A stretch of 64,000 nucleotides of DNA from Denitrobaculum tricleocarpae (lineage in GTDB: Bacteria > Pseudomonadota > Alphaproteobacteria > Kiloniellales > Kiloniellaceae), in the NCBI RefSeq assembly GCF_007004665.1, contig NZ_ML660055.1:124001-188000 (forward strand), in the 5' to 3' direction. The notes under the pieces are model-generated. The model was not told the DNA's origin. It was given only the letters and a program-made list of their open reading frames with translations, and made no database searches. Within the stretch, counting starts at the first letter, position 1; the number at the start of each line of letters is the position of its first letter. Positions 1 to 64,000 of this stretch are shown here, one piece after another. The position numbers were made by a program, and so were the translations under genes.

Positions 1-660
1 GACATGGTCGGTTGGGCTTTCGGCCAGATCTTCTCCGGTGCTTTCACCGGCGAGGGTGTTGCCGGCGGCGTTATCGGGGCCTTGATTCAAGGCTTTAAAC
101 GAGCGGCCTTCTCCAATGAAGCCGGTATCGGTTCTGCCTCCATCGCGCACTCCGCCGTGCGAACCAAAGAGCCGATCACCGAAGGTTTTGTCTCCCTGCT
201 TGAGCCCTTCATCGATACGGTCGTAATCTGCACCATGACTGCTCTGGTGATCATCATCACCGGAAAACTTGGCAGCGATCTGACCGGGGTCGCCCTGACC
301 TCGAGCGCCTTCGAAAGCGCCTTTGCCTGGTTCCCCTATGTCCTGGCAGTCGCCGTGATTCTCTTTGCTTTCTCAACCATGATTTCCTGGTCCTACTATG
401 GCCTCAAGGCCTGGACATATCTGGTGGGCGAAGACAAGAAGATGGAGCTCATCTTCAAGCTCGTCTTCTGCCTCTTCGTGGTTTTGGGAGCAAGCATGTC
501 ACTGGGTCCGGTGATCGACTTCTCGGACTCTATGATCTTCGCCATGGCGATTCCGAACATCATCGGTCTCTACGTGCTGATGCCCTTTGTGAAGGCGGAG
601 CTCGAACAGTACACCGCCAAGCTTGCCTCCGGCGAAATCCGGAAGTTCAAGCACACGTAA
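1..660 (+). CDS. Sodium:alanine/glycine symporter (AGCS family), C-terminal part
   Basis: The frame is open from the first base, so the start lies upstream and only the last 219 codons are present. AGCS carriers bring alanine or glycine into the cell together with sodium across the inner membrane. The family-typical stretch [17 protein letters not shown] is visible near visible residues 34-50, and it is followed by about four strongly hydrophobic segments and a short polar tail ending KFKHT. A strong hairpin terminator follows the stop by 27 bases. The family call is secure; the amino acid transported cannot be decided from this fragment. Confidence 0.9.
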
Positions 661-687
661 CTCAGATCCAACTGCGTGAGACAGGAA

Positions 688-716
688 GGGGTGGCCTCAA
701 AGGCCGCCCCTTTTTT
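688..716 (+). terminator. Intrinsic terminator of the symporter gene
   Basis: A 10-bp stem (688-697 with 701-710, one G-T pair) closes a CAA loop and is followed directly by six T residues. It ends the symporter transcript. The next gene converges from the other strand but gets no T-run from this hairpin. Confidence 0.9.
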
Positions 717-722
717 ACGCTC

Positions 723-2603
723 TCAATTCCCGCAGGTGATTTCCGCGAAACCGTCGCACTTGTACTGCGCGCAGATCCTGCTCTCGCCGATCAGGAAGGT
801 CGGAAAGATACCACCGATATTGTCATCTTTCTGCCAGGCCGTGGCGCGCTTGAAGCCCTTCAGCTCGCACCACTTGCTCGCGGCCTCTTCCCCGCAACCG
901 CCATCTGCGCGAAGACAATAGTTCAGCCGGTAAACGTCGTAGACAGGAAAGGCGAAGACCTCTTCTCCCGGACTTGTTGGGTCTGCGGACGCGGGCGCGT
1001 CGGATTGCGGCACTGCCCCTGTCTGGGCAGTCTGAGTCTGGGCCGTTTGGGTCTGGTTTGCCTGGATCTTCTGAGGCGCGTTCTTCTGTTGCTGAGCCCG
1101 GGGCACCTCTGCCGCTGATGTCCGGGCCGCTGATGTCCGGGCGGATGCGGGTTTCGCGCCCGCAAACCTCACGTCCGGTGTCATCACCTTGCCAGCATCA
1201 GGTGAAGATGCCTGGGAGGAGGGGATCGGCTGCGGCGCAATCACGGGCGACGCCGTCACGGCGACCGCGGGAACCGCAGCCTTCTTTGCGGCGGCTTCAT
1301 CGGGAACACTGACGGCCGAGGTTTCAGGTTGAGGCGGGAGATCCGTCATCGGTTCCAGCTTCGCTGTCGAGAGTCCGGTTTCTGCCTTGGGCGCGATCGC
1401 TGTTGCCTTCATCTGATCAAGGGTCGGTTGTTCTGCCTTTGCATCAGGCGCTATCGGTTCGATCTTTGACGCTAAGGTCGTCCCTGCAGTCACCGCCCCT
1501 GCAGTTGTCGCCCCTGCAGTTGTCGTAGGAGCACTTTTCGTCGGAGTGTTTTTTGTTTGGATTTTGGCGGTCTTCAAATTCCTCTCCGGATCCGGAGCCA
1601 CGGCCCGGGCAGAGGCTTCAGACGTGCCGCCGGCAGCTTCGACGCGCAGCGACCGCACCCGGTCCCGAAAGAGATAATCGGACAGCAACAGATCTCGCCG
1701 TGCGGAAGCGGAAACCCGGGTTCTCCCGCTTGGGCTCGAGGCATCTGGCGCATCAAGGGTCACGGATTCGCCCTGGCAATTCTCACCCTCGAAAAGCACG
1801 GCGCGAAAAGCCCTCTCCTGGCTTTCGTACCGGCGGTCCAGGTCGGAGGGTTGCAGCAATGCAATCCGGTCGCTCTTGAGCATATCGGACAGACGGGCCG
1901 AGGCACCACCTTCCGGCAATGCGACTTTAGCGCCCCGCAGATTGACGCAGCCTCGAGTTTTCGGCGCGCGTTCGGCGGATTTGGCGAGTGAGCTCTCGAA
2001 CCCCATGGGAACAAAACGCCGGTCGAAATTCAGAGACCGCAGAATGTTGCCGCAGCCTTTGCCGTAGGACCTGCGCCGCTTCATCAAAAGCGCGCCCGGC
2101 GGCGGGCCCGCTGCGCGCAGGAAAACGATAGCCGAGGCGTATCCCTCGCCACCCGCATCGTCCAGATTACCAACGCCTGTCTTCCCGGACTGGGCCGGCA
2201 GAAAATCGGCCGTCGCGCCGTGCCAGATCAAATCGGGATTCTCGTCGCTGCCAAGAGTCGGCGCACAGCTCTGATCGCGAGAGACGAAATATGCACCGCG
2301 AAAGAGAACAGCGCCCACGGCGGCCCCGGCCTTTAGTGAGCGCGCCTTAGAAATCTGAGCAGTGTCGAGCCGTTCGAAATAACCGTAAGTCATGCCCGGC
2401 TCCAACGTCAGGCTGCGCGCGGCCCCGGTAAAATCCTGACCGTCAAAGATCCGGACCTCCAGCGGAGCCGGGTCATTTCGCCCGGACTCTTGCGCGAAAG
2501 AAGAAAGCGGTATCAGGACCGCGAAGACAGCCGCAGCGACCACAAACCTGCAGAGAATTTCCGTAACGGCCCGGTCGCACTTGTTTGAGAGCCTCGACGT
2601 CAT
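723..2603 (-). CDS. Exported protein with crystallin-like modules, Pro/Ala/Thr-rich linker and Cys-rich C-terminus
   Basis: No characterised family was recognised for this 626-residue protein. An N-terminal signal-like hydrophobic segment (residues 19-37) ends near SFAQES, which suggests export to the periplasm. Residues ~48-105 (VRIFDGQDFTGAARSLTL, then LKAGAAVGAVLFRGAYF) resemble paired beta/gamma-crystallin Greek-key motifs. A second similar stretch begins at RAVLFEGENCQGESVTL and ends with RVRSLRV. Residues ~330-545 are a low-complexity Ala/Pro/Thr/Gln linker made partly of 15-bp tandem duplications. The last ~75 residues hold seven cysteines in a compact domain (YCLRADGGCGEEAASKWC, CAQYKCDGF). 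No ribosome binding site is obvious at the ATG. The crystallin assignment is inference from spacing. Confidence 0.6.
   Translation of the reverse strand: MTSRLSNKCDRAVTEILCRFVVAAAVFAVLIPLSSFAQESGRNDPAPLEVRIFDGQDFTGAARSLTLEPGMTYGYFERLDTAQISKARSLKAGAAVGAVLFRGAYFVSRDQSCAPTLGSDENPDLIWHGATADFLPAQSGKTGVGNLDDAGGEGYASAIVFLRAAGPPPGALLMKRRRSYGKGCGNILRSLNFDRRFVPMGFESSLAKSAERAPKTRGCVNLRGAKVALPEGGASARLSDMLKSDRIALLQPSDLDRRYESQERAFRAVLFEGENCQGESVTLDAPDASSPSGRTRVSASARRDLLLSDYLFRDRVRSLRVEAAGGTSEASARAVAPDPERNLKTAKIQTKNTPTKSAPTTTAGATTAGAVTAGTTLASKIEPIAPDAKAEQPTLDQMKATAIAPKAETGLSTAKLEPMTDLPPQPETSAVSVPDEAAAKKAAVPAVAVTASPVIAPQPIPSSQASSPDAGKVMTPDVRFAGAKPASARTSAARTSAAEVPRAQQQKNAPQKIQANQTQTAQTQTAQTGAVPQSDAPASADPTSPGEEVFAFPVYDVYRLNYCLRADGGCGEEAASKWCELKGFKRATAWQKDDNIGGIFPTFLIGESRICAQYKCDGFAEITCGN
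1111..1140. repeat. 15-bp tandem duplication in linker of exported protein
   Basis: The 15-base unit at 1111-1125 is repeated without change at 1126-1140. It adds five residues in frame to the low-complexity linker. It is one of many such duplications in this window. Confidence 0.85.
1495..1524. repeat. 15-bp tandem duplication in linker of exported protein
   Basis: The unit at 1495-1509 is repeated exactly at 1510-1524, and a diverged third copy lies just before it. It encodes the Ala/Thr/Gly-rich repeat in the linker. Confidence 0.85.
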
Positions 2604-2717
2604 TTTGCAAAACCCGATCGCTAAGCCTTGCGCGAGTCTAGTCTATAGCGGGCGTCTTTGGAATCCCCCCGCAACCCAGATTGGAAAAAGCCCCCGCCGC
2701 CGGAAAACTACAGGATA

Positions 2718-3176
2718 TCAGACCGGACGCTGCACGTAGTCACTAATGTCACGCTGCGTGCGTTGGTAATCCCCCTTAAAATGCGGGCTCGAAATCACGA
2801 AATCCGCGCTTGAGCGGTTGCAGGCAAAGATAACGTTGTAGAGCGTCGAAAGCCGGGTCAGCGCTTTGACATCGACGTCATGCGGAAGCGAGGTCATGGG
2901 ATCCATGAAGAAAAGCAGGACGTCCAGCTTGCCTTCCGCGATCATCGCACCGAGTTGCTGGTCGCCGCCGAGCGGGCCGCTCTTGAGCAGCGTGATTTCC
3001 AGCGACGGGCAGCGTTCGGTAATGATTCTGCCGGTCGTCCCCGTCGCCCAGAGCTTGTGCGGCTGCAATGCGGCTTCGTTCACGGCCACCCATTCGACCA
3101 GTTCCGCTTTGGTCTGATCGTGGGCGACCAGGGCGATGTTTTTAGCTTTGACAGTGATTGTTCCGTTCCTTCGCAC
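2718..3176 (-). CDS. mgsA: Methylglyoxal synthase
   Basis: MgsA converts dihydroxyacetone phosphate to methylglyoxal and phosphate in the cytoplasm, a bypass of lower glycolysis that relieves sugar-phosphate stress. The 152-residue protein has the usual family length. It shows the phosphate-binding ATGTTG motif, SGPLGGDQQLGA, and the catalytic stretch FFMDPMTSLPHDVDVKAL with the conserved Asp and His, then SADFVISSPHF. The start codon is GTG at 3176. The rhodanese gene lies 30 bases upstream on the same strand, so both are probably co-transcribed. Confidence 0.95.
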   Translation of the reverse strand: MRRNGTITVKAKNIALVAHDQTKAELVEWVAVNEAALQPHKLWATGTTGRIITERCPSLEITLLKSGPLGGDQQLGAMIAEGKLDVLLFFMDPMTSLPHDVDVKALTRLSTLYNVIFACNRSSADFVISSPHFKGDYQRTQRDISDYVQRPV

Positions 3177-3206
3177 AACAGCGATTTCAACCTGCGTTCC
3201 GGGTGG

Positions 3207-3608
3207 TTAGGCGCGCGGCTCCGGCATCTCGATCGCGCCCCCGGCGTCCTTCCAGGCCGTAAAGCCGCCGTCGATATGAGCCACCGGCTCGAGCCCCATG
3301 CGCTGAACCGTCTGTGTGGCAAGCGCCGAGCGCCAGCCCATGGCGCAGAAAAAAACCAGCTTCTTGCCGGCTCCGAAATCCGGATCGAAGTACTTGCTGT
3401 CCGGATCCACCCAGAACTCCAGCATGCCGCGCGGACAGTGTTTGGCGCCGGGCACCCTCCCTTCACGGCGCAGTTCGCGCACATCGCGCAGATCGACGAA
3501 AAGAACGTCAGGATCATTCTTTGCGGCCAGGGCCTGATCGATCGAGAGCGTCTCGATCTCCTTCTCCGCGTCGGCGACCATCTGCGCCACACCGATCTTG
3601 AGTGCCAT
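3207..3608 (-). CDS. Rhodanese-like sulfurtransferase, single domain
   Basis: This 133-residue protein has one rhodanese domain: VLFVDLRDVRELRREGRVPGA, then the active loop FFCAMGWRSA with the catalytic cysteine, then HIDGGFTAWKDAGG. Such proteins pass sulfane sulfur from a cysteine persulfide to acceptors; the acceptor is unknown. The frame extends upstream to 3749, but the ATG at 3608 begins the conserved region and has AGGAAAA placed suitably before it, so the upstream 47 codons were excluded. Some single-domain homologues begin with a similar helical extension (KIGVAQMVADAEKEIE). It probably forms an operon with mgsA downstream. Confidence 0.88.
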   Translation of the reverse strand: MALKIGVAQMVADAEKEIETLSIDQALAAKNDPDVLFVDLRDVRELRREGRVPGAKHCPRGMLEFWVDPDSKYFDPDFGAGKKLVFFCAMGWRSALATQTVQRMGLEPVAHIDGGFTAWKDAGGAIEMPEPRA

Positions 3609-3690
3609 GGGTGTTTTCCTGTCGAGTCTTCGTTGCGGGATCAGCTTTGGGTGCAAGCTATAGCACGAGAAAAGAGACTCTGTCCCTAAC

Positions 3691-4110
3691 CTAGCGCCCG
3701 AAAAGATGGAGCGCCACCTGCCGCCGATGGGGCGCGCGCCGGTGCTCAAAAAGATAAATCCCCTGCCAGGTGCCCAGCAGCAAACGCCCGCTCTGAACCG
3801 GAATCGAGAGCTGCGTCTGGGTCAGGGCCGCGCGGATGTGGGCGGGCATATCATCCGGCCCTTCGGCGGTGTGGCGGTAGAGCGCGGGATCTTCGGCCAC
3901 CAGTCGGCTGAAGAAAGTCTCCAGATCCCGCTGGACGTCAGGGTCGGCGTTCTCCTGGATCGTGAGGGATGCTGAGGTGTGTCGGCAGAAAAGCGTCAGG
4001 AGTCCGTCCCGAACCCCCGTCTCTTGGAGCCAGCCGGAGACTTTACCGGTAATATCGGTCAGACCCTGCCCCGCGGTCGGGATCGTGACGGTCGCTTGCG
4101 ATTGTTCCAT
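3691..4110 (-). CDS. YjbQ / UPF0047 family protein
   Basis: This 139-residue cytoplasmic protein matches the YjbQ family (sometimes called secondary thiamine-phosphate synthase because E. coli YjbQ can weakly replace ThiE). Diagnostic motifs are [38 protein letters not shown] and [13 protein letters not shown], with the conserved histidines in place. Length is normal. It lies 82 bases upstream of the rhodanese gene on the same strand and diverges from the Nudix gene with a 53-base spacer. The physiological substrate of the family is not settled. Confidence 0.9.
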
Positions 4111-4163
4111 GGGATAAAACTACATCGTGGGGACATAATCTGTCGACGAAACAAGAGGCTTAC

Positions 4164-4847
4164 ATGACACCTCCTCCTCAAGAGCCTGCGCCCGGGCGCA
4201 CTCCGGAAGCGGGCGAACCGCGCCGGCTGCGCTGGGCGCGGGAGCTGCAGGCTCTGGCGCAAACCGGGCTGACCTATGCGACAGATCCCTACGACATCGA
4301 GCGCTATCATGCCGCCCGCGCGCTTGCCGTGGAGATGCTGGCCGCGGCCGGTGCGGCGGAAGAAGCTGTAATCGCAGAGCTTTTTCGGAACGAGACCGGT
4401 TACGCAACACCGAAGGTCGATGTCCGGGGCGCGGTCTTCCAGGGCTGTGAGGGCGGTGCAGAGCAGATCCTGCTGGTCCGGGAGGTCACCGACGGCAAGT
4501 GGGCGCTGCCCGGCGGCTGGGCCGACGTCAATGCCTCGCCGCGGGAAAACGTCGAGCGGGAGATCTTCGAGGAGTCAGGCTACGAGGCCAGGGTCACCAA
4601 GCTGGCCGCTGTTTACGACCGGCTGAAACATCCGCACAGCCCGCCTCATCTCTTTCATATCTATAAGATGTTTTTCATCTGTACCCTGACCGGCGGTAAC
4701 GCAAAAACCAGTGTGGAGACCAGTGAGATCGGCTTCTTCGGTGAGGATAACCTGCCCGAACTCTCCCAGGGCCGCGTTCTGGAAAGTCAGATCCGGCGCA
4801 TGTTCGCGCACCAGCGGGACAGCAGCCTGCCGGCCGAATTCGATTGA
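4164..4847 (+). CDS. Nudix hydrolase with N-terminal helical domain
   Basis: This 227-residue enzyme has a short helical N-terminal domain (about residues 22-75, [17 protein letters not shown]) of the type found in a subgroup of ADP-sugar-type Nudix hydrolases. The Nudix box follows at [24 protein letters not shown] (split here as [13 protein letters not shown] and [11 protein letters not shown]). The first glutamate of the canonical box is alanine, as is usual in this GGWAD subgroup, while the metal-binding REIFEE core is intact. It probably hydrolyses a nucleoside diphosphate derivative. A GAGG ribosome site lies six bases before the ATG. Confidence 0.88.
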
Positions 4848-5164
4848 GCGGCCGGCACAGCGCCGCGCCGCCGTTTGCTTTTTAAAAAGCCGCCTTTCTG
4901 TCCCCATTTAAAAACGACATGACATACAAATGTCACAGCCATCGCATTTGCGGGGAGCGGGCGCCGAAATTCTTTACCTGAGGCGAATCAGGGCCGCTGC
5001 ACGCACCGCGTGACCGTCCAGATCCGCGCACCCCGGACAGGCCAGAGAAAGACAGGCCAGAGAAAGAGAGCCCGGTTCGAAACGCGCCGATCTGTAAATC
5101 GCCGGTCTTTAACTGGCCAATCTTTGACTGGCCGGTCGTGACGGCCCCATCTCAGGGTTGCCGC
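4848..5164. other. Intergenic region, no gene seen
   Basis: The Nudix gene and the M48 protease gene converge here. The spacer holds a perfect 14-bp palindrome of GC-T5-A5-GC at 4877-4890, a 15-bp tandem duplication (5037-5066) and a degenerate repeat of a ~13-base unit near 5100-5140. No reading frame with coding character was found, and there is no clear T-run terminator. Confidence 0.6.
5037..5066. repeat. 15-bp perfect tandem duplication, noncoding
   Basis: Unit acaggccagagaaag occupies 5037-5051 and again 5052-5066 without a mismatch. Because it is noncoding, the 15-base length is not explained by reading-frame selection. Confidence 0.9.
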
Positions 5165-6895
5165 TCACAGGCTGGCCTGCTGCTCCGCCTCCCATTCCTT
5201 GAGTTTTCCCTGGGAGGCCTGGACACAGGACTTCGCCTTGTCGCGGAAGACCAGCCGGCAGGTGGTGGTCAGCTCCTGCGCCGCCTCGCGCTGGTTGCTG
5301 CGCAGCAGGGCGTCGATGCGGAAGGGGTAGAGGCCCGGCGGCTCCTTGAAACGGGTCCAGGCTTCGTCGATCAGGGCGTCCGCCGCCTTGATCTTGCCGC
5401 TGTCCCGGTAGAGCCGGATCGTATCCCGGTAGACCTCGAAGGAGGGCTCAGGTCCTTTGAGCGCATATTCCAGATTGAGGCGCTGCTTTGTCGTCTCGCC
5501 CTGAAGCTTGCGCAGCAGCGCGAAATTCAGCCGCGGCAGGGCAAGGCTGCCGCCCCGGCCCTTGATGGCGGCAAAGGCCTTTTGCTGCGCGCCCTTGTAG
5601 TCCTCGACATCGATGTAGTTCCGGGTCTCCCAGCTGGCACGGTAAATGGTCAGAAGCTCGTCCACGGAGGGCTGGGCCAGAAATTTCGCCCAACCGGACC
5701 GGATTGCCTCGCGCTCGTCGAACTCGTCTTCCTTATCCTCGTAGTGCTCGTCGATATAGTCGACCAGGGAATCCAGACGCTCCTGGGTCTCGGGGTGGCG
5801 TTCTTCGAGATCCGTGGTCAGGGCATCGAACTCCAGACGCGCCTTTTCGACGAAGTTCATGAAGGCCTGCCCGATGTCGCGCGTGCTCTCCGCCCTTGCA
5901 TCCAGGTCGGCCCGCCGCGCGGCGAAGGGATCGGTCTCCACGCCCTCGAAGTACTTCAGCAGGCGCTCCAGGAAGACCGGCGCCTCGTAGACGTCGTAAC
6001 CGGCGCGCGCCACCAGGTCGAAGGCGAGCAGATCCGCCTCGATCTCCTGATCCCGCGACCAGCTCGGCGTGAGAGCCGTCTCGGTCAGAAACAAAGTCGC
6101 CTGTGCCGCGAACCAGGTGATCAGCTGAACCTTCTGCATCTCGGCCTGATTGTTCGCGTCCAGGAAGCCGTAAGCGGCGCCGAGTTCCACCGCGGAAGCC
6201 AGGCCGACCTCGGCCACGTTGGCCAGCTTCTCGTTGGTGCTGGCCAGCCACTCCGCATTGTGGTGGTTCAGGAGCACGTGCGAGATTTCATGGGCAACCA
6301 CGAAAGCCAGCTCGTCCTCGCTGCCGACATCCGCGATGATCGCAATCGGGATGCCGATCACACCGTCATGCATGGCGCTGGCATCGCCGAGACCGCGCGC
6401 GCCGGTCACGACGAAGCGGATCGGGACGTTGGTCACCGGCTGGACGGCCAGAACCCGGGCCGCGATCTGATTGAGCTTGGCTTCGATCCTCGCTTCCGGC
6501 ACCACGCCCGGACGGGCCAGGCGGAAGTGGGTCATGCCGTCGGTCAGCAGATTGACGTCCTGCGGTTTGTAGGCCGTGCCGCTCTCTTGCTGCTTCGGCT
6601 CTTTGACCCCGCTGTAGCCGTCTTCGTCTTTCCCGAAGGCCGTGCTGGAGAGATTGCGCTGCGGCGTCGCCTTGCTTTCACGTTCCAGGATCGACATCCG
6701 CCAGGGACCGGGCTCCAGTTCGTCGATCAGCACCCCGTCTTCCCCGGGCGCGCCGTCGACCTGCCGGTCGATCCACTTGAAGAGATCGGATTGGGCGGGC
6801 GGGATCAAACCCGCCATGAGAATCCCAAAGACCCCGAGGGCGATCACCGCGCGGATTGCAACGGATCGCCGTTCCCCAAAAGACGCAGTCCTCAT
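5165..6895 (-). CDS. M48 family zinc metalloprotease, membrane-anchored or exported
   Basis: This 576-residue protein has an N-terminal signal anchor (residues ~14-34), an M48 peptidase domain with the zinc motif HEISH at 202-206, the third ligand in EIEADLLAFDL, and a C-terminal helical repeat region of TPR-like character (~430-570). M48 proteases of this type act in envelope quality control. The ATG overlaps the stop of the upstream SH3-like gene by four bases (ATGA), so translation of the two is probably coupled. It resembles BepA-type M48-TPR proteins, but no outer-membrane signal was seen. Function in this cluster is inference. Confidence 0.85.
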   Translation of the reverse strand: MRTASFGERRSVAIRAVIALGVFGILMAGLIPPAQSDLFKWIDRQVDGAPGEDGVLIDELEPGPWRMSILERESKATPQRNLSSTAFGKDEDGYSGVKEPKQQESGTAYKPQDVNLLTDGMTHFRLARPGVVPEARIEAKLNQIAARVLAVQPVTNVPIRFVVTGARGLGDASAMHDGVIGIPIAIIADVGSEDELAFVVAHEISHVLLNHHNAEWLASTNEKLANVAEVGLASAVELGAAYGFLDANNQAEMQKVQLITWFAAQATLFLTETALTPSWSRDQEIEADLLAFDLVARAGYDVYEAPVFLERLLKYFEGVETDPFAARRADLDARAESTRDIGQAFMNFVEKARLEFDALTTDLEERHPETQERLDSLVDYIDEHYEDKEDEFDEREAIRSGWAKFLAQPSVDELLTIYRASWETRNYIDVEDYKGAQQKAFAAIKGRGGSLALPRLNFALLRKLQGETTKQRLNLEYALKGPEPSFEVYRDTIRLYRDSGKIKAADALIDEAWTRFKEPPGLYPFRIDALLRSNQREAAQELTTTCRLVFRDKAKSCVQASQGKLKEWEAEQQASL

Positions 6896-7311
6896 TGACA
6901 GGACGCGCCCGAACCGCGCGAGACCGCATTTCCCGCGCTTCCCTGTTGCACACTGGCGAGACTCTGGACCTTCGGACAGGGCGGCAGTCCGGTCTTCACA
7001 CCGTTGGTCTTGGCGTTCTTGCGCTTGATCCAGACGGTCTGGTTATTGATTTTGAAAGCGTAACGGCTGTTGGTGGCCGCAAGGATCTTTTGCTGGCCTC
7101 CCAAAGCGCGAAGCTCTTTGGCCGAGAGTTTTTTCCATACCGCTTTGCTTTTGGCGTCTTTGTAGAGCTTGATTTTGGATCCGCTAAAGCCGGTGATCAT
7201 TGGTTCGCTCTGGCCATATGCCGACGGCACGCCGGATAGCAAACCCGCTCCAAAACTCAAAAAAACTGCAAGAAAGACCGCCTGTACGCCTCCATTGAAC
7301 CTGTTTCCCAT
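6892..7311 (-). CDS. Small exported SH3-like protein
   Basis: This is a 139-residue protein beginning MGNRFNGG, preceded by AAAAGGGG at good spacing; the in-frame ATG nine codons earlier lacks a ribosome site. A signal peptide (residues ~8-34) ends near PSAYGQSE. The mature part reads SKIKLYKDAKSKAVWKKL and later YAFKINNQTVWIKRKNAKT, a beta-rich pattern like bacterial SH3-type domains. Two cysteines (PPC near the end, and the penultimate residue SCQ) could form a disulfide. It overlaps the M48 gene by four bases. The exact family is not recognised. Confidence 0.7.
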   Translation of the reverse strand: MGNRFNGGVQAVFLAVFLSFGAGLLSGVPSAYGQSEPMITGFSGSKIKLYKDAKSKAVWKKLSAKELRALGGQQKILAATNSRYAFKINNQTVWIKRKNAKTNGVKTGLPPCPKVQSLASVQQGSAGNAVSRGSGASCQ

Positions 7312-7458
7312 AGCATCCCCTTTTCTATAGCAGGTCACTTTTTTGATGACTGTTATCGGTAGTGCTCAACCCTGATCTTTACGATTCATGATAGTGTAGC
7401 AAATTGTTTTACAACCTACAATTATAGAGTCGCACAGCTCTTCTAAAACTGCATGATT
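7312..7458 (-). promoter_or_regulatory. AT-rich spacer between CHASE2 gene and SH3-like gene
   Basis: The 147-base spacer is clearly richer in A and T than its surroundings, especially 7340-7440. This fits a promoter for the SH3-like/M48 pair in addition to any read-through from the CHASE2 gene. No single -35/-10 pair could be chosen with confidence. Confidence 0.35.
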
Positions 7459-9681
7459 TCAGTCCCTGGTTTCTGCATTGCCCCGACTCCTGGTGTCCTG
7501 ATTCGAGGTGTCCTGGCTCGAGGCGCCCCGACTCCAGGCGCCCCTACTCCAGGCGCCCTGGCCCCAGGCACCCAGGCCCGGCCAGAGCGGCGGCACCAGC
7601 CGCCCGAGACGCGGCGTCGAACGCGCGGCCAGCAGGCCCAGCAGCCCGATGAAGTTCAGGCTGGCCAGGGGAAAAAGCCAGTTTACGGCCAGGATCAGGA
7701 GGAGCAGAACAGCCGCGGCCGCCACGGGCAGCGCGAAGATGCCCGCGAGCCAGATGGAATAGAAGCGAAAGGCCGCGCGCTGCCTGCGCGCAAAGCCGCC
7801 CAGGCGCTCGATCCGCGCCAGCAGGGTCATGCCGTATTCCCAGACCGGAACCACGAAAAGCAGGCCCACCAGCATCAGAATGAGCTGATTGGGAAGTCCC
7901 CAGGTCCGGTCATTGGGGAGCAGCGCATCGGCTCCGCGGTAGGTCAGCAGGTTCTCGATCGCCATGGCATGGAAGTACGCGCCGTTCAACGGCAGGTGCG
8001 TGGGGGGCGTGAAAGGATCTTCGAGACCGGTCAGATTCTGGGCATAGATCACAATCGCCCCTTCCAGGTCTCTCTCGGGGTTTTTGAGGGGATCCGGCTC
8101 CTGGTCCTCTTGCGGAACATCCTCTTCCAGGACCTGCGCAACGTGCAGGCTTCGGACCGGCGGACAGATCTGCCGCAGGGGTGAGCGGAACTGGAACAAC
8201 CGGTCTTTGCCGCTTTCCATCTGCACGGCAAGCAGGCGTTCCAACCAGTGCCCGGGAAGCTCTCTGCAGGCATAGCGGCCGTTCCGCTGCACGGTCGAAC
8301 CATCGGAGAGCTTCATTTCGAAACTGCGGGTCGACCATTGCAGGCTGAGTTCATCGACGTCGGGAAGGGCAAGGACCTGGTCCGAACAGAGCGCGGCATC
8401 GTGACTGACGGAGTCCAGGTGCCGGACAGCGTCGAACAGACCGCAGGCGGCGCTGGGCAACCGCCTGGCAAAACGGGTTTTGGCAGCGCTCTCCGCGACC
8501 GGGTCGCTATCCACCTCTTGCGATACGCCGAAGGTCGCCGGGCTTTCCGGGTCGATGTCCGTCTCTCTTGGTGAAGGGATTTCCGGCGTGCTCTCGGTTG
8601 ATCCGGGAAGGACGCGGCGTGCTTCGGGGTTAATCGCGTCGAGGAAACAGCGCTGTCCTTTGGGTTGATGATTCCACAGGGGATAGCGCGTTCCCTGCCG
8701 GTGGAAGCGCGCGCCCGGCACATCGACGGCGCGGGTGCCGGCGCCCTCCGAAACATCGTCCGGCAAGAAAAAGGGTAGAAGACAGGGCGTGCCGGCGAAG
8801 AGCAACGGGATCTTCTGTGTGTCCCGGTAATCCGCAATAACCTCGCCGAGATAGGCGGAAGCCCCGCCGAAGAAGCGTTGATGATCTTCGGACTGATCCC
8901 GCAGGGCGGTCACTTCCTCCGGCTCGCCGTCGTCGTCCAGATAGCTGCGGTCGTCGATGAAGGCGATGTTGACGAATACCGCCGCCGGTTTCTTCTCGGC
9001 AATCTCCTCCAGAACCCAGGCATGAAAATCGTAGCTGGCCGGCCAGGTCTCTTCGTAGAATTCCAGGTCTTCTTCCAGCAACTCGACAACCACCACTTTG
9101 GGCGGCGGCGCTTCCCGCTGCCTGAGTTCGCGTTGCCTCTCGTAGTTGCCGGTGCGGAAAACCTGATGATGGAGAACATCGGAGTAGTTGTCCGCCGCAC
9201 TCACCAGCCCCCAGGGGTCGGCGTCAACGGCCAGAAGATAGCCCGAGATCGCGAGGAGGGCCGCGAAGACAACCCGCAGGGGCTTGACCCGGAGGCTGAT
9301 TCTCTCCTCCCTGCGCGTTGGCGCGGGTAAGGGCGTCAGCCCGGCCGAGATCCGCCGACTGGCGGCACGCAGCAGGCCGCCGATAAAGCCCCGGCCGCGG
9401 GCCCGTAGGCTTCCCGTCTCCAACTCCACCTGATCCCGCTCGACCCAGACTTCGCGGCCGTCCAGGTCAAAAGCGATCCCCGCCGGAGCTTCATCGAAGG
9501 GGCTGAAGGGACGGGTGATGCGATAGGGCGGATTGAGCGCGTCCCGCGGCAGAAACGACTGCGCAAGACCTGCCGCGGGCGCGGCGCGATACTCAGAATG
9601 ATAGAGGGTGACGAAGGAGGAATTGAATCCGGTCACACGGCCATAGTCGCGCGCCATCACCTCGGCCGCCCCCCTGCGCAC
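7459..9681 (-). CDS. CHASE2-domain membrane sensor without an output enzyme domain
   Basis: This is a 740-residue protein. Residues ~10-90 look SH3-like (FVTLYHSEYRAAP ... GREVWVERDQVELE) and share the pattern of the small downstream exported protein. A membrane segment lies at ~136-152, followed by a CHASE2 sensory domain starting KVVVVELLEEDLEFYEE and ending in IVIYAQNLTGLEDPF ... GAYFHAMAIENLLTYRG. Two to three membrane segments follow (~612-690). No kinase, cyclase or GGDEF domain comes after them. The last ~45 residues are a low-complexity tail (GAWSRGAWSRGA) encoded by six degenerate 15-bp repeats. An alternative ATG exists eight codons inside. It leads the minus-strand cluster with the SH3-like protein and M48 protease. 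Confidence 0.78.
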   Translation of the reverse strand: MRRGAAEVMARDYGRVTGFNSSFVTLYHSEYRAAPAAGLAQSFLPRDALNPPYRITRPFSPFDEAPAGIAFDLDGREVWVERDQVELETGSLRARGRGFIGGLLRAASRRISAGLTPLPAPTRREERISLRVKPLRVVFAALLAISGYLLAVDADPWGLVSAADNYSDVLHHQVFRTGNYERQRELRQREAPPPKVVVVELLEEDLEFYEETWPASYDFHAWVLEEIAEKKPAAVFVNIAFIDDRSYLDDDGEPEEVTALRDQSEDHQRFFGGASAYLGEVIADYRDTQKIPLLFAGTPCLLPFFLPDDVSEGAGTRAVDVPGARFHRQGTRYPLWNHQPKGQRCFLDAINPEARRVLPGSTESTPEIPSPRETDIDPESPATFGVSQEVDSDPVAESAAKTRFARRLPSAACGLFDAVRHLDSVSHDAALCSDQVLALPDVDELSLQWSTRSFEMKLSDGSTVQRNGRYACRELPGHWLERLLAVQMESGKDRLFQFRSPLRQICPPVRSLHVAQVLEEDVPQEDQEPDPLKNPERDLEGAIVIYAQNLTGLEDPFTPPTHLPLNGAYFHAMAIENLLTYRGADALLPNDRTWGLPNQLILMLVGLLFVVPVWEYGMTLLARIERLGGFARRQRAAFRFYSIWLAGIFALPVAAAAVLLLLILAVNWLFPLASLNFIGLLGLLAARSTPRLGRLVPPLWPGLGAWGQGAWSRGAWSRGASSQDTSNQDTRSRGNAETRD
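7487..7576. repeat. Six degenerate 15-bp tandem repeats encoding the tail of the CHASE2 protein
   Basis: Six consecutive 15-base units run from 7487 to 7576, all variants of ctccaggcgccctgg. They encode a pentapeptide-like low-complexity C-terminus after the last membrane segment. Confidence 0.85.
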
Positions 9682-10310
9682 GGAGCTCCGAAGCGGAACG
9701 TCACCGCCCCTGCCCGGCCCAAAGACCGCTCAGCCTTCCCCAACACGACCCAGCCTCCCCCAAAGAGCTCATCAATCGCTCAGGTAGCGTAGGACAGCCT
9801 ATTTCTCCCGGCAAGCAGGAATAAAAATTCGCGTAGGAATCATGCTGTTAAAGCGGCTGTGCCTTTACCGGAAACCGCTTTCGCGTTTGTGTCTGAGCGG
9901 ATCTTCCCGCTGTCCGCTCTCAGAGGGTTCAGGGCCCGGAAGGTTCAAGGCCCGGAAGGTTCAGGACCCGGAGAATGTGGAGCCCCGAGAACCTGAAGCC
10001 CCGAGAATTTTCATCCCTTCGAAGACACACGGCCGGCGCAGTGATCCGGTTCCATACAATGACACCGCAGGAAAACGGATGAAAACAGCAAGTCAAAACG
10101 AAATCCCCAAATACAAGTCTGGTTTTTACCGGAGCGGGCAAAAAGCAGCTGGAGAAATCTTACAAACAACTTTTCGCTGTTAAAGCTCTTTTAGACTCCA
10201 TCATCTATCATTGCGTTTAAGTTTTGAGGAAAACACTCGCATTAATTGTTTTTCCAAAGATAAATATTCTACCAGAACGCTCCGACTGTACGAATAAACC
10301 GGGTGACGAG
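9682..10310. other. Divergent intergenic region with a 16-bp repeat array
   Basis: No supported gene lies between the CHASE2 gene and the chemoreceptor gene. The region contains five degenerate 16-bp units at 9926-10005, an AT-rich stretch at about 10100-10290 that should hold the chemoreceptor promoter, and a CtrA-like pair TTAA-N7-TTAG at 10181-10195. A frame at 9842-10183 was considered and rejected because it reads through the repeats and has no recognisable ribosome site. Confidence 0.55.
9926..10005. repeat. Five degenerate 16-bp tandem repeats, noncoding
   Basis: Units start at 9926, 9942, 9958, 9974 and 9990. The first three differ at one to three positions; the last two are more diverged but keep the cccgag core. 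Confidence 0.8.
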
Positions 10311-12350
10311 ATGTACAAGAACCTATCCATACGATGGAAGATGATGCTCCTGGTGGCGCTCAGCGCGATCATTCTGGCCTCGGTAAGCCTCTATGCGACT
10401 TTTCAGCTCGCCGCCATGGGCACCGAGCTGGAAGAGATCGCCGAGAACGACCTGCCGCTGTCGAACATGATCACCAAGATCACCATCCATCAGTTGGAAC
10501 AGGCGATTCAGTTCGAACGTACGCTGCGCTTCGGCGAGGAGATGGCAAGCTACCCCGATGCCAAAGAACACTTCGAGCATTCGAACAAACGCTTCCACGA
10601 GCTTGCAGAACTGGTGGATAGCGAAATCCTCGAGGCCGAAGCGCTGGTCGAAAACTCGACAGGTCAACTGGCCGGTAGCTCGGCGAAGCGGGAGTTCGAG
10701 AAGGTCATGGGCGTGCTCAAGGAGCTGGAGGTTGAACACAAGAACTACGATCTGCATGCCGATGAAGTCATCGATCTGTTGAAGGCCGGCAATCTCGAAG
10801 AGGCCAGGACCAAGGCGATCGAGGTCGAGGCGGAGGAAGACAGATTCAATCACAAGCTCGAGGAACTGCTGTTGGAGATCGGGAAGTTCACCGAAGAGTC
10901 GGCGAAGCTTGCCGAGCAACATGAGCAGGCCGCAGAACGCGACCTTTGGATCGCCATGGGTCTGGGCATTGTGATTCTGGTTGTCGGCGGCCTGCTGATG
11001 GTCGAACAGATCCTGCGGCCCCTGCTGCGCTCGGTCGACGCGGTCGACGCGCTGGCCGAGGGCGATACCACGATGGAATTGACCCTCGAATCCAAAGACG
11101 AACTCGGCCGCCTGACCACCTCGGTCGAAGCCCTGCGCCAGGCCATGATCAGGCTGAACGAGATGCAGGCTGTGGAAGCCAAGCGGGAAATGGAGGCCAA
11201 GGCGCAGATCAAAAAGGAAATGCTGGCCATGTCCGACGCCCTGGACCAGCACGTCCAGGCCGCGGTCGGCGCTATCCGGGAAAAGGCCAACTCCATGGAC
11301 GGCCTGATCGATCGAATGAGTCACGCTGCCCAGCAGGTCAGTGCACAGAGCACCTCCGTAACCGCCTCGGCGGAGAGCGCCACGGGCAATGTGCAGACCG
11401 TCGCCTCGGCTGCGGAAGAGATGTCGGGCAACATTAACGAGATCAGCCGGCAGATCGGCCGCTCCACCACGATCACCGCGCAGGCGGTCGAAGTCGCGAA
11501 CACGACCACGGAAAAGGTCCAGGGCCTGACCGAAGCCGCCAAGCAGATCGAGGACATTGTGACACTGATCAACGAAATCGCGGATCAGACCAACCTGCTC
11601 GCGCTGAATGCCACGATCGAGGCGGCCCGTGCCGGAGATGCCGGCAAGGGCTTTGCCGTCGTGGCTTCCGAGGTCAAGAACCTGGCCACTCAGACGGCAA
11701 AGGCTACGGATCAGATCCGGCAGCAGATCGGCGCAATCCAGGGCGCGACGGGCGAAGCCGCCACGGCTATCGAGAAGATCGGTTCCACGGTCAACGAGAT
11801 CAGCGAAATCACCGGCGGAATCTCCGATTCCATGAAGGAGCAGTCGGCGGCCACCATGGAAATCGCCCGCAGCGTCCAGGAGGCCGCGTCGGGCACCCAG
11901 GAGGTGACCACCAACATGCAGGAGGCCTCGTCCGCTTCACAGGAATCCGAAAAAGTCGCCACACAGGTCAGCCAAGACGCGAAGGAGGTGATCGGCGCGG
12001 TCAACGCCCTGCAGACTCAGATCACTGAAATCCTTCGCGAATCCAAGGCGGGCGACCGGCGCGTCCACCAGCGGGTGAAGCACCGGCAGGCGTCGCAAGC
12101 TCAGGTCAAAGGCCAGTGGCGGGACTGCACCATCCAGGACATCTCCGCCGGCGGCGCCGAGATCTCGGCCTTGGACGGCACCGATCAGGGCGACTCGGTC
12201 AAGCTGAAGGTTCCCGGCTTCGGCGAGGTCGAAGGCCGGATCATCCGCGCCACCGAAACCTCGCGCGGGATCACCTTCAATCTGGACGAGGAAACGCGCG
12301 ACGCGCTGGATCGGCATCTGACGGGGGCGCGGCAGGAAGAAGCGGCGTAG
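10311..12350 (+). CDS. Methyl-accepting chemotaxis protein with C-terminal PilZ domain
   Basis: The chosen start is the ATG at 10311 ([19 protein letters not shown]), which places the first membrane helix near the N-terminus as usual; the frame extends 29 codons upstream without similarity. A periplasmic helical sensor (~35-200), a second membrane helix, a HAMP segment ([13 protein letters not shown]) and a signalling domain with the conserved hairpin tip [18 protein letters not shown] are present. The last ~95 residues form a PilZ domain with the RxxxR motif (RRVHQR) and DISAGGAEI, which should bind cyclic di-GMP. It therefore likely links second-messenger level to chemotaxis. The ligand is unknown. 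Confidence 0.9.
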
Positions 12351-12368
12351 TGGGGAGTTGGTACGCCT

Positions 12369-12398
12369 GTTCGAACTGAGTTCGAACTGAGTTCGAAC
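12369..12398. repeat. Tandem 11-bp repeat carrying the palindrome gttcgaac
   Basis: Unit gttcgaactga stands at 12369-12379 and 12380-12390, with a partial third copy from 12391. Each unit contains the 8-bp palindrome gttcgaac, which occurs twice more at 12446 and 12457. Confidence 0.85.
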
Positions 12399-12508
12399 AC
12401 TAGATTAAGCAAGAGGGCGACCATTTCTGGTGAAATGGTGCGGCTGTTCGAACAACGTTCGAACACTAGATTAAGCAAGAGGGCGACCATTTCTGGTGAA
12501 ATGGTGCG
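12391..12508. repeat. 52-bp direct repeat flanking and entering the tRNA-Arg 3' end
   Basis: Bases 12391-12442 are repeated without change at 12457-12508 (period 66). The second copy runs into the acceptor end of tRNA-Arg, so the first copy carries a fragment of the tRNA 3' end including CCA. Each copy contains a hairpin (CCATTTC with GAAATGG). Confidence 0.9.
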
Positions 12509-12578
12509 CCCGGCAGGATTCGAACCTGCGACCCCAGGATTAGGAATCCTGTGCTCTATCCAACTGAGCTACGGGCGC
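12502..12578 (-). tRNA. tRNA-Arg (anticodon CCU)
   Basis: On the minus strand the sequence folds into a full cloverleaf: acceptor stem GCGCCCG/CGGGCGC, D arm GCTC...GAGC, anticodon stem CAGGA/TCCTG around loop TTCCTAA, and a T arm GCAGG/CCTGC with loop TTCGAAT. The anticodon is CCT (CCU in RNA), reading AGG. Discriminator A and the CCA end are encoded (12502-12505). Length is 77 with CCA. Confidence 0.97.
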
Positions 12579-12591
12579 TGAAAAGACCAAC

Positions 12592-12615
12592 GGCGCCCGT
12601 TATACACAGGGCGCC
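12592..12615. other. Stem-loop between the PagL-like gene and tRNA-Arg
   Basis: GGCGCCC at 12592-12598 pairs with GGGCGCC at 12609-12615 around a 10-base loop. On the minus strand it lies after the PagL-like gene and just before the tRNA. It could be a terminator or processing signal, although it lacks a long T-run. Its loop also contains TATAAC on the minus strand, a plausible -10 element for the tRNA. Confidence 0.4.
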
Positions 12616-12688
12616 GGGTTTTGCCTACCGGGATTCAGGTGCGACATACGCCAATGCAACCGCAGTCCCATCCCGGACGCCAGACTGC

Positions 12689-13237
12689 TCAGAAAAGCTT
12701 CTCGAGCGGCAGGTGGTAGTAGATGGTGGCTATCTCGGTGCCGGGATTCTCGTCGCCGATACCGGCGTTGGAGATGTGGCTGATAGCGAAGCCCAAGCGT
12801 GAGCGGTCTTCGAAACGGTAAGCCAGCTCGATCTGAGAGCGGAATTCGATCACGCTGTCCAGGTCCAGGCCGCTGCCCTCCTCGAAGGCGCCGACGCCAA
12901 AGTTCGGGGTCAGGACCACGTTCTTGCCGAAATAGATATCGACCAGGATCCCGGCGCCGCCCCAGATACCGCCCTCGCTGGTGACTTCGACGCCGGCCCA
13001 GGGCTTGAAGATCCAGAGCTTTTCGTCGTGCCGGTACTCCAGCCGGAAATCCGCCGCATCGTCGGCATCGTCGTCCTTGACGGCACGCAGGGCATCGAAA
13101 TAGCCGACACCGAACGAGATCAGCGCGGAGTCGTCTTCCCCGGCATAGGCTTTGGATGCAAATTCAGTGGTGAATGAAATTGAAAGCGCCGTCGCAAAAA
13201 ACGCGACGGCCGCAAAGAAACGGCGCCGAAAAGACAC
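12689..13237 (-). CDS. PagL-like lipid A deacylase (outer-membrane acyloxyacyl hydrolase family)
   Basis: The 182-residue protein starts at a GTG (VSFRRRFFAAVAFFATA) placed seven bases after GGGGGGAG; the frame is open to 13348 but the upstream part does not look like a signal peptide. After the signal sequence, alternating beta-strands suggest a small outer-membrane barrel. The C-terminal motif AISHISNAGIGDENPGTE matches the PagL catalytic region (His-x-Ser-Asn-Ala-Gly ... Asn-Pro-Gly with a following acidic residue). The final residue is phenylalanine, common in barrels. PagL removes the 3-O acyl chain from lipid A. Assignment rests on the motif and barrel pattern. Confidence 0.75.
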   Translation of the reverse strand: MSFRRRFFAAVAFFATALSISFTTEFASKAYAGEDDSALISFGVGYFDALRAVKDDDADDAADFRLEYRHDEKLWIFKPWAGVEVTSEGGIWGGAGILVDIYFGKNVVLTPNFGVGAFEEGSGLDLDSVIEFRSQIELAYRFEDRSRLGFAISHISNAGIGDENPGTEIATIYYHLPLEKLF

Positions 13238-13498
13238 AGTAGACTCCCCCCAGTTTCCAACCCGACCCGGACCCCGGCTTGTCCCGACGAATCCGCGGTT
13301 AGGATTCGGCAGGAGAACCGACCGGTTAAATCCATAGAATTGAAGCACAAACGGCGCAACACCGGATTTGCTCCGAGCGATCCCGACCGAGCTTACAGCC
13401 CGGAAGGTGAATCACACGCTAAGATAACCGCATTCCGGAAAATTTGTAAACACTTGCAATGACTTGACGCTTCCCGCTGGATTTGTGCAGGTCGGTCG
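13238..13498. other. Intergenic region, no gene seen
   Basis: This 261-base spacer carries the promoter side of the PagL-like gene. No hairpin terminator or coding frame was identified. Confidence 0.5.
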
Positions 13499-13846
13499 TC
13501 AATCAGATCCGGCAGCCGTTGGTCCCGAAATCCGGAAGGGATTGCCCTCCGGATCCTTGCCGCCGGTGACGGAAAGGTCATGAACCGGATGCGGTTTGAT
13601 ATCGCCGAGGCGCAGCCCCCGGGCGCGCAAGCTTTCACAGGTCTCTTCCAATGCCTCCTCGCTCGCGAAATCCAGACGGGGTTTGCGCTTGCCCCGGTGC
13701 AGGGCAATCCGGCAGGACCCGGCGTCGAATTCGATCCAGCCCTCGCGTTCTTCGCTGACTCGAAGCCCCAGCTTTTCGCGGTAAAAGGCGGCCTCTTTCT
13801 CCATATCGGAGACAAAAAGCACGATGCGCTGCAGATCAATGGCCAT
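13499..13846 (-). CDS. VOC (glyoxalase/bleomycin-resistance) superfamily protein
   Basis: This is a 115-residue single-module protein with the VOC beta-alpha-beta-beta-beta pattern: IVLFVSDMEKEAAFYREKLGL, EGWIEFDAGSCRIALHRG, then HDLSVTGGKDPEGNPFRI. The DPEGNPF ending is typical of VOC proteins. The possible metal ligands are incomplete for glyoxalase I, so a detoxifying or binding role cannot be specified. It follows the proline iminopeptidase gene by 25 bases on the same strand and is probably co-transcribed. Confidence 0.8.
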   Translation of the reverse strand: MAIDLQRIVLFVSDMEKEAAFYREKLGLRVSEEREGWIEFDAGSCRIALHRGKRKPRLDFASEEALEETCESLRARGLRLGDIKPHPVHDLSVTGGKDPEGNPFRISGPTAAGSD

Positions 13847-13871
13847 GGGGAAGCACTCTCCGGTCGCGGAC

Positions 13872-14846
13872 TTAAGTCAGGGTCTTGAAACGCTCGGTCG
13901 CGGCGATCAGCGCTTTGCGGATGCCCGGCTCCATGGCCGAATGTCCGGCATCCGGGACCACGATGTAATCGGCCTCGGGCCAGGCCTGATGCAGTTCGTA
14001 GGCGGTGACGATGGGGCAGACCACATCGTAACGTCCCTGCACGATCACGGCGGGAATAGTCCGGATGCGGTCCAGATTGTCGAGCAATGCGTCCTTGGGC
14101 AGGAAGATCGAATTGACGAAATAGTGGGCCTCGATCCGGGCCAGGTTCAGTGCCATGGCGTCTTCCCCGAAGGGCGTCTGCTTGCCGGGGTTGGGCAGCA
14201 GGGTCGAGCAGCAGCCCTCGAAGGTGCTCCAGACCCGCGCGGCAGGCAAATGGACCGCCGGATCCGGATCGATCAGCCGCCGGTGATAATTCGCCAGCAG
14301 ATCGCCGCGCTCCTCGGCAGGCAGAAAGTTCGAGAAGCGCGCCCACTCCTCGGGAAAGATCATCCGCATCCCGTTCAGGAACCACTCGATCTCTGAACGG
14401 CGGCCGAGAAAAATGCCGCGCAGGATAAGGCCGCGGACCGCCAGCGGGTGGGCTTGCGCATAGGCCAGGGCGAGGGTACTGCCCCAGGAACCACCAAAAA
14501 CCACCCAGCGCTCGATCCCCAGTTCGGTCCGCAGGGCCTCGAGATCGGCGATCAGATGCTGCGTGCTGTTGTTCCTCAGTTCGCCCTGGGGCCGCGAGCG
14601 CCCGGCGCCGCGTTGATCGAAGACCACGATGCGGTAATCCGCGGGATCGAAAAAACGGCGGTGATCCGGGGCTGCCCCGGCCCCCGGCCCGCCGTGCAGA
14701 AACACCACCGGCGTGCCGTTCGGATTGCCGCAGGTCTCCCAGTAGAGCTCGTGCAGGTCATCCACCGCCAGATAGCCGCTCTCACGCACGGCGATGGAAG
14801 GAAAAAGTCCGCTCATCCGGCCCGGACTATCCGCTGTCGACATCAT
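13872..14846 (-). CDS. pip: Proline iminopeptidase
   Basis: This alpha/beta hydrolase removes N-terminal proline from peptides in the cytoplasm (MEROPS S33). It shows the oxyanion motif HGGPGAG, the nucleophile elbow GGSWGSTLAL with catalytic serine, and the C-terminal Asp (VQGRYDVVCP) and His (PDAGHSA). The length (~324) is normal. Several ATG codons are possible: 14846 and 14843 (MMSTADSPGRMSG) follow GGGAAG and AGAGAGG, while 14903 has a very basic extension unlike the family and 14813 lacks a ribosome site. The start is therefore uncertain by about 20 residues. Confidence 0.92.
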   Translation of the reverse strand: MMSTADSPGRMSGLFPSIAVRESGYLAVDDLHELYWETCGNPNGTPVVFLHGGPGAGAAPDHRRFFDPADYRIVVFDQRGAGRSRPQGELRNNSTQHLIADLEALRTELGIERWVVFGGSWGSTLALAYAQAHPLAVRGLILRGIFLGRRSEIEWFLNGMRMIFPEEWARFSNFLPAEERGDLLANYHRRLIDPDPAVHLPAARVWSTFEGCCSTLLPNPGKQTPFGEDAMALNLARIEAHYFVNSIFLPKDALLDNLDRIRTIPAVIVQGRYDVVCPIVTAYELHQAWPEADYIVVPDAGHSAMEPGIRKALIAATERFKTLT

Positions 14847-15148
14847 CTTCCCGTTCAAGCCTCTCTTCGCATGACGTTTGGTCGCGTGACGTTTGGCGCG
14901 CAAAGCGGCGCCCGTCCCTGTTCCTCAAGATCCCGGTGACCCGGCGCTTGAGTTACAAACATCTGATATAGGGCTTTTGGCGCAATTTCGCCCGGATTCA
15001 ATCACGAAACCCTTTGCAGGGGTGAGGCGTTACTCTATCGCGTCGCCGCCCGCGGTCAAAGCCGGAGAGAGAGGAAGCGGCTGGCCGCCTATGATTTTTA
15101 GCCCCGGATTTTTGCCCCGTAACCGGATTCATGCTTTAAGCTGCCGCC
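14847..15148. other. Divergent spacer between pip and the nuclease-like gene
   Basis: The region should contain promoters for both neighbours. A degenerate 15-bp duplication (14869-14883 and 14884-14898) lies near the pip side. Nothing else was recognised. Confidence 0.45.
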
Positions 15149-15991
15149 ATGTCGCCACCCGATCTGAAAGCTCCACGCAGTTGGGCCATTGTCCTCGGCC
15201 TTTGCCTTGCCCTGAAGGCAATGCCGGGTGCCGCGGTGGAGGCGACGGCAGCCGGATCGCCAGGCGGCGCAGAAGGGCTGCGCGGGCTTGAGACCGGCGG
15301 GACCGTCACCGTGGCAAAGGTCCTCGACGACGGCAGTTTGCGGCTGGACGACGGCAAAATTCTGCGCCTGGCAGGCATTCAGACACCGCCAACCCCGCCC
15401 TGGTACAAAAAACCGCCCCTCTGGCCGCCCGCCGCGAGGGCCAGGGACCTGCTCGGCGCACTGACGCAGGGACAGGAGCTGCGGCTGGCCTACGACAGAC
15501 GGCGCAGCGACCGGCATGGGCGGCTTCTGGCCCATGTGACCGACGGCCAGGGCCGCTGGCTGCAGGGCGAACTGCTGCGCCGGGGCTGGGCGCGGGTGCA
15601 GGCTTTTCCCGATAACCGGGCGGTTCTGGGCGAGATGCTGACACTGGAGCGCGAAGCCCGGGAGGCGAAGCGCGGGCTCTGGGCGCATTCCGCCTATGCC
15701 GTGCGGCGCCACGACAATACTGAAAAAGACCTGGGCCAGTTCCATCTGGTGGAGGGGGAGGTCTTGGAGGTGGCGGTCGTCCGCGGACGGGCTTATCTTA
15801 ACTTCGGCGAGGACTGGCGCAGCGATTTCACCCTGGTGATCGAGCGCGCCGAGCGCCGGCGTTTTGAAGCCGAGGGGCTCGATCCGGCGCTTTTTGAGGG
15901 ACGCCGCGTGCGGGCGCGCGGCTGGTTGGAATTTCGTAACGGTGTGACGATTACTATCACGCACCCGGAACAGATTGAGGTACTCGACTGA
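15149..15991 (+). CDS. Thermonuclease-like (SNase family) exported protein with altered active site
   Basis: This 280-residue protein has a signal-like N-terminus (residues ~12-30) and a staphylococcal-nuclease OB-fold domain: VTVAKVLDDGSLRLDDGKIL, LRLAGIQTPP, then SDRHGRLLAHV and LLRRGWARVQ. In SNase the loop reads IDTPE, with the metal-binding Asp and the catalytic Glu. Here it reads IQTPP, so both are replaced, although the arginines are present. Nuclease activity is therefore doubtful. A C-terminal ~110-residue domain (FHLVEGEVLEVAVVRGRAYLNFG) is typical of a group of alphaproteobacterial homologues. The stop overlaps the next start (TGATG). Confidence 0.8.
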   Translation: MSPPDLKAPRSWAIVLGLCLALKAMPGAAVEATAAGSPGGAEGLRGLETGGTVTVAKVLDDGSLRLDDGKILRLAGIQTPPTPPWYKKPPLWPPAARARDLLGALTQGQELRLAYDRRRSDRHGRLLAHVTDGQGRWLQGELLRRGWARVQAFPDNRAVLGEMLTLEREAREAKRGLWAHSAYAVRRHDNTEKDLGQFHLVEGEVLEVAVVRGRAYLNFGEDWRSDFTLVIERAERRRFEAEGLDPALFEGRRVRARGWLEFRNGVTITITHPEQIEVLD

Positions 15992-17475
15992 TGATCTTCT
16001 CCCGCCCGCGCGCTGGGTTTGCGCGCATTCTGACGGCCTCGGCGCTTCTCGCCTCTCTGGTCTTTCTGAGCGGCTGCGAAACCTCACCCGCGACCGGGGA
16101 GTCCTTCTTCACCGGCGGCCTGACCAAGGACAAGGAAGCCGCTCTGGGCGCCCAGGAGCATGAGAAGATCCTGCAGCAGTTCGGCGGCAGCTATGACGAC
16201 CCGGAACTGGCGCAATACATCACCAGCCTGGGGAACCTGCTGGTCAAGACCTCTGAGACGCCCGACGACAAATTCACCTTCACGGTGCTCGATTCCCCGG
16301 TGGTCAACGCCTTTGCCCTGCCCGGCGGCTATGTTTACCTGACCCGGGGCCTGCTGGCCCTGGCCGACGACGAGGCGGAAATCGCCGGCGTCACGGCCCA
16401 TGAGATCGGCCACGTGACCGCGCGTCACGCCTCACAGCGTTACGGCCGCGCGGTCGGAACGTCAATCCTGGCGGCGGGTGTCGGCATTCTTCTGGGCAGC
16501 CAGGAAGCGGCCGCGGCGGCCAATCAGGTCGGAGCTATGGCCCTGCAGAGCTACTCCCGCGATCAGGAATTCCAGGCCGACCTGCTGGGTGTCCGCTACC
16601 TCTCGCGCGGCGGTTTCGAGCCCGAGGGCATGGCCGACTTCCTCACCAAACTGCAGGCCGACAGCCGACTGAGCGCAAGGATCGCCGGCAATCCGGACGC
16701 CGCCGACGAATTCAACATCATGCAGACCCACCCGCGCACCGCCGACCGCATTCAACGCGCCATCGCCCAGGCCGGCGAACGGCCGGTCGCGAACCCCATC
16801 GTCGGACGGGATGTCTATCTCTCGAAAATCGACGGCATGACCTATGGCGACGGACCCAACCAGGGCTTCACCCGGGGCCGGGAATTCCTGCACCCGGAAC
16901 TGCGCTTCGCCTTCGAGGTTCCGCTGAAATACCGGATCATCAACCGGCCCGACAGGGTCATCGCCCAGCATCCGGACAGCTCGATCATCGTTTTCCGTCA
17001 GGGCTCGAAGCCGGCCAATGTGTCCTTGAGCGAATACCTCACCCAGGGTTTTGGCGCGAAGCTTCCGCTGAAAAACGTTGAACAGATCGAGGTGAACGGC
17101 ATGGACGCGGTCACCGCCCAGGCGCGGGTCAAAGGTCAGCAGGGCGAGCACGACTGGCGCTTGACCACGATTCAATACGACGAGAAGACGCTCTACAATT
17201 TCCTCTTCATCACCCGGCCCGAGGCGACCGGCGCCCAGGCTCTGGGCCTGAAGCGGACAACCTACAGCTTCCGGAAACTCAGCGCGGAGGAAGCGGGGCA
17301 ACTGAAGCCGAAGCGCCTGCGGATTTATACGGTGCGCGCGGGGGATACGGCGGAGAAGCTCGCCGAGCGCTTCCCCTTCGAGGATTTCAAGCTGGCGCGC
17401 TTCGCGACCCTGAACGGACTGGACCCGAAGCAGCCGCTCAAGGCGGGTCAGAAAGTCAAGATCATCGTGCAGTAG
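15991..17475 (+). CDS. Lipoprotein M48 metalloprotease with C-terminal LysM domain
   Basis: This is a 494-residue protein. The N-terminus has a lipobox, LVFLSGCE, suggesting a lipid-anchored periplasmic protein. The peptidase domain holds the zinc motif HEIGH (VTAHEIGHVTARHAS) and the third ligand region EFQADLLGVRYL. The last ~50 residues (YTVRAGDTAEKLAERFPFED, KAGQKVKIIV) form a LysM domain that should bind peptidoglycan. It resembles BepA/LoiP-type envelope proteases with a wall-binding tail. It is translationally coupled to the SNase-like gene by a one-base overlap. Function is likely envelope protein quality control. Confidence 0.9.
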   Translation: MIFSRPRAGFARILTASALLASLVFLSGCETSPATGESFFTGGLTKDKEAALGAQEHEKILQQFGGSYDDPELAQYITSLGNLLVKTSETPDDKFTFTVLDSPVVNAFALPGGYVYLTRGLLALADDEAEIAGVTAHEIGHVTARHASQRYGRAVGTSILAAGVGILLGSQEAAAAANQVGAMALQSYSRDQEFQADLLGVRYLSRGGFEPEGMADFLTKLQADSRLSARIAGNPDAADEFNIMQTHPRTADRIQRAIAQAGERPVANPIVGRDVYLSKIDGMTYGDGPNQGFTRGREFLHPELRFAFEVPLKYRIINRPDRVIAQHPDSSIIVFRQGSKPANVSLSEYLTQGFGAKLPLKNVEQIEVNGMDAVTAQARVKGQQGEHDWRLTTIQYDEKTLYNFLFITRPEATGAQALGLKRTTYSFRKLSAEEAGQLKPKRLRIYTVRAGDTAEKLAERFPFEDFKLARFATLNGLDPKQPLKAGQKVKIIVQ

Positions 17476-17487
17476 GTTTGTGTGTAT

Positions 17488-17513
17488 ACGGCTCCGGCCC
17501 GCGCCGTTTCTTT
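17488..17513 (+). terminator. Weak intrinsic terminator of the M48-LysM gene
   Basis: ACGGC (17488-17492) pairs with GCCGT (17503-17507) around a 10-base GC-rich loop and is followed by TTCTTT. The stem is short, so confidence is moderate. It lies between two convergent genes. Confidence 0.45.
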
Positions 17514-17522
17514 ACACTGAAC

Positions 17523-18407
17523 CTACACCTCGGCGATCAGATCGTCGCTGGTCTCGACCCGGCGCAGCATGGCGCTCTTTAGCTTCGAGAGCGCGCGGCC
17601 TTCGAGCTGACGGACCCGTTCCTTGCTGACCCCGAGCTCCCGCCCCAATTCTTCAAGGGTGGCGCTCTCTTCGGTCAGACGCCGGGCCTTTACGATGCGC
17701 TGCTCACGCAGGGGCAGTTCGGACAGGGCCTCGGTGATCCAGCGGCTGCGGGTCTCGCCGTCTTTGTAGGAGATAATCAGATCTTCCGGGTTCGGGCGTT
17801 CGTCGACCAGGAAATCCTGCCACTCGCTTTCGCCGTCTTCGCCGATCACGTGATTGAGCGAATGGTCCATGCCGGAGAGGCGTTGCTCCATGGATTCGAC
17901 TTCGTGCAGGCCGACCGAGAGCTCCGTCGCCACCTGGTTGCGGCCTTTGTCGTCGAAACTGGCACCGCTCTCGTCCTCGATCCGGGCCCGCAGACGGCGG
18001 AAATTGAAAAAGAGGGTCTTCTGCGCGGCTGTGGTACCGGTCCGCACGATCGACCAGTTGCGCAGCACGAAGTCCTGGATCGCCGAACGGATCCACCAGC
18101 TGGCGTAGGTCGAGAAGCGGATCTCGCGATCCGGGTCGAAGCGGGCCGCCGCCTGCATCAGGCCGACAGAGCCCTCCTGGACCAGATCGCTGATCGGCAG
18201 GCCGTAGTGCCGGTAGCGCGTGGCGGTGGAGACCACGAGACGGGTGTAGGAACGGATGAGTTCGTGAAGGGCGGCTTCATCCTTGTTATCGCGCCAGGCG
18301 CGCGCAAGATCAAATTCGTGATCCCGGGCCAGCAGCGGTTCGGACATGGATTTTCGGATGAAACGTGTCTGCGCCCGATGCGTTTCCGCGTTTTCGAATC
18401 TCGCCAT
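17523..18407 (-). CDS. rpoH: RNA polymerase sigma-32 (RpoH) factor, heat-shock type
   Basis: This is a 294-residue group-3 sigma factor. Region 2 reads LVVSTATRYRHYGLPISDLVQEG and FSTYASWWIRSAIQDFVLRNWS. The RpoH box follows as QKTLFFNFRRLRARI, which separates it from housekeeping sigma. Region 4 ends with LEELGRELGVSKERVRQLEG. It directs transcription of heat-shock and stress genes. The ATG at 18407 has GAGGGG ten bases before it; the internal ATG at 18347 has none. The sequence is somewhat diverged from the classical RpoH, as in alphaproteobacterial second RpoH copies. A copy of the dispersed 64-bp element lies 83 bases upstream. Confidence 0.92.
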   Translation of the reverse strand: MARFENAETHRAQTRFIRKSMSEPLLARDHEFDLARAWRDNKDEAALHELIRSYTRLVVSTATRYRHYGLPISDLVQEGSVGLMQAAARFDPDREIRFSTYASWWIRSAIQDFVLRNWSIVRTGTTAAQKTLFFNFRRLRARIEDESGASFDDKGRNQVATELSVGLHEVESMEQRLSGMDHSLNHVIGEDGESEWQDFLVDERPNPEDLIISYKDGETRSRWITEALSELPLREQRIVKARRLTEESATLEELGRELGVSKERVRQLEGRALSKLKSAMLRRVETSDDLIAEV

Positions 18408-18489
18408 AGCCGCTGTACCCCTCGTTTTTTCGAACGCCTCACTCTATGCACATGAAATTGTACGCAAGTGGGACGCCGATGGATCACCG

Positions 18490-18554
18490 GAGCAGACCAA
18501 GTTTAGAGTGAATCGCCGAAGGCGACCTGTCGACCCTGTGAATCTGCTCTGCTC
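18490..18554 (+). repeat. Dispersed 64-bp hairpin element, copy A
   Basis: The left arm GAGCAGAC and right arm ATCTGCTC form a terminal inverted repeat; inside are TTTAGAGTGAATCGCC and the inner hairpin TCGCC-GAA-GGCGA. Related copies are at 39127, 51941 and 59812. Confidence 0.8.
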
Positions 18555-18674
18555 ACACGCATTAGGACGGACGCAGATGTCGTGACGAAACCGCTTCGTG
18601 GTCCCGTCGAAACAGGATCCGGCCTGGAACCGAAATCAGCGCAAATAACGACTTATGGGAGTATAAGAACACAG

Positions 18675-18699
18675 AGTTCGCCTCTGTGCGAACTTTTTT
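18675..18699 (+). terminator. Orphan intrinsic terminator on the plus strand
   Basis: AGTTCGC (18675-18681) pairs perfectly with GCGAACT (18688-18694) around CTCTGT, and a run of six T starts at 18694. No plus-strand gene precedes it. An alternative hairpin CACAGAG-TTCGC-CTCTGTG uses the same bases and would exclude the terminator, which resembles an attenuator. Confidence 0.7.
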
Positions 18700-18858
18700 G
18701 TGTTAACGGCCCGCGGTGCCATCAACACCAACGGCGATTCGCAAGCCCGCTTCGCCGGGACTTAGGACCTATCGCCTAACACATTGCAATTTAAGGTAGT
18801 CTATGATTTTCACCCAAGCGGTGAGGTGCGATCGGGGCGCATAGCCGAAGAAACCGAA

Positions 18859-19659
18859 CTACGCTTCGAGCGTCTCGATCACATCGCCTTCGGGAGTCAG
18901 GCAGGCAGCCATCAGCGGACCGCCGAAACCGCAGCCGGCATCCAGCGTGACCGTATAGTCGCCGGTTTCCAGGCCGGGATGGGCCGGGTCGTACCCGCGG
19001 ACAATGCGCTGGAAGTCGCCGTAGGGTTCCTTCAGGCGGGCAAAGGCGGCGGAACTCCACCAGAAACTGTCTTTCTGGGTCTCGAGCGGACGGGTCGGAT
19101 CCAGGCCGGTGTGCACGAAGAGGACCCGGCGGTCGGAGGTATAGGCCGCGCGCCGGATTTCATTCATGATCTGGTAGTGGCCGGGATTGTCCTGGATTGC
19201 GCTGCGCAGCCGGCCGGTCCAGCGGGTCAGCTGCAGGGGGCCGGACGCCGCTTCGCGCAGGCCTTCCTTGGCACTGGACCCGTAAGCTTCGAGCGTCGCG
19301 CCCACGCCCTGGTCCAACATCCACGAAAGCACGCCGCGCGGATCGCTGGCGAACTGGAGCTGCAGCAGCTTTTGCCACATTTCCTCCTGGCCGCCGCGCA
19401 GGAAGGCGATGTCTTCGGGGAAATTCTGATGCAGCGCGAGAAAACCACGCCGGAATTCGATGATGTGATCAAGGGTTTGGCGGATGTTCTCGCCCCGGCC
19501 GATCACGTTGCCGAGATAAACCACCCGGTCGCCGCGCCGCAGACGTCCCTCGAGCTGAGCATGCAGGCGGTCGAGGCGATCAGCCTCGCCGTGAACCGAA
19601 GAAATCGTCCAGATTCTCCGCGCCGCGCGTAATACCGCAAATTTCTGCCGATCGCGCAT
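18859..19659 (-). CDS. Metallophosphoesterase-like protein with degenerate metal-binding motifs
   Basis: This 266-residue protein follows the layout of the PPP/bis(5'-nucleosyl)-tetraphosphatase group. Canonical GDIHG is SSVHG, GDxVDRG is GNVIGRG, and GNHE is GGQEE (RGGQEEMWQKLLQLQFA); HTGLDP corresponds to the later HxGL motif. Several metal-binding Asp, Asn and His residues are thus missing, so phosphatase activity is doubtful. The rest of the fold seems well kept, which suggests a retained non-catalytic role. The start at 19659 (MRDRQKFAVL) fits the fold; the ribosome site is weak, and the frame extends to 19752. Confidence 0.75.
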   Translation of the reverse strand: MRDRQKFAVLRAARRIWTISSVHGEADRLDRLHAQLEGRLRRGDRVVYLGNVIGRGENIRQTLDHIIEFRRGFLALHQNFPEDIAFLRGGQEEMWQKLLQLQFASDPRGVLSWMLDQGVGATLEAYGSSAKEGLREAASGPLQLTRWTGRLRSAIQDNPGHYQIMNEIRRAAYTSDRRVLFVHTGLDPTRPLETQKDSFWWSSAAFARLKEPYGDFQRIVRGYDPAHPGLETGDYTVTLDAGCGFGGPLMAACLTPEGDVIETLEA

Positions 19660-19840
19660 GATGGCGGCAGATGGCCTCCTCAACCACACTTCAGGGGCAA
19701 GCAACCGATAAAGGACGGGCCTATCACAGTTAAAGCCGCACCAACGAGCCAAAATAAACGAGTCAAATAGGTCCCTGGAGAGTCAACCTCGGGACACCCC
19801 CGATTCGATCCCCCCGCGAACTGTTGTTACTCGTACAGGC

Positions 19841-20338
19841 TCAGGCCGCCGTGAGCAACTCTTCCAGCTTCTGCGTTGCGGCTTCTTCATCGATTTTCTC
19901 GACTGCTGCCAGCTCGCGGGCCAGACGGTCCAGAGCGGCCTGGTACATCTGGCGCTCGCTGTAGGACTGATCGGGCTGATCGGCGCTGCGGTGCAGGTCG
20001 CGCACGACCTCGGCAATCGAGACCGGATCGCCGGAATTGATCTTGGCTTCGTATTCCTGTGCCCGGCGGCTCCACATCGTGCGTTTGGCACGGCTGCGGC
20101 CCTTGAGCGTGGTCAGGGCGGAATCCATCATTTTACGGCTGGAGAGCTTCCGCAGGCCCGATTCGTGAGCCTTATTGACCGGAACGCGGAGCGTCATGCG
20201 GTCTTTTTCGAATTTGATGATGATCAGTTCGAGGGTAACGTCAGAGATTTCCTGGGTTTCAACACCCACAACCCGGCCAACACCGTGGGTCGGGTAAACC
20301 ACGTAATCGCCGGTCCCGAATTCACTCGATTTCGCCAT
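19841..20338 (-). CDS. carD: CarD family transcriptional regulator
   Basis: This 165-residue protein binds RNA polymerase beta through its N-terminal Tudor-like domain and stabilises open promoter complexes. It starts MAKSSEFGTGDYVVYPTHGV and contains VGVETQEISDVTLELIIIKF and KMMDSALTTLKGRSRAKRTMW, all typical, with the conserved Trp in the C-terminal helical domain. The ATG at 20338 follows GGAGCACGAGAA; 13 upstream codons were excluded. CarD next to FdxA is a common alphaproteobacterial arrangement. Confidence 0.95.
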   Translation of the reverse strand: MAKSSEFGTGDYVVYPTHGVGRVVGVETQEISDVTLELIIIKFEKDRMTLRVPVNKAHESGLRKLSSRKMMDSALTTLKGRSRAKRTMWSRRAQEYEAKINSGDPVSIAEVVRDLHRSADQPDQSYSERQMYQAALDRLARELAAVEKIDEEAATQKLEELLTAA

Positions 20339-20847
20339 TTCGTGTTCTCGTGCTCCGTCTGTTTCCCGCCCTTGCACTACCTGGGCAACTGCATCCCAAC
20401 CAGAATTCCATGGCCGGGCGTGCGTGCGGATGTGCGGCGCTGAACGGCAGGACAGGCAGACGCTGTCTCACGCCGTGTTCTTCACATATAAAAGACAACC
20501 CCGCACAAACCGGAGCTTAAACGCACCGGGTGTCGAGGCTGGTTCGTTACAGATGCGGTCAAAAGCAAACTGTAGCAAATTCTTTATACTATATTTTAGC
20601 CGTCAAAACAACTATTGCGCCGCAACATAGACCGGCCATTTCTGCATTCCTGCTATGCCGGATGCTGCCGATCAGCATCCGAACACACCAGAATAGCGAA
20701 ACGTTTTTGGACGACGATCATTCTTGATTGAAACGCATAAGAGCGTGAATCCGCCTCTAACCTGCCGGGCAAGAGACTGATTCATGTTTTTCCCTGATTT
20801 GTAGAAAAACGGTCAGGCTCCGGAAATCACCCGCAGCAGATCAACAA
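20339..20847. other. Intergenic region between carD and fdxA
   Basis: The 509-base spacer lies upstream of carD and downstream of fdxA. It has an AT-rich island around 20560-20640 that suits a promoter. An inverted repeat (GTTTTTC 20786-20792 with GAAAAAC 20804-20810) lies just after the fdxA stop and may serve as its terminator. No coding frame is convincing. Confidence 0.5.
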
Positions 20848-21189
20848 TCACCCGTCAGTATTACCGGGCGCGGCGCTGAAGAACTTCTCGAACTTACCGC
20901 TTTGGTCCTTGAATTCATCGGCGTCGGCCGGCGCGTCTCCCTTGCGGGTAATATTCGGCCAGGTTTCACTGTATTCGCGGTTCAGCTCCAGCCACTTTTC
21001 GGCTTCGGTATCACTGTCGGGCAGGATGGCTTCGGGCGGGCATTCGGGCTCGCAGACACCGCAGTCGATGCACTCGTCAGGATGAATGACCAACATGTTT
21101 TCGCCCTCGTAGAAGCAGTCCACCGGACAGACTTCGACGCAGTCCATGTATTTGCACCTGATGCAGGATTCGGTCACGATGTAGGTCAT
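20848..21189 (-). CDS. fdxA: Seven-iron ferredoxin FdxA
   Basis: This 113-residue electron carrier begins [26 protein letters not shown] and carries a second cluster motif [16 protein letters not shown]. The spacing predicts one [3Fe-4S] and one [4Fe-4S] cluster, as in Azotobacter-type FdI/FdxA. The C-terminal extension of ~50 residues is usual. A GAGGAG ribosome site precedes the ATG. The redox partner is not evident from neighbours. Confidence 0.96.
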
Positions 21190-21352
21190 CTTCTATCTCC
21201 TCGCCAACGGCACTTTGGGGTCCACAATCCCGGCGCCGTCTCCTTCTCCACGTAAGTTGTTCCCTGAACGGCCGGCCCCCTGCCCTGCGGCAGAGCTCCG
21301 GGTTCATCTCAATTCGGCGTGCCACGGGCCGGGCATGCCACGGGTCAGCACA

Positions 21353-21913
21353 TCACTGGTCCGCTTGCCCCAAGCGGGCCAGCGCAGCCTGGCGCGCCTG
21401 CCCGCTGTCGTAGTCAGAAACATGCAGCAGGCCGGCAAGCCGGCGCATCAGGCTGGCTTCGAAATCGTGCAGCTCACCATCCGCATAGGCCACCTGCCAG
21501 AGCATCTCGACCAGTTCGACGCGCTGTTCGTTGTCAAATGAATCGGCAATGATCCGTGTGAAACCGAAGAGCTGGCTCGACTCGGTCACCTGCGCCTTTG
21601 CTTCCTCCACCAGGGCGCTGACTTCGCCGGCTGAAAGCTCGAAACGCGCGGTCAGGAGGCGTTCGATGGTTGCCCGCTCGGAATCGTCGAAGCTCTCATC
21701 CATCATCGCGGCCTCGACCAGCAAAGCGGCCGCCGCGACCTGAAGCGAATCCTGACCCTGGTCGGCTTTCAGGCCGCTTTCGTCCTTGCCCAGCAACAGG
21801 GCCTTCAATTTCTCGATCACCGGCTCTTTTGCCCTCTGATCTTCAAGCGCGTGCGTCACGGGAGCCGTCGCCGCGCGGAGATTGCCGAGAAATCGGCTCT
21901 GCGTTCTCTTCAC
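21353..21913 (-). CDS. TerB-family (tellurite resistance-like) protein
   Basis: This is a 186-residue all-helical protein with the TerB pattern: LQVAAAALLVEAAMMDESFDDSE, ATIERLLTARFELS, and ALVEEAKAQVTESSQLFGF, then VAYADGELHDFEASLMRRLA. Conserved acidic residues may bind metal. No other ter genes are nearby, so a role in tellurite resistance should not be assumed. Its start is uncertain: the first ~30 residues are basic and poorly conserved, and a GTG at VIEKLKALLLG is a plausible alternative matching many homologues. Confidence 0.82.
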   Translation of the reverse strand: MKRTQSRFLGNLRAATAPVTHALEDQRAKEPVIEKLKALLLGKDESGLKADQGQDSLQVAAAALLVEAAMMDESFDDSERATIERLLTARFELSAGEVSALVEEAKAQVTESSQLFGFTRIIADSFDNEQRVELVEMLWQVAYADGELHDFEASLMRRLAGLLHVSDYDSGQARQAALARLGQADQ

Positions 21914-22068
21914 CAGAAAACCGCGAAACCTGTCTCTCTTTCATAGAGTTAGAAGCGATCCACAGCAAAAAACGGTGCAATAAAGAAGGATCGTGATCTA
22001 GTTGAGCGCTGTGCGTATCATGCGCGACCTCGTCGTTGCAACCCTTGGCAAAGTAGGGCTTATCAAAC

Positions 22069-22698
22069 GTGACCCAAAGTGATCAGGAACCCGACGCCCG
22101 GCGTTTCTCGCCGGCAATACAACGCAATCGCGAACCGCTGTTGGATGTACTCGCGAAGGTGCTGCCGCAAGAAGGGAGACTCCTGGAGATCGCCAGCGGG
22201 AGCGGCGAGCATGCGGTCTGGTTCGCCCCCCGCTTCCCGGATCTGACCTGGCAGACCAGCGATCTCAATCCGGAGCTGCGGCAATCCATCGCATCCCACA
22301 TCGCCCATGCGGACTTGAGCCTGCCGGCGCCCCTGGACATCGACGTGACGCGCCGGGATTGGGGGACGGAGGACGCGCCGCTCAGCAAACTGGACGCTAT
22401 CTTTTGCGCCAACATGATCCATATCGCCCCCTGGGCCGCGACGCTCGGGCTGCTGGACGGCGCGGCACGCTATCTCAAGACCGGCGGGAAACTCTGCCTT
22501 TATGGTCCCTACAAACGAGGCGGCACCCATACGGCGCCCTCAAACGCCGCCTTCGACCAGTCCCTGCGGGCTCAGAACCCGGAGTGGGGTGTTCGCGATC
22601 TGGAAGTTGTCACGGAGGAAGCCGGCACACGGGGGCTCGCAGCCGCTGACATTATAGAGATGCCGAGCAATAATCTGACCGTGATCTTTCAGCGCTGA
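22069..22698 (+). CDS. SAM-dependent methyltransferase, DUF938 family
   Basis: This is a 209-residue methyltransferase-fold protein starting with GTG. The SAM-binding motif is LLEIASGSGEHAVWFA, followed by WQTSDLNPELRQSI and IFCANMIHIAPWAATLGLL, the last being diagnostic for DUF938. FDQSLRAQNPEWGVRDLE is also typical. The substrate is unknown; some homologues are linked to small-molecule modification. It stands alone on the plus strand between two minus-strand groups. Confidence 0.88.
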   Translation: MTQSDQEPDARRFSPAIQRNREPLLDVLAKVLPQEGRLLEIASGSGEHAVWFAPRFPDLTWQTSDLNPELRQSIASHIAHADLSLPAPLDIDVTRRDWGTEDAPLSKLDAIFCANMIHIAPWAATLGLLDGAARYLKTGGKLCLYGPYKRGGTHTAPSNAAFDQSLRAQNPEWGVRDLEVVTEEAGTRGLAAADIIEMPSNNLTVIFQR

Positions 22699-22726
22699 GG
22701 CTCGCTTACGTCGCAAAGACACAAAC

Positions 22727-23149
22727 CTAACTGTCTTTGAGCCGGTCCGTGAGGCGGCGTTCACGCTTCGTCGGGCGGCCGCTTCCCGGGTCACGGGAAG
22801 CAACCCCGGCCTCCGCCTCGGCGGTCTTTTTCGGAGCAGCGCTGGGCGGTGCCAGATCTTCATAAAGCAGGACCGCTTCGCGCGCCGGACCGCGCCGGGT
22901 GCCCAGAGCGACAATCTTGATCACGCGGATATGCTCGCGCAGAGGAAAGGTCAGGACGTCGTCGACCCGCACCATGTGGCTGGCTTTGCCCACCAGGTTC
23001 CCCGCGATCCGCACCCGTCCGGTCCCGCAGTACTGACTGGCCAGACTGCGTGATTTGAAAAACCGTGCGAACCAGAGCCATTTGTCGATCCGCAGGGTTT
23101 CAGGTTCGCCAGCCGCCGTTCCGCCCTTCTCGTCCTGCGTCCCGGCCAT
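22727..23149 (-). CDS. hslR: Hsp15-like S4-domain RNA-binding protein
   Basis: The 140-residue protein has an S4 domain (LRIDKWLWFARFFKSRSLASQ ... GRVRIAGNLVGKASHMVRVDD, written here in two parts) and a basic C-terminal tail ending KRERRLTDRLKDS. Hsp15 binds 50S subunits that carry stalled nascent chains after heat shock. It begins six bases after the helicase stop and should be co-transcribed with it. The neighbourhood (RpoH, HtpG) fits heat stress. Confidence 0.9.
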   Translation of the reverse strand: MAGTQDEKGGTAAGEPETLRIDKWLWFARFFKSRSLASQYCGTGRVRIAGNLVGKASHMVRVDDVLTFPLREHIRVIKIVALGTRRGPAREAVLLYEDLAPPSAAPKKTAEAEAGVASRDPGSGRPTKRERRLTDRLKDS

Positions 23150-23155
23150 CGCGGC

Positions 23156-26100
23156 CTACTTGCTGAAGGACATGTTGCGCAGCACGGCAAAGGGAGAATC
23201 TGGGTCCATACGGTCTGCGGGTTTCGAGCGCCGGGTGTTGCCCGCAGTCTTGTGGCCGGACTTCGCCTGACCGGATTTGGTCTGACCGGAGTTAGACTGA
23301 GCCGACTTTTTGTGAGCGGCGTTCTGGTTGCCCGATTTCTGGCTGTCGAATTTTTGGGTTCTTGACCTTCCACCTCTATTTCTACGCGACGCTTTTGCGT
23401 CCCCGCTGCCGGTCCCGTCCGCGCCCATGGCCGCCGCCGCGACTTCTCCCGCAGGGGCCGGGGACTCGCTTCTTGGCTTCCCTCTTCCGCGACGTTTGCC
23501 GTCAGGCCGTGCGTCAGACTTGCCTTCCGACCTCCCGTCCGGCCTCCCGTCTGGCCCGCCCGCATTGCGGGTCTCGGTTTTTCTCGATTTCCGGACAAAG
23601 GCCAGAGCCCCATCCTCGGAACGGCTGCGCTGAAAGCGGATCGCGGGCAGTAGAATTTCCAGCAGGGCGTCGCCGCACTTCCCGCGCGACCGCAAACCCT
23701 GTGTCAGCGCGAACGCACCTTCCTTTGCCAGCTTGTGCGCTTCGTTGGAAACCCGCTCCAGAGCATCAGCCTTGATCAGAACAGCATCACCGGAACGATT
23801 GGCAAAGCGGCGGTAGCCGATGGCCTGAAAAAACCGGCCGGAGCGTTTGTCGCTGCGCGCCAGCATGCCGTCGTGCGGCAAGCCGAAGTCAGGTTCCTTG
23901 CGAACCGCCGGCGCCGATTTGGATGGCTGCGCGGCTTCCTTCTCGGCGGTTTGATCGGCAGCGGCTTCCGCTGCAATCGCTTCGCCGGAAGCCGGAGCTT
24001 CGCCGGCAGCAGCAGCGTCGTCTCCGGCAGCATCTGAAGCCGGGTCTGCTGAAATCGGGACCGCTTCAACCGGGTCTGCTAAAATCGGGTCTGCACTGCT
24101 GTCAGCGGCGGCATCCGCCGGCATCTCCGCAGCTGACTCTTGAGCGACTTCGAGCGCGGAGTCTGCAGGCGTTTCGGATGCTGCAAGAGCTTCAGAAGTT
24201 GCCTCGGGTTCAGAAACTTCTTCGGGTTCTGAATTTGCCCGAGTCCCGGCCTCAGGTTCGGACCCTGAATCACCCTGGGGGGCGGCGTCTGCCTGAGGCG
24301 CAGGCGCCTCGTAGCCCGGCCCCGCAAGGTCGGCAACGGGAAGACCTGCGAAGGTCGCCCAGAGAACCGAGCGCAATCCCGCCGTTTTCGGATTGAGAAG
24401 CGCCGGCATGAAGATGCTCTCCCGCCCGATCCGCACCCCCAACTCCGCGAGCACCTTGCGGTCCGCCTTGGAAAGCGCGGAGATCTGCCGGGCAACCGCA
24501 TGGCGGGGAATAAGGCCCAGGGCTTCGATCATCTGATAGGCGACGCCACGGGCCGATCCGCTCAGTTCAGGCGCATTCAGACCGAAGAGCGGCTTGAGCT
24601 GTGCCCGCAGATGGCGGTTCAGCCAGGCGACAAGACGCTGCCGCAGACGCTCGCGGCCGGGACCGTCCAGGTAATCGCTCGCCGCGATTTCGACAGAGGG
24701 GGCCAGAACCGTCTCGCCAGCCGTGATACGGCCGACCTCGGCTCCGCGCCAGGTCAGCTTGCCTTCGCGGTCCAGCAGGAAGCTGCCGTCATTATCCTGT
24801 TCGAACTTCACGATCCGCTGCGGGATCTCGCCCGCCAGAACGTCGCGCACGGCCGCGAGCGACGCACGCGCGTGGTCGGGCGACACCGCCGCGTCCAGAT
24901 CGAACCGGAATCCGCGCAAACGGCCGAGAGACTCTCCCTCGATCATAACTTCACCGCTGGCGACGATCGTTGCCAATGGCTCTACTCCCTCATTACGGCG
25001 TGCCAGAACCATGGCGCGCTTGTCGACAAAACGTTGTGTAAGGCGTTCATGCAGAGCATCGGACAGCCGGTCTTCGATCGCCCGTGCCTTCTGCTGCCAG
25101 CCTGCGGCGTCTTCCAGCCAGTCGCCGCGGTGCGAAATATAGGTCCAGGTTCGAATATCCGCAATTCTGGAAACCAGGGAATCGATATCGCCGTCGATCC
25201 GGTCGATCCGCGCAATCTGGGCGGCGACCCAATCGTCCGGCAGACGGGCCCCGTCGGCAGCAAGATATTTGAAGATCCTGCCCAGCAGGCGGCTGTGATG
25301 ATCCGAGAGGATCTTGCGGAAATCGGGCACCTGGCACACGTCCCACAGCAGGCGCATGGCCGCCGGGTTGGTCGCGAGCTCGAGCACTTCCTTATCCTGA
25401 CTGAGCGAGATCAGAGCGGCCAGATCCTCTGAGTCCCGGACCCGCAGCATTTCAGGCAAGGGCGGGCGCTGCTGCAGGCTTTTCTGCAGCGCCTTCGGAC
25501 TGCTCATGTCCAGTTCGCGGTTGCGCCAGACCACATGGCGCAGCATTTCGAAATCGTGGGTCTCGACCACCTCGATCAATTCGGACGGCAGGGGCCCGGC
25601 GTCCGCGGTCGTGCCGAAGGTGCCGTCGTTCATATGCCGTCCGGCGCGCCCGGCAATCTGTCCGATCTCCGCGGCGGTCAACTGCCGCGGAATACGCCCG
25701 TCGAACTTGCGCAGCCGGGCGAAGGCGACATGATCCAGGTTCAGATTGAGACCCATGCCGATCGCATCGGTCGCCACCAGATAGTCGACCTCGCCTGCCT
25801 CGAACATACCTACCTGGGCATTGCGGGTCCGCGGACTCAGAGCGCCCAAGACCACTGCGGTTCCCCCGCGCTGGCGGCGCAGCAGCTCGGCCATGGCATA
25901 GACGTCGGTCGCCGAGAAGGTCACCACTGCCGAGCGCGGCGGCAGACGGGTGATCTTCTTCTCGCCCGCATAGCTGAGCTTGGAAAAACGAGGCCGTTGC
26001 TCAAAGACGGCATCCGGCACCAGCTTTTTCATCAGCGGGCGCATGGTCTCCGCGCCCAGAAACATGGTCTCGTTGCGGCCGCGGGCGTGCAGCAGGCGGT

Positions 26101-26434
26101 CGGTGAAGATGTGTCCGCGCTCGGCATCGGCGCAGAGCTGGATCTCGTCGATGGCCAGGAAGTCGACGTCCCGGTCGACCGGCATGGATTCCACCGTGCA
26201 CATGAAGTAGGTGGCCCCCGGCGGGACGATCTTTTCCTCGCCGGTCACCAGCGCGACCCGGGAGGCGCCCTTGATCTTGACGACACGGTCGTAGTTTTCG
26301 CGCGCGAGCAGGCGCAGGGGAAAGCCGATCATCCCGGAGTGATGCCCAAGCATGCGTTCGATGGCGAGATAGGTCTTGCCGGTGTTGGTCGGACCGAGAA
26401 CGGCGACGACCCGGCTGTCGGAAGGGTCAAACAT
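23156..26434 (-). CDS. Suv3-like superfamily 2 RNA helicase with long acidic linker and basic tail
   Basis: This is a 1092-residue protein. Walker A GPTNTGKT lies at 14-21 and the Walker B motif DEIQ at 96-99; motif VI reads QIAGRAGRHMNDG. The core continues with the Suv3-type C-terminal helical region to about residue 690. Then comes a ~200-residue Ala/Glu/Ser/Pro linker rich in acidic residues, a short conserved module (RSDKRSGRFFQAIGYRRFA ... ALTQGLRSRGKCGDALLE), and a Lys/Arg/Gly/Asn-rich tail built partly of 15-bp repeats. It likely unwinds RNA in decay or ribosome work. The arrangement helicase-hslR is common in alphaproteobacteria. Confidence 0.9.
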   Translation of the reverse strand: MFDPSDSRVVAVLGPTNTGKTYLAIERMLGHHSGMIGFPLRLLARENYDRVVKIKGASRVALVTGEEKIVPPGATYFMCTVESMPVDRDVDFLAIDEIQLCADAERGHIFTDRLLHARGRNETMFLGAETMRPLMKKLVPDAVFEQRPRFSKLSYAGEKKITRLPPRSAVVTFSATDVYAMAELLRRQRGGTAVVLGALSPRTRNAQVGMFEAGEVDYLVATDAIGMGLNLNLDHVAFARLRKFDGRIPRQLTAAEIGQIAGRAGRHMNDGTFGTTADAGPLPSELIEVVETHDFEMLRHVVWRNRELDMSSPKALQKSLQQRPPLPEMLRVRDSEDLAALISLSQDKEVLELATNPAAMRLLWDVCQVPDFRKILSDHHSRLLGRIFKYLAADGARLPDDWVAAQIARIDRIDGDIDSLVSRIADIRTWTYISHRGDWLEDAAGWQQKARAIEDRLSDALHERLTQRFVDKRAMVLARRNEGVEPLATIVASGEVMIEGESLGRLRGFRFDLDAAVSPDHARASLAAVRDVLAGEIPQRIVKFEQDNDGSFLLDREGKLTWRGAEVGRITAGETVLAPSVEIAASDYLDGPGRERLRQRLVAWLNRHLRAQLKPLFGLNAPELSGSARGVAYQMIEALGLIPRHAVARQISALSKADRKVLAELGVRIGRESIFMPALLNPKTAGLRSVLWATFAGLPVADLAGPGYEAPAPQADAAPQGDSGSEPEAGTRANSEPEEVSEPEATSEALAASETPADSALEVAQESAAEMPADAAADSSADPILADPVEAVPISADPASDAAGDDAAAAGEAPASGEAIAAEAAADQTAEKEAAQPSKSAPAVRKEPDFGLPHDGMLARSDKRSGRFFQAIGYRRFANRSGDAVLIKADALERVSNEAHKLAKEGAFALTQGLRSRGKCGDALLEILLPAIRFQRSRSEDGALAFVRKSRKTETRNAGGPDGRPDGRSEGKSDARPDGKRRGRGKPRSESPAPAGEVAAAAMGADGTGSGDAKASRRNRGGRSRTQKFDSQKSGNQNAAHKKSAQSNSGQTKSGQAKSGHKTAGNTRRSKPADRMDPDSPFAVLRNMSFSK
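23256..23315. repeat. Four degenerate 15-bp repeats in helicase tail
   Basis: Units start at 23256, 23271, 23286 and 23301, the first three sharing a ccgga start and ctga end. They encode the repeated Lys-Ser-Gly-Gln/His-type tail of the helicase. Confidence 0.75.
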
Positions 26435-26488
26435 GGTCAGAAGATCGTTCGCGCCGAGGTGGGATGCAAGGGCGATATATGGAGCCCA

Positions 26489-26543
26489 GGAGATTTAAGC
26501 GGAGATTTAAGCGGAGACTTACTCGGATTCAGCCGGATTCAGT
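26489..26543. repeat. Two short tandem repeats between pcm and the helicase gene
   Basis: Unit ggagatttaagc stands at 26489-26500 and 26501-26512, with a diverged third copy after it. A 10-base unit then repeats at 26524-26533 and 26534-26543, crossing into the end of pcm. Confidence 0.8.
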
Positions 26544-27348
26544 CTTCCGGTTTGCCTTCGACAAGTGGAACAAAAGCCACGGGCAGCAGACGCTCCGTGC
26601 TGCAGGCCCCGTCGCTGTCTTTGGTGATCAGACAAAGATCCGTGTCAGGCTCCACGAAGAGACGGCGGCGGAAGGGAAGGATCCCGGCGAGGCTGGGCGC
26701 CTTGTCTGTGGTCTTTTCTCCGGTCTTCTCTTTGGCCTTTTCTGCGTCAACACCGCCACCAGCGTCCTCGCCGATCACCTGAGGCACGACCATGCGGCCG
26801 CCCGGGGCCAGCTGTTTCAGGAGCTCGGCCACGACATGGGCGTTGGTGGTGGCCGTGACGACGATGCTGTCGTAAGGCGCATGCTCGGGCCAGCCCAGGG
26901 CGCCGTCACCTGCCCGAATATGAACCGCCTCGCCGTAACCCAGTCCGTTCAGACGCTCCCGGGCGGTTTCCGCCAGCCGGGCAATCCGCTCGAGCGAATA
27001 AACCTCGGCACCCAGTTCAGCCAGTACCGCCGACTGATAGCCGCAACCGGTGCCGATCTCCAGGACCTTGTCTCCCGGCTTCACGGCGGCGAGATCGCTC
27101 ATGATCGCGACAATGAAAGGTTGGGATATAGTCTGGCCGTGCCCGATGCGCTGGGGACGGTTTTCGTAAGCCAGATGCTGGCTCTCCGGCGGCAGGAAGC
27201 AATGGCGCGGCACCTTTTCCAAAGCCGCGACCACCTCCGGTGAGAGCGCCGCACGCCCCAAATGACCGGCGGTCGCGCTCACATCTGCCGCAACTTCCCG
27301 CAACATGGCGCGGCGTTCCTCAATCCGGTCTTCGCGGGACTCTTGCAC
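26539..27348 (-). CDS. pcm: Protein-L-isoaspartate O-methyltransferase
   Basis: PIMT methylates isoaspartyl residues of aged proteins using SAM, starting their repair. Motifs present are FLPPESQHLAYENRPQRIGH, GQTISQPFIVAIM, the SAM site VLEIGTGCGYQSAVLAEL and LGWPEHAPYDSIVVTAT. The chosen start is a GTG at 27348, because a clear AAGGAG precedes it; an ATG at 27306 and one at 27429 are alternatives. An unusual Lys/Glu/Thr-rich insertion (~30 residues after VPQVIGEDAGG) interrupts the C-terminal part. The next gene downstream on the strand is the helicase. Confidence 0.9.
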   Translation of the reverse strand: MQESREDRIEERRAMLREVAADVSATAGHLGRAALSPEVVAALEKVPRHCFLPPESQHLAYENRPQRIGHGQTISQPFIVAIMSDLAAVKPGDKVLEIGTGCGYQSAVLAELGAEVYSLERIARLAETARERLNGLGYGEAVHIRAGDGALGWPEHAPYDSIVVTATTNAHVVAELLKQLAPGGRMVVPQVIGEDAGGGVDAEKAKEKTGEKTTDKAPSLAGILPFRRRLFVEPDTDLCLITKDSDGACSTERLLPVAFVPLVEGKPED

Positions 27349-27575
27349 GCCTGAGCTCTCCTTCTCTTGCGGGACCGGGGCGGAACGGGGCACTTCGCAG
27401 CCCTTGCAACGACAGCGCCATTGCGACATATGAAGTCAATAGGTCCAGGTTCTGAGTTTCTCGGCATTGAATTTCAGAACTCGGACACTAAACAATTGAA
27501 TCGCACCGGGCACAACAGCCGGTCGCTAAGAAGCAAAACGAAGACAGACCGTACAACACCAGTGGAATAGAGTTT

Positions 27576-29450
27576 ATGTCGGAAGAGAAGCTAAGCTTTC
27601 AGGCCGAAGTCTCGCGGCTTTTGGACATCGTCGCGCACTCCCTTTACTCGAATAAGGAGATCTTTCTCAGGGAGCTGATCTCGAATGCCTCGGACGCTTG
27701 CGACCGCCTGCGCTACGCCGCGCTGACGCAGCCCGAGCTGACCGCCGACGATCCGGACTTCAAAATCGACCTGACCCTCGACACGGACGCGAAGACCCTG
27801 ACCATCGCCGACAACGGCATCGGGATGAACCGGGAAGACCTGGTCGAGAACCTGGGCACCATCGCACGTTCGGGAACCGCCGCCTTCATGGACCAACTCG
27901 ACAGCAAACAGGACGGCACCAATCTGATCGGCCAGTTCGGCGTCGGCTTCTACTCCTCCTACATGGTCGCCGACAAAGTCTCGGTTATCAGCCGGAGAGC
28001 CGGCGAAGACCAGGCCTGGTCCTGGGTCTCGGACGGCCGCGGTGAGTTTACGATCGGCGAAGCCGAGGACGCTCCGAAACGCGGCACCCGCATCACCCTG
28101 CACCTGCGCGAGGATCAGGCGGAGTTCGCAGACCCCATGCGTCTGCGGACGATCGTGAAAACCTATTCCGACCATATCCCGATCCCCATCTCCCTGCGCG
28201 AAGGCGACAAGGAGCCCGAGAGCCTGAACACGGCCTCGGCGATCTGGACGCGCCCGAAGTCCGAGATCACCGACGCGCAGTACACCGAGTTCTACCACCA
28301 CGTCGCCCACGCCTTCGACGAACCCTGGGAGCGCATGCACTTCAAGGCGGAAGGCATGATCGAGTACACCGGCCTGCTGTTCATTCCGGCCAGCAAGCCC
28401 TTCGACCTCTTCCACCCGGACCGAAAACACGGCGTGAAGCTTTACGTGCGACGGGTCTTCATCACCGACGACTGCGCGGAGCTGATCCCGCCCTATCTGC
28501 GCTTCCTGCGCGGCGTGATCGACACCGAAGACCTGCCGCTGAACATCAGCCGCGAGATGCTGCAGCACAACCCGCTGCTGACCAAGATCCGCAACGGCGT
28601 CGCCAAGCGCGTGGTCTCGGAGCTGACCAAGAAGGCGGAGAAAGACCCGGAGGCTTTCGAAAAGTTCTGGAACGACTTCGGCGCGGTCCTGAAGGAAGGC
28701 ATCTACGAGGACGACGGCCAGCGGGCAGCGTTGCTCAAGCTGGCACGCTTCCGCTCGACCACCGCAGAAGGCATGACCACCCTCGCCGACTATGTCAGCC
28801 GGATGAAGGAAGGCCAGGACGCGATCTACTACATCAGCGGTGCGGACGGCGAGAACATCAAGCGCAGCCCGCAGCTCGAAGGCTTTGCCGCCAAGGGCGT
28901 GGAGGTTCTGCTCTTCAGCGACCCGGTCGACGAATTCTGGATCACCTCGATCCCGGACTTCGAAGGCAAGGCTTTCAAGTCGGTCACCCGCGGCGGGGCC
29001 GATCTGGGCAAGATCGGCGGCGCAGAGAAAGACGAAAAAGAGGGCGAGGAAGAGACCGGCAGCGGCGATACCAACGTCGATTCTCTGATCGCCTTCGTGA
29101 AACTGACCCTCAAGGAACAGGTCAAGGATGTGCGCGCGTCCGAACGCCTGACCGAAAGCGCGGTCTGCCTGGTGGCCGACGAAGGTGACATCGACATCAA
29201 TCTCGAGCGGATCCTGAAACAGCACAACCAGCTGGACAGCAGCGCGCAGCGGGTGCTCGAAATCAACCCGAAGCACAGCCTGGTCAAGGCGCTGGCCAAG
29301 CGGATCGGACAGGAGGGCGCCGGGGACGAACTGCAGGACGCCGCCGGTCTGCTGCTGGACCAGGCCCGCATCCTGGAAGGCGAGACCCTGCCCGATCCGG
29401 TCGCCTTCGCGCGCCGTCTCTCCGGACTGGTCGAAAAAGGCCTGGCATAA
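27576..29450 (+). CDS. htpG: Molecular chaperone HtpG (Hsp90)
   Basis: This is a 624-residue Hsp90 of normal bacterial length. The GHKL ATP-binding motifs are ELISNASDACDRLRY, DNGIGMNREDLVENLGTI and IGQFGVGFYSSYMVADK. The middle domain carries the conserved LPLNISREMLQ segment. HtpG refolds or holds client proteins in the cytoplasm under stress. No clear sigma-32 promoter was found in the 226 bases upstream, and the ribosome site is weak (AGAG). A two-unit 15-bp repeat lies 37 bases after the stop. Confidence 0.97.
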   Translation: MSEEKLSFQAEVSRLLDIVAHSLYSNKEIFLRELISNASDACDRLRYAALTQPELTADDPDFKIDLTLDTDAKTLTIADNGIGMNREDLVENLGTIARSGTAAFMDQLDSKQDGTNLIGQFGVGFYSSYMVADKVSVISRRAGEDQAWSWVSDGRGEFTIGEAEDAPKRGTRITLHLREDQAEFADPMRLRTIVKTYSDHIPIPISLREGDKEPESLNTASAIWTRPKSEITDAQYTEFYHHVAHAFDEPWERMHFKAEGMIEYTGLLFIPASKPFDLFHPDRKHGVKLYVRRVFITDDCAELIPPYLRFLRGVIDTEDLPLNISREMLQHNPLLTKIRNGVAKRVVSELTKKAEKDPEAFEKFWNDFGAVLKEGIYEDDGQRAALLKLARFRSTTAEGMTTLADYVSRMKEGQDAIYYISGADGENIKRSPQLEGFAAKGVEVLLFSDPVDEFWITSIPDFEGKAFKSVTRGGADLGKIGGAEKDEKEGEEETGSGDTNVDSLIAFVKLTLKEQVKDVRASERLTESAVCLVADEGDIDINLERILKQHNQLDSSAQRVLEINPKHSLVKALAKRIGQEGAGDELQDAAGLLLDQARILEGETLPDPVAFARRLSGLVEKGLA

Positions 29451-29486
29451 GTCGAGACGGTTTTGGCCCCGAGGGACCGGGTCGAT

Positions 29487-29516
29487 CCAGATCCATTCCG
29501 GCCAGATCCATTTCGG
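29487..29516. repeat. 15-bp tandem duplication, noncoding
   Basis: Unit ccagatccattccgg at 29487-29501 is followed by a copy with one change at 29502-29516. Confidence 0.88.
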
Positions 29517-29885
29517 CCAGACCCTTTCGAGGGGAAACAGCGCGCGCGTTGAGTTCGAATAACGCAGGCGGCAACGCGCCTGACCGTTATCAGCGCCCTC
29601 ATGCCCGATGCAAGCCTGATGGAGAGTGCCATCGGCGGATCCCGGAACAGCGAAGCCTGCTGATGCTTCCAGATCCATTGGCCCGCTGGGCTTGCGCTCC
29701 CGATTCGCGCCGCTGAGTTTTCCCACACCAAACTCTGCGTGACGCAGGGATTTCGGTTGCGCAGGGGTTGTATTTACGATGATCGCTACGGGCACGGAAT
29801 CTGCAGGAGAGGACGTAACCTGGAGTTGACGGCCTCTTCTTTGTCCTCCGAAATACCGCGGCCACCCTCGGATTCGCGCAGCGAA

Positions 29886-29909
29886 ACAACAATTATTAAT
29901 GGTTGTTGT
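29886..29909. promoter_or_regulatory. Candidate operator palindrome upstream of the FG-GAP/RTX gene
   Basis: ACAACAA and TTGTTGT form a perfect 7-bp inverted repeat with a 10-base AT-rich centre, 150 bases before the start codon. No known regulator is matched. Confidence 0.3.
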
Positions 29910-30059
29910 AAAAAATTTATAACTCGCAATACGATATATCTGGATTGACAGTCTTCAGCTAACTCGGTTAAACCAATAAAAACAACTACCTTAAGTGGTT
30001 AACATCGCAAAGACGGTGCACGGCCCTCGTTATTCCCTGGTTCTACTCGGAGTTTTGCT

Positions 30060-33000
30060 GTGACTTCCTCCACTGTCATCGATCTCAGTGGCCTAAGTGC
30101 TACTGAGGGTTTTATGATCCAAGGCGACAGCGCAGCCGACCTGGCCGGCACAAGCGTTTCTTCCGCGGGCGACATCAACGGTGACGGCTTCGATGATGTT
30201 TTCATCGGTGCGCTGCTGGGTGACGACGGCGGGAACGGCGCGGGCGAGGGCTACGTGGTCTTCGGCAAGGCATCAGGGTTCGGCACCATCGATCTGAGCA
30301 ACCTGGCGCCGGCCGATGGTTTTGTCATTCAGGGCGCCGAGACAGGCGACTGGGCCGGACAGAGCGTATCCTCCGCGGGCGATGTCAACGGCGACGGTTT
30401 CGATGACGTCATCATCGGCGCCGCCGGAGGCGCCAACAAAGGCGACTTCCCGGGCAACGCCCATGTCATTTTCGGCAAGGCCTCCGGGTTCGGCACGATC
30501 GACCTGGCCAACCTGTCGGCGACGGACGGCTTTACGATCAGCGGTGACGCTATCGGCGATCGGCTCGGCTCCGCCGTCTCCTCGGCGGGAGACGTGAACG
30601 GCGACGGCTTCGACGATATCATCATCGGTGCGCAGGGTGGTGATGATGGTGGGGCCGATGCCGGTGAAGCCTACGTGATCTTCGGCACGGCGGATGGCGT
30701 TGGAGACATCGATCTTTCAAGTCTGGCCCCCGAAGATGGCTTTATCATCCAGGGCGACGCCGCAGGTGACGCCGCCGGCAGAAGTGTCTCGAGCGCCGGC
30801 GACGTGAACGGCGACGGTTTCGACGATCTGATCGTTGGCGCGGTGTCCGGCGATGACGGCGGCTACAATGCGGGCGAAGCCTATGTGGTTTTCGGCAAGG
30901 CCTCGGGTTTCGGCACCATCGATCTGACCGGTCTCGCGCCGGCGGATGGTTTCGTTATCCAGGGCGATGTTGCGGGTGACCTGGTCGGCCAGAGCGTTTC
31001 TGCCGCAGGCGACGTCAATGGCGATGGCTTCGACGATCTGATCGTTGGTGCCTACAGCGGAGACGACGGCGGGCTGGGCGCAGGCGAAGCCTATGTGGTC
31101 TTCGGCAAGGCATCCGGTTTCGGGAGCGTCGATCTCTCGAGCCTCGTCCCGGCGGACGGCTTCATCATCCAGGGTGACGCCGCCGGCGATAGCGCCGGAC
31201 AGAGTGTTTCCGGCGCAGGCGACGTGAATGGCGATGGCTACGATGATCTCATCGTCGGGGCGGCCTACGGTGATGATGGCGATTACAATGCCGGCGAAGC
31301 CTACGTGATCTTCGGCAAGGCCAGTGGCTTCGGGACCATCGACCTCACGAATCTGGCGCCCGCGGATGGTTTCAGCATTCAGGGCGACGAAGTCTTCGGC
31401 CGGGCGGGTCAAAGCGTGTCGGCCGCAGGTGATGTCAACGGCGACGGTTACGAAGACCTGTTTGTCGGCGCTCCCGGGAGCGGGAGCGGCGGGCCTTCCG
31501 CCGGTGCCGGCTACGTGATCTTCGGCGGGGCCTTCGGCGGCGATGGAACTTCGGTCAACACCACAGGCACGGCAGGTGCGGATATCCTGATCGGCGGACT
31601 GGGCGATGACAGCCTGACCGGCGGCGGTGGCGCGGATGTGATCCGCGCCGGGGCCGGCGACGATCTGCTGACCATCAGCGATACCGGCTTCGGGCGGATC
31701 GACGGCGGCACGGGTTTCGACAGCCTGGTGCTCGACGGCGCGAACCTGAATCTCGATCTGACTCAGATCCTGCCCGCCGAAATCGACAGCATCGAGACCA
31801 TCGACCTGACCGGCAGCGGCGACAACAGCCTGAGCCTTAATCAGCTCAACGTTTTCGACATCACCGAGGAGCGCAGCAGCGGCACCGCGGTCCTGCGGGT
31901 GACGGGCAACACAGGCGACAGCGTGTCCTTCGACGAAATCGGCTGGGTCAACGCGGGCAGCATCACCGAAGGCGCCGACACCTTCGACCGCTATGTCCTG
32001 GGCAACGCGGAGGTCCGGATCGAACAGGGCGTAACGGTGGACTTCCCTGCGCTCATCGATCTGACCGGCCTGCCTGCGGACCAGGGCTTTATCATTCAGG
32101 GTGATGCAGTTGGCGATTTTGCCGGCTTCGACGTCTCATCTGCAGGTGACATCAACGGCGACGGCTTCGATGATGTTATCGTCGGCGCGCTGCTCGGCGA
32201 CGACGGCGATGTCAGTGCCGGGGAAGGTTACGTGGTCTTCGGCAAGGCCTCGGGTTTCGGAACAATCGACCTCTCGAACCTTACCTCGACAGATGGCTTC
32301 ATTATCCAGGGCGCGGACCGGGGAGACTGGGCCGGACAGAGTGTGTCCTCGGCCGGCGATGTGAACGGCGACGGTTTCAACGATGTGATCATCGGCGCCG
32401 CAGGCGGCGCTGATAAAGGCGACTTCCCGGGCAACGCCCATGTGATCTTCGGCAAAGCATCAGGCTTTGGAACCATCGACCTGGCGAACCCCTTGGGGGC
32501 GGACGGTTTCACGATCCAGGGCGATGCCATCGGCGATTTTCTTGGCACGAGAGTTTCGGATGCCGGAGACATTAACGGCGACGGCTTCGACGATATCATC
32601 GTTGGCGCGCGCAGGGGCGATGACGGCGGCTACAACGCCGGCGAGGCCTACGTGCTCTTTGGCAAGGGATCCGGCTTCGGCACCGTCGATCTTTCCAATC
32701 TCGCCCCCGCAGACGGCTTTATCATTCAAGGCGCATCTCCCAATGATAACGCCAGCTACAGCCTCTCCAAGGCCGGCGACATTAATGGCGATGGCTTCGA
32801 CGACATGATCATCGGTGCCACAGCCTCAACCGGCGCTACCGTCATCTTCGGCAAGGCTTCCGGTTTCGGCACCATCGACCTGGCAAACGTCGCTCCGGCG
32901 GACGGCTTTGCTTTCCAAAGCAGTCTGACGGGTGACATTGTCTCGACGGCGGGGGACGTTAACGGCGACGGTTTCGACGATCTCATTCTGGCCGATCCAA

Positions 33001-35924
33001 GGAACGACGATGGAGGCGTTAACGCAGGAAGCGCCTACGTGGTTTTTGGTAAGGCCTCCGGTCTCGGAAGTCTTGATGCGAACAATCTGACCTCTGCGGA
33101 TGGTTTTTTCATCCAAGGAGACACGGATGGGGATAGTGCCGGACGAAAGCTGGCCACGGCCGGGGACATCAACGGAGATGGTTTCGACGATCTGATTATC
33201 GGCGCACCTTACGGTGACGATGGCGGGATCAATGCCGGCGAGGCCTACGTGATCTTCGGCAAGGCCTCGGGCTTCGGGACCATCGACCTCTCCAACCTGG
33301 CGCCCGCGGATGGTTTCATCATTCAGGGCGATGAGGCCGGAGACCGGGCGGGCAGCAGTGTCTCGACAGCGGGCGATATCAACGGCGACGGTTACGACGA
33401 TCTCATTGTCGGCGCGCCGCGTGGCGACGATGGCGGGCCTTCCGCTGGTGAAGCCTATGTGATTTTCGGCGGGGCCTTCGGCGGCGATGGAACTTCGGTC
33501 AACACCACGGGGACGGCAGGTGCGGATATCCTGATCGGCGGACTGGGCGATGACAGCCTGACCGGCGGTGGTGGTGCGGATGTGATCCGCGCCGGGGCCG
33601 GCGACGATCTGCTGACCGTCAGCGACACCGGTTTCGGACGGATCGACGGCGGCACGGGTTTCGACAGCCTGGTGCTCGACGGCGCGAACCTGGATCTTGA
33701 TCTGACTCAGATCCTGCCCGCCGAAATTAACAGCATCGAGACCATCGACCTGACCGGCAGCGGCGACAACAGCCTGAGCCTCAATCAGCTCAACGTTTTC
33801 GACATCACCGAGGAGCGCAGCGGCGGCACCGCGGTCCTGCGGGTGACGGGTAACGCGGGCGACAGTGTATCTTTCGATGAGATCGGCTGGGTCAATGCGG
33901 GCAGCATCACCGAGGGTGCTGATACCTTCGATCGTTACGTACTTGGCAATGCCGAGGTGCGGGTCGAACAGGGCGTAACGGTCGACTTCCCCTCACTGAT
34001 CGACCTGACCGGCCTGCCTGCGGAGCAGGGCTTCATCATCCAGGGCGATGCGAACAGCGACGCGGCGGGCCGCAGTGTCTCAAATGCCGGCGATGTGAAT
34101 GGTGACGGCTTTGACGACGTCATTGTGGGCGCATTCCTTGGCAATGACGGAGGCGTCGGCGCCGGCGAGGGTTACGTGGTCTTCGGTAAAGCGTCAGGTT
34201 TCGGCACCGTCGATCTCTCAAATCTGGCCCCATCGGACGGCTTCATCATCCAGGGCGCGGACCGGGGCGACGGGGCCGGACAGGCGGTTTCCTCGGCAGG
34301 CGATATGAATGGTGACGGCTTCGATGACATCATCATCGGCGCCGCGGGCGGTGCCAACAAAGGCGATTTCCCCGGCAACGCCCATGTGATCTTCGGCAAG
34401 GCCTCCGGTTTCGGCACCATCGACCTGGCGAGCCCCTTAGGGTCGGATGGTTTCACGATCCAGGGCGATGCCATCGGCGACTTCCTCGGCACAAGCGTTT
34501 CAGACGCCGGTGATATTAATGGCGATGGCTTCGACGATATCATCGTCGGCGCGCGCCGCGGCGATGACGGCGGATATAATGCCGGTGAGGCCTATGTCCT
34601 CTTCGGCAAGGGATCGGGCTTCGGGACTGTTGACCTCTCCAACTTCGCCCCTGCAGACGGCTTTATCATTCAGGGCGCAGCTCCCGATGATAACTTCAGC
34701 ATCAGCATCTCAAAGGCCGGAGACCTGAATGGCGATGGTTTCGATGATATGATCGTCGGCGCCACGGCTTCGACCGAAGCCGCAGTGATCTATGGTAAAG
34801 CCTCCGGGTTCGGCAACATCGATCTCGCGAATCTTGCCCCCGCGGACGGCTTTCTGTTTCAGAGCAGTGCAGCGGGCAGAACTGTCTCGACTGCCGGAGA
34901 TGTCAACGGGGATGGTTTCGACGATCTGATTCTCTCTGATGGAACGACCACCGCGGGCGGGGCCTCCGTGGTTTTCGGCAAGGCGTCCGGTCTTGAGAAC
35001 GTTGATCTTACCAACCTGGCCCCGGCGGACGGGTTCTCCATCCAAGGCGACATGCCCTGGGACGGCGCCGGCGGCAGCGTGGCGACGGCAGGCGACATTA
35101 ACGGCGATGGCTTTGACGATCTGATCATCGGCGCGGCCTACGGCGACGATGGCGGCGACGGTGCCGGGGAGGCCTACGTGGTTTTCGGCAAGTCCTCGGG
35201 GTTCGGGACCATCGACCTCTCCAACCTTGCACCAGCCGATGGTTTCATCATTCAGGGCGATGAGGCCGGGGACCGGGCGGGCACCAGCGTCTCGACAGCG
35301 GGCGATGTCAACGGCGACGGTTACGACGATCTGATCCTTGGAGCGCCGCGTGGCGACGATGGCGGGCCTTCCGCCGGTGAAGCCTATGTGATCTTCGGCG
35401 GGGCCTTCGGTGGCGATGGAACTTCGGTCAACACCACAGGCACGGCAGGTGCGGACATCCTGATCGGCGGACTGGGCGATGACAGCCTGACCGGCGGCGG
35501 TGGCGCGGATGTGATCCGCGCCGGGGCCGGCGACGATCTGCTGACCATCAGCGATACCGGCTTCGGGCGGATCGACGGCGGGAACGGATTGGACACGCTG
35601 GTCATGGATGGCGCCAATATCGATCTGGACTTCACCCTGATCGACAGTTCCTCCAGAGTCACCGGTATCGAGGCTATCGACTTAACCGGTAGCGGCGACA
35701 ACAGCACGGCGCTTGGTATCCAGGATCTGCTGCAACTTTCCGACGAAACCAGCGACCTGCTGGTCTTTGGCGACAGCGGCGACGCGGTCACATTGAGCGG
35801 TGACTTCTTGGCGGTCGGCAGTGAAGTGGTCGACGGCACGAGCTACGATGTCTATGCCTCCGACAGCACCGAGGCGCGGCTGCTGGCCGAGAGCGATGTC
35901 ACAATCATTCTGGATACGGTCTGA
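30060..35924 (+). CDS. Giant calcium-binding protein: three blocks of seven FG-GAP repeats with RTX segments
   Basis: This is a 1954-residue protein starting with GTG eight bases after GGAG. It has no signal peptide. Twenty-one FG-GAP repeats, each with a calcium loop such as AGDVNGDGFDDLIVGA, fall into three sets of seven (about residues 1-495, 666-1145 and 1313-1785). Seven such repeats make one integrin-like beta-propeller. Each set is followed by an RTX-type calcium segment (GGLGDDSLTGGGGADVIRAG) and a ~150-residue beta-rich module. Absence of a signal peptide plus the C-terminal RTX segment suggests type I secretion. No ABC/HlyD secretion genes are in the window. A role in adhesion or surface binding is inference. 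Confidence 0.85.
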   Translation: MTSSTVIDLSGLSATEGFMIQGDSAADLAGTSVSSAGDINGDGFDDVFIGALLGDDGGNGAGEGYVVFGKASGFGTIDLSNLAPADGFVIQGAETGDWAGQSVSSAGDVNGDGFDDVIIGAAGGANKGDFPGNAHVIFGKASGFGTIDLANLSATDGFTISGDAIGDRLGSAVSSAGDVNGDGFDDIIIGAQGGDDGGADAGEAYVIFGTADGVGDIDLSSLAPEDGFIIQGDAAGDAAGRSVSSAGDVNGDGFDDLIVGAVSGDDGGYNAGEAYVVFGKASGFGTIDLTGLAPADGFVIQGDVAGDLVGQSVSAAGDVNGDGFDDLIVGAYSGDDGGLGAGEAYVVFGKASGFGSVDLSSLVPADGFIIQGDAAGDSAGQSVSGAGDVNGDGYDDLIVGAAYGDDGDYNAGEAYVIFGKASGFGTIDLTNLAPADGFSIQGDEVFGRAGQSVSAAGDVNGDGYEDLFVGAPGSGSGGPSAGAGYVIFGGAFGGDGTSVNTTGTAGADILIGGLGDDSLTGGGGADVIRAGAGDDLLTISDTGFGRIDGGTGFDSLVLDGANLNLDLTQILPAEIDSIETIDLTGSGDNSLSLNQLNVFDITEERSSGTAVLRVTGNTGDSVSFDEIGWVNAGSITEGADTFDRYVLGNAEVRIEQGVTVDFPALIDLTGLPADQGFIIQGDAVGDFAGFDVSSAGDINGDGFDDVIVGALLGDDGDVSAGEGYVVFGKASGFGTIDLSNLTSTDGFIIQGADRGDWAGQSVSSAGDVNGDGFNDVIIGAAGGADKGDFPGNAHVIFGKASGFGTIDLANPLGADGFTIQGDAIGDFLGTRVSDAGDINGDGFDDIIVGARRGDDGGYNAGEAYVLFGKGSGFGTVDLSNLAPADGFIIQGASPNDNASYSLSKAGDINGDGFDDMIIGATASTGATVIFGKASGFGTIDLANVAPADGFAFQSSLTGDIVSTAGDVNGDGFDDLILADPRNDDGGVNAGSAYVVFGKASGLGSLDANNLTSADGFFIQGDTDGDSAGRKLATAGDINGDGFDDLIIGAPYGDDGGINAGEAYVIFGKASGFGTIDLSNLAPADGFIIQGDEAGDRAGSSVSTAGDINGDGYDDLIVGAPRGDDGGPSAGEAYVIFGGAFGGDGTSVNTTGTAGADILIGGLGDDSLTGGGGADVIRAGAGDDLLTVSDTGFGRIDGGTGFDSLVLDGANLDLDLTQILPAEINSIETIDLTGSGDNSLSLNQLNVFDITEERSGGTAVLRVTGNAGDSVSFDEIGWVNAGSITEGADTFDRYVLGNAEVRVEQGVTVDFPSLIDLTGLPAEQGFIIQGDANSDAAGRSVSNAGDVNGDGFDDVIVGAFLGNDGGVGAGEGYVVFGKASGFGTVDLSNLAPSDGFIIQGADRGDGAGQAVSSAGDMNGDGFDDIIIGAAGGANKGDFPGNAHVIFGKASGFGTIDLASPLGSDGFTIQGDAIGDFLGTSVSDAGDINGDGFDDIIVGARRGDDGGYNAGEAYVLFGKGSGFGTVDLSNFAPADGFIIQGAAPDDNFSISISKAGDLNGDGFDDMIVGATASTEAAVIYGKASGFGNIDLANLAPADGFLFQSSAAGRTVSTAGDVNGDGFDDLILSDGTTTAGGASVVFGKASGLENVDLTNLAPADGFSIQGDMPWDGAGGSVATAGDINGDGFDDLIIGAAYGDDGGDGAGEAYVVFGKSSGFGTIDLSNLAPADGFIIQGDEAGDRAGTSVSTAGDVNGDGYDDLILGAPRGDDGGPSAGEAYVIFGGAFGGDGTSVNTTGTAGADILIGGLGDDSLTGGGGADVIRAGAGDDLLTISDTGFGRIDGGNGLDTLVMDGANIDLDFTLIDSSSRVTGIEAIDLTGSGDNSTALGIQDLLQLSDETSDLLVFGDSGDAVTLSGDFLAVGSEVVDGTSYDVYASDSTEARLLAESDVTIILDTV
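31500..35560. repeat. Large internal repeats of the FG-GAP/RTX gene (periods 1944 and 1929 bp)
   Basis: The same nucleotide stretch encoding GGDGTSVNTTGTAGADILIG recurs at about 31552, 33496 and 35425, that is 648 and 643 codons apart, with nearly identical DNA around it. Blocks two and three are more alike, including two shortened FG-GAP units, than either is to block one. Confidence 0.9.
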
Positions 35925-35938
35925 GGGCACGCAACGAG

Positions 35939-37102
35939 ATGGATGCTATCGAGACAGAAGACCCGGCAACGGCCCCCAACACCCTGACTGCCGAACCCAC
36001 AACCGGTCAAAACCAGACCGGTCAAAACCAGATTGGCCGCAGCCCAAGCGGCGCTGACCCGGTTGCCAAGGTCGCCTTGACACCGTCACGCCAGTTTCCC
36101 AACTGGCTGGCGGAGCAGCGATGCAGCCTCTCCTTCACCACTTATCAAGCCGGAAAGCTCTTCCTGATCGGACTGCAGCCGGACGGCCGACTGTCGATTT
36201 TCGAACGCAGTTTCAATCGCTGCATGGGCCTCTGCAGCGACGAGAACGGCCTCTGGATGAGTACGCTTTACCAGCTCTGGCGCTTTCAGAATGTCACGGA
36301 GCCCGGTCAATCAGCGCAAGGTTACGACCGCCTCTACCTGCCGCAGGTCGCCTACACGACAGGTGATCTCGATATCCATGATGTTGCGGTGGACGGCAAT
36401 GGGCGGGTGATTTTCGTCAACACGCTGTTCGGCTGTCTGGCGACCGTCAGTCCGGAGCGGAGTTTCATTCCGCTTTGGCAACCGCCATTCTTGAGCAAAC
36501 TCGCCGCCGAGGACCGCTGTCACCTGAACGGCCTCGCCATGGAAGACGGCCGGCCCCGTTTCGTAACGGCGGTCAGTCAGTCGGACGTGGCCGACGGTTG
36601 GCGCGACAAGCGCGCGGATGGCGGCTGCGTTATCGATGTGCCGAGTGGCGAAGTCGTGACAACCGGCCTCTCGATGCCCCACTCTCCCCGTCTCCATAAC
36701 AGGCGTCTGTGGCTCCTGGACTCCGGCACGGGTTACTTCGGCTTCGTCGATCCGCAAGACGGCCGTTTCGAGCGCGTTGCTTTCTGCCCGGGTTATCTGC
36801 GCGGATTGACCTTTAGTGGCGACTTTGCCGTGGTGGGACTCTCCAGGCCACGAGGAAACCAGACCTTCGGCGGCCTGGCCTTGGACGAAAATCTGTCAAA
36901 GGCGGGTAGCGACGCGCGCTGCGGACTGATGGTCATCGATCTAAAAAGCGGTGACATCGTGCATTGGCTGCGGATCGAAGGAGTCGTCGAAGAACTCTAC
37001 GATGTTGTCACTCTACCCGGCGCAACCCGACCCATGGCTCTTGGTTTCAGAACGGACGAAATCCGCAGGGTCATCAGCGTCGGCGAACCGGGCGCTTTGT
37101 AA
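35939..37102 (+). CDS. TIGR03032 family protein
   Basis: This 387-residue protein matches the TIGR03032 family of unknown function: LSFTTYQAGKLFLIGLQPDG, RCMGLCSDENGLWMSTLYQ, DIHDVAVDGNGRVIFVNT, GWRDKRADGGCVIDV and MPHSPRLHNRRLWLLDSGTG. The repeated beta-strand pattern suggests a beta-propeller. It starts 14 bases after the FG-GAP/RTX stop and is almost certainly co-transcribed. The first ~45 residues are low complexity and include a perfect 15-bp duplication (TGQNQ repeated). No signal peptide is visible, so it is probably cytoplasmic. Confidence 0.88.
   Translation: MDAIETEDPATAPNTLTAEPTTGQNQTGQNQIGRSPSGADPVAKVALTPSRQFPNWLAEQRCSLSFTTYQAGKLFLIGLQPDGRLSIFERSFNRCMGLCSDENGLWMSTLYQLWRFQNVTEPGQSAQGYDRLYLPQVAYTTGDLDIHDVAVDGNGRVIFVNTLFGCLATVSPERSFIPLWQPPFLSKLAAEDRCHLNGLAMEDGRPRFVTAVSQSDVADGWRDKRADGGCVIDVPSGEVVTTGLSMPHSPRLHNRRLWLLDSGTGYFGFVDPQDGRFERVAFCPGYLRGLTFSGDFAVVGLSRPRGNQTFGGLALDENLSKAGSDARCGLMVIDLKSGDIVHWLRIEGVVEELYDVVTLPGATRPMALGFRTDEIRRVISVGEPGAL
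36003..36032. repeat. 15-bp perfect tandem duplication in TIGR03032 gene
   Basis: Unit ccggtcaaaaccaga stands at 36003-36017 and 36018-36032. It encodes the doubled TGQNQ in the low-complexity N-terminus. Confidence 0.9.
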
Positions 37103-37136
37103 GCAGCAACCGAACAGGACCGACTCCGGACTCTCC

Positions 37137-37961
37137 TCAAGTGCCGCCGCTATCCAGCGGCATCAGGGCGGCACCGAGAATGCGGCCCACGCCGCCTTCC
37201 TGAACGAAGATCGCGCAGCCGCCGCGTCCTTCGGCGATGGCGTCGGCAAGGTCGACCGAGAGTTCAAGCGCTTCCCCGTCCCAGGTTCCGATCGAGACGA
37301 ACTCCCGCACCACATTGGCGTCGACCAGTTCACGGCCTGAGTTCTCGCCGCGCCGGACATCGGTGCGGTGTTCGTCATCAAAGACCGCCATCCAGACTGT
37401 CGCCGGCCTGGCCGGTTTCGCGCCAGCGGGAATCCTGACCGTGGCAAGGGTGGCGCGTTCCTCGATTTGAATATCCAGGCTCTCGCCGGTCGTCTGTGCC
37501 GTCACCACGGAGCTGATCACCTGCGCCCGGCGGGAGCCGACCACGTCGATCTGACCGTCGATCACCATCTGCGGCGTGTAGATAAAACGCGCACCCAACT
37601 CTTCGGCGTAGCGGCGCTGACGCTTGGTGGCCTCGGGCCGGGCGAAGGGATCCTTCCAGCCGATATAATCCCAATAGTCCACGTGATGGGCCAGGGCGAT
37701 GATGCCGGGCTGATCCGCCAGTTCGCCCAAAAGCGCATCGGCGGGCGGACAGGAACTGCAGCCCTGCGACGTGAAGAGCTCAACCACGACCGGACGTGTC
37801 TCACCAGAGGTGTCGGAGGCGAGTTGAAGCGGAACCGTGGCGGCTTCGGATCCGGCCCAGGCCGGCGAAGACCCGGACGGAATCTTGGAGGCATGCCAGC
37901 TCACGCCCACCACAACGGCGGCAACAGTCCCGGCAAGAAGAAACGAAGGGAGTATTTTCAT
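37137..37961 (-). CDS. DUF1223 thioredoxin-like exported protein
   Basis: This is a 274-residue protein with a signal peptide or anchor (residues ~7-24). The family motif VVVELFTSQGCSSCPPADAL carries a CSSC pair in a thioredoxin-like fold, followed by ALAHHVDYWDYIGWKDPFA and YTPQMVIDGQ, all diagnostic of DUF1223. The function of the family is not established; the Cys pair suggests redox or thiol chemistry in the periplasm. It converges with the TIGR03032 gene, 34 bases apart, with no terminator seen between them. Confidence 0.9.
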   Translation of the reverse strand: MKILPSFLLAGTVAAVVVGVSWHASKIPSGSSPAWAGSEAATVPLQLASDTSGETRPVVVELFTSQGCSSCPPADALLGELADQPGIIALAHHVDYWDYIGWKDPFARPEATKRQRRYAEELGARFIYTPQMVIDGQIDVVGSRRAQVISSVVTAQTTGESLDIQIEERATLATVRIPAGAKPARPATVWMAVFDDEHRTDVRRGENSGRELVDANVVREFVSIGTWDGEALELSVDLADAIAEGRGGCAIFVQEGGVGRILGAALMPLDSGGT

Positions 37962-38126
37962 GGCTGGAGAGTAGGGGGCGGCTCAGATCACTGGCGAATC
38001 ACGTTAGGGTGACTGTCGGCCTGAAACTACCCTCTATCTCTATGAATTTAAAGATAATCCGGTTCTTCGCACGCGGAATGAAAAATCTCAGGAGCAGGGG
38101 GCGGCACCTCTGCGATGGTTAAGTCT

Positions 38127-39065
38127 TTATGAAGAGCTGTCACCGGTCGAAACCTCGACATCGACCTGCATTTCCTCGAAAGCATCGCTCGATCCGATAT
38201 AGCTTCCCTGGAGAGGAATAGCTTGAGAGGGATCTCTCGCCACCGCGACCTTGATGAGGTTGGCACCGCCGACAAGTCCGTTGGTAGGGTCGTACTCGAC
38301 CCAGCCGGCGCCAGGAATGTAGACCTGAACCCAGGCATGCGTGTCACCCGAACCCCGAACCGCAACCTTCACCCGATCCGCTCCTTCTACCGTCATTGCG
38401 CCTTGACCGGTGACCGGCGCATTGCTGTCGAGCAGAGGGTCGTAGAGATAACCCGAGACGAAACGCGCGGCGAAGCCCAGGGAACGCACGGCCTCCATCA
38501 TGAAGACCGCAAGATCCCGGCAGGTCCCGCTGCCCAGATTGAGGGTCTCCAGCGGAGACTGAACCCCGACACTGTAGCGGCGCTGATAGGTGAACTGGCG
38601 ATTGATCGCCAGATTGATCTGAAACAGCACATCCTGTGTGTTGCTGTTCAGCCCCTGCTCCAGAAATGACCGGGCCCAGGCATCGATCCGGCGCTGCGGG
38701 TCAGGGTAGTGACGCTCGTCACAGCGGCCAAGGTCCGCCGCTTCGTCGGCGTCGTAGCAGAAGGGAAAGGTCTGCGCGTACTCGTCCACATGAAACACGG
38801 GCGAATTGAGGCCGAAATGCTCGATCTCGATCCGGCTCTCGAAACGCAGTTCCTCGGCCTGCTCGGCAAACTGCACGACCGCGATCGAATTGGAGAAGAC
38901 ATCGTGCATCCAGGTGATCTGCGCCGCCGGATTGATGGACAGCGCAGTATCGATGACCCGCAGGTCGTGGCTGCCGCGCGGACGGAACATAAGGCGGTGT
39001 TCGCCAAAGCTGACCGGCTGCCGGTAGCGGTAGACCGTGCTGTGCTTCACGGTGAGCTTAAGCAT
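38127..39065 (-). CDS. Transglutaminase-like cysteine protease family protein
   Basis: This is a 312-residue cytoplasmic protein with the bacterial transglutaminase N-terminal domain (LTVKHSTVYRYRQPVSFGEH) and a transglutaminase core with the catalytic Cys in LGSGTCRDLAVFM, His in SGDTHAWVQVYIPG and Asp in WVEYDPTNG. All three catalytic residues are present. Such proteins often act as peptidases or amidases; the substrate is unknown. A copy of the dispersed 64-bp element lies 61 bases upstream of its start. Confidence 0.9.
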   Translation of the reverse strand: MLKLTVKHSTVYRYRQPVSFGEHRLMFRPRGSHDLRVIDTALSINPAAQITWMHDVFSNSIAVVQFAEQAEELRFESRIEIEHFGLNSPVFHVDEYAQTFPFCYDADEAADLGRCDERHYPDPQRRIDAWARSFLEQGLNSNTQDVLFQINLAINRQFTYQRRYSVGVQSPLETLNLGSGTCRDLAVFMMEAVRSLGFAARFVSGYLYDPLLDSNAPVTGQGAMTVEGADRVKVAVRGSGDTHAWVQVYIPGAGWVEYDPTNGLVGGANLIKVAVARDPSQAIPLQGSYIGSSDAFEEMQVDVEVSTGDSSS

Positions 39066-39126
39066 TGGAGCTTGATCCAGAGGTGGTGGGTTTCAGGGGC
39101 TATCGTACCCGGCGCTGCCGCAGTCT

Positions 39127-39189
39127 AGAGCAGATCCGGTTTAGATGGAATCGCCTTCGGCGATCCGTCGTACCGGTGAATCTGCTCTA
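39127..39189 (+). repeat. Dispersed 64-bp hairpin element, copy B
   Basis: Terminal arms AGAGCAGAT and ATCTGCTCT are a perfect 9-bp inverted repeat. The body has GTTTAGATGGAATCGCC and the inner hairpin ATCGCC-TTC-GGCGAT. Relative to copies C and D, one base pair of the terminal stem is changed on both arms. Confidence 0.88.
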
Positions 39190-39237
39190 ACTATATGACG
39201 CGCTCTAGTTGAAAAGGCTTCGCCTGCCCAGAACAGC

Positions 39238-39269
39238 AAAAAAGGGGCGCCGAAGGGCGCCCCTTTTTT
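39238..39269 (-). terminator. Intrinsic terminator after acnA
   Basis: GGGGCGCC (39244-39251) pairs with GGCGCCCC (39256-39263) around GAAG, flanked by six A on the left and six T on the right. It can work in both directions; on the minus strand it ends the acnA transcript 20 bases after the stop. Confidence 0.92.
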
Positions 39270-39288
39270 CCAAACACTGAAGGAAGAC

Positions 39289-41970
<2,682 letters not shown>

Positions 41971-42248
41971 GAACAGCCTCCATTTCAGTTCGCTGGTTTA
42001 ATCTTACTCGAAACGGCGGAATGCTGCGCGGGGACATGCCACCTCGGCACCCGCATCGGTCCGCCACCGAAATCCGCGCTCAACATAGTCGCACCGGAAG
42101 GAGAAACCAATACCGCAGCGCAAGAAATACCGGAAAGATATGGATATCCCCCTGTCCGCGATATGTATCGGCCGACTTAAGGCTGTTCCTGGTTGAATCG
42201 GCTCAGGAGAGGACGGCCAGTTGCGCCATGAAGGTCAAGTGCACCGCA

Positions 42249-42274
42249 GCATCCGTTATCGGCATCCGTTATCG
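42249..42274. repeat. 13-bp perfect tandem duplication, noncoding
   Basis: Unit gcatccgttatcg occupies 42249-42261 and 42262-42274. Confidence 0.88.
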
Positions 42275-42562
42275 GCCGGCCACGGCCCGAAATGCCGGCG
42301 CGGCCATGGCCGGCTCCCGAAATGATTGAGGTCTGGAGCAAACTGCCCGCATCACGGGCGGATTGCATAGGGAAAAACGCTTTTTTCGCAATCCGGCGAT
42401 GCCATCGCCCGCCATCCAAGGCACCCGTCCCGGCGAATCCGGCGGCCGGATAAAAGGTCGGATAGGTTGTGCCGCAAGCCGGTCCGATTCGGAATCTGCG
42501 AAACGGCGCGGCGATCAAGCCGTTACATATGAAACTATATTTACCGCTATATATCATAATAC

Positions 42563-42580
42563 TAACGCGCTATGGCGTTA
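42563..42580. promoter_or_regulatory. Candidate operator palindrome TAACGC-N6-GCGTTA
   Basis: A 6-bp perfect inverted repeat in an AT-rich stretch about 290 bases before the acyl-CoA synthetase gene. The length and spacing suit a dimeric regulator. No regulator gene is adjacent. Confidence 0.3.
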
Positions 42581-42867
42581 AGTTTGCTGGATTTTTGCGT
42601 GACCGCCAAAGACACCACCGAGGGTGAAAAGCAATACAGTCGGACAAAGAAATTGCGCACGCACGACTAGCTCTTGACCTCCGCCTGCAAATCAACTTAC
42701 CTGTTACGCAATAAGACAAAGTCGCAAACCAAACATGTGACTACAAACGAACTTAGGGAGACCGGCGTAGCGGGGACGACACTGCGCCGATACGAGGAAG
42801 TGGGCCTCGAACTCATCCGGCGTGCGGCAATGGCTTCCGCGTCCGGTCTCCTGACAGGATGGCTTGG

Positions 42868-44844
42868 ATGAACGCTGCTTCGATGAACGCTAACGCCACG
42901 ACTCTGGACACTTTTCCGAAACTTTTGCTGGAGCACGCCCGCGTCCGCGGCGACCGGCCCTCGATCCGGGAAAAGCAATTCGGCATCTGGCAGGCCTGGA
43001 CCTGGGCCGAAGTCGCCGAAGAAATCAAGGCGCTGGCCTGCGGATTCGCGGCCATGGGCCTGAAGCGCGGCGACAAGATCGCCATTGTCGGCGACAACCG
43101 GCCACGCCTCTACTGGACCATGACCGCGGCGCAGGCGATCGGCGCGGTTCCGGTGCCGGTCTATCAGGATTCCGTCGCCGAGGAGATGTCCTACGTCATC
43201 GAACACGCCGAAGTCCGCTTCGCCATGGTCGAGGACCAGGAGCAGGTCGATAAGCTGATCGAGATCCGGGAGAACTGTCCGCGCCTGGAACGCATCATCT
43301 ACGACGACAAGCGCGGCCTGCGGGACTACACTCAGGACTTCCTCAGCAGCTTCGAAGAGGTTCAAGAGCAGGGGCGCGCCTATGCCGCAGCCCACCCGGA
43401 TTTCTACGATGGTGAAATCGCCGGAAGCGCCGGAAGCGACACCGCCATCATGCTCTACACCTCCGGCACCACCGGCCGCCCGAAAGGCGTGGTGCTGAGT
43501 TTTGATAACGTGCTGCAGACCGCCAAAAACTCTGCCGAGCTGGAAGGGCTGACCGCCGACGAGGAGGTTCTGGCCTACCTGCCGATGGCCTGGGTCGGCG
43601 ATAACATCTTCTCCTTCGGACAGAGCTACGCAGCGGGTTTTTGTGTGAGCTGCCCCGAGTCCGGCGACACGGTGATGCATGATCTGCGCGAACTAGGCCC
43701 AAGTTACTTTTTCGCGCCGCCGCGGATCTTCGAGAATATTCTGACCAGCGTGCTGATCCGCATGGAGGACGCCAGCAGCCTGAAGCGCAAGATGTTCCAC
43801 TACTTCATGGCTGTGGCGAAGCGCTGCGGAATCGCAATCCTCAACGGCGAGCAGGTCTCGTTTGGCGACCGCCTGCTGTACGCCCTGGGCAACGTCCTGA
43901 TCTACGGCCCGCTGAAAAACGTGTTGGGCTTCAGCCGGATCCGCCTGGCCTATACCGCCGGTGAAGCGATCGGACCGGACATTTTCGATTTCTACCGTGC
44001 GCTCGGGATCAACCTGAAACAGCTTTACGGCAGCACCGAGGCTTCGGTCTTCATCACTATCCAGCCGGATGGGGAGATCAAGGCGGACACCGTCGGCAAA
44101 CCGGCCCCCGGCGTCGAGATCAAGATCGAAGATTCGGGCGAGGTCATGTTCCGCGGACCGGGTGTCTTCGTCGAATATTACAAGAACGCAGAGGCGACGG
44201 CGGAGACCAAGACACCCGACGGCTGGGTGCACACCGGCGATGCAGGCTTCTTCAACGACGACGGCCACCTGAAGATCATCGACCGGGCCAAGGATGTCGG
44301 CCGCTTGAACAGCGGTGATCTCTTCGCACCCAAGTACATCGAGAACAAGCTCAAGTTCTTCCCGGACATCAAGGAAGTCGTCGCCTACGGGCACGAGCGC
44401 GATTTCTGCACCGCCTTTATCAACATCGACCTGACGGCGGTCGGCAACTGGGCGGAGCGCAACAACATCGCTTACGGCAGCTATCAGGAACTCGCCGCCA
44501 ACCCGGAGGTGAGCAAGACCATCACGGCCCATGTGGAACAGGTCAACCGCGATCTCTCGGAAGATCCGAACCTCTCCGGCGCGCAGATCAGGCGCTTCCT
44601 GATCCTGCACAAGGAACTGGATGCCGATGACGGCGAACTGACCCGGACGCAGAAGGTCCGCCGCAGCTTCATCGCCGAGCGTTACAAGCCGCTGGTCGAT
44701 GCGCTCTACGACGGCTCCAAGACCGCCAGGATCGAAACGGAGGTCACCTTCGAAGACGGACGCAAAGGCGTGATCAAAGCGAACCTGCAAGTCTTCGACG
44801 CGCAGACCTTCGACGCTCCCGAACTCTTGAAGCAGGCTAGCTGA
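42868..44844 (+). CDS. Long-chain-type acyl-CoA synthetase (AMP-forming)
   Basis: This is a 658-residue ANL-superfamily ligase that activates a carboxylic acid to its CoA thioester through an acyl-AMP. The P-loop is MLYTSGTTGRPKGVV, the adenine motif LYGSTEASVF and the hinge region DGWVHTGDAGFFNDDGHLKI. FAA1-type features (LAYLPMAWVGD) suggest a long-chain or branched substrate. The ATG at 42868 has AGGA eight bases before it; an ATG nine bases earlier is also possible. It is the first gene of the operon with the Liv-type importer, and the ABC gene follows 15 bases later. Confidence 0.9.
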   Translation: MNAASMNANATTLDTFPKLLLEHARVRGDRPSIREKQFGIWQAWTWAEVAEEIKALACGFAAMGLKRGDKIAIVGDNRPRLYWTMTAAQAIGAVPVPVYQDSVAEEMSYVIEHAEVRFAMVEDQEQVDKLIEIRENCPRLERIIYDDKRGLRDYTQDFLSSFEEVQEQGRAYAAAHPDFYDGEIAGSAGSDTAIMLYTSGTTGRPKGVVLSFDNVLQTAKNSAELEGLTADEEVLAYLPMAWVGDNIFSFGQSYAAGFCVSCPESGDTVMHDLRELGPSYFFAPPRIFENILTSVLIRMEDASSLKRKMFHYFMAVAKRCGIAILNGEQVSFGDRLLYALGNVLIYGPLKNVLGFSRIRLAYTAGEAIGPDIFDFYRALGINLKQLYGSTEASVFITIQPDGEIKADTVGKPAPGVEIKIEDSGEVMFRGPGVFVEYYKNAEATAETKTPDGWVHTGDAGFFNDDGHLKIIDRAKDVGRLNSGDLFAPKYIENKLKFFPDIKEVVAYGHERDFCTAFINIDLTAVGNWAERNNIAYGSYQELAANPEVSKTITAHVEQVNRDLSEDPNLSGAQIRRFLILHKELDADDGELTRTQKVRRSFIAERYKPLVDALYDGSKTARIETEVTFEDGRKGVIKANLQVFDAQTFDAPELLKQAS

Positions 44845-44859
44845 GGAATTTCTGACCAG

Positions 44860-45717
44860 ATGACAGCTGCAACTCTCGAACGCCCCGCGCCGCCCGCGCA
44901 GAGCGACGCCAGTGACGCTCCGGCGCCCACCCCGCGCCGTAATTTCAGCGAAGAGCTTCTGAAGGTCGAGGACATCAGCCTCTCCTTCGGCGGCGTCAAA
45001 GCGCTGACCAATATCTCCTTCGATATCCGTAAGCACGAGATCCGCGCGATCATCGGCCCCAACGGCGCCGGCAAGAGCTCAATGCTCAACGTGATCAACG
45101 GCTTCTATCATCCGCAGGTCGGCTGCATCACCTACAAGGGGCAGACGCGCAGTCAGATGCGTCCCCACGAAGCGGCGAAAACCGGCATCGCCCGGACCTT
45201 CCAGAACATCGCGCTCTTCAAGGGCATGTCGACTCTGGACAACATCATGACGGGCCGCCTGCTCAAGATGCGCAGGAACTTCCTCTGGCAGGCGCTCTAT
45301 TGGGGCCCAGCCCTGAAAGAAGAGCTGGAACACCGCGAGAAGGTCGAGGCGATCATCGATTTCCTGGAAATCCAGGCGATCCGTAAAACGCCGGTCGGGC
45401 GCCTGCCCTACGGTCTGCAGAAGCGGGTCGAGCTGGGCCGGGCGCTGGCGATGGAGCCGGACCTTCTGCTGCTCGACGAACCTATGGCGGGCATGAACGT
45501 CGAGGAAAAAGAAGACATGTGCCGCTTCATTCTGGACGTCAACGACGAGTTCGGGACGACCATTGCGCTGATCGAGCATGACATGGGCGTGGTGATGGAT
45601 ATCTCGGACCGGGTCGTGGTTCTGGACTACGGACGCCTGCTGGCCGACGGCACGCCCGACGAAGTGCGCGCGAACCAGCAGGTCATCGATGCCTATCTGG
45701 GGGTCAGTCATGACTAG
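44860..45717 (+). CDS. Branched-chain amino acid-type ABC importer ATPase (LivG-like)
   Basis: This is a 285-residue ATPase. After a Pro/Ala-rich ~30-residue extension come Walker A IIGPNGAGKSSMLNVINGF, a LivG-type signature LPYGLQKRVELGRALAMEPD, Walker B LLLLDEPMAGMN and the switch histidine in IALIEHDMGVVMDIS. It energises uptake together with the LivF-like ATPase. Substrates of this transporter class include branched amino acids, urea and aromatic acids, so the name gives only the class. Confidence 0.92.
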   Translation: MTAATLERPAPPAQSDASDAPAPTPRRNFSEELLKVEDISLSFGGVKALTNISFDIRKHEIRAIIGPNGAGKSSMLNVINGFYHPQVGCITYKGQTRSQMRPHEAAKTGIARTFQNIALFKGMSTLDNIMTGRLLKMRRNFLWQALYWGPALKEELEHREKVEAIIDFLEIQAIRKTPVGRLPYGLQKRVELGRALAMEPDLLLLDEPMAGMNVEEKEDMCRFILDVNDEFGTTIALIEHDMGVVMDISDRVVVLDYGRLLADGTPDEVRANQQVIDAYLGVSHD

Positions 45718-45774
45718 GGGCAAGACTGAGGGGATGATTACGGGTTCGAGTGTTTTTGAGGGGAACGGCAGATC

Positions 45775-46794
45775 ATGAACGCAAGCGCAATCAAGAATAT
45801 CGGCGGGTGGGCCATCGGGGTTCCGCTGGTCATCGCGCTCGTGGGATTCGCATTTCAGGGACTGGCGAGCGTCAACAGCTCGTTCTTCTTCGCCTGGCCC
45901 TACTTCACCGAGGTCCTGATCGCGGGCCTGCTGCAAGGCGTGATGTACTCGCTGGTGGCGCTGGGCTTTGTCCTGATTTTCAAAGCCTCCGGGATCTTCA
46001 ATTTCGCCCAGGGCTCGATGGTGCTGTTCGCCGCGCTGACCATGGTCGGCTTCATCGAGATGGGCCTGCACTGGACCCTGGCCTTCGTGATCACCGGCTT
46101 CGTGATGGCGCTGGTCGCCGTCGGCATCGAGCGTCTCGTCTTGCGGCCGCTGGTCAATCAGCCCCACATCATCCTTTTCATGTCGACCATCGGCATCTTT
46201 TACTTTCTGGACGGCTTCGGCCAGACCCTCTGGGGGTCGGACATCAAGGTGCTCGACATCGGCATTCCCAAGACACCGATGTTCGTCGGCAAAGGGATGT
46301 TCGAAGGCGGCCTTCTGATCAATTCCTTCGATCTGGTCGCGGCCTTCGTCGGGGCCGCCCTGGTGATCGCGCTGGCGGTCTTCTTCCACTACACGCGGAT
46401 CGGCCGCGCCCTGCGCGCGGTGGCGGACGATCATCAGGCCGCGATGTCCATCGGCATCCCCCTGAAGACGATCTGGGTCGTGGTCTGGACCGCCGCAGGT
46501 GTCGTGGCCCTGGTCGCCGGCATCATGTGGGGATCAAAGGCCGGCGTGCAGTTTTCGCTCGCACTGATCGCCCTGAAAGCCCTGCCGGTCCTGATCCTGG
46601 GCGGGTTCACCTCGATCCCGGGCGCCATCGTCGGCGGACTGATTATCGGCTCCAGCGAACAGCTGGCGGAGGTCTTCCTCGGTCCCCTTATCGGCGGTGC
46701 GATCCAGGACTGGTTCGCCTACATGCTTGCGCTTGTCTTCCTGCTGTTTCGGCCACAGGGCCTGTTCGGCGAGAAAATCATAGAACGGATATAA
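45775..46794 (+). CDS. ABC importer inner-membrane permease (LivH-like)
   Basis: This is a 339-residue permease with about eight membrane helices. Typical features are LLQGVMYSLVALGFVLIFKA near residues 45-65, FAQGSMVLFAALTMVGF, and the cytoplasmic loop RIGRALRAVADDHQAAMSIGI that contacts the ATPases. It forms the membrane pore with the LivM-like subunit. A 14-codon open frame (45734-45778) with a GAGGGG before it ends by overlapping the livH-like ATG (ATGA); it might be a leader but is weakly supported. Confidence 0.92.
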   Translation: MNASAIKNIGGWAIGVPLVIALVGFAFQGLASVNSSFFFAWPYFTEVLIAGLLQGVMYSLVALGFVLIFKASGIFNFAQGSMVLFAALTMVGFIEMGLHWTLAFVITGFVMALVAVGIERLVLRPLVNQPHIILFMSTIGIFYFLDGFGQTLWGSDIKVLDIGIPKTPMFVGKGMFEGGLLINSFDLVAAFVGAALVIALAVFFHYTRIGRALRAVADDHQAAMSIGIPLKTIWVVVWTAAGVVALVAGIMWGSKAGVQFSLALIALKALPVLILGGFTSIPGAIVGGLIIGSSEQLAEVFLGPLIGGAIQDWFAYMLALVFLLFRPQGLFGEKIIERI

Positions 46795-46797
46795 TCG

Positions 46798-47877
46798 ATG
46801 CTTTACCGCGAAGCAGGACAGTTCAAGACCAGTTACGCCAAGGACCAGGCGATCTTCCCGATCCGTCAGGATCGCATCCTGATGGCGATCCTGATCGCCA
46901 TTGCGGTGCTCGGAGTACCGGCCCTCGCCAGCGAGTATTTCCTGGAAACCATCTTCGTTCCCTTCCTGATTTTCGCGCTCGCGGCCATCGGGTTGAACAT
47001 CCTGACCGGCTACTGCGGTCAGCTCTCGCTGGGGACCGGCGGCTTCATGGCCTGTGGCGCGTTCTTCGCCTACAAGCTTGCCACCGCCTTTCCGGAACTG
47101 CACCTGGTCATCATTTTCCTGCTGTCCGGATTGGGCACCGCGCTGGTCGGCGCGGCCTTCGGATTGCCGAGTTTGCGGATCAAGGGCTTCTATCTGGCGG
47201 TCGCGACGCTGGCGGCGCAGTTCTTCCTGGTCTGGATGTTCAACAAATTCGACTGGTGGACCAACTACAGTGCGTCCGGCGTGATTTCCGCGCCCCCGCG
47301 CGAAGTCGTGCCGGGTTTCTTCCTGACCGGCAACGACGCGTCGGCGGTCACCAAATATCTGTTTCTCGTCTGTTTCGTCGCGCTCATGGCGCTGATCGCC
47401 AAAAACCTCGTGCGCGGACGTTTCGGACGCTCCTGGATGGCGATCCGGGATATGGACATCGCGGCTGAGATCATCGGCATCCGGCCGTTGTGGGCGAAGC
47501 TCTCGGCCTTCGCCGTAAGTTCCTTCTACATCGGGGTGGCCGGCGCACTCTGGGCCTTCGTCTATACCGGCTCGGTCGAAGCGCTCGCCTTCCAGATCGA
47601 CAGATCCTTTCAGGTTCTTTTCATGGTCATCATCGGCGGCCTCGGTTCGATCCTGGGTTCGTTCCTGGGCGCCGCCTTTATCGTGCTGCTGCCCATCCTC
47701 CTGAACAACGGGATGCTGGCAATCGATCCGACCATCTCGACGGCGCTGGTATCACACATCGAGTTCATGATTTTCGGCGCACTGATCGTGCTGTTTCTGA
47801 TCGTTGAACCGCATGGACTCGCCCGGCTTTGGCAAATCGGGAAAGAAAAACTCCGGCTCTGGCCATTTCCTCATTGA
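46798..47877 (+). CDS. ABC importer inner-membrane permease (LivM-like)
   Basis: This is a 359-residue permease with around ten membrane helices. FALAAIGLNILTGYCGQLSLG is the LivM-type opening and RSWMAIRDMDIAAEIIGI the ATPase-contact loop, followed by VIIGGLGSILGSFLGA. It starts three bases after the LivH-like stop. A stem-loop lies in the 106-base gap to the binding-protein gene. Confidence 0.92.
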   Translation: MLYREAGQFKTSYAKDQAIFPIRQDRILMAILIAIAVLGVPALASEYFLETIFVPFLIFALAAIGLNILTGYCGQLSLGTGGFMACGAFFAYKLATAFPELHLVIIFLLSGLGTALVGAAFGLPSLRIKGFYLAVATLAAQFFLVWMFNKFDWWTNYSASGVISAPPREVVPGFFLTGNDASAVTKYLFLVCFVALMALIAKNLVRGRFGRSWMAIRDMDIAAEIIGIRPLWAKLSAFAVSSFYIGVAGALWAFVYTGSVEALAFQIDRSFQVLFMVIIGGLGSILGSFLGAAFIVLLPILLNNGMLAIDPTISTALVSHIEFMIFGALIVLFLIVEPHGLARLWQIGKEKLRLWPFPH

Positions 47878-47893
47878 GCGGAGAGGGGTAACG

Positions 47894-47938
47894 GGCCCGG
47901 CGCGGCGGCATGACAGGGATTTAGTCTCCGCCCGGGCC
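47894..47938 (+). other. Intercistronic stem-loop before the binding-protein gene
   Basis: GGCCCGG (47894-47900) pairs with CCGGGCC (47932-47938) over a 31-base interior. It could protect the binding-protein part of the transcript from decay. There is no T-run, so termination is unlikely. Confidence 0.35.
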
Positions 47939-47983
47939 AACAACACTTGTACGGCAAGATAAAAACTAGGGAGGACGAAAAAG

Positions 47984-49288
47984 ATGAATCTTAGAGCTTT
48001 AGGACTGGCGGCCTTGGGGGCCGCCGCAATCGCGACGGCCGTTCCGGTCAGCGCAGCGGACACACAGTACATTCCGGGTCTCATGTACCGGTCCGGACCC
48101 TACGCCCCCAACGGCGTGCCTTTCGCAAACGGGTTCCAGGACTACTACAAGATGATCAATGCCACCGGTGGCATCAACGGGGTCATGATCGAGTACGAGG
48201 AATGCGACACCGCCTACAACAACGACCGCGGCGTCGAGTGTTACGAGCGCCTGAAACGCCCTGATGCCGCCGCGATCGCGCCCCTGTCGACCGGCATTAC
48301 CTATGCGCTGATCGAGCGTGCGACGGCGGATAAGATTCCGCTGCTTTCCATGGGCTATGGCCGGACAGCCGGATCCGACGGAACCGTGTTCCCCTATGTC
48401 TTCACCCTGCCGGCAACCTACTGGTCGGGCGCGGACATCATCGTGAACTACATCGCCGAAAAAGAAGGCGGTTACGAGGCCCTGAACGGCAAGAAGATCG
48501 CTCTGGTCTATCATGACTCCGCCTACGGCAAAGAGCCGATCGGCACCCTGGAAGCCCTGTCGAAAAAGCACGGCTTCGATCTGAGCCTCTTCCCGGTCGC
48601 CCACCCTGGTCTGGAACAGAAAGCAACCTGGCTGCAGATCGGACGTCAGGTCCGGCCTGACTGGACGATGATGTGGGGTTGGGGCGTCATGAACTCGACC
48701 GCCATCAAGGAAGCAGCCGCGGTCGGCTATCCCATGGACCGTTTCGTCGGCATCTGGTGGTCCGGCTCGGAGCAGGACGTGACCCCCGCAGGCGCACAGG
48801 CCAATAACTACAAGTCGCTGAATTTCCATGGCACCGGCGTCGACTATCCCGCGATCCAGGACGTTCTGACCAAGGTTCATGACGCCGGGAACGGCACTGG
48901 CCCGCGAGAAGAAGTCGGCACGGTGCTGTACAACCGCGGCATCATGAACGCGGCCATCATCGTCGAGGCCATCCGCACGGCCCAGGAAATCCATGGCAAA
49001 AAGCCGCTCATGGGTGAACAGGTCCGCGACGGTTTCGAAGCCTTGAATATCGACAACGCACGCCTCGAGGACATGGGCCTGGCCGGGTTCATGGAGCCGA
49101 TTCAGATCACCTGTGCCGACCATGAGGGCACGGGCCGCGCCTTTGTCCAGCAGTGGGACGGCACGGAATGGAAACCTGTTTCGGATTGGGTCGAGCCCAA
49201 CCGCGCGGGTCTGCTGCGTCCGATGATCGAAGAGGCCGCCGCGCAGTACGCAGCTGAAAAGGGCATCACCCCGCGCAGCTGCAGCTGA
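47984..49288 (+). CDS. Periplasmic substrate-binding protein of the Liv-type importer
   Basis: This is a 434-residue type I periplasmic binding protein with a clear signal peptide (residues 1-25, cut near VSAADT). The mature protein begins QYIPGLMYRSGPYAPNGVPF and continues with DYYKMINATGGINGVMIEYE, the usual ligand-binding opening. A well-placed GGGAGG precedes the ATG. The sequence is closer in style to acid- or urea-type binding proteins than to LivJ, so the ligand may not be an amino acid. Its flanking enzymes suggest an organic acid. Confidence 0.9.
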   Translation: MNLRALGLAALGAAAIATAVPVSAADTQYIPGLMYRSGPYAPNGVPFANGFQDYYKMINATGGINGVMIEYEECDTAYNNDRGVECYERLKRPDAAAIAPLSTGITYALIERATADKIPLLSMGYGRTAGSDGTVFPYVFTLPATYWSGADIIVNYIAEKEGGYEALNGKKIALVYHDSAYGKEPIGTLEALSKKHGFDLSLFPVAHPGLEQKATWLQIGRQVRPDWTMMWGWGVMNSTAIKEAAAVGYPMDRFVGIWWSGSEQDVTPAGAQANNYKSLNFHGTGVDYPAIQDVLTKVHDAGNGTGPREEVGTVLYNRGIMNAAIIVEAIRTAQEIHGKKPLMGEQVRDGFEALNIDNARLEDMGLAGFMEPIQITCADHEGTGRAFVQQWDGTEWKPVSDWVEPNRAGLLRPMIEEAAAQYAAEKGITPRSCS

Positions 49289-49331
49289 GCAATCCACGGA
49301 ATGACCGGTTAATGGTCTGAATGTGAAACGG

Positions 49332-49353
49332 GGGCGGCCTGAACCGGCCGCCC
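49332..49353 (+). other. Strong intercistronic hairpin after the binding-protein gene
   Basis: GGGCGGCC (49332-49339) pairs fully with GGCCGCCC (49346-49353) around TGAACC. No T-run follows. Such hairpins after binding-protein genes often stabilise the upstream message and lower expression of downstream genes. Confidence 0.65.
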
Positions 49354-49399
49354 TCACCCACCTCTAAATCGAGCGATAGTATCCGGAAGCTTTAAGCCC

Positions 49400-50239
49400 A
49401 TGACCCAAGCCGCCGCCGCAACGAACTCAGCACCCAGCAAAACGATCCTGACGGTGAACAACATCGAAGTGATCTACGACCATGTGATCCTGGTGCTCAA
49501 GGGTGTGTCGCTTGAGGTGCCCGAAGGCGGCATCGTGGCCCTGCTCGGCGCGAACGGCGCGGGCAAATCGACAACCTTGAAGTCGATCTCCAATCTTCTG
49601 CGGGCGGAACGCGGCGAAGTCACAAAGGGCTCGATCCACTTCGAGGGCAATCAGGTCGACCGCCTGACCCCCAACGATCTGGTCAAACAGGGCGTCGTCC
49701 AGGTCATGGAAGGCCGCCACTGCTTCGAACATCTGACCATCGAGGACAATCTCCTGACCGGTGCCTACACCCGCAAGGACGGGCGCACCGCGGTCCAGCA
49801 GGACCTCGACATGGTCTACGACTATTTCCCGCGCCTGCGTGAGCGCCGCCTGAGCCTGGCCGGCTACACCTCCGGCGGCGAGCAGCAGATGTGCGCCATC
49901 GGGCGGGCCCTGATGAGCCGGCCCAAGATGATCCTGCTCGACGAACCCTCCATGGGTCTCGCGCCGCAGCTGGTCGAGGAAATCTTCGAAATCGTCAAGA
50001 AACTGAACGAGACCGAGGGTGTATCCTTCCTGCTCGCCGAGCAGAATACCAACGTCGCTCTACGCTATGCGGACTACGGCTATATTCTGGAAAACGGGCG
50101 CGTCGTTCTGGACGGCGAAGCCGCCACCCTGCGCGACAACGAAGACGTGAAGGAATTCTATCTCGGCGTCTCCAGCGCCGGGCGCAAGTCCTTCCGGGAC
50201 GTGAAGCACTATAAGCGGCGCAAGCGCTGGCTGGCCTGA
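49400..50239 (+). CDS. Branched-chain amino acid-type ABC importer ATPase (LivF-like)
   Basis: This is a 279-residue ATPase with Walker A LLGANGAGKSTTLKSISNL, signature YTSGGEQQMCAIGRALMSRP, Walker B MILLDEPSMGLAPQLVEEIF and switch region LLAEQNTNVAL. It pairs with the LivG-like ATPase. A basic C-terminal tail of ~30 residues (KSFRDVKHYKRRKRWLA) is longer than in E. coli LivF. It lies 111 bases after the binding-protein gene, downstream of the hairpin. Confidence 0.92.
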   Translation: MTQAAAATNSAPSKTILTVNNIEVIYDHVILVLKGVSLEVPEGGIVALLGANGAGKSTTLKSISNLLRAERGEVTKGSIHFEGNQVDRLTPNDLVKQGVVQVMEGRHCFEHLTIEDNLLTGAYTRKDGRTAVQQDLDMVYDYFPRLRERRLSLAGYTSGGEQQMCAIGRALMSRPKMILLDEPSMGLAPQLVEEIFEIVKKLNETEGVSFLLAEQNTNVALRYADYGYILENGRVVLDGEAATLRDNEDVKEFYLGVSSAGRKSFRDVKHYKRRKRWLA

Positions 50240-50319
50240 CGAGGTTTCGACGGAACGTTTCACGTACGCCGCGGCGGCGGTGAGCAACAAAAACAGATTT
50301 TCAAAACAAGGATAAGCGC

Positions 50320-51588
50320 ATGACCGCGTCAGGCAGCTTTTTCGACGAACTGGAAACCCGCAGCGCCGACGCGCGGCAGGCTGCCCTCTCTAACACCCTG
50401 CCCGCACAGATCGGGTTGGCGAGGGAAAAGTCGGCGGCTTACGCAGAACTGCTGTCGGATGTTGCGGCGCAGGATGTCGTCGATATGGAAGCATTGAGCC
50501 ATCTGCCGGTCACCCGAAAAAGCGCGCTGATCGAACTGCAGAAAGACAAACCGCCCTTCGGCGGCTTCCCGGCCGTCGGTCCCGGCGCCATGGCGCATAT
50601 CTTCGCATCGCCCGGCCCGATCTACGAATTCGAGACCGCGCGGCACGACTTCTGGGGAATGGCCCGCGCCTTTCACGCGGCCGGGTTCCGGCCCGGTGAT
50701 GTCGTTCACAATTCCTTCGCCTATCACCTGACGCCCGGCGGCTGGATCTTCGACGGCGGCGCACGGGCCCTGGGCTGCGCGGTCATCCCCGCCGGGATCG
50801 GCAACACGGAGATGCAGGCCGAGACCATTGCCCATCTGCGCCCGAGCGGCTTCGGCGGCACCCCGGACTACCTGAAGGTTATCCTGGATAAGGCACAGGA
50901 GATGGGCGCGGACTGCAGCTCCATCACCCGGGCCCTGGTGTCCGGCGGAGCGCTCTTCCCCTCCCTGCGGCAGGAATATGCCGAGCGCGGCGTCGCCGTG
51001 CAGCAGTGCTACGCCACCGCGGATCTCGGCCTGATTTCCTACGAGAGCCGCACGGACGACGGTGCTCTGGTCGAGGGTATGCTGGTCAGCGAGAGCGTCT
51101 TGCTGGAGATCGTCCGGCCCGGAACCGGCGATCCGGTTCCCGAAGGCGAGGTCGGCGAAGTCGTGGTGACCACCTTCAATCCCGACTATCCCCTGGTGCG
51201 TTTCGCGACCGGCGACCTCTCGGCGATCCTGCCCGGTGCCAGCCCCTGCGGCCGGACCAACGGGCGGATCAAGGGCTGGATGGGACGGGCGGACCAGACC
51301 GCCAAGATCAAGGGCATGTTCGTCCATCCGGAACAGCTGGACCGCGTGGTCAAGGCCCACCCGGAACTCCTGCGCGCGCGCATCGTGGTGACCCGCGAGG
51401 ACGAGAGCGACGTCATGAGCGTGCTCTGCGAGAGCGAGACCCGCGACGAAAATCTCGCCGGAGCGATCGCCGACTCGGTTCAGTCCTTCTGCAAGCTGCG
51501 CGGCAAGATCGTCCTGCAGGCGCCGGGGGAACTGCCCAACGACGGCAAGGTGATCGACGACCAGCGCGATTTTGAGGGCGCCGGGTAA
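50320..51588 (+). CDS. PaaK-like AMP-binding protein with altered P-loop
   Basis: This is a 422-residue ANL-superfamily protein of the phenylacetate-CoA ligase type. Conserved parts include GFRPGDVVHNSFAYHLTPGG, LVSGGALFPSLRQEY, VQQCYATADLGLISYES and YPLVRFATGDLSAIL, then GWMGRADQTAKIKGMFVHPE. The Ser/Thr/Gly-rich P-loop of PaaK is replaced by IFASPGPIYEFET, which casts doubt on ordinary adenylation. It is the last gene of the operon. It may activate or bind an aromatic or other organic acid brought in by the importer. Confidence 0.82.
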   Translation: MTASGSFFDELETRSADARQAALSNTLPAQIGLAREKSAAYAELLSDVAAQDVVDMEALSHLPVTRKSALIELQKDKPPFGGFPAVGPGAMAHIFASPGPIYEFETARHDFWGMARAFHAAGFRPGDVVHNSFAYHLTPGGWIFDGGARALGCAVIPAGIGNTEMQAETIAHLRPSGFGGTPDYLKVILDKAQEMGADCSSITRALVSGGALFPSLRQEYAERGVAVQQCYATADLGLISYESRTDDGALVEGMLVSESVLLEIVRPGTGDPVPEGEVGEVVVTTFNPDYPLVRFATGDLSAILPGASPCGRTNGRIKGWMGRADQTAKIKGMFVHPEQLDRVVKAHPELLRARIVVTREDESDVMSVLCESETRDENLAGAIADSVQSFCKLRGKIVLQAPGELPNDGKVIDDQRDFEGAG

Positions 51589-51763
51589 CGCCTGTCGCGG
51601 AGAAAAAACAAACGGGAATCCAGGCGTCCCAGAAATCTTGTTTTCGCCACAATTGCGACTCAGTCCGAACGTATTCGAAACTTAGCTTAACAGTCACGGA
51701 GAACTTCCCCTCTCTGACTGAGACAGCCAGCTTGTCTCGTGAGTTACCCTTAACGCTGGATTA

Positions 51764-51798
51764 GAACGGCTGCCGGTCCCCGACCCCGGCGGCCGTTC
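51764..51798 (+). terminator. Stem-loop, probable terminator of the importer operon
   Basis: A 13-bp stem (51764-51776 with 51786-51798, one G-T pair) encloses nine bases and is followed by ATCCTTTCC. The T-run is imperfect, so termination efficiency is uncertain. Confidence 0.5.
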
Positions 51799-51844
51799 AT
51801 CCTTTCCGGGGTCAGTTCCACACACCGACCCTCCCTTCCCTGTA

Positions 51845-51875
51845 TCCGGTTCGTGTCTCCGGTTCGTGTCTCCGG
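51845..51875. repeat. 13-bp tandem repeat, noncoding
   Basis: Unit tccggttcgtgtc occurs at 51845-51857 and 51858-51870, with five bases of a third copy. Confidence 0.88.
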
Positions 51876-51940
51876 CGCAAAGTGCCGCAGCTCAATTGCT
51901 TGACGCGTCTAAACACGTGAATCCGTTCTAGCTCTTACAA

Positions 51941-52004
51941 TTAGATCAGATTCACAAGCACGAGTGATCGCCCTTGGCGATTCCATCTAAACTTGATCTG
52001 ATCT
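51941..52004 (-). repeat. Dispersed 64-bp hairpin element, copy C
   Basis: It lies inverted relative to copies A, B and D. Arms AGATCAGAT and ATCTGATCT form a perfect inverted repeat, and the inner hairpin is ATCGCC-CTT-GGCGAT on the plus strand. It ends 102 bases before ccmA. Confidence 0.88.
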
Positions 52005-52106
52005 CGCCCTGGCGCGGCAATCATTGGCGGCTGTGGGGCGATCTGTTATATCGGTCCCGAAGTCTCAGTTAGATCGATTGAATTCAGCCGGAATCACACC
52101 GCCGAT

Positions 52107-52778
52107 ATGTCTGCCTTCGAAGCACGAAACCTGGCCTGCAGCCGTGCAGGAAGGCGCATTTTTGCTGCGCTGGATTTTACCCTGCCCGCGGGAGGCGCCC
52201 TGATCCTGCGCGGGGCCAACGGCAGCGGTAAATCGAGCCTGCTACGTGTCCTGGCCGGCCTGCTGGCCCCCGTGGGCGGCGAGCTGCACTGGGACGGTAA
52301 GGCCGTCAATGACGACCCGGAAGCCTTTCAGGACAACATCTGTTATGTCGGCCACGGCAACGCGATCAAGCCGGTCCTGACGGTTCACGAGAATCTGGCG
52401 TTCTGGTCGAAGCTTTATCCGCCCAAATCCGCCGAGGGATATGACGGCCTCCTGGATCAGGCGCTCGAGACCTTCTCGCTGACGGCCCTGCGTGACGTGC
52501 CGGGGCGACAGCTTTCCTCCGGCCAGTCGAGACGCCTCTCGCTGTCGCGGCTGATCACCAGTCCGGCCCGCATCTGGTTGCTGGACGAACCCTCCGTGGG
52601 CCTGGACGATGTCTCGCTCAAGCGCCTGGAGGCGGCGATTGCCGAACATCGTGCCGGGGGCGGAATGGTTATCGCCGCCACCCATACCCCGTTGGACATT
52701 GCCGATGCCGATCTGCTGCTGCTGCAGGATTTTGCCCCGCCGGCGATCGATCCGGAGCTTTTGGAGAACAGCTGGTGA
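52107..52778 (+). CDS. ccmA: Heme exporter ATP-binding protein CcmA
   Basis: This is a 223-residue ABC ATPase with Walker A LRGANGSGKSSLLRVLAGL, signature LSSGQSRRLSLSRL and Walker B IWLLDEPSVGLDD. With CcmB, CcmC and CcmD it releases holo-CcmE for cytochrome c maturation. It is the first gene of a nine-gene ccm cluster and overlaps ccmB by four bases (GTGA). Confidence 0.95.
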   Translation: MSAFEARNLACSRAGRRIFAALDFTLPAGGALILRGANGSGKSSLLRVLAGLLAPVGGELHWDGKAVNDDPEAFQDNICYVGHGNAIKPVLTVHENLAFWSKLYPPKSAEGYDGLLDQALETFSLTALRDVPGRQLSSGQSRRLSLSRLITSPARIWLLDEPSVGLDDVSLKRLEAAIAEHRAGGGMVIAATHTPLDIADADLLLLQDFAPPAIDPELLENSW

Positions 52779-53440
52779 CGGGCGCAGGCGGAATCATCGC
52801 GCGGGATCTGAAGCTCGCCCTCCGGCAGCGCTCCGACGCCGTCATGATCGTGCTCTTCTTCGTCCTGACCGCGGCACTCTTTCCCTTTGGCGTCGGGCCG
52901 GAAGCGAACCAGCTGGCCGCCATCGCTCCGGGAGTCATCTGGGTCACCGCCCTGCTCGCGGTCCTGCTGTCGCTGGAGCGTCTGTTTCTCGCCGATTACG
53001 AGGACGGCAGCCTGGAACTGATGGCCCTCTCCCCGGTGCCGCTGGAATTCACGGTTCTGGCCAAGGTCTTCGCGCACTGGCTGACCACGGGCCTGCCCCT
53101 GATCGCGTCGGCCCCGCTGATCGCGGTCCTGTTCAACATGCCCGCGAGTGCCCTGCCGACCCTCGCATTCGCCATGCTGCTGGGCACGCCGACGCTCAGT
53201 CTGATCGGCGCGATCGGCGCGGCCCTGACGCTCGGCGCGCGGCGCGGCGGTGTGCTGGTGCCGCTCCTGGTGCTGCCGCTCTACATTCCCACCCTGATTT
53301 TCGGTGTTTCGGCGGTCGATGCGGCTTTACTTGGCTTCCCGGTCCGCCCGCACCTGCTGCTGCTCGCGGGAATTTTACTGATTTCGCTGGTTGTGTCGCC
53401 CTTGGCGGGGGCCGCGGCCTTGCGGCAGGCGAACGAGTGA
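52775..53440 (+). CDS. ccmB: Heme exporter membrane protein CcmB
   Basis: This is a 221-residue membrane protein with six hydrophobic segments, starting at a GTG that overlaps the ccmA stop. The opening GGIIARDLKLALRQRSDAVMI and the stretch DYEDGSLELMALSPVPLE are typical of CcmB. It is the membrane partner of CcmA. Confidence 0.95.
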   Translation: MTGAGGIIARDLKLALRQRSDAVMIVLFFVLTAALFPFGVGPEANQLAAIAPGVIWVTALLAVLLSLERLFLADYEDGSLELMALSPVPLEFTVLAKVFAHWLTTGLPLIASAPLIAVLFNMPASALPTLAFAMLLGTPTLSLIGAIGAALTLGARRGGVLVPLLVLPLYIPTLIFGVSAVDAALLGFPVRPHLLLLAGILLISLVVSPLAGAAALRQANE

Positions 53441-53658
53441 TTAGGTTAGTGATTACGTCACGAGGCTCGTGTCGTTGAAAATCATGGATTTAATCCGGCG
53501 CAGGGCGTGAAATTGGCCCCCAGGGGCATTGCCCTAAAAAACAAGACCGGAATTGATCAAGATCATCGTAGTGTGGGGGTCCTCAGCCTAGGTTCGTCAC
53601 ACGTTAAGTCAGGGCGGCAGTTGGTTCGCGGCTGACGCTGTAAGGGGGCTGTTAGGCC
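53441..53658. other. Spacer between ccmB and ccmC with possible promoter
   Basis: At 218 bases this gap is the largest in the otherwise tight ccm cluster. It contains an FNR-like box and no coding frame, which suggests an internal promoter for ccmC onward. Confidence 0.45.
53553..53566. promoter_or_regulatory. FNR/Anr-like box upstream of ccmC
   Basis: The sequence TTGAT-CAAG-ATCAT differs from the FNR consensus TTGAT-N4-ATCAA at one position. It lies 93 bases before ccmC, a reasonable place for activation under low oxygen. Confidence 0.5.
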
Positions 53659-54387
53659 ATGGCATTCGATTATTTCGCCAATCCGGCAAGGTTTTTACGG
53701 CTCGCCAACGCCGTATTGCCCTGGTGTGTGGGCGCAACGGTCATCCTCCTGGCATCCGGCCTCTATCTCGGACTCTTTGTCGCGCCGGCGGATTATCAGC
53801 AGGGCGAAAGCGTGCGCATTATGTATGTGCATGTGCCCGCGGCCTGGATGGCCATGTTCGTCTATACCAACATTGCCATTGCCAGCATCCTCTCCCTGAT
53901 CTGGCGCCATCCGCTGGCGGACCTCGCGGCCAGCGCTTCGGCGCCGATCGGCGCGGCCTTCACCTTCCTGGCGCTGGTGACCGGATCGCTCTGGGGCAAG
54001 CCCATGTGGGGCACCTGGTGGGTCTGGGATGCCCGGCTGACCTCGGTCCTGATCCTCTTCTTCCTTTATCTCGGCCATATGGCGCTGACCCACGCCTTCG
54101 ATAACCCGGCCCGGGGCGCGAAAGCGGCCGCCGTGCTGGCTCTGGTCGGCTTCGTGAACGTGCCGATCATCAAATTCTCGGTCGACTGGTGGAATACCCT
54201 GCATCAGCCGGCCAGCGTTTTCCGGGCCGGCGGGCCGACGATCCATCCGGATATGCTCTGGCCGCTGATTGCGATGGGATTGGGATATACGTTGTTTTAC
54301 ATCACCTTACTGTTGTTGCGCATCAAGAGCGACTTGATCGGGGCGCGCTTGCGCACCCTGGACAGCTTGCGTCAAGATGCCGCGTAA
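53659..54387 (+). CDS. ccmC: Heme handling protein CcmC
   Basis: This is a 242-residue membrane protein with six helices and the heme-binding tryptophan-rich motif MWGTWWVWDARLTSVLILFF. Conserved periplasmic histidines are seen in YVHVPAAWMAMF and WNTLHQPASVFR. It loads heme on CcmE. Confidence 0.96.
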   Translation: MAFDYFANPARFLRLANAVLPWCVGATVILLASGLYLGLFVAPADYQQGESVRIMYVHVPAAWMAMFVYTNIAIASILSLIWRHPLADLAASASAPIGAAFTFLALVTGSLWGKPMWGTWWVWDARLTSVLILFFLYLGHMALTHAFDNPARGAKAAAVLALVGFVNVPIIKFSVDWWNTLHQPASVFRAGGPTIHPDMLWPLIAMGLGYTLFYITLLLLRIKSDLIGARLRTLDSLRQDAA

Positions 54388-54526
54388 ACAGGAGGTAAAC
54401 GGGTAGGATTGCAGCCTGACTTCCAGGCCGGGAATGCCTACATTCCAGAGATCGGGAGGACACCGCCACAGAAGGGTGCAACCTCTTGGGGAAAGACGCT
54501 TTTTGTTGAGGTGGCAAAAATAACCA

Positions 54527-54745
54527 ATGGACGCTTTCCGGACCTTTATAGATATGGGTAGCTACGGCGATTATGTCTGGCCGTCTTATGGACTGACAGT
54601 CGTGATCATGGCCTGGCTGGTCATGTCCACGCTGCGCCGCCTGCGGGCCCGCGAACAGGAACTCGCGCGGCGTCAGGGAGAATTCCCGGCCCGCAGAAAC
54701 CGTGGCGGCGCAATCGATACCCCTAAGGACGCGGCAAGCTCATGA
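54527..54745 (+). CDS. ccmD: Heme exporter protein CcmD
   Basis: This small 72-residue protein has one membrane helix (MGSYGDYVWPSYGLTVVIMA) and a charged cytoplasmic tail (LRRLRAREQELARRQGE), which is the CcmD pattern. Its stop overlaps the ccmE start by four bases. It helps release holo-CcmE from CcmABC. Confidence 0.92.
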   Translation: MDAFRTFIDMGSYGDYVWPSYGLTVVIMAWLVMSTLRRLRAREQELARRQGEFPARRNRGGAIDTPKDAASS

Positions 54746-55206
54746 CCCGAAAACGCAGACGCATGTACATCGTCTTCTCCGGGATGCTGACTCTCGGTGC
54801 GGCGACCGCTCTGATCCTCACGGCCTTCAGCGACAACATCGTTTTGTTCTGCAGCCCGACCGATATCCAGAACAAGGCGACCTGTGCCAAGGCGGACATC
54901 CGCCTGGGCGGTCTGGTCGAGGAAGAATCCCTGGACCGCGGCGCGGACGGCGTGACGGTGAGTTTCCGCGTGACCGATCTGAGCAACAGTATTCCCGTGA
55001 CCTACAAAGGGATCCTGCCGGATCTCTTCCGCGAGGGGCAGGGCGTGGTGACCGAGGGTACGATCAACGCCCAGGGCGTGTTTGTCGCCCGCGAAGTGCT
55101 GGCCAAGCACGACGAGAACTACATGCCGAAGGAAGTTTCCGACGCTCTCAAGGCTACGGGCAACTGGCATGAAGACGCACAAACCAAAGACGCCGACGCC
55201 TACTAA
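54742..55206 (+). CDS. ccmE: Cytochrome c-type biogenesis heme chaperone CcmE
   Basis: This is a 154-residue protein with an N-terminal membrane anchor (residues ~8-28) and a periplasmic OB-fold. The covalent heme-binding histidine lies in LAKHDENYMPKEV, and VTYKGILPDLFREGQGVV is typical. It carries heme from CcmC to CcmF/H. Confidence 0.96.
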   Translation: MTRKRRRMYIVFSGMLTLGAATALILTAFSDNIVLFCSPTDIQNKATCAKADIRLGGLVEEESLDRGADGVTVSFRVTDLSNSIPVTYKGILPDLFREGQGVVTEGTINAQGVFVAREVLAKHDENYMPKEVSDALKATGNWHEDAQTKDADAY

Positions 55207-55281
55207 GGCCTGCGGAACGATGAGACCCGCCTCGACAGCAATCTTGTTGTCCAGAGGCCCTGCAAACCCGGAGAGGCCGAG

Positions 55282-55371
55282 ATGACCGCAACGACAGCAC
55301 CTGAGCCCCTGGTTCCAGAGTCATTGATGCCAGAGTCATCGATGCAAATGTTGCTGGAGACAGGCACATGA
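55282..55371 (+). CDS. Possible 29-codon leader peptide before ccmF
   Basis: A short frame MTATTAPEPLVPESLMPESS... starts at an ATG with GGAGAGG five bases before it, and its TGA stop overlaps the ccmF ATG (ATGA). Such overlap usually means translational coupling. It carries a 15-bp tandem duplication (PESLM/PESSM). No similarity was recognised, so it may be only a coupling leader or chance. Confidence 0.35.
   Translation: MTATTAPEPLVPESLMPESSMQMLLETGT
55315..55344. repeat. 15-bp tandem duplication upstream of ccmF
   Basis: Units at 55315-55329 and 55330-55344 differ by one base. Confidence 0.88.
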
Positions 55372-57365
55372 GCGCGGAACTCGGACAATTCGCGCTGATT
55401 CTGGCGCTTCTGCTCTCTGCGGTGCAATCAGCCGTCCCGATGATTGGCGCTGCCCGCGGCAATCGCGCCTGGATCGCCCTCGCCCAGCCCAGCGCGCTGT
55501 TGCTCTTCGGCCTCACCATCCTGGCCTTCGGCGCGTTGACCCAGGCCTTCATAGTCTCGGATTTCTCGCTTTCGGTGGTCTATCAGAACTCGCATTCGGC
55601 CAAGCCGATGCTCTACAAAGTCACCGGCGTTTGGGGCAACCACGAAGGCTCCATGCTGCTGTGGATCGTCATTCTGACCGGCTTCGGCGCCGCCGTCGCC
55701 GCTTTCGGCCAGAACCTGCCGCCCACGCTCCGCGCGCGGGTGCTGTCTGTGCAGGCCATGATCACCCTGGGCTTTCTGGCATTCCTTATCTTCACCTCGA
55801 ATCCCTTTGACCGGATCTTCCCCGCGCCGCTCGACGGCCGCGATCTGAACCCGCTGCTGCAGGACCCGGGTCTCGCGTTCCATCCCCCCATGCTCTATGC
55901 GGGCTATGTGGGCTTCTCCATCGCCTTTTCCTTCGCCGTCGCCGCCCTGATCGAGGGCAAGGTCGACGCCGCCTGGGCCCGTTGGGTCCGGCCCTGGACC
56001 CTGGCGGCCTGGATCACCCTGACCGCGGGCATCGCCCTGGGGAGCTGGTGGGCCTATTACGAACTCGGCTGGGGCGGCTGGTGGTTCTGGGACCCGGTCG
56101 AAAACGTCTCCTTCATGCCCTGGCTGATGGGCACTGCGCTGCTGCATTCCGCCATTGTGGTCGAGAAGCGCGACTCCCTGAAGGTCTGGACCATTCTGCT
56201 GGCGATCCTGACCTTCTCGCTCTCGCTGATCGGCACCTTTGTCGTGCGCTCGGGACTGCTCACTTCGGTGCATGCCTTTGCGGTCGACCCGGAGCGCGGG
56301 CTCTTTATCCTGTTTCTGCTGGCCATCGCCATCGGCGGGTCTCTGCTGCTCTTCGCGGTCCGGGCGCCGACCCTAACGGCCGGTGGTCTCTTCAGCCCGA
56401 TCAGCCGCGAGGGCGGGCTGGTGCTCAACAACCTTCTTCTGACCGTGGCCACCTCGGTGGTTTTCGTCGGCACCCTCGGGCCGCTGCTGCTCGAAGCCGC
56501 AGGCACCAAGATCTCCGTAGGCACACCCTATTACAACGCCGTCTTCCTGCCGCTAATGGTTCCGCTTGTCGCGGTCATGGCGGTCGGGCCGCTCCTGCCC
56601 TGGAAGCGCGCGGAACTGGGCGCCGTCTTGTCGCGCCTCAAATTTGCCGGCCTCATGACCATCATTGCCATGCTGGCGACGGCCTATCTGGTGGAGGGCG
56701 GCCCCGTCCTCGCCGTCGCCGCGATCGGCTTTGCCGCATGGCTGTTCGTCGGCGCGCTGATCGAATGGAGCGAGCGGATCAAACTCTTCCGGGTACCTCT
56801 CGGTGATTCCTTCAAGCGGATGACCAAGCTGCCGCGGGCGGCCCATGGCATGACCCTTGCGCATGCGGGCATGGCGGTGGCCATCGTCGGCATGACGGGG
56901 TCCGCGGCCTGGCAGGTCGAGGACATACGCATCGCCCGTCCCGGAGACAACATCGAAGTGGCGGGCTACAACTACTTCTTCGAGAGCATGAAGCCGGTGC
57001 AAGGCCCCAATTACCAGGCTGAGCAAGGCAATTTCATCGTCACCCGGGACGGAGAATTCGTCGCGAGACTGACTCCGGAAAAGCGCGTCTACATGGTGCA
57101 GAACATGCCGACCACGGAGGCTGCAATCCACACCAATGGCATGCGGGATCTTTACATGGCGGTCGGCGATTCCGACGGTCGGGGCGGCTGGACGGTCCGT
57201 ATCTACCACGAGCCCCTGGTGCCCTGGATCTGGGCCGGCTGTATCATCATGGTGATCGGCGGGACTTTCTCGCTCAGCGACCGTCGTCTGAGAGTCGGCG
57301 CGCCGGTGCGCAGCAAGCGCTGGCAGGCGAAGTCCGGCAGCGGCCAAGCGGGAGCACAAGCCTAG
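55368..57365 (+). CDS. ccmF: Heme lyase subunit CcmF
   Basis: This is a 665-residue membrane protein with about 14 helices. The heme-binding motif is WGGWWFWDPVENVSFMPW, and conserved histidines lie in VWGNHEGSMLLW, AFHPPMLYAG and ALLHSAIVVEK. CcmF joins heme to the CXXCH sites of apocytochrome c. A GGAG lies seven bases before the ATG. The ccmG start follows the stop directly. Confidence 0.97.
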   Translation: MSAELGQFALILALLLSAVQSAVPMIGAARGNRAWIALAQPSALLLFGLTILAFGALTQAFIVSDFSLSVVYQNSHSAKPMLYKVTGVWGNHEGSMLLWIVILTGFGAAVAAFGQNLPPTLRARVLSVQAMITLGFLAFLIFTSNPFDRIFPAPLDGRDLNPLLQDPGLAFHPPMLYAGYVGFSIAFSFAVAALIEGKVDAAWARWVRPWTLAAWITLTAGIALGSWWAYYELGWGGWWFWDPVENVSFMPWLMGTALLHSAIVVEKRDSLKVWTILLAILTFSLSLIGTFVVRSGLLTSVHAFAVDPERGLFILFLLAIAIGGSLLLFAVRAPTLTAGGLFSPISREGGLVLNNLLLTVATSVVFVGTLGPLLLEAAGTKISVGTPYYNAVFLPLMVPLVAVMAVGPLLPWKRAELGAVLSRLKFAGLMTIIAMLATAYLVEGGPVLAVAAIGFAAWLFVGALIEWSERIKLFRVPLGDSFKRMTKLPRAAHGMTLAHAGMAVAIVGMTGSAAWQVEDIRIARPGDNIEVAGYNYFFESMKPVQGPNYQAEQGNFIVTRDGEFVARLTPEKRVYMVQNMPTTEAAIHTNGMRDLYMAVGDSDGRGGWTVRIYHEPLVPWIWAGCIIMVIGGTFSLSDRRLRVGAPVRSKRWQAKSGSGQAGAQA

Positions 57366-57911
57366 ATGGGCCGCAAGCTGATCTTCTTCCTGCCAATCCT
57401 GGTGTTCCTGGTTCTCGGCGGATACTTCTTCTGGGGTCTCGATCCGGACCGCAACCCGGCGGACATTCCCTCGGTGATGATCGATAAGGAAGTGCCGGTG
57501 TTCGATCTTGCGCGCCTGGACGGATCGGGGGTGATCGGCTTCGACAACGAAGACCTGAAACAGGGCACGGTAACCCTGGTCAACGCCTTCGCATCCTGGT
57601 GTCTGCCCTGTCTCGCCGAGCACCCGATCCTGACCGAGCTGGCCAAGCGCAACGGGATCCGTCTCTATGGCATCAACTACAAGGATAAGCCGGAGGACGC
57701 GGCCCGCTGGCTGCGCGAACACGGCAACCCTTACGCCCGGATCGGTGCGGACCGTAGCGGCCGCGTCTCGATCGACTGGGGCGTTTACGGCGTACCCGAG
57801 ACCTACATCGTCGATGGCGAGGGCCGCATTCGCTATCGCCACATCGGGCCGCTCGATCAGGCGGCCACGGATGAAATTATCCTCCCGCTCATCAACGAGC
57901 TGAAACAATGA
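57366..57911 (+). CDS. ccmG: Thiol:disulfide interchange protein CcmG/DsbE
   Basis: This is a 181-residue membrane-anchored thioredoxin-like protein. An N-terminal helix (residues 4-21) precedes the fold, and the active site is VNAFASWCLPCLAEHP, followed by GINYKDKPEDAARWL and GVYGVPETYIVDG. It keeps apocytochrome c cysteines reduced. It overlaps ccmH by four bases. Confidence 0.96.
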   Translation: MGRKLIFFLPILVFLVLGGYFFWGLDPDRNPADIPSVMIDKEVPVFDLARLDGSGVIGFDNEDLKQGTVTLVNAFASWCLPCLAEHPILTELAKRNGIRLYGINYKDKPEDAARWLREHGNPYARIGADRSGRVSIDWGVYGVPETYIVDGEGRIRYRHIGPLDQAATDEIILPLINELKQ

Positions 57912-58555
57912 CCCGACCGGAAAGAACCACTGCAGCCGGCGCCCGTCGAAAAATTCTGACGGCCCTCGGAACCACCGGCCGCCAGGCAGCGGCCCTCCTT
58001 TTCTGCCTTTGTCTCGCCGCCCCGGTCTTCACTGCCCCGGTCTTCACTGCCCCGGTCTTTGCGGTTGAGCCCGACGAAGTTCTGGACGACCCGGCCCTCG
58101 AATCCCGCGCCAGGGATCTCTCCGCAGAGATCCGTTGTCTCGTCTGCCAGAATGAATCAATCGACTCCTCGAACGCGCCGCTGGCCAGGGATCTGCGGAT
58201 CATCGTGCGCGAGCGTCTGGTGGATGGCGACAGCGACAAGGAGATACTGGACTACCTGGTTGCCCGTTACGGCGACTTCGTGCTGCTGCGCCCGCCCATG
58301 AAGCCGGAAACCTATTTCCTCTGGTTCGGGCCGGTGGTTCTCCTGCTTCTTGGGACGCTCGGGGTCGGTGCCTATTTCGTCAACCAGAAGCGGCGAGCCG
58401 ACAACGATACGCCGGTGCCCTTGTCCGTGGAAGAAAAGCAGCGGCTGGCGGCACTGCTCGAAGATCCGCCAGAACAAGAATCGCCGCAACAACAACCGGG
58501 AAACCCGGGCCCGCAAAAGCTCGCAGGTGGTCCCTCCGAAAGTCCGAAGACATGA
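57908..58555 (+). CDS. ccmH: Cytochrome c-type biogenesis protein CcmH
   Basis: This is a 215-residue protein with a signal peptide whose end contains the repeated VFTAP unit, caused by a 15-bp tandem duplication. The redox site is AEIRCLVCQNESIDSSNA, followed by YLVARYGDFVLLRPP and a membrane helix. It reduces apocytochrome c thiols with CcmG. It overlaps ccmI by four bases. Confidence 0.95.
   Translation: MTRPERTTAAGARRKILTALGTTGRQAAALLFCLCLAAPVFTAPVFTAPVFAVEPDEVLDDPALESRARDLSAEIRCLVCQNESIDSSNAPLARDLRIIVRERLVDGDSDKEILDYLVARYGDFVLLRPPMKPETYFLWFGPVVLLLLGTLGVGAYFVNQKRRADNDTPVPLSVEEKQRLAALLEDPPEQESPQQQPGNPGPQKLAGGPSESPKT
58021..58060. repeat. 15-bp tandem duplication in ccmH signal region
   Basis: Unit cccggtcttcactgc occurs at 58021-58035 and 58036-58050, with a partial third copy. 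It lengthens the region before the signal-peptide cut by five or ten residues. Confidence 0.92.
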
Positions 58556-59814
58556 TCCTGTGGATTATCGCCGCAGTTCTGACCGCCATCTGCGTCGCGG
58601 TCCTGATGAACAGCCTACTCAAAGCGCGCGCCGATGAAGGTCCGCGCTCCGCCTTCGATCTGACGGTCTACAAAGACCAGCTCACCGAAGTCGGACGCGA
58701 CATGGACCGCGGCCTGCTGAATGAAGACCAGGCGCGGTCCGCGCGCCTTGAAATCGAGCGGCGCATGTTGAACGTGACGGCGTCAGCAGAGGCGACCGAG
58801 ACGACTGAAGGACCCGCCGAGGCCGGAAAGAGCAACCGCTGGATGGCGTGGTTCCTGGCCGCGGCCCTGCCCGGTCTTGCCCTCGGTCTTTATCTCAATC
58901 TCGGATCCCCCGGAATGCCGGGCATTCCCTTTGCCGAGCGGCGCGCCCTGGAAGCCGAGTTCCAGAGGGCGTTAAACAGCGACCTGGCAACGGAAATCAC
59001 GGCACTGGAGGCCCGCGTCGAAGCCAAGGGTTTCGATGCACACGCCTGGTTGCTGCTGGCCGGCGCCTACGGCCAGCTCGACCGGTTCCTCGATTCCGCG
59101 AATGCCTACCGGCGGGCCATCGATCTGGGCGCGAAAGAGCCTCAGCTCTATGCCTCTCTCGGCGAGGCTCTTGTGGCCGCCAGCGGCGGCGAAGTTGGCG
59201 CCGAAGCCCGGCGCGCCTTCGCCGAAGCCATCACCCTCGATGGCAACAATATGAAATCCCTTTACTACAGCGGTCTGGCCCTGGCGCAGGATGGCCGTCT
59301 GGCCGATGCCCTGCGCATCTGGAAAGGCCTCTCGGAACGCTCGACCCCGGCCTCGCCCTGGCGCCCCCTGCTCGCCCAGCGCATCGCGCAGCTTGAGGCG
59401 GCCCTGGCCGACAATCAGGACCAAGGCGAAGCGCGTCTTCCCGGACCACGCCTTCCAGGTCCCCGCGCCTCCGTTGAAGGCGGCACCGGGTCAGGTGGCT
59501 CCACCGGCAATCCGGTGGGCGGCTCGGCAATGCCTCAGCCGAGCCCCGAGGAGATTGAAGCCGCCCGGCAGATGTCCACGGAAGACCGCATGGCCTTCAT
59601 CCGTGCCATGGTCGACCAGCTTGCGGAGCGTTTGGACGGTGAACCCGGGGATCTCGAAGGCTGGCTCCGCCTGGCGCGCGCCTACACTGTGCTGCAGGAG
59701 CCCGAAAGCGCCCGCGCAGCCCTGGAACGGGCTTCGCAAAGCTTTGCCGGACAACCCCAGGAAGCCCAGGCGGAGGCCGCGATCGCCCGGACCAGGTCAG
59801 AGCTCGGCCTCTAG
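58552..59814 (+). CDS. ccmI: Cytochrome c maturation chaperone CcmI
   Basis: This is a 420-residue protein with two membrane helices (residues ~2-20 and ~97-115) and C-terminal TPR repeats (FDAHAWLLLAGAYGQLDRFL, LEGWLRLARAYTVLQEPES). The leucine-zipper-like loop VYKDQLTEVGRDMDRGLL between the helices is diagnostic. It binds apocytochrome c C-termini and hands them to CcmFH. A Gly/Pro/Ser-rich linker near residues 295-325 includes a degenerate 15-bp duplication. Its stop codon lies inside dispersed element copy D. Confidence 0.93.
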   Translation: MILWIIAAVLTAICVAVLMNSLLKARADEGPRSAFDLTVYKDQLTEVGRDMDRGLLNEDQARSARLEIERRMLNVTASAEATETTEGPAEAGKSNRWMAWFLAAALPGLALGLYLNLGSPGMPGIPFAERRALEAEFQRALNSDLATEITALEARVEAKGFDAHAWLLLAGAYGQLDRFLDSANAYRRAIDLGAKEPQLYASLGEALVAASGGEVGAEARRAFAEAITLDGNNMKSLYYSGLALAQDGRLADALRIWKGLSERSTPASPWRPLLAQRIAQLEAALADNQDQGEARLPGPRLPGPRASVEGGTGSGGSTGNPVGGSAMPQPSPEEIEAARQMSTEDRMAFIRAMVDQLAERLDGEPGDLEGWLRLARAYTVLQEPESARAALERASQSFAGQPQEAQAEAAIARTRSELGL

Positions 59815-59876
59815 ATCAGATCAAGTTTAGATGGAATCGCCGAAGGCGACCACACGACCTTGTGAATCTGATCTAA
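59812..59876 (+). repeat. Dispersed 64-bp hairpin element, copy D
   Basis: The element begins exactly at the ccmI stop codon (TAG at 59812-59814). Arms AGATCAGAT and ATCTGATCT are a perfect inverted repeat; the inner hairpin is TCGCC-GAA-GGCGA. It may act as a 3' end structure for the ccm transcript. Confidence 0.9.
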
Positions 59877-60113
59877 CGACGAGACTTAGACCGTATACCT
59901 CAGCTCCGGCGGAAGCCTTGCCGGAATCGTGCCCCTGACTTCAAGCACGTGAAGCCTGAAACCCAAGGATTGAACGCCAGAAAACCGCTGATTTCCGGGG
60001 TCTTTTCGGGGTTGGTGGGGTGATACGGTCGCAGTTTTCCTTTGACTCGTGGAGAAAGCCCACTAACGTTCAAGCAACGCCGAAAAATGGCGATTGATTG
60101 CAGGGATCATATT
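59877..60113. other. Intergenic region before the amino-acid importer
   Basis: No gene or clear terminator was recognised after element D. The promoter of the importer operon should lie here; a ribosome site AGGGA precedes the ATG at 60114. Confidence 0.45.
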
Positions 60114-60926
60114 ATGCACGAGACGGCTTCGGGACGGGCCGCCGAGCACCACGCAGCCGAGCACCACGCATTGGTTTGCGAGGATATCCATAAGAGTTTC
60201 GGAACTCTTGAGGTTTTAAAAGGCGTTTCTCTCTCCGCGCACAAGGGCGACGTGATCGCCATGCTGGGCTCAAGTGGCTCGGGCAAAAGCACCTTCCTGC
60301 GCTGTATCAACCTCCTGGAAACACCGAATTCCGGTCAGGTTTTCGTCGGTGGCGAACTGATCCGCATGGCCAACGATAAGCGGGGCGAACCGCAGGCCGC
60401 CGACCGCAGGCAGGTCGAACGGCTGCGCACGCGCCTCGCCATGGTTTTCCAAAGCTTTAACCTCTGGTCGCACATGACGGTCCTGCAAAACGTGATCGAA
60501 GCTCCGGTCCATGTGCTGAAAAAACCGAAGCGCGAGGCCATTGAGCAGGCCGAGGCCCTGCTCGAAAAGGTCGGTATCCGGGCCCGCAAAAACGACTATC
60601 CGGCCCATCTCTCCGGCGGCCAGCAACAGCGCGTCGCCATTGCCCGGGCCCTGGCCATGGATCCGGATGTCATGCTGTTCGACGAACCCACTTCCGCCTT
60701 GGACCCTGAACTGGTCAATGAAGTTCTGAAGGTCATCAAGGACCTGGCGGAAGAAGGCCGGACCATGATCGTGGTCACCCACGAGATGGGATTTGCCCGG
60801 GAAGTCTCCACGCAAACCGTTTTCCTGCACGAAGGCCGCGTCGAAGAGGCAGGCCCGCCGCAGGAGGTTTTCGAGCATCCAAAATCCGAGCGGTTTCAGC
60901 AATTCCTTGCCGGAACCCTGAAGTAA
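60114..60926 (+). CDS. Polar amino-acid ABC importer ATPase (HisP/GlnQ-like)
   Basis: This is a 270-residue ATPase with Walker [21 protein letters not shown], signature [19 protein letters not shown], Walker [17 protein letters not shown] and the switch histidine in [15 protein letters not shown]. The insert [20 protein letters not shown] is HisP-like. The ATG at 60114 has AGGGA at correct spacing, while an ATG at 60042 has none. It drives uptake of basic or polar amino acids together with the next three genes. A 20-bp tandem repeat spans its stop codon. Confidence 0.94.
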
Positions 60927-60947
60927 GACCCGGAACCCTGAAGTAAC
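60911..60947. repeat. 20-bp tandem duplication spanning a stop codon
   Basis: The end of the ATPase gene, including its TAA stop, is copied directly after itself (60911-60930 and 60931-60947). The second copy is noncoding. Confidence 0.88.
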
Positions 60948-60984
60948 ACTTTGAAGACAGAAAACTGACTATGGGAGAACCAAC

Positions 60985-61779
60985 ATGAAAAAACTCTTTG
61001 TGGCCGCCGTGGCCGCTGCCTTTACGCTGGGCGCTGCCCCCTTCATTGCATCCGATGTGGAGGCGAAGGATTGGACGAAAATCCGAATCGGTGTTGAAGG
61101 CGCTTACCCGCCTTTCAGCGAAACCACACCCAGTGGTGAGTTGAAGGGCTTCGACATCGATATCGCCAACGCCCTTTGCGCCGAAATCAAGGCGGAATGC
61201 ACCCTCGTCGCCCAGGATTGGGACGGCATCATTCCCGCCCTGATGGCCAAGAAATACGATGCTATAGTGGCGTCCATGTCGATTACCGAAGAGCGGAAGA
61301 AGAAAGTCGCCTTCACAAACAAGTACTATCAGACACCGGCGAAGTTCGTCCGCAAGGAAGGATCCGGCATTGAGATCAACAAGGACTCGCTGGAGGGCAA
61401 GAGCGTCGGTGTGCAGCGGGCGACCATTCACGACAACTTCCTGACCGAAGAGTTCGGCGACATCCTGGAGATCAAGCGCTACGGCACCCAGGACGAAGCC
61501 TATCTGGACATGACGGCCGGCCGTATCGACTTGCTGCTCGCCGACTCCGTTGCCTTGAACGACGGTTTTCTGAAGACCGACGCCGGCAAGGGCTATGAAT
61601 TTGTCGGCCCGGATTTCTCGGATCCGAAGTACTTCGGCGACGGCGCCGGGATCGCCATCCGCAAGTCCGACGAAGACCTGCAGGCCAAGTTGAACGATGC
61701 CATTGTCGCGATCCGCGCCAACGGCACCTACAAGTCCATTCAGGACAAGTACTTCGACTTCAACATCTACGGCGAATAA
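60985..61779 (+). CDS. Periplasmic amino-acid-binding protein (HisJ/ArgT-like)
   Basis: This is a 264-residue type II periplasmic binding protein with a signal peptide (residues 1-22). The mature part has IRIGVEGAYPPFSETTPSGE, LKGFDIDIANALCAEIKAEC and ASMSITEERKKKVAFTNKYY, all typical of the lysine/arginine/ornithine/histidine-binding group; the SMSITEER motif and a Cys pair match HisJ/ArgT. The ligand is therefore probably a basic amino acid. A GGGAG lies before the ATG. Confidence 0.93.
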   Translation: MKKLFVAAVAAAFTLGAAPFIASDVEAKDWTKIRIGVEGAYPPFSETTPSGELKGFDIDIANALCAEIKAECTLVAQDWDGIIPALMAKKYDAIVASMSITEERKKKVAFTNKYYQTPAKFVRKEGSGIEINKDSLEGKSVGVQRATIHDNFLTEEFGDILEIKRYGTQDEAYLDMTAGRIDLLLADSVALNDGFLKTDAGKGYEFVGPDFSDPKYFGDGAGIAIRKSDEDLQAKLNDAIVAIRANGTYKSIQDKYFDFNIYGE

Positions 61780-61790
61780 AACCGCCCGGA

Positions 61791-61853
61791 TGTTTTGAGG
61801 ATGCGCGCACCGCTACAGCCCACAGGAGATTGTAGCGGTGCGGACTCAAAACA
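61791..61853 (+). other. Long two-part stem-loop after the binding-protein gene
   Basis: An outer 8-bp stem (61791-61798 with 61846-61853) and an inner perfect 12-bp stem (61806-61817 with 61831-61842) form a long hairpin. No T-run follows. It probably stabilises the binding-protein message or partly ends transcription before the permease genes. Confidence 0.65.
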
Positions 61854-61923
61854 CTCCGTCTCGTCTGGCGACCGACAGGCCGCGGATCGAGACTGCCCTT
61901 AACGCTGATCACGGCGAAGATCC

Positions 61924-62613
61924 ATGTTCGACCTTCAGGGATACGGCCCCTCCATACTAGACGGCGCACGTCTGACCGTCGCGGTCGCCCTGGTCTCGCT
62001 GGCCATTGCCATGGTTCTTGGGTTGGTCACGGCGCTGGCCAAGCTGTCGGGCATGCGCGCCGCCGTTATTGCCGCGACGGTCTACACGACGATCATTCGC
62101 GGCGTCCCCGACCTGGTTCTGATGCTGCTGATCTTTTTCGGCGGACAGGTCCTGGTCAACGACCTCGCGCCGATGGTCGGTTACGATGAATACGTCGACA
62201 TCAATCCCTTCATCGCCGGCTGTCTCACGATCGGTTTCATCTTCGGTGCCTATATGGGGGAGACCTTCCGGGGCGCGATCCTGGCGGTGCCCGTCGGTCT
62301 GCTGGAAGCCGGCGCGGCCTATGGCATGTCCCGCGGCCAGGTCCTGATCCGCATTCTGATCCCGCAGATGATGCGCCATGCCCTGCCCGGCTTCGGCAAT
62401 AACTGGCTGGTGCTGATGAAAACCACGGCCCTGGTTTCGGTCATCGGACTGGAGGATATGGTCCGCAAAGCCGGTCTCGCGGCCGGCGCCACCCGTGAGC
62501 CCTTCCCGTTCTATTTCGCGGTGGGCGTCCTGTTTCTGGCCTTCACGACGGTGTCGGTTCTGGCGCTGCGCTGGGCGGAGAAGCATTACAGCGCCGGCGT
62601 GCGGCAAGTATAG
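61924..62613 (+). CDS. Amino-acid ABC importer permease (HisQ-like)
   Basis: This is a 229-residue permease with five membrane helices. GARLTVAVALVSLAIAMVLG is the typical opening, and the ATPase-contact EAA loop reads GLLEAGAAYGMSRGQVLIRI. It pairs with the HisM-like permease nine to fourteen bases downstream. Confidence 0.93.
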   Translation: MFDLQGYGPSILDGARLTVAVALVSLAIAMVLGLVTALAKLSGMRAAVIAATVYTTIIRGVPDLVLMLLIFFGGQVLVNDLAPMVGYDEYVDINPFIAGCLTIGFIFGAYMGETFRGAILAVPVGLLEAGAAYGMSRGQVLIRILIPQMMRHALPGFGNNWLVLMKTTALVSVIGLEDMVRKAGLAAGATREPFPFYFAVGVLFLAFTTVSVLALRWAEKHYSAGVRQV

Positions 62614-62627
62614 GGGAGATATTGGTC

Positions 62628-63326
62628 ATGGATTTCTCGATCATCACCGAAAATATCTCCGAGTACATCAACGGCCTGTGGCTGACGGTCCAACTGGTCA
62701 GCCTGTCGCTCGTTATCGGCCTGGTTCTCTCCGTGCCCTTCGCGGTCATGCGCTCCACCAACCGGATTTTTATCTCCGGGCCGGTCTGGCTCTTCACCTA
62801 CTGCTTTCGGGGGACGCCTCTGCTGGTGCAGATGTTCCTTTTTTACTATGGCCTCGGCCAGCTGGAATTCGTGAAGGAACTGAGCCAAAGCTGGACCTTC
62901 ATGCAGGACGCCTACTGGTACGCCCTGCTCGCCTTTACGCTGAACACAGCGGCTTACACCACCGAAATCATCCGTGGCGCCATCGTAGCAACCCCTTACG
63001 GCGAAATTGAAGCGGCCCGGGCCTGCGGAATGTCGCGTTCGCTGGTCCTGCGCCGTGTGGTGCTGCCCAGCGCCTTTCGGCGCGCCCTGCCGGCCTATTC
63101 GAACGAAGTGATTTTCATGCTTCACGGCAGCGCCCTGGCCAGCCTGATCACGCTCGTCGATATCACCGGCGCGGCCCGGATCATCAATTCGCGTTACTAC
63201 AGCCCCTACGAAGCTTTCCTCACCGCCGCCGCCTTTTACATGGCGCTGACCTTCCTGATCGTCTGGGGCTTCCGTCAGCTCGAAAAACGCTGGCACGCGC
63301 ATCTCAAGCCGCGCGAAACGAATTAA
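62628..63326 (+). CDS. Amino-acid ABC importer permease (HisM-like)
   Basis: This is a 232-residue permease. It shows YINGLWLTVQLVSLSLVIGL near the start, FRGTPLLVQMFLFYYGLGQ and the EAA loop GEIEAARACGMSRSLVLRRV. The ATG at 62628 has AGGGGAG nine bases before it; a TTG six bases earlier is less likely. It completes the importer. Confidence 0.93.
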   Translation: MDFSIITENISEYINGLWLTVQLVSLSLVIGLVLSVPFAVMRSTNRIFISGPVWLFTYCFRGTPLLVQMFLFYYGLGQLEFVKELSQSWTFMQDAYWYALLAFTLNTAAYTTEIIRGAIVATPYGEIEAARACGMSRSLVLRRVVLPSAFRRALPAYSNEVIFMLHGSALASLITLVDITGAARIINSRYYSPYEAFLTAAAFYMALTFLIVWGFRQLEKRWHAHLKPRETN

Positions 63327-63501
63327 CCCCCGGCGTTTCTCGCTAATCAGGCGAAGTCGTAAAACACCTCAGGTTGATTTCGAACCGGGCGAGATGCACT
63401 GGACAGAAGGTCTGAGACGCTTTAATCCTCGTAAGATTCGTTAACTTTGCACTATTGTTATAGACTTTCTCGAACACTTCGGCGTGCATGAGGGAGACTT
63501 T

Positions 63502-64000
63502 ATGTCCGACGTCCGGACAAAGTATTCTGGATTGAGTCAAGACGAGCTGCTTCAGGAAGTCGAGCGGCTGGAAGAACGCCTGCGCAAGTTTCAGGAAAAG
63601 ACCAGGGACGGCCTGGAGGCGGAAGAAGCGCTATGGCAAAGCCAGCAGCGGTTCCAGGACATTGCGGAGATCGCCTCTGACTGGTTCTGGGAGATGGATG
63701 CGGATCTGCGCTTCAGTTATTTTTCCGAGCGTTACGAAGCGGTCACGGGCATTCACCCGGAAAAATCGCTGGGCAAGACCCGCAAGGAACTCTGGGAGCG
63801 CCTGCCGCCCCCCTCGCCCATGCTGAAGTTCGAATGGGATCAGCATTGGGAACTGCTGATGAACCGGCAGGCCTTCAGCAATCTGCGAACCCAGTGGGTG
63901 CACGCGGACGGGCAGTTGCACAGCTATGTCATCAGCGGCAAACCCCTGTTCGACAGCGCGGGAAACTTCGCCGGCTATCGCGGTATCGGCACGGATATCA
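63502..64000 (+). CDS. PAS-domain sensor protein, N-terminal part (runs off the window)
   Basis: An ATG preceded by AGGGAG opens a frame that stays open to the last base (166 codons). The first ~55 residues are a coiled coil (DELLQEVERLEERLRKFQEK). A PAS domain follows: RFQDIAEIASDWFWEMDADL, FSYFSERYEAVTGIHPEKSL and QWVHADGQLHSYVISGKPLF, then GYRGIGTDI at the edge. It is likely the sensory part of a histidine kinase or a GGDEF/EAL protein; the output domain is outside the window. No signal peptide is seen, so the sensor is cytoplasmic. Confidence 0.88.
   Translation, partial: MSDVRTKYSGLSQDELLQEVERLEERLRKFQEKTRDGLEAEEALWQSQQRFQDIAEIASDWFWEMDADLRFSYFSERYEAVTGIHPEKSLGKTRKELWERLPPPSPMLKFEWDQHWELLMNRQAFSNLRTQWVHADGQLHSYVISGKPLFDSAGNFAGYRGIGTDI

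Follow-up and report, generated by a model that had tools for sequence, protein, structure and literature searches.

The stretch of Denitrobaculum tricleocarpae DNA that we analyzed (64,000 nucleotides; hereafter, the window) contains a cassette of three minus-strand genes that encode, in order, a CHASE2 membrane protein, a small exported protein, and an M48 zinc protease (Table 1). The first-pass annotation of this DNA had their coordinates, strand, and order right, along with the four-base overlap between the small gene and the M48 gene. It had also described the CHASE2 protein as lacking an enzyme output, which agrees with Pfam, where CHASE2 is the sole domain. A sigma-70 scan at the cassette gave no promoter match.

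Table 1. Features of the CHASE2/small protein/M48 cassette, with positions in the window
Feature	Position	Strand	Remarks
CHASE2 gene, 740 aa	7459..9681	-	Inner-membrane sensor without enzymatic output domain; Pfam CHASE2, 4 predicted TM segments
N-terminal SH3b-like domain of CHASE2 protein (residues 13-90)	9412..9645	-	Homologous to small-protein core; hhalign, shuffles, AF2 model, PDB matches, topology
TM1 of CHASE2 protein (residues 134-152)	9226..9282	-	Net charge +5 before, -3 after
Periplasmic CHASE2 domain (residues 185-608; predicted)	7858..9129	-	Holds Cys432, Cys472, Cys506
TM2-TM4 of CHASE2 protein (residues 600-686)	7624..7884	-	Topology prediction
Small exported SH3b-like protein gene	6892..7338	-	Start probably ATG at 7311 (139 aa); AF2 model
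SH3b core of small protein (residues 36-106 from 7311)	6994..7206	-	AF2; PDB matches are bacterial SH3
Small-protein tail, Cys112...Cys138 pair and SRG-x-G-x-x-C motif	6898..6978	-	Both Cys columns in 23/24 members
ATGA overlap, small-gene stop / M48 start	6892..6895	-	Identical 4-base overlap in L026, L052, L054, L087, L091
M48 zinc protease gene, 576 aa	5165..6895	-	Exported (predicted), helical-repeat signal in C-terminal part; Pfam M48, PDB profile search
HEISH zinc-binding motif, HExxH (residues 202-206)	6278..6292	-	His/Glu/His invariant in 14 members
ExxAD motif EIEAD (residues 284-288), third zinc ligand	6032..6046	-	Alignment of members
HPx4R active-site plug HPETQER (residues 367-373)	5777..5797	-	Member alignment; BepA precedent, PMC7950410
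C-terminal Cys546...Cys557 pair of M48 protein	5225..5260	-	Both columns in 12/14 members

The CHASE2 protein matches Pfam PF05226 with an E value of 1.5e-16 over residues 185-608 (61.2 bits against a gathering score of 26.3), and no other Pfam domain was found in it or in eight scanned cassette relatives. With a predicted positive-inside topology, it resembles the CHASE2 sensors attached to cyclases, kinases, and HD domains (PF05226) in that its CHASE2 domain is periplasmic and is flanked by one N-terminal TM segment and several C-terminal ones. It differs from them in lacking an output domain, in its partner protease, and in three subfamily cysteines. Specifically, Cys432, Cys472, and Cys506 are present in 14, 18, and 19 of 21 cassette CHASE2 members but in none of 39 ordinary CHASE2 proteins. 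CHASE2 itself is widespread, occurring in 185 of the 385 genomes sampled in the class.

The small protein carries a hydrophobic export signal. For its gene, the ATG at 7311 is a likelier start than the GTG at 7338 because congeners begin at the former. It had no match in Pfam, NCBIfam, PHROG, or PADLOC. While AF2 models of the two SH3-like parts of the locus rest on 5 and 3 sequences, that of the small protein reached a pLDDT of 79-91 over residues 41-100, and its best PDB matches were bacterial SH3 domains (VIA Z up to 7.5; Foldseek probability 1.00, E 0.01-0.06). With one member modelled, the family is thus predicted to adopt an SH3b fold, an SH3-type beta barrel. The predicted fold is like that of SH3_3, SH3_4, and NlpC/P60 SH3b domains, but none of 24 small proteins matched the Pfam SH3 families even at an E value of 10, and the small protein adds a tail with a cysteine pair. 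Furthermore, the A7 profile gave a marginal cross-match to an SH3_4 protein (E 6.4e-4), and the best match in a PDB sequence search with the family (E 0.1) was taken as chance. The small protein of locus L087 is without the cysteine pair.

The protease matches Pfam PF01435 with an E value of 1.2e-16 (61.5 bits against a gathering score of 20.3). Its HExxH and ExxAD catalytic motifs are intact and do not vary among the members aligned, and the active-site plug or a variant of it is found in nearly all members: most have HPx4R or HRx4R/HHx4R, L052 has a T, and the pattern used finds none in L053. The L053 locus is atypical in that its M48 gene is short, lies on the opposite strand, and is 1.6 kb distant. 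Positions 438-503 of the window protein match designed PPR repeats in a PDB profile search, a helical-repeat signal, and conserved cysteines occur in each of the three families.

The first-pass annotation had noticed a common SH3-like pattern, ending in a VWV/IxR motif, in the small protein and at the N terminus of the CHASE2 protein. This VWV/VWI similarity spans 67 collinear residues with an hhalign E of 6.5e-7 and a probability of 92. It is above chance, since its score of 42 compares with a best of 19.7 among 200 column-shuffled controls. The two parts are therefore homologous, having fold and ancestry in common, rather than the unrelated folds that would have spoken against the first-pass idea. 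The same annotation went on to treat them as a binding module shared within the envelope, a proposal that our results reject. The CHASE2-borne copy is confined to the window and two congeners, being absent from the other 18 aligned CHASE2 proteins. It precedes TM1 with a net positive charge and is accordingly predicted to be cytoplasmic, unlike the small protein, which is exported. With this distribution and topology, it cannot be an envelope module common to both proteins.

Our analysis reveals that the three genes form one unit common to many proteobacteria. All three gene types occur together at 26 loci, which come from Alpha- and Gammaproteobacteria and, in one case, from a MAG contig with an Anaerolineae label, so the cassette is no peculiarity of this genome, an outcome that would have spoken against the first-pass idea. 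When loci were collected from the protease profile alone, yielding 11 that had not been used in profile building, the small gene adjoined the M48-subfamily gene in all 11, including L137, where it was assigned from position alone. The companion was a cassette CHASE2 gene in nine and a CHASE2-adenylate cyclase in one; in the last, small gene and M48 gene lay at a contig start. By comparison, only 1 of 40 ordinary CHASE2 loci had the small and M48 genes, and this was the CHASE2-adenylate cyclase locus itself (L109). A small-protein profile run over 367 genomes gave no convincing site outside these cassettes. In addition, a congener without the cassette has an empty site, where the two genes that flank the cassette, Nudix and MCP, are separated by about 0.6 kb versus 5.4 kb. 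The independent M48-first searches, the ordinary-CHASE2 controls, and this empty site rule out chance clustering. The neighboring MCP was rejected as a fourth component, because it keeps its position beside the Nudix gene in the congener where the cassette is absent.

CHASE2 and M48 distance matrices are correlated (rho 0.70; 0.53 without congeners), and between sister species CHASE2 and the small protein were exchanged as a pair, with M48 remaining 98% identical. Presence is patchy (at E 1e-31, 14 of the 367 genomes of the class), and a plasmid search with the window small protein as query gave no match. Cassette neighbors are mostly metabolic genes; at single loci, an nSTAND1 NTPase gene adjoins the cassette (L133) and a CHASE2-HD gene is convergent with the M48 gene (L088). 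Comparable arrangements are CHASE2-FecR/LysM operons (BiofilmReg of Burkholderia, PMC5192318; L055), which likewise combine a CHASE2 gene with an exported protein of wall-binding type but lack M48 and have a histidine kinase or partners of FecR/POTRA type (PMC5192318). Our literature search on CHASE2 with M48, SH3, FecR, or metalloprotease found no paper describing the cassette.

Because the genes travel as a unit, they point to an undescribed envelope-sensing system that probably answers by protein cleavage. The envelope-sensing idea of the first-pass annotation thus stands as regards a recurrent three-gene system with homologous SH3-like parts and falls as regards a common envelope binding module. 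The reading we favor, to which we give slightly less than an even chance, is a periplasmic module of sensor, adaptor, and protease in which a self-plugged M48 enzyme would provide the output by proteolysis. The CHASE2 protein would lie in the inner membrane, have no cytoplasmic enzyme, and expose its sensing domain to the periplasm, the compartment in which the SH3b-like protein and the M48 protease, with its putative helical-repeat domain, would also act. CHASE2 may detect an envelope cue, such as a ligand, a misassembled protein, or the wall or redox state. Through the SH3b protein, acting as a physically interacting adaptor, it could control the M48 enzyme, whose active site would be held shut by the HPx4R plug. 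The system would then respond by cutting a client in the periplasm or outer membrane, not by phosphorylation or the synthesis of a cyclic nucleotide. By analogy with BepA and JspA, regulated proteolysis is plausible as a signalling output. JspA of Sinorhizobium meliloti, an M48 lipoprotein, lowers the signalling repressor ExoR together with the lipoprotein LppA (PMC10659215). The JspA/LppA-ExoR-ExoS-ChvI system is like the cassette in joining an M48 envelope protease to a small exported partner, a pair that acts on periplasmic signalling in an alphaproteobacterium (PMC10659215). Yet JspA is an M48-LysM protein without helical repeats, LppA is a lipoprotein, and no CHASE2 is involved. Pfam finds no LysM in the cassette M48, and the window has a separate M48-LysM gene at 15991-17475, so the cassette protease is not that gene.

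Alternatively, the cassette could be a quality-control or assembly machine that uses the protease and the SH3b protein to remove or mature proteins of the outer membrane, with CHASE2 as a scaffold or anchor rather than a sensor. The model would be BepA, a plugged M48-TPR protease of E. coli (PMC7950410), with which the cassette enzyme has in common an exported M48 catalytic domain, HExxH, ExxAD, the HPx4R plug, and putative C-terminal helical repeats (PMC7950410). The BepA repeats form a TPR domain that docks BAM; the repeat signal of the cassette enzyme is the match to PPR designs. The M48 core matches BepA in NCBIfam (E 7e-12) and, with 3c37, in the PDB profile search over the catalytic part (E about 1e-23), several members have a lipobox, and the predicted SH3b fold would suit wall or peptide binding. 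Nevertheless, the alignment is limited to the catalytic part (profile columns about 90-280), and the protein lies outside the BepA equivalog NF052400, with 44.8 bits over residues 141-314 only against a cut-off of 570. Unlike BepA, the cassette M48 has a conserved C-terminal cysteine pair and is linked to the small and CHASE2 genes. Finally, the patchy presence and the empty congener site argue against a housekeeping role, and the sensor-type domain is kept nearly always. We consider this alternative unlikely.

It is improbable that CHASE2 is instead the substrate, whose cleavage by M48 would free a cytoplasmic part in the manner of regulated intramembrane proteolysis. The predicted cytoplasmic SH3b domain of the window genus could act once freed, but 18 of the 21 CHASE2 proteins in the alignment lack such a domain, many have very short N termini, and among the neighborhoods inspected neither a site-2 protease gene nor an anti-sigma gene was seen recurring beside the cassette. 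We give slightly less credence still to a module that adjusts second messengers in the cytoplasm by acting on, or pairing with, other CHASE2 proteins of the cell that are cyclases or phosphodiesterases: the L109 and L088 arrangements fit this, as does the sensing of S. meliloti CHASE2 cyclases through an outer-membrane protein (PMC13001267), but these are two loci only, and most cassettes are without such a neighbor. A conflict system, anti-phage or anti-competitor, with sensor alleles turning over would accommodate the patchiness, the paired exchange, and the nSTAND1 neighbor, but seems very improbable given the metabolic surroundings and a PADLOC search for defense families that returned only weak Lit/CapP zinc-protease-motif matches.

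The cassette might even represent a new class of signal transduction, a proposal that we hold to be somewhat unlikely. Here an output-less CHASE2 receptor would be read entirely outside the cytoplasm through an exported SH3b adaptor and a plugged M48, disulfides in all three proteins would serve in assembly or as redox elements, and species would exchange receptor and adaptor together as the unit of specificity. To our knowledge, CHASE2 ligands are largely unknown and the regulation of M48 proteases in vivo is poorly understood. A CHASE2 subfamily without output but tied to a protease provides a direct route to the cues and the signalling mode of CHASE2. In addition to an unnamed family of SH3-like proteins, the cassette offers a possible mechanism by which M48 proteases are controlled.

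The minus-strand trio described in the first-pass annotation is present at the positions it gave, in the order CHASE2, small exported protein, M48 protease, with gene starts assigned by inspection. PF05226 was the sole family match of the CHASE2 protein (E 1.5e-16, residues 185-608), in agreement with a proposed sensor lacking an output domain, while the protease matched PF01435 (E 1.2e-16) and family searches with the small protein gave no match. The four-base overlap noted earlier is an ATGA at 6892-6895, which holds the small-gene stop and the M48 start. The window CHASE2 also carries a repetitive C-terminal tail (GAWSRGAWSRGASSQDTSNQDTRSRG) that its congeners lack.

Cassette genes and neighboring features of the window
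Feature	Position	Strand	Product
CHASE2 gene	7459-9681	-	740 aa
Repetitive CHASE2 tail	7459-7560
Small gene	6892-7338	-	139-148 aa
M48 gene	5165-6895	-	576 aa
MCP gene	10224-12350	+	methyl-accepting chemotaxis protein, C-terminal PilZ domain
PagL-like gene	12689-13348	-	lipid A 3-O-deacylase (PF09411, E 9e-17)
Second M48 gene	15991-17475	+	probable lipoprotein, M48 and LysM domains

Our results reveal that this neighborhood is conserved beyond the window genome: all three gene types occur together at 26 loci (window and partial locus L053 counted), including Gammaproteobacteria through a Photobacterium trio. The same cluster was found in two of three other congeners. Same-family genomes include uncultured Kiloniellaceae and Kiloniella spongiae; in the latter the order is small-M48-CHASE2 and the four-base small/M48 overlap recurs. 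Across 385 alphaproteobacterial genomes, the CHASE2 profile matched 10 others, nine of which had both an HExxH M48 gene and a gene for a small exported protein in the vicinity; the tenth was a CHASE2-FecR-POTRA-type cluster. At L053, a short M48 gene is found on the other strand, at a distance of 1.6 kb. L055 (7049-14934) represents a distinct type of CHASE2 cluster: it lines up CHASE2, TPR, FecR, and apparent POTRA-type genes and has no M48.

In the search with the M48 subfamily profile, full-length members scored E 1e-54 or better, with a single outlier at 6e-32, and a gap set them apart from ordinary M48/BepA proteins, whose alignments covered mainly the catalytic core. Among 11 loci found M48-first, none used in building that profile and four from other classes of the phylum, nine had the whole trio; L133, which begins at a contig end, kept small and M48 genes, and at L109/L138 this pair adjoins a CHASE2-adenylate cyclase. 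The small gene of L137 was assigned by position only. Forty ordinary CHASE2 loci of the same class served as controls (top of the Pfam match list, not random; ~16 kb read each); a subfamily M48 was present only at L109. The small-protein profile, run on 367 genomes, recovered the loci it was trained on and, marginally, a single further site that encodes an ordinary SH3_4 protein. Among named public records, trios on Tistrella mobilis pTM1 (G281 C2) and Paroceanicella profunda pD4M1B are annotated "CHASE2 domain-containing protein / hypothetical protein / M48"; those in Photobacterium sp. DA100 and Novosphingobium sp. KACC 22771 are unannotated. Distances correlated for CHASE2-M48 (rho 0.70), CHASE2-small (0.54), and M48-small (0.37), partly reflecting shared species history.

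Variant loci were also observed. At L109 (7435-11731), the small and M48 genes are convergent with the CHASE2-adenylate cyclase and no output-less CHASE2 was detected nearby, so that a partner swap coupling the pair to cAMP is possible. A CHASE2-HD gene is convergent with the cassette M48 at L088 (4785-8581), alongside a complete cassette, and an nSTAND1 NTPase with TPRs lies directly downstream of the pair at L133 (2108-5986). L045 (1152-7629) carries a tandem pair of output-less CHASE2 genes together with the small and M48 genes on a 15-kb MAG contig labelled Anaerolineae; the phylum label could result from mis-binning, or the genes could have been transferred beyond Proteobacteria.

In the cassette-free congener G001, the two genes that border the window's cassette, Nudix and MCP, keep their order and are separated by ~0.6 kb; therefore, the trio was gained or lost as one unit. 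The PilZ-bearing MCP, which adjoins the cassette in the window and neighbors the PagL-like gene, stays put in G001 and was rejected as a member, though another MCP sits beside the Kiloniella spongiae cassette (L026, 4112-5821). Against sister species G003, fourfold-site identity was 0.73-0.82 in flanking genes and 0.91 in M48 versus 0.59 in the small gene and 0.53 in CHASE2 (56% protein identity), making the latter two far more divergent than their flanks. Window 6900-10200 aligned with sister-species locus L025 shows CHASE2 at ~60% DNA identity in a region that is otherwise roughly 90% identical. Such low synonymous identity favors allele replacement through recombination over rapid protein evolution on its own. 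Joint movement of small and CHASE2 genes, leaving M48 behind, is a single event, compatible with a matched receptor-adaptor pair.

The SH3-like resemblance suspected between the small protein and the CHASE2 N-terminus was borne out: with 24 small proteins, hhalign gave probability 92, E 6.5e-7, and score 42 over 67 collinear columns, against a maximum of 19.7 in 200 column-shuffled controls. With five small proteins only, the comparison was not significant (E 0.017), so family depth matters. AlphaFold models predict the same strand order in both parts, and the top PDB matches of both are bacterial SH3 domains (NlpC/P60 SH3b, 2krs, 2kt8, 9ovi), although scores on these modest models were moderate (VIA Z at most 7.5 and 6.2; Foldseek E no better than 0.01). 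Yet the suggestion of a shared binding module did not hold. Only three of 21 CHASE2 proteins, those of the window and its congeners, bear the domain, and its place N-terminal to TM1, where the charge is positive (+5 before, -3 after), predicts a cytoplasmic location, in the compartment opposite to that of the exported small protein.

Conserved cysteines mark all three proteins. Of 21 CHASE2 members, 14, 18, and 19 have Cys432, Cys472, and Cys506, respectively, against 0/39 ordinary CHASE2 proteins, which are gapped around Cys472; Cys112 and Cys138 occur in 23/24 small proteins, and Cys546 and Cys557 in 12/14 M48 proteins. Structural disulfides are the simplest reading, with a redox role possible.

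The cassette protease has intact HExxH and ExxAD motifs, a helical-repeat signal in its C-terminal part, and HPETQER (residues 367-373), the counterpart of the HPx4R active-site plug that regulates E. coli BepA (PMC7950410). Several members carry a lipobox that the window M48 lacks. The window's second M48 protein resembles JspA of Sinorhizobium (S.) meliloti in domain architecture and shares only 27% identity over 142 residues with the cassette M48. The main rival explanation is a BepA-like quality-control machine with CHASE2 as its anchor. We favor signaling: an inner-membrane CHASE2 without a cytoplasmic enzyme would be the receptor, and the other parts would be the exported SH3b protein together with an exported M48 protease that carries a plug. 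Such a combination suggests that a cue may be read out through periplasmic proteolysis. JspA, an M48 lipoprotein, lowers ExoR with the assistance of LppA (PMC10659215), and thus M48 proteases are capable of such a role in alphaproteobacteria.
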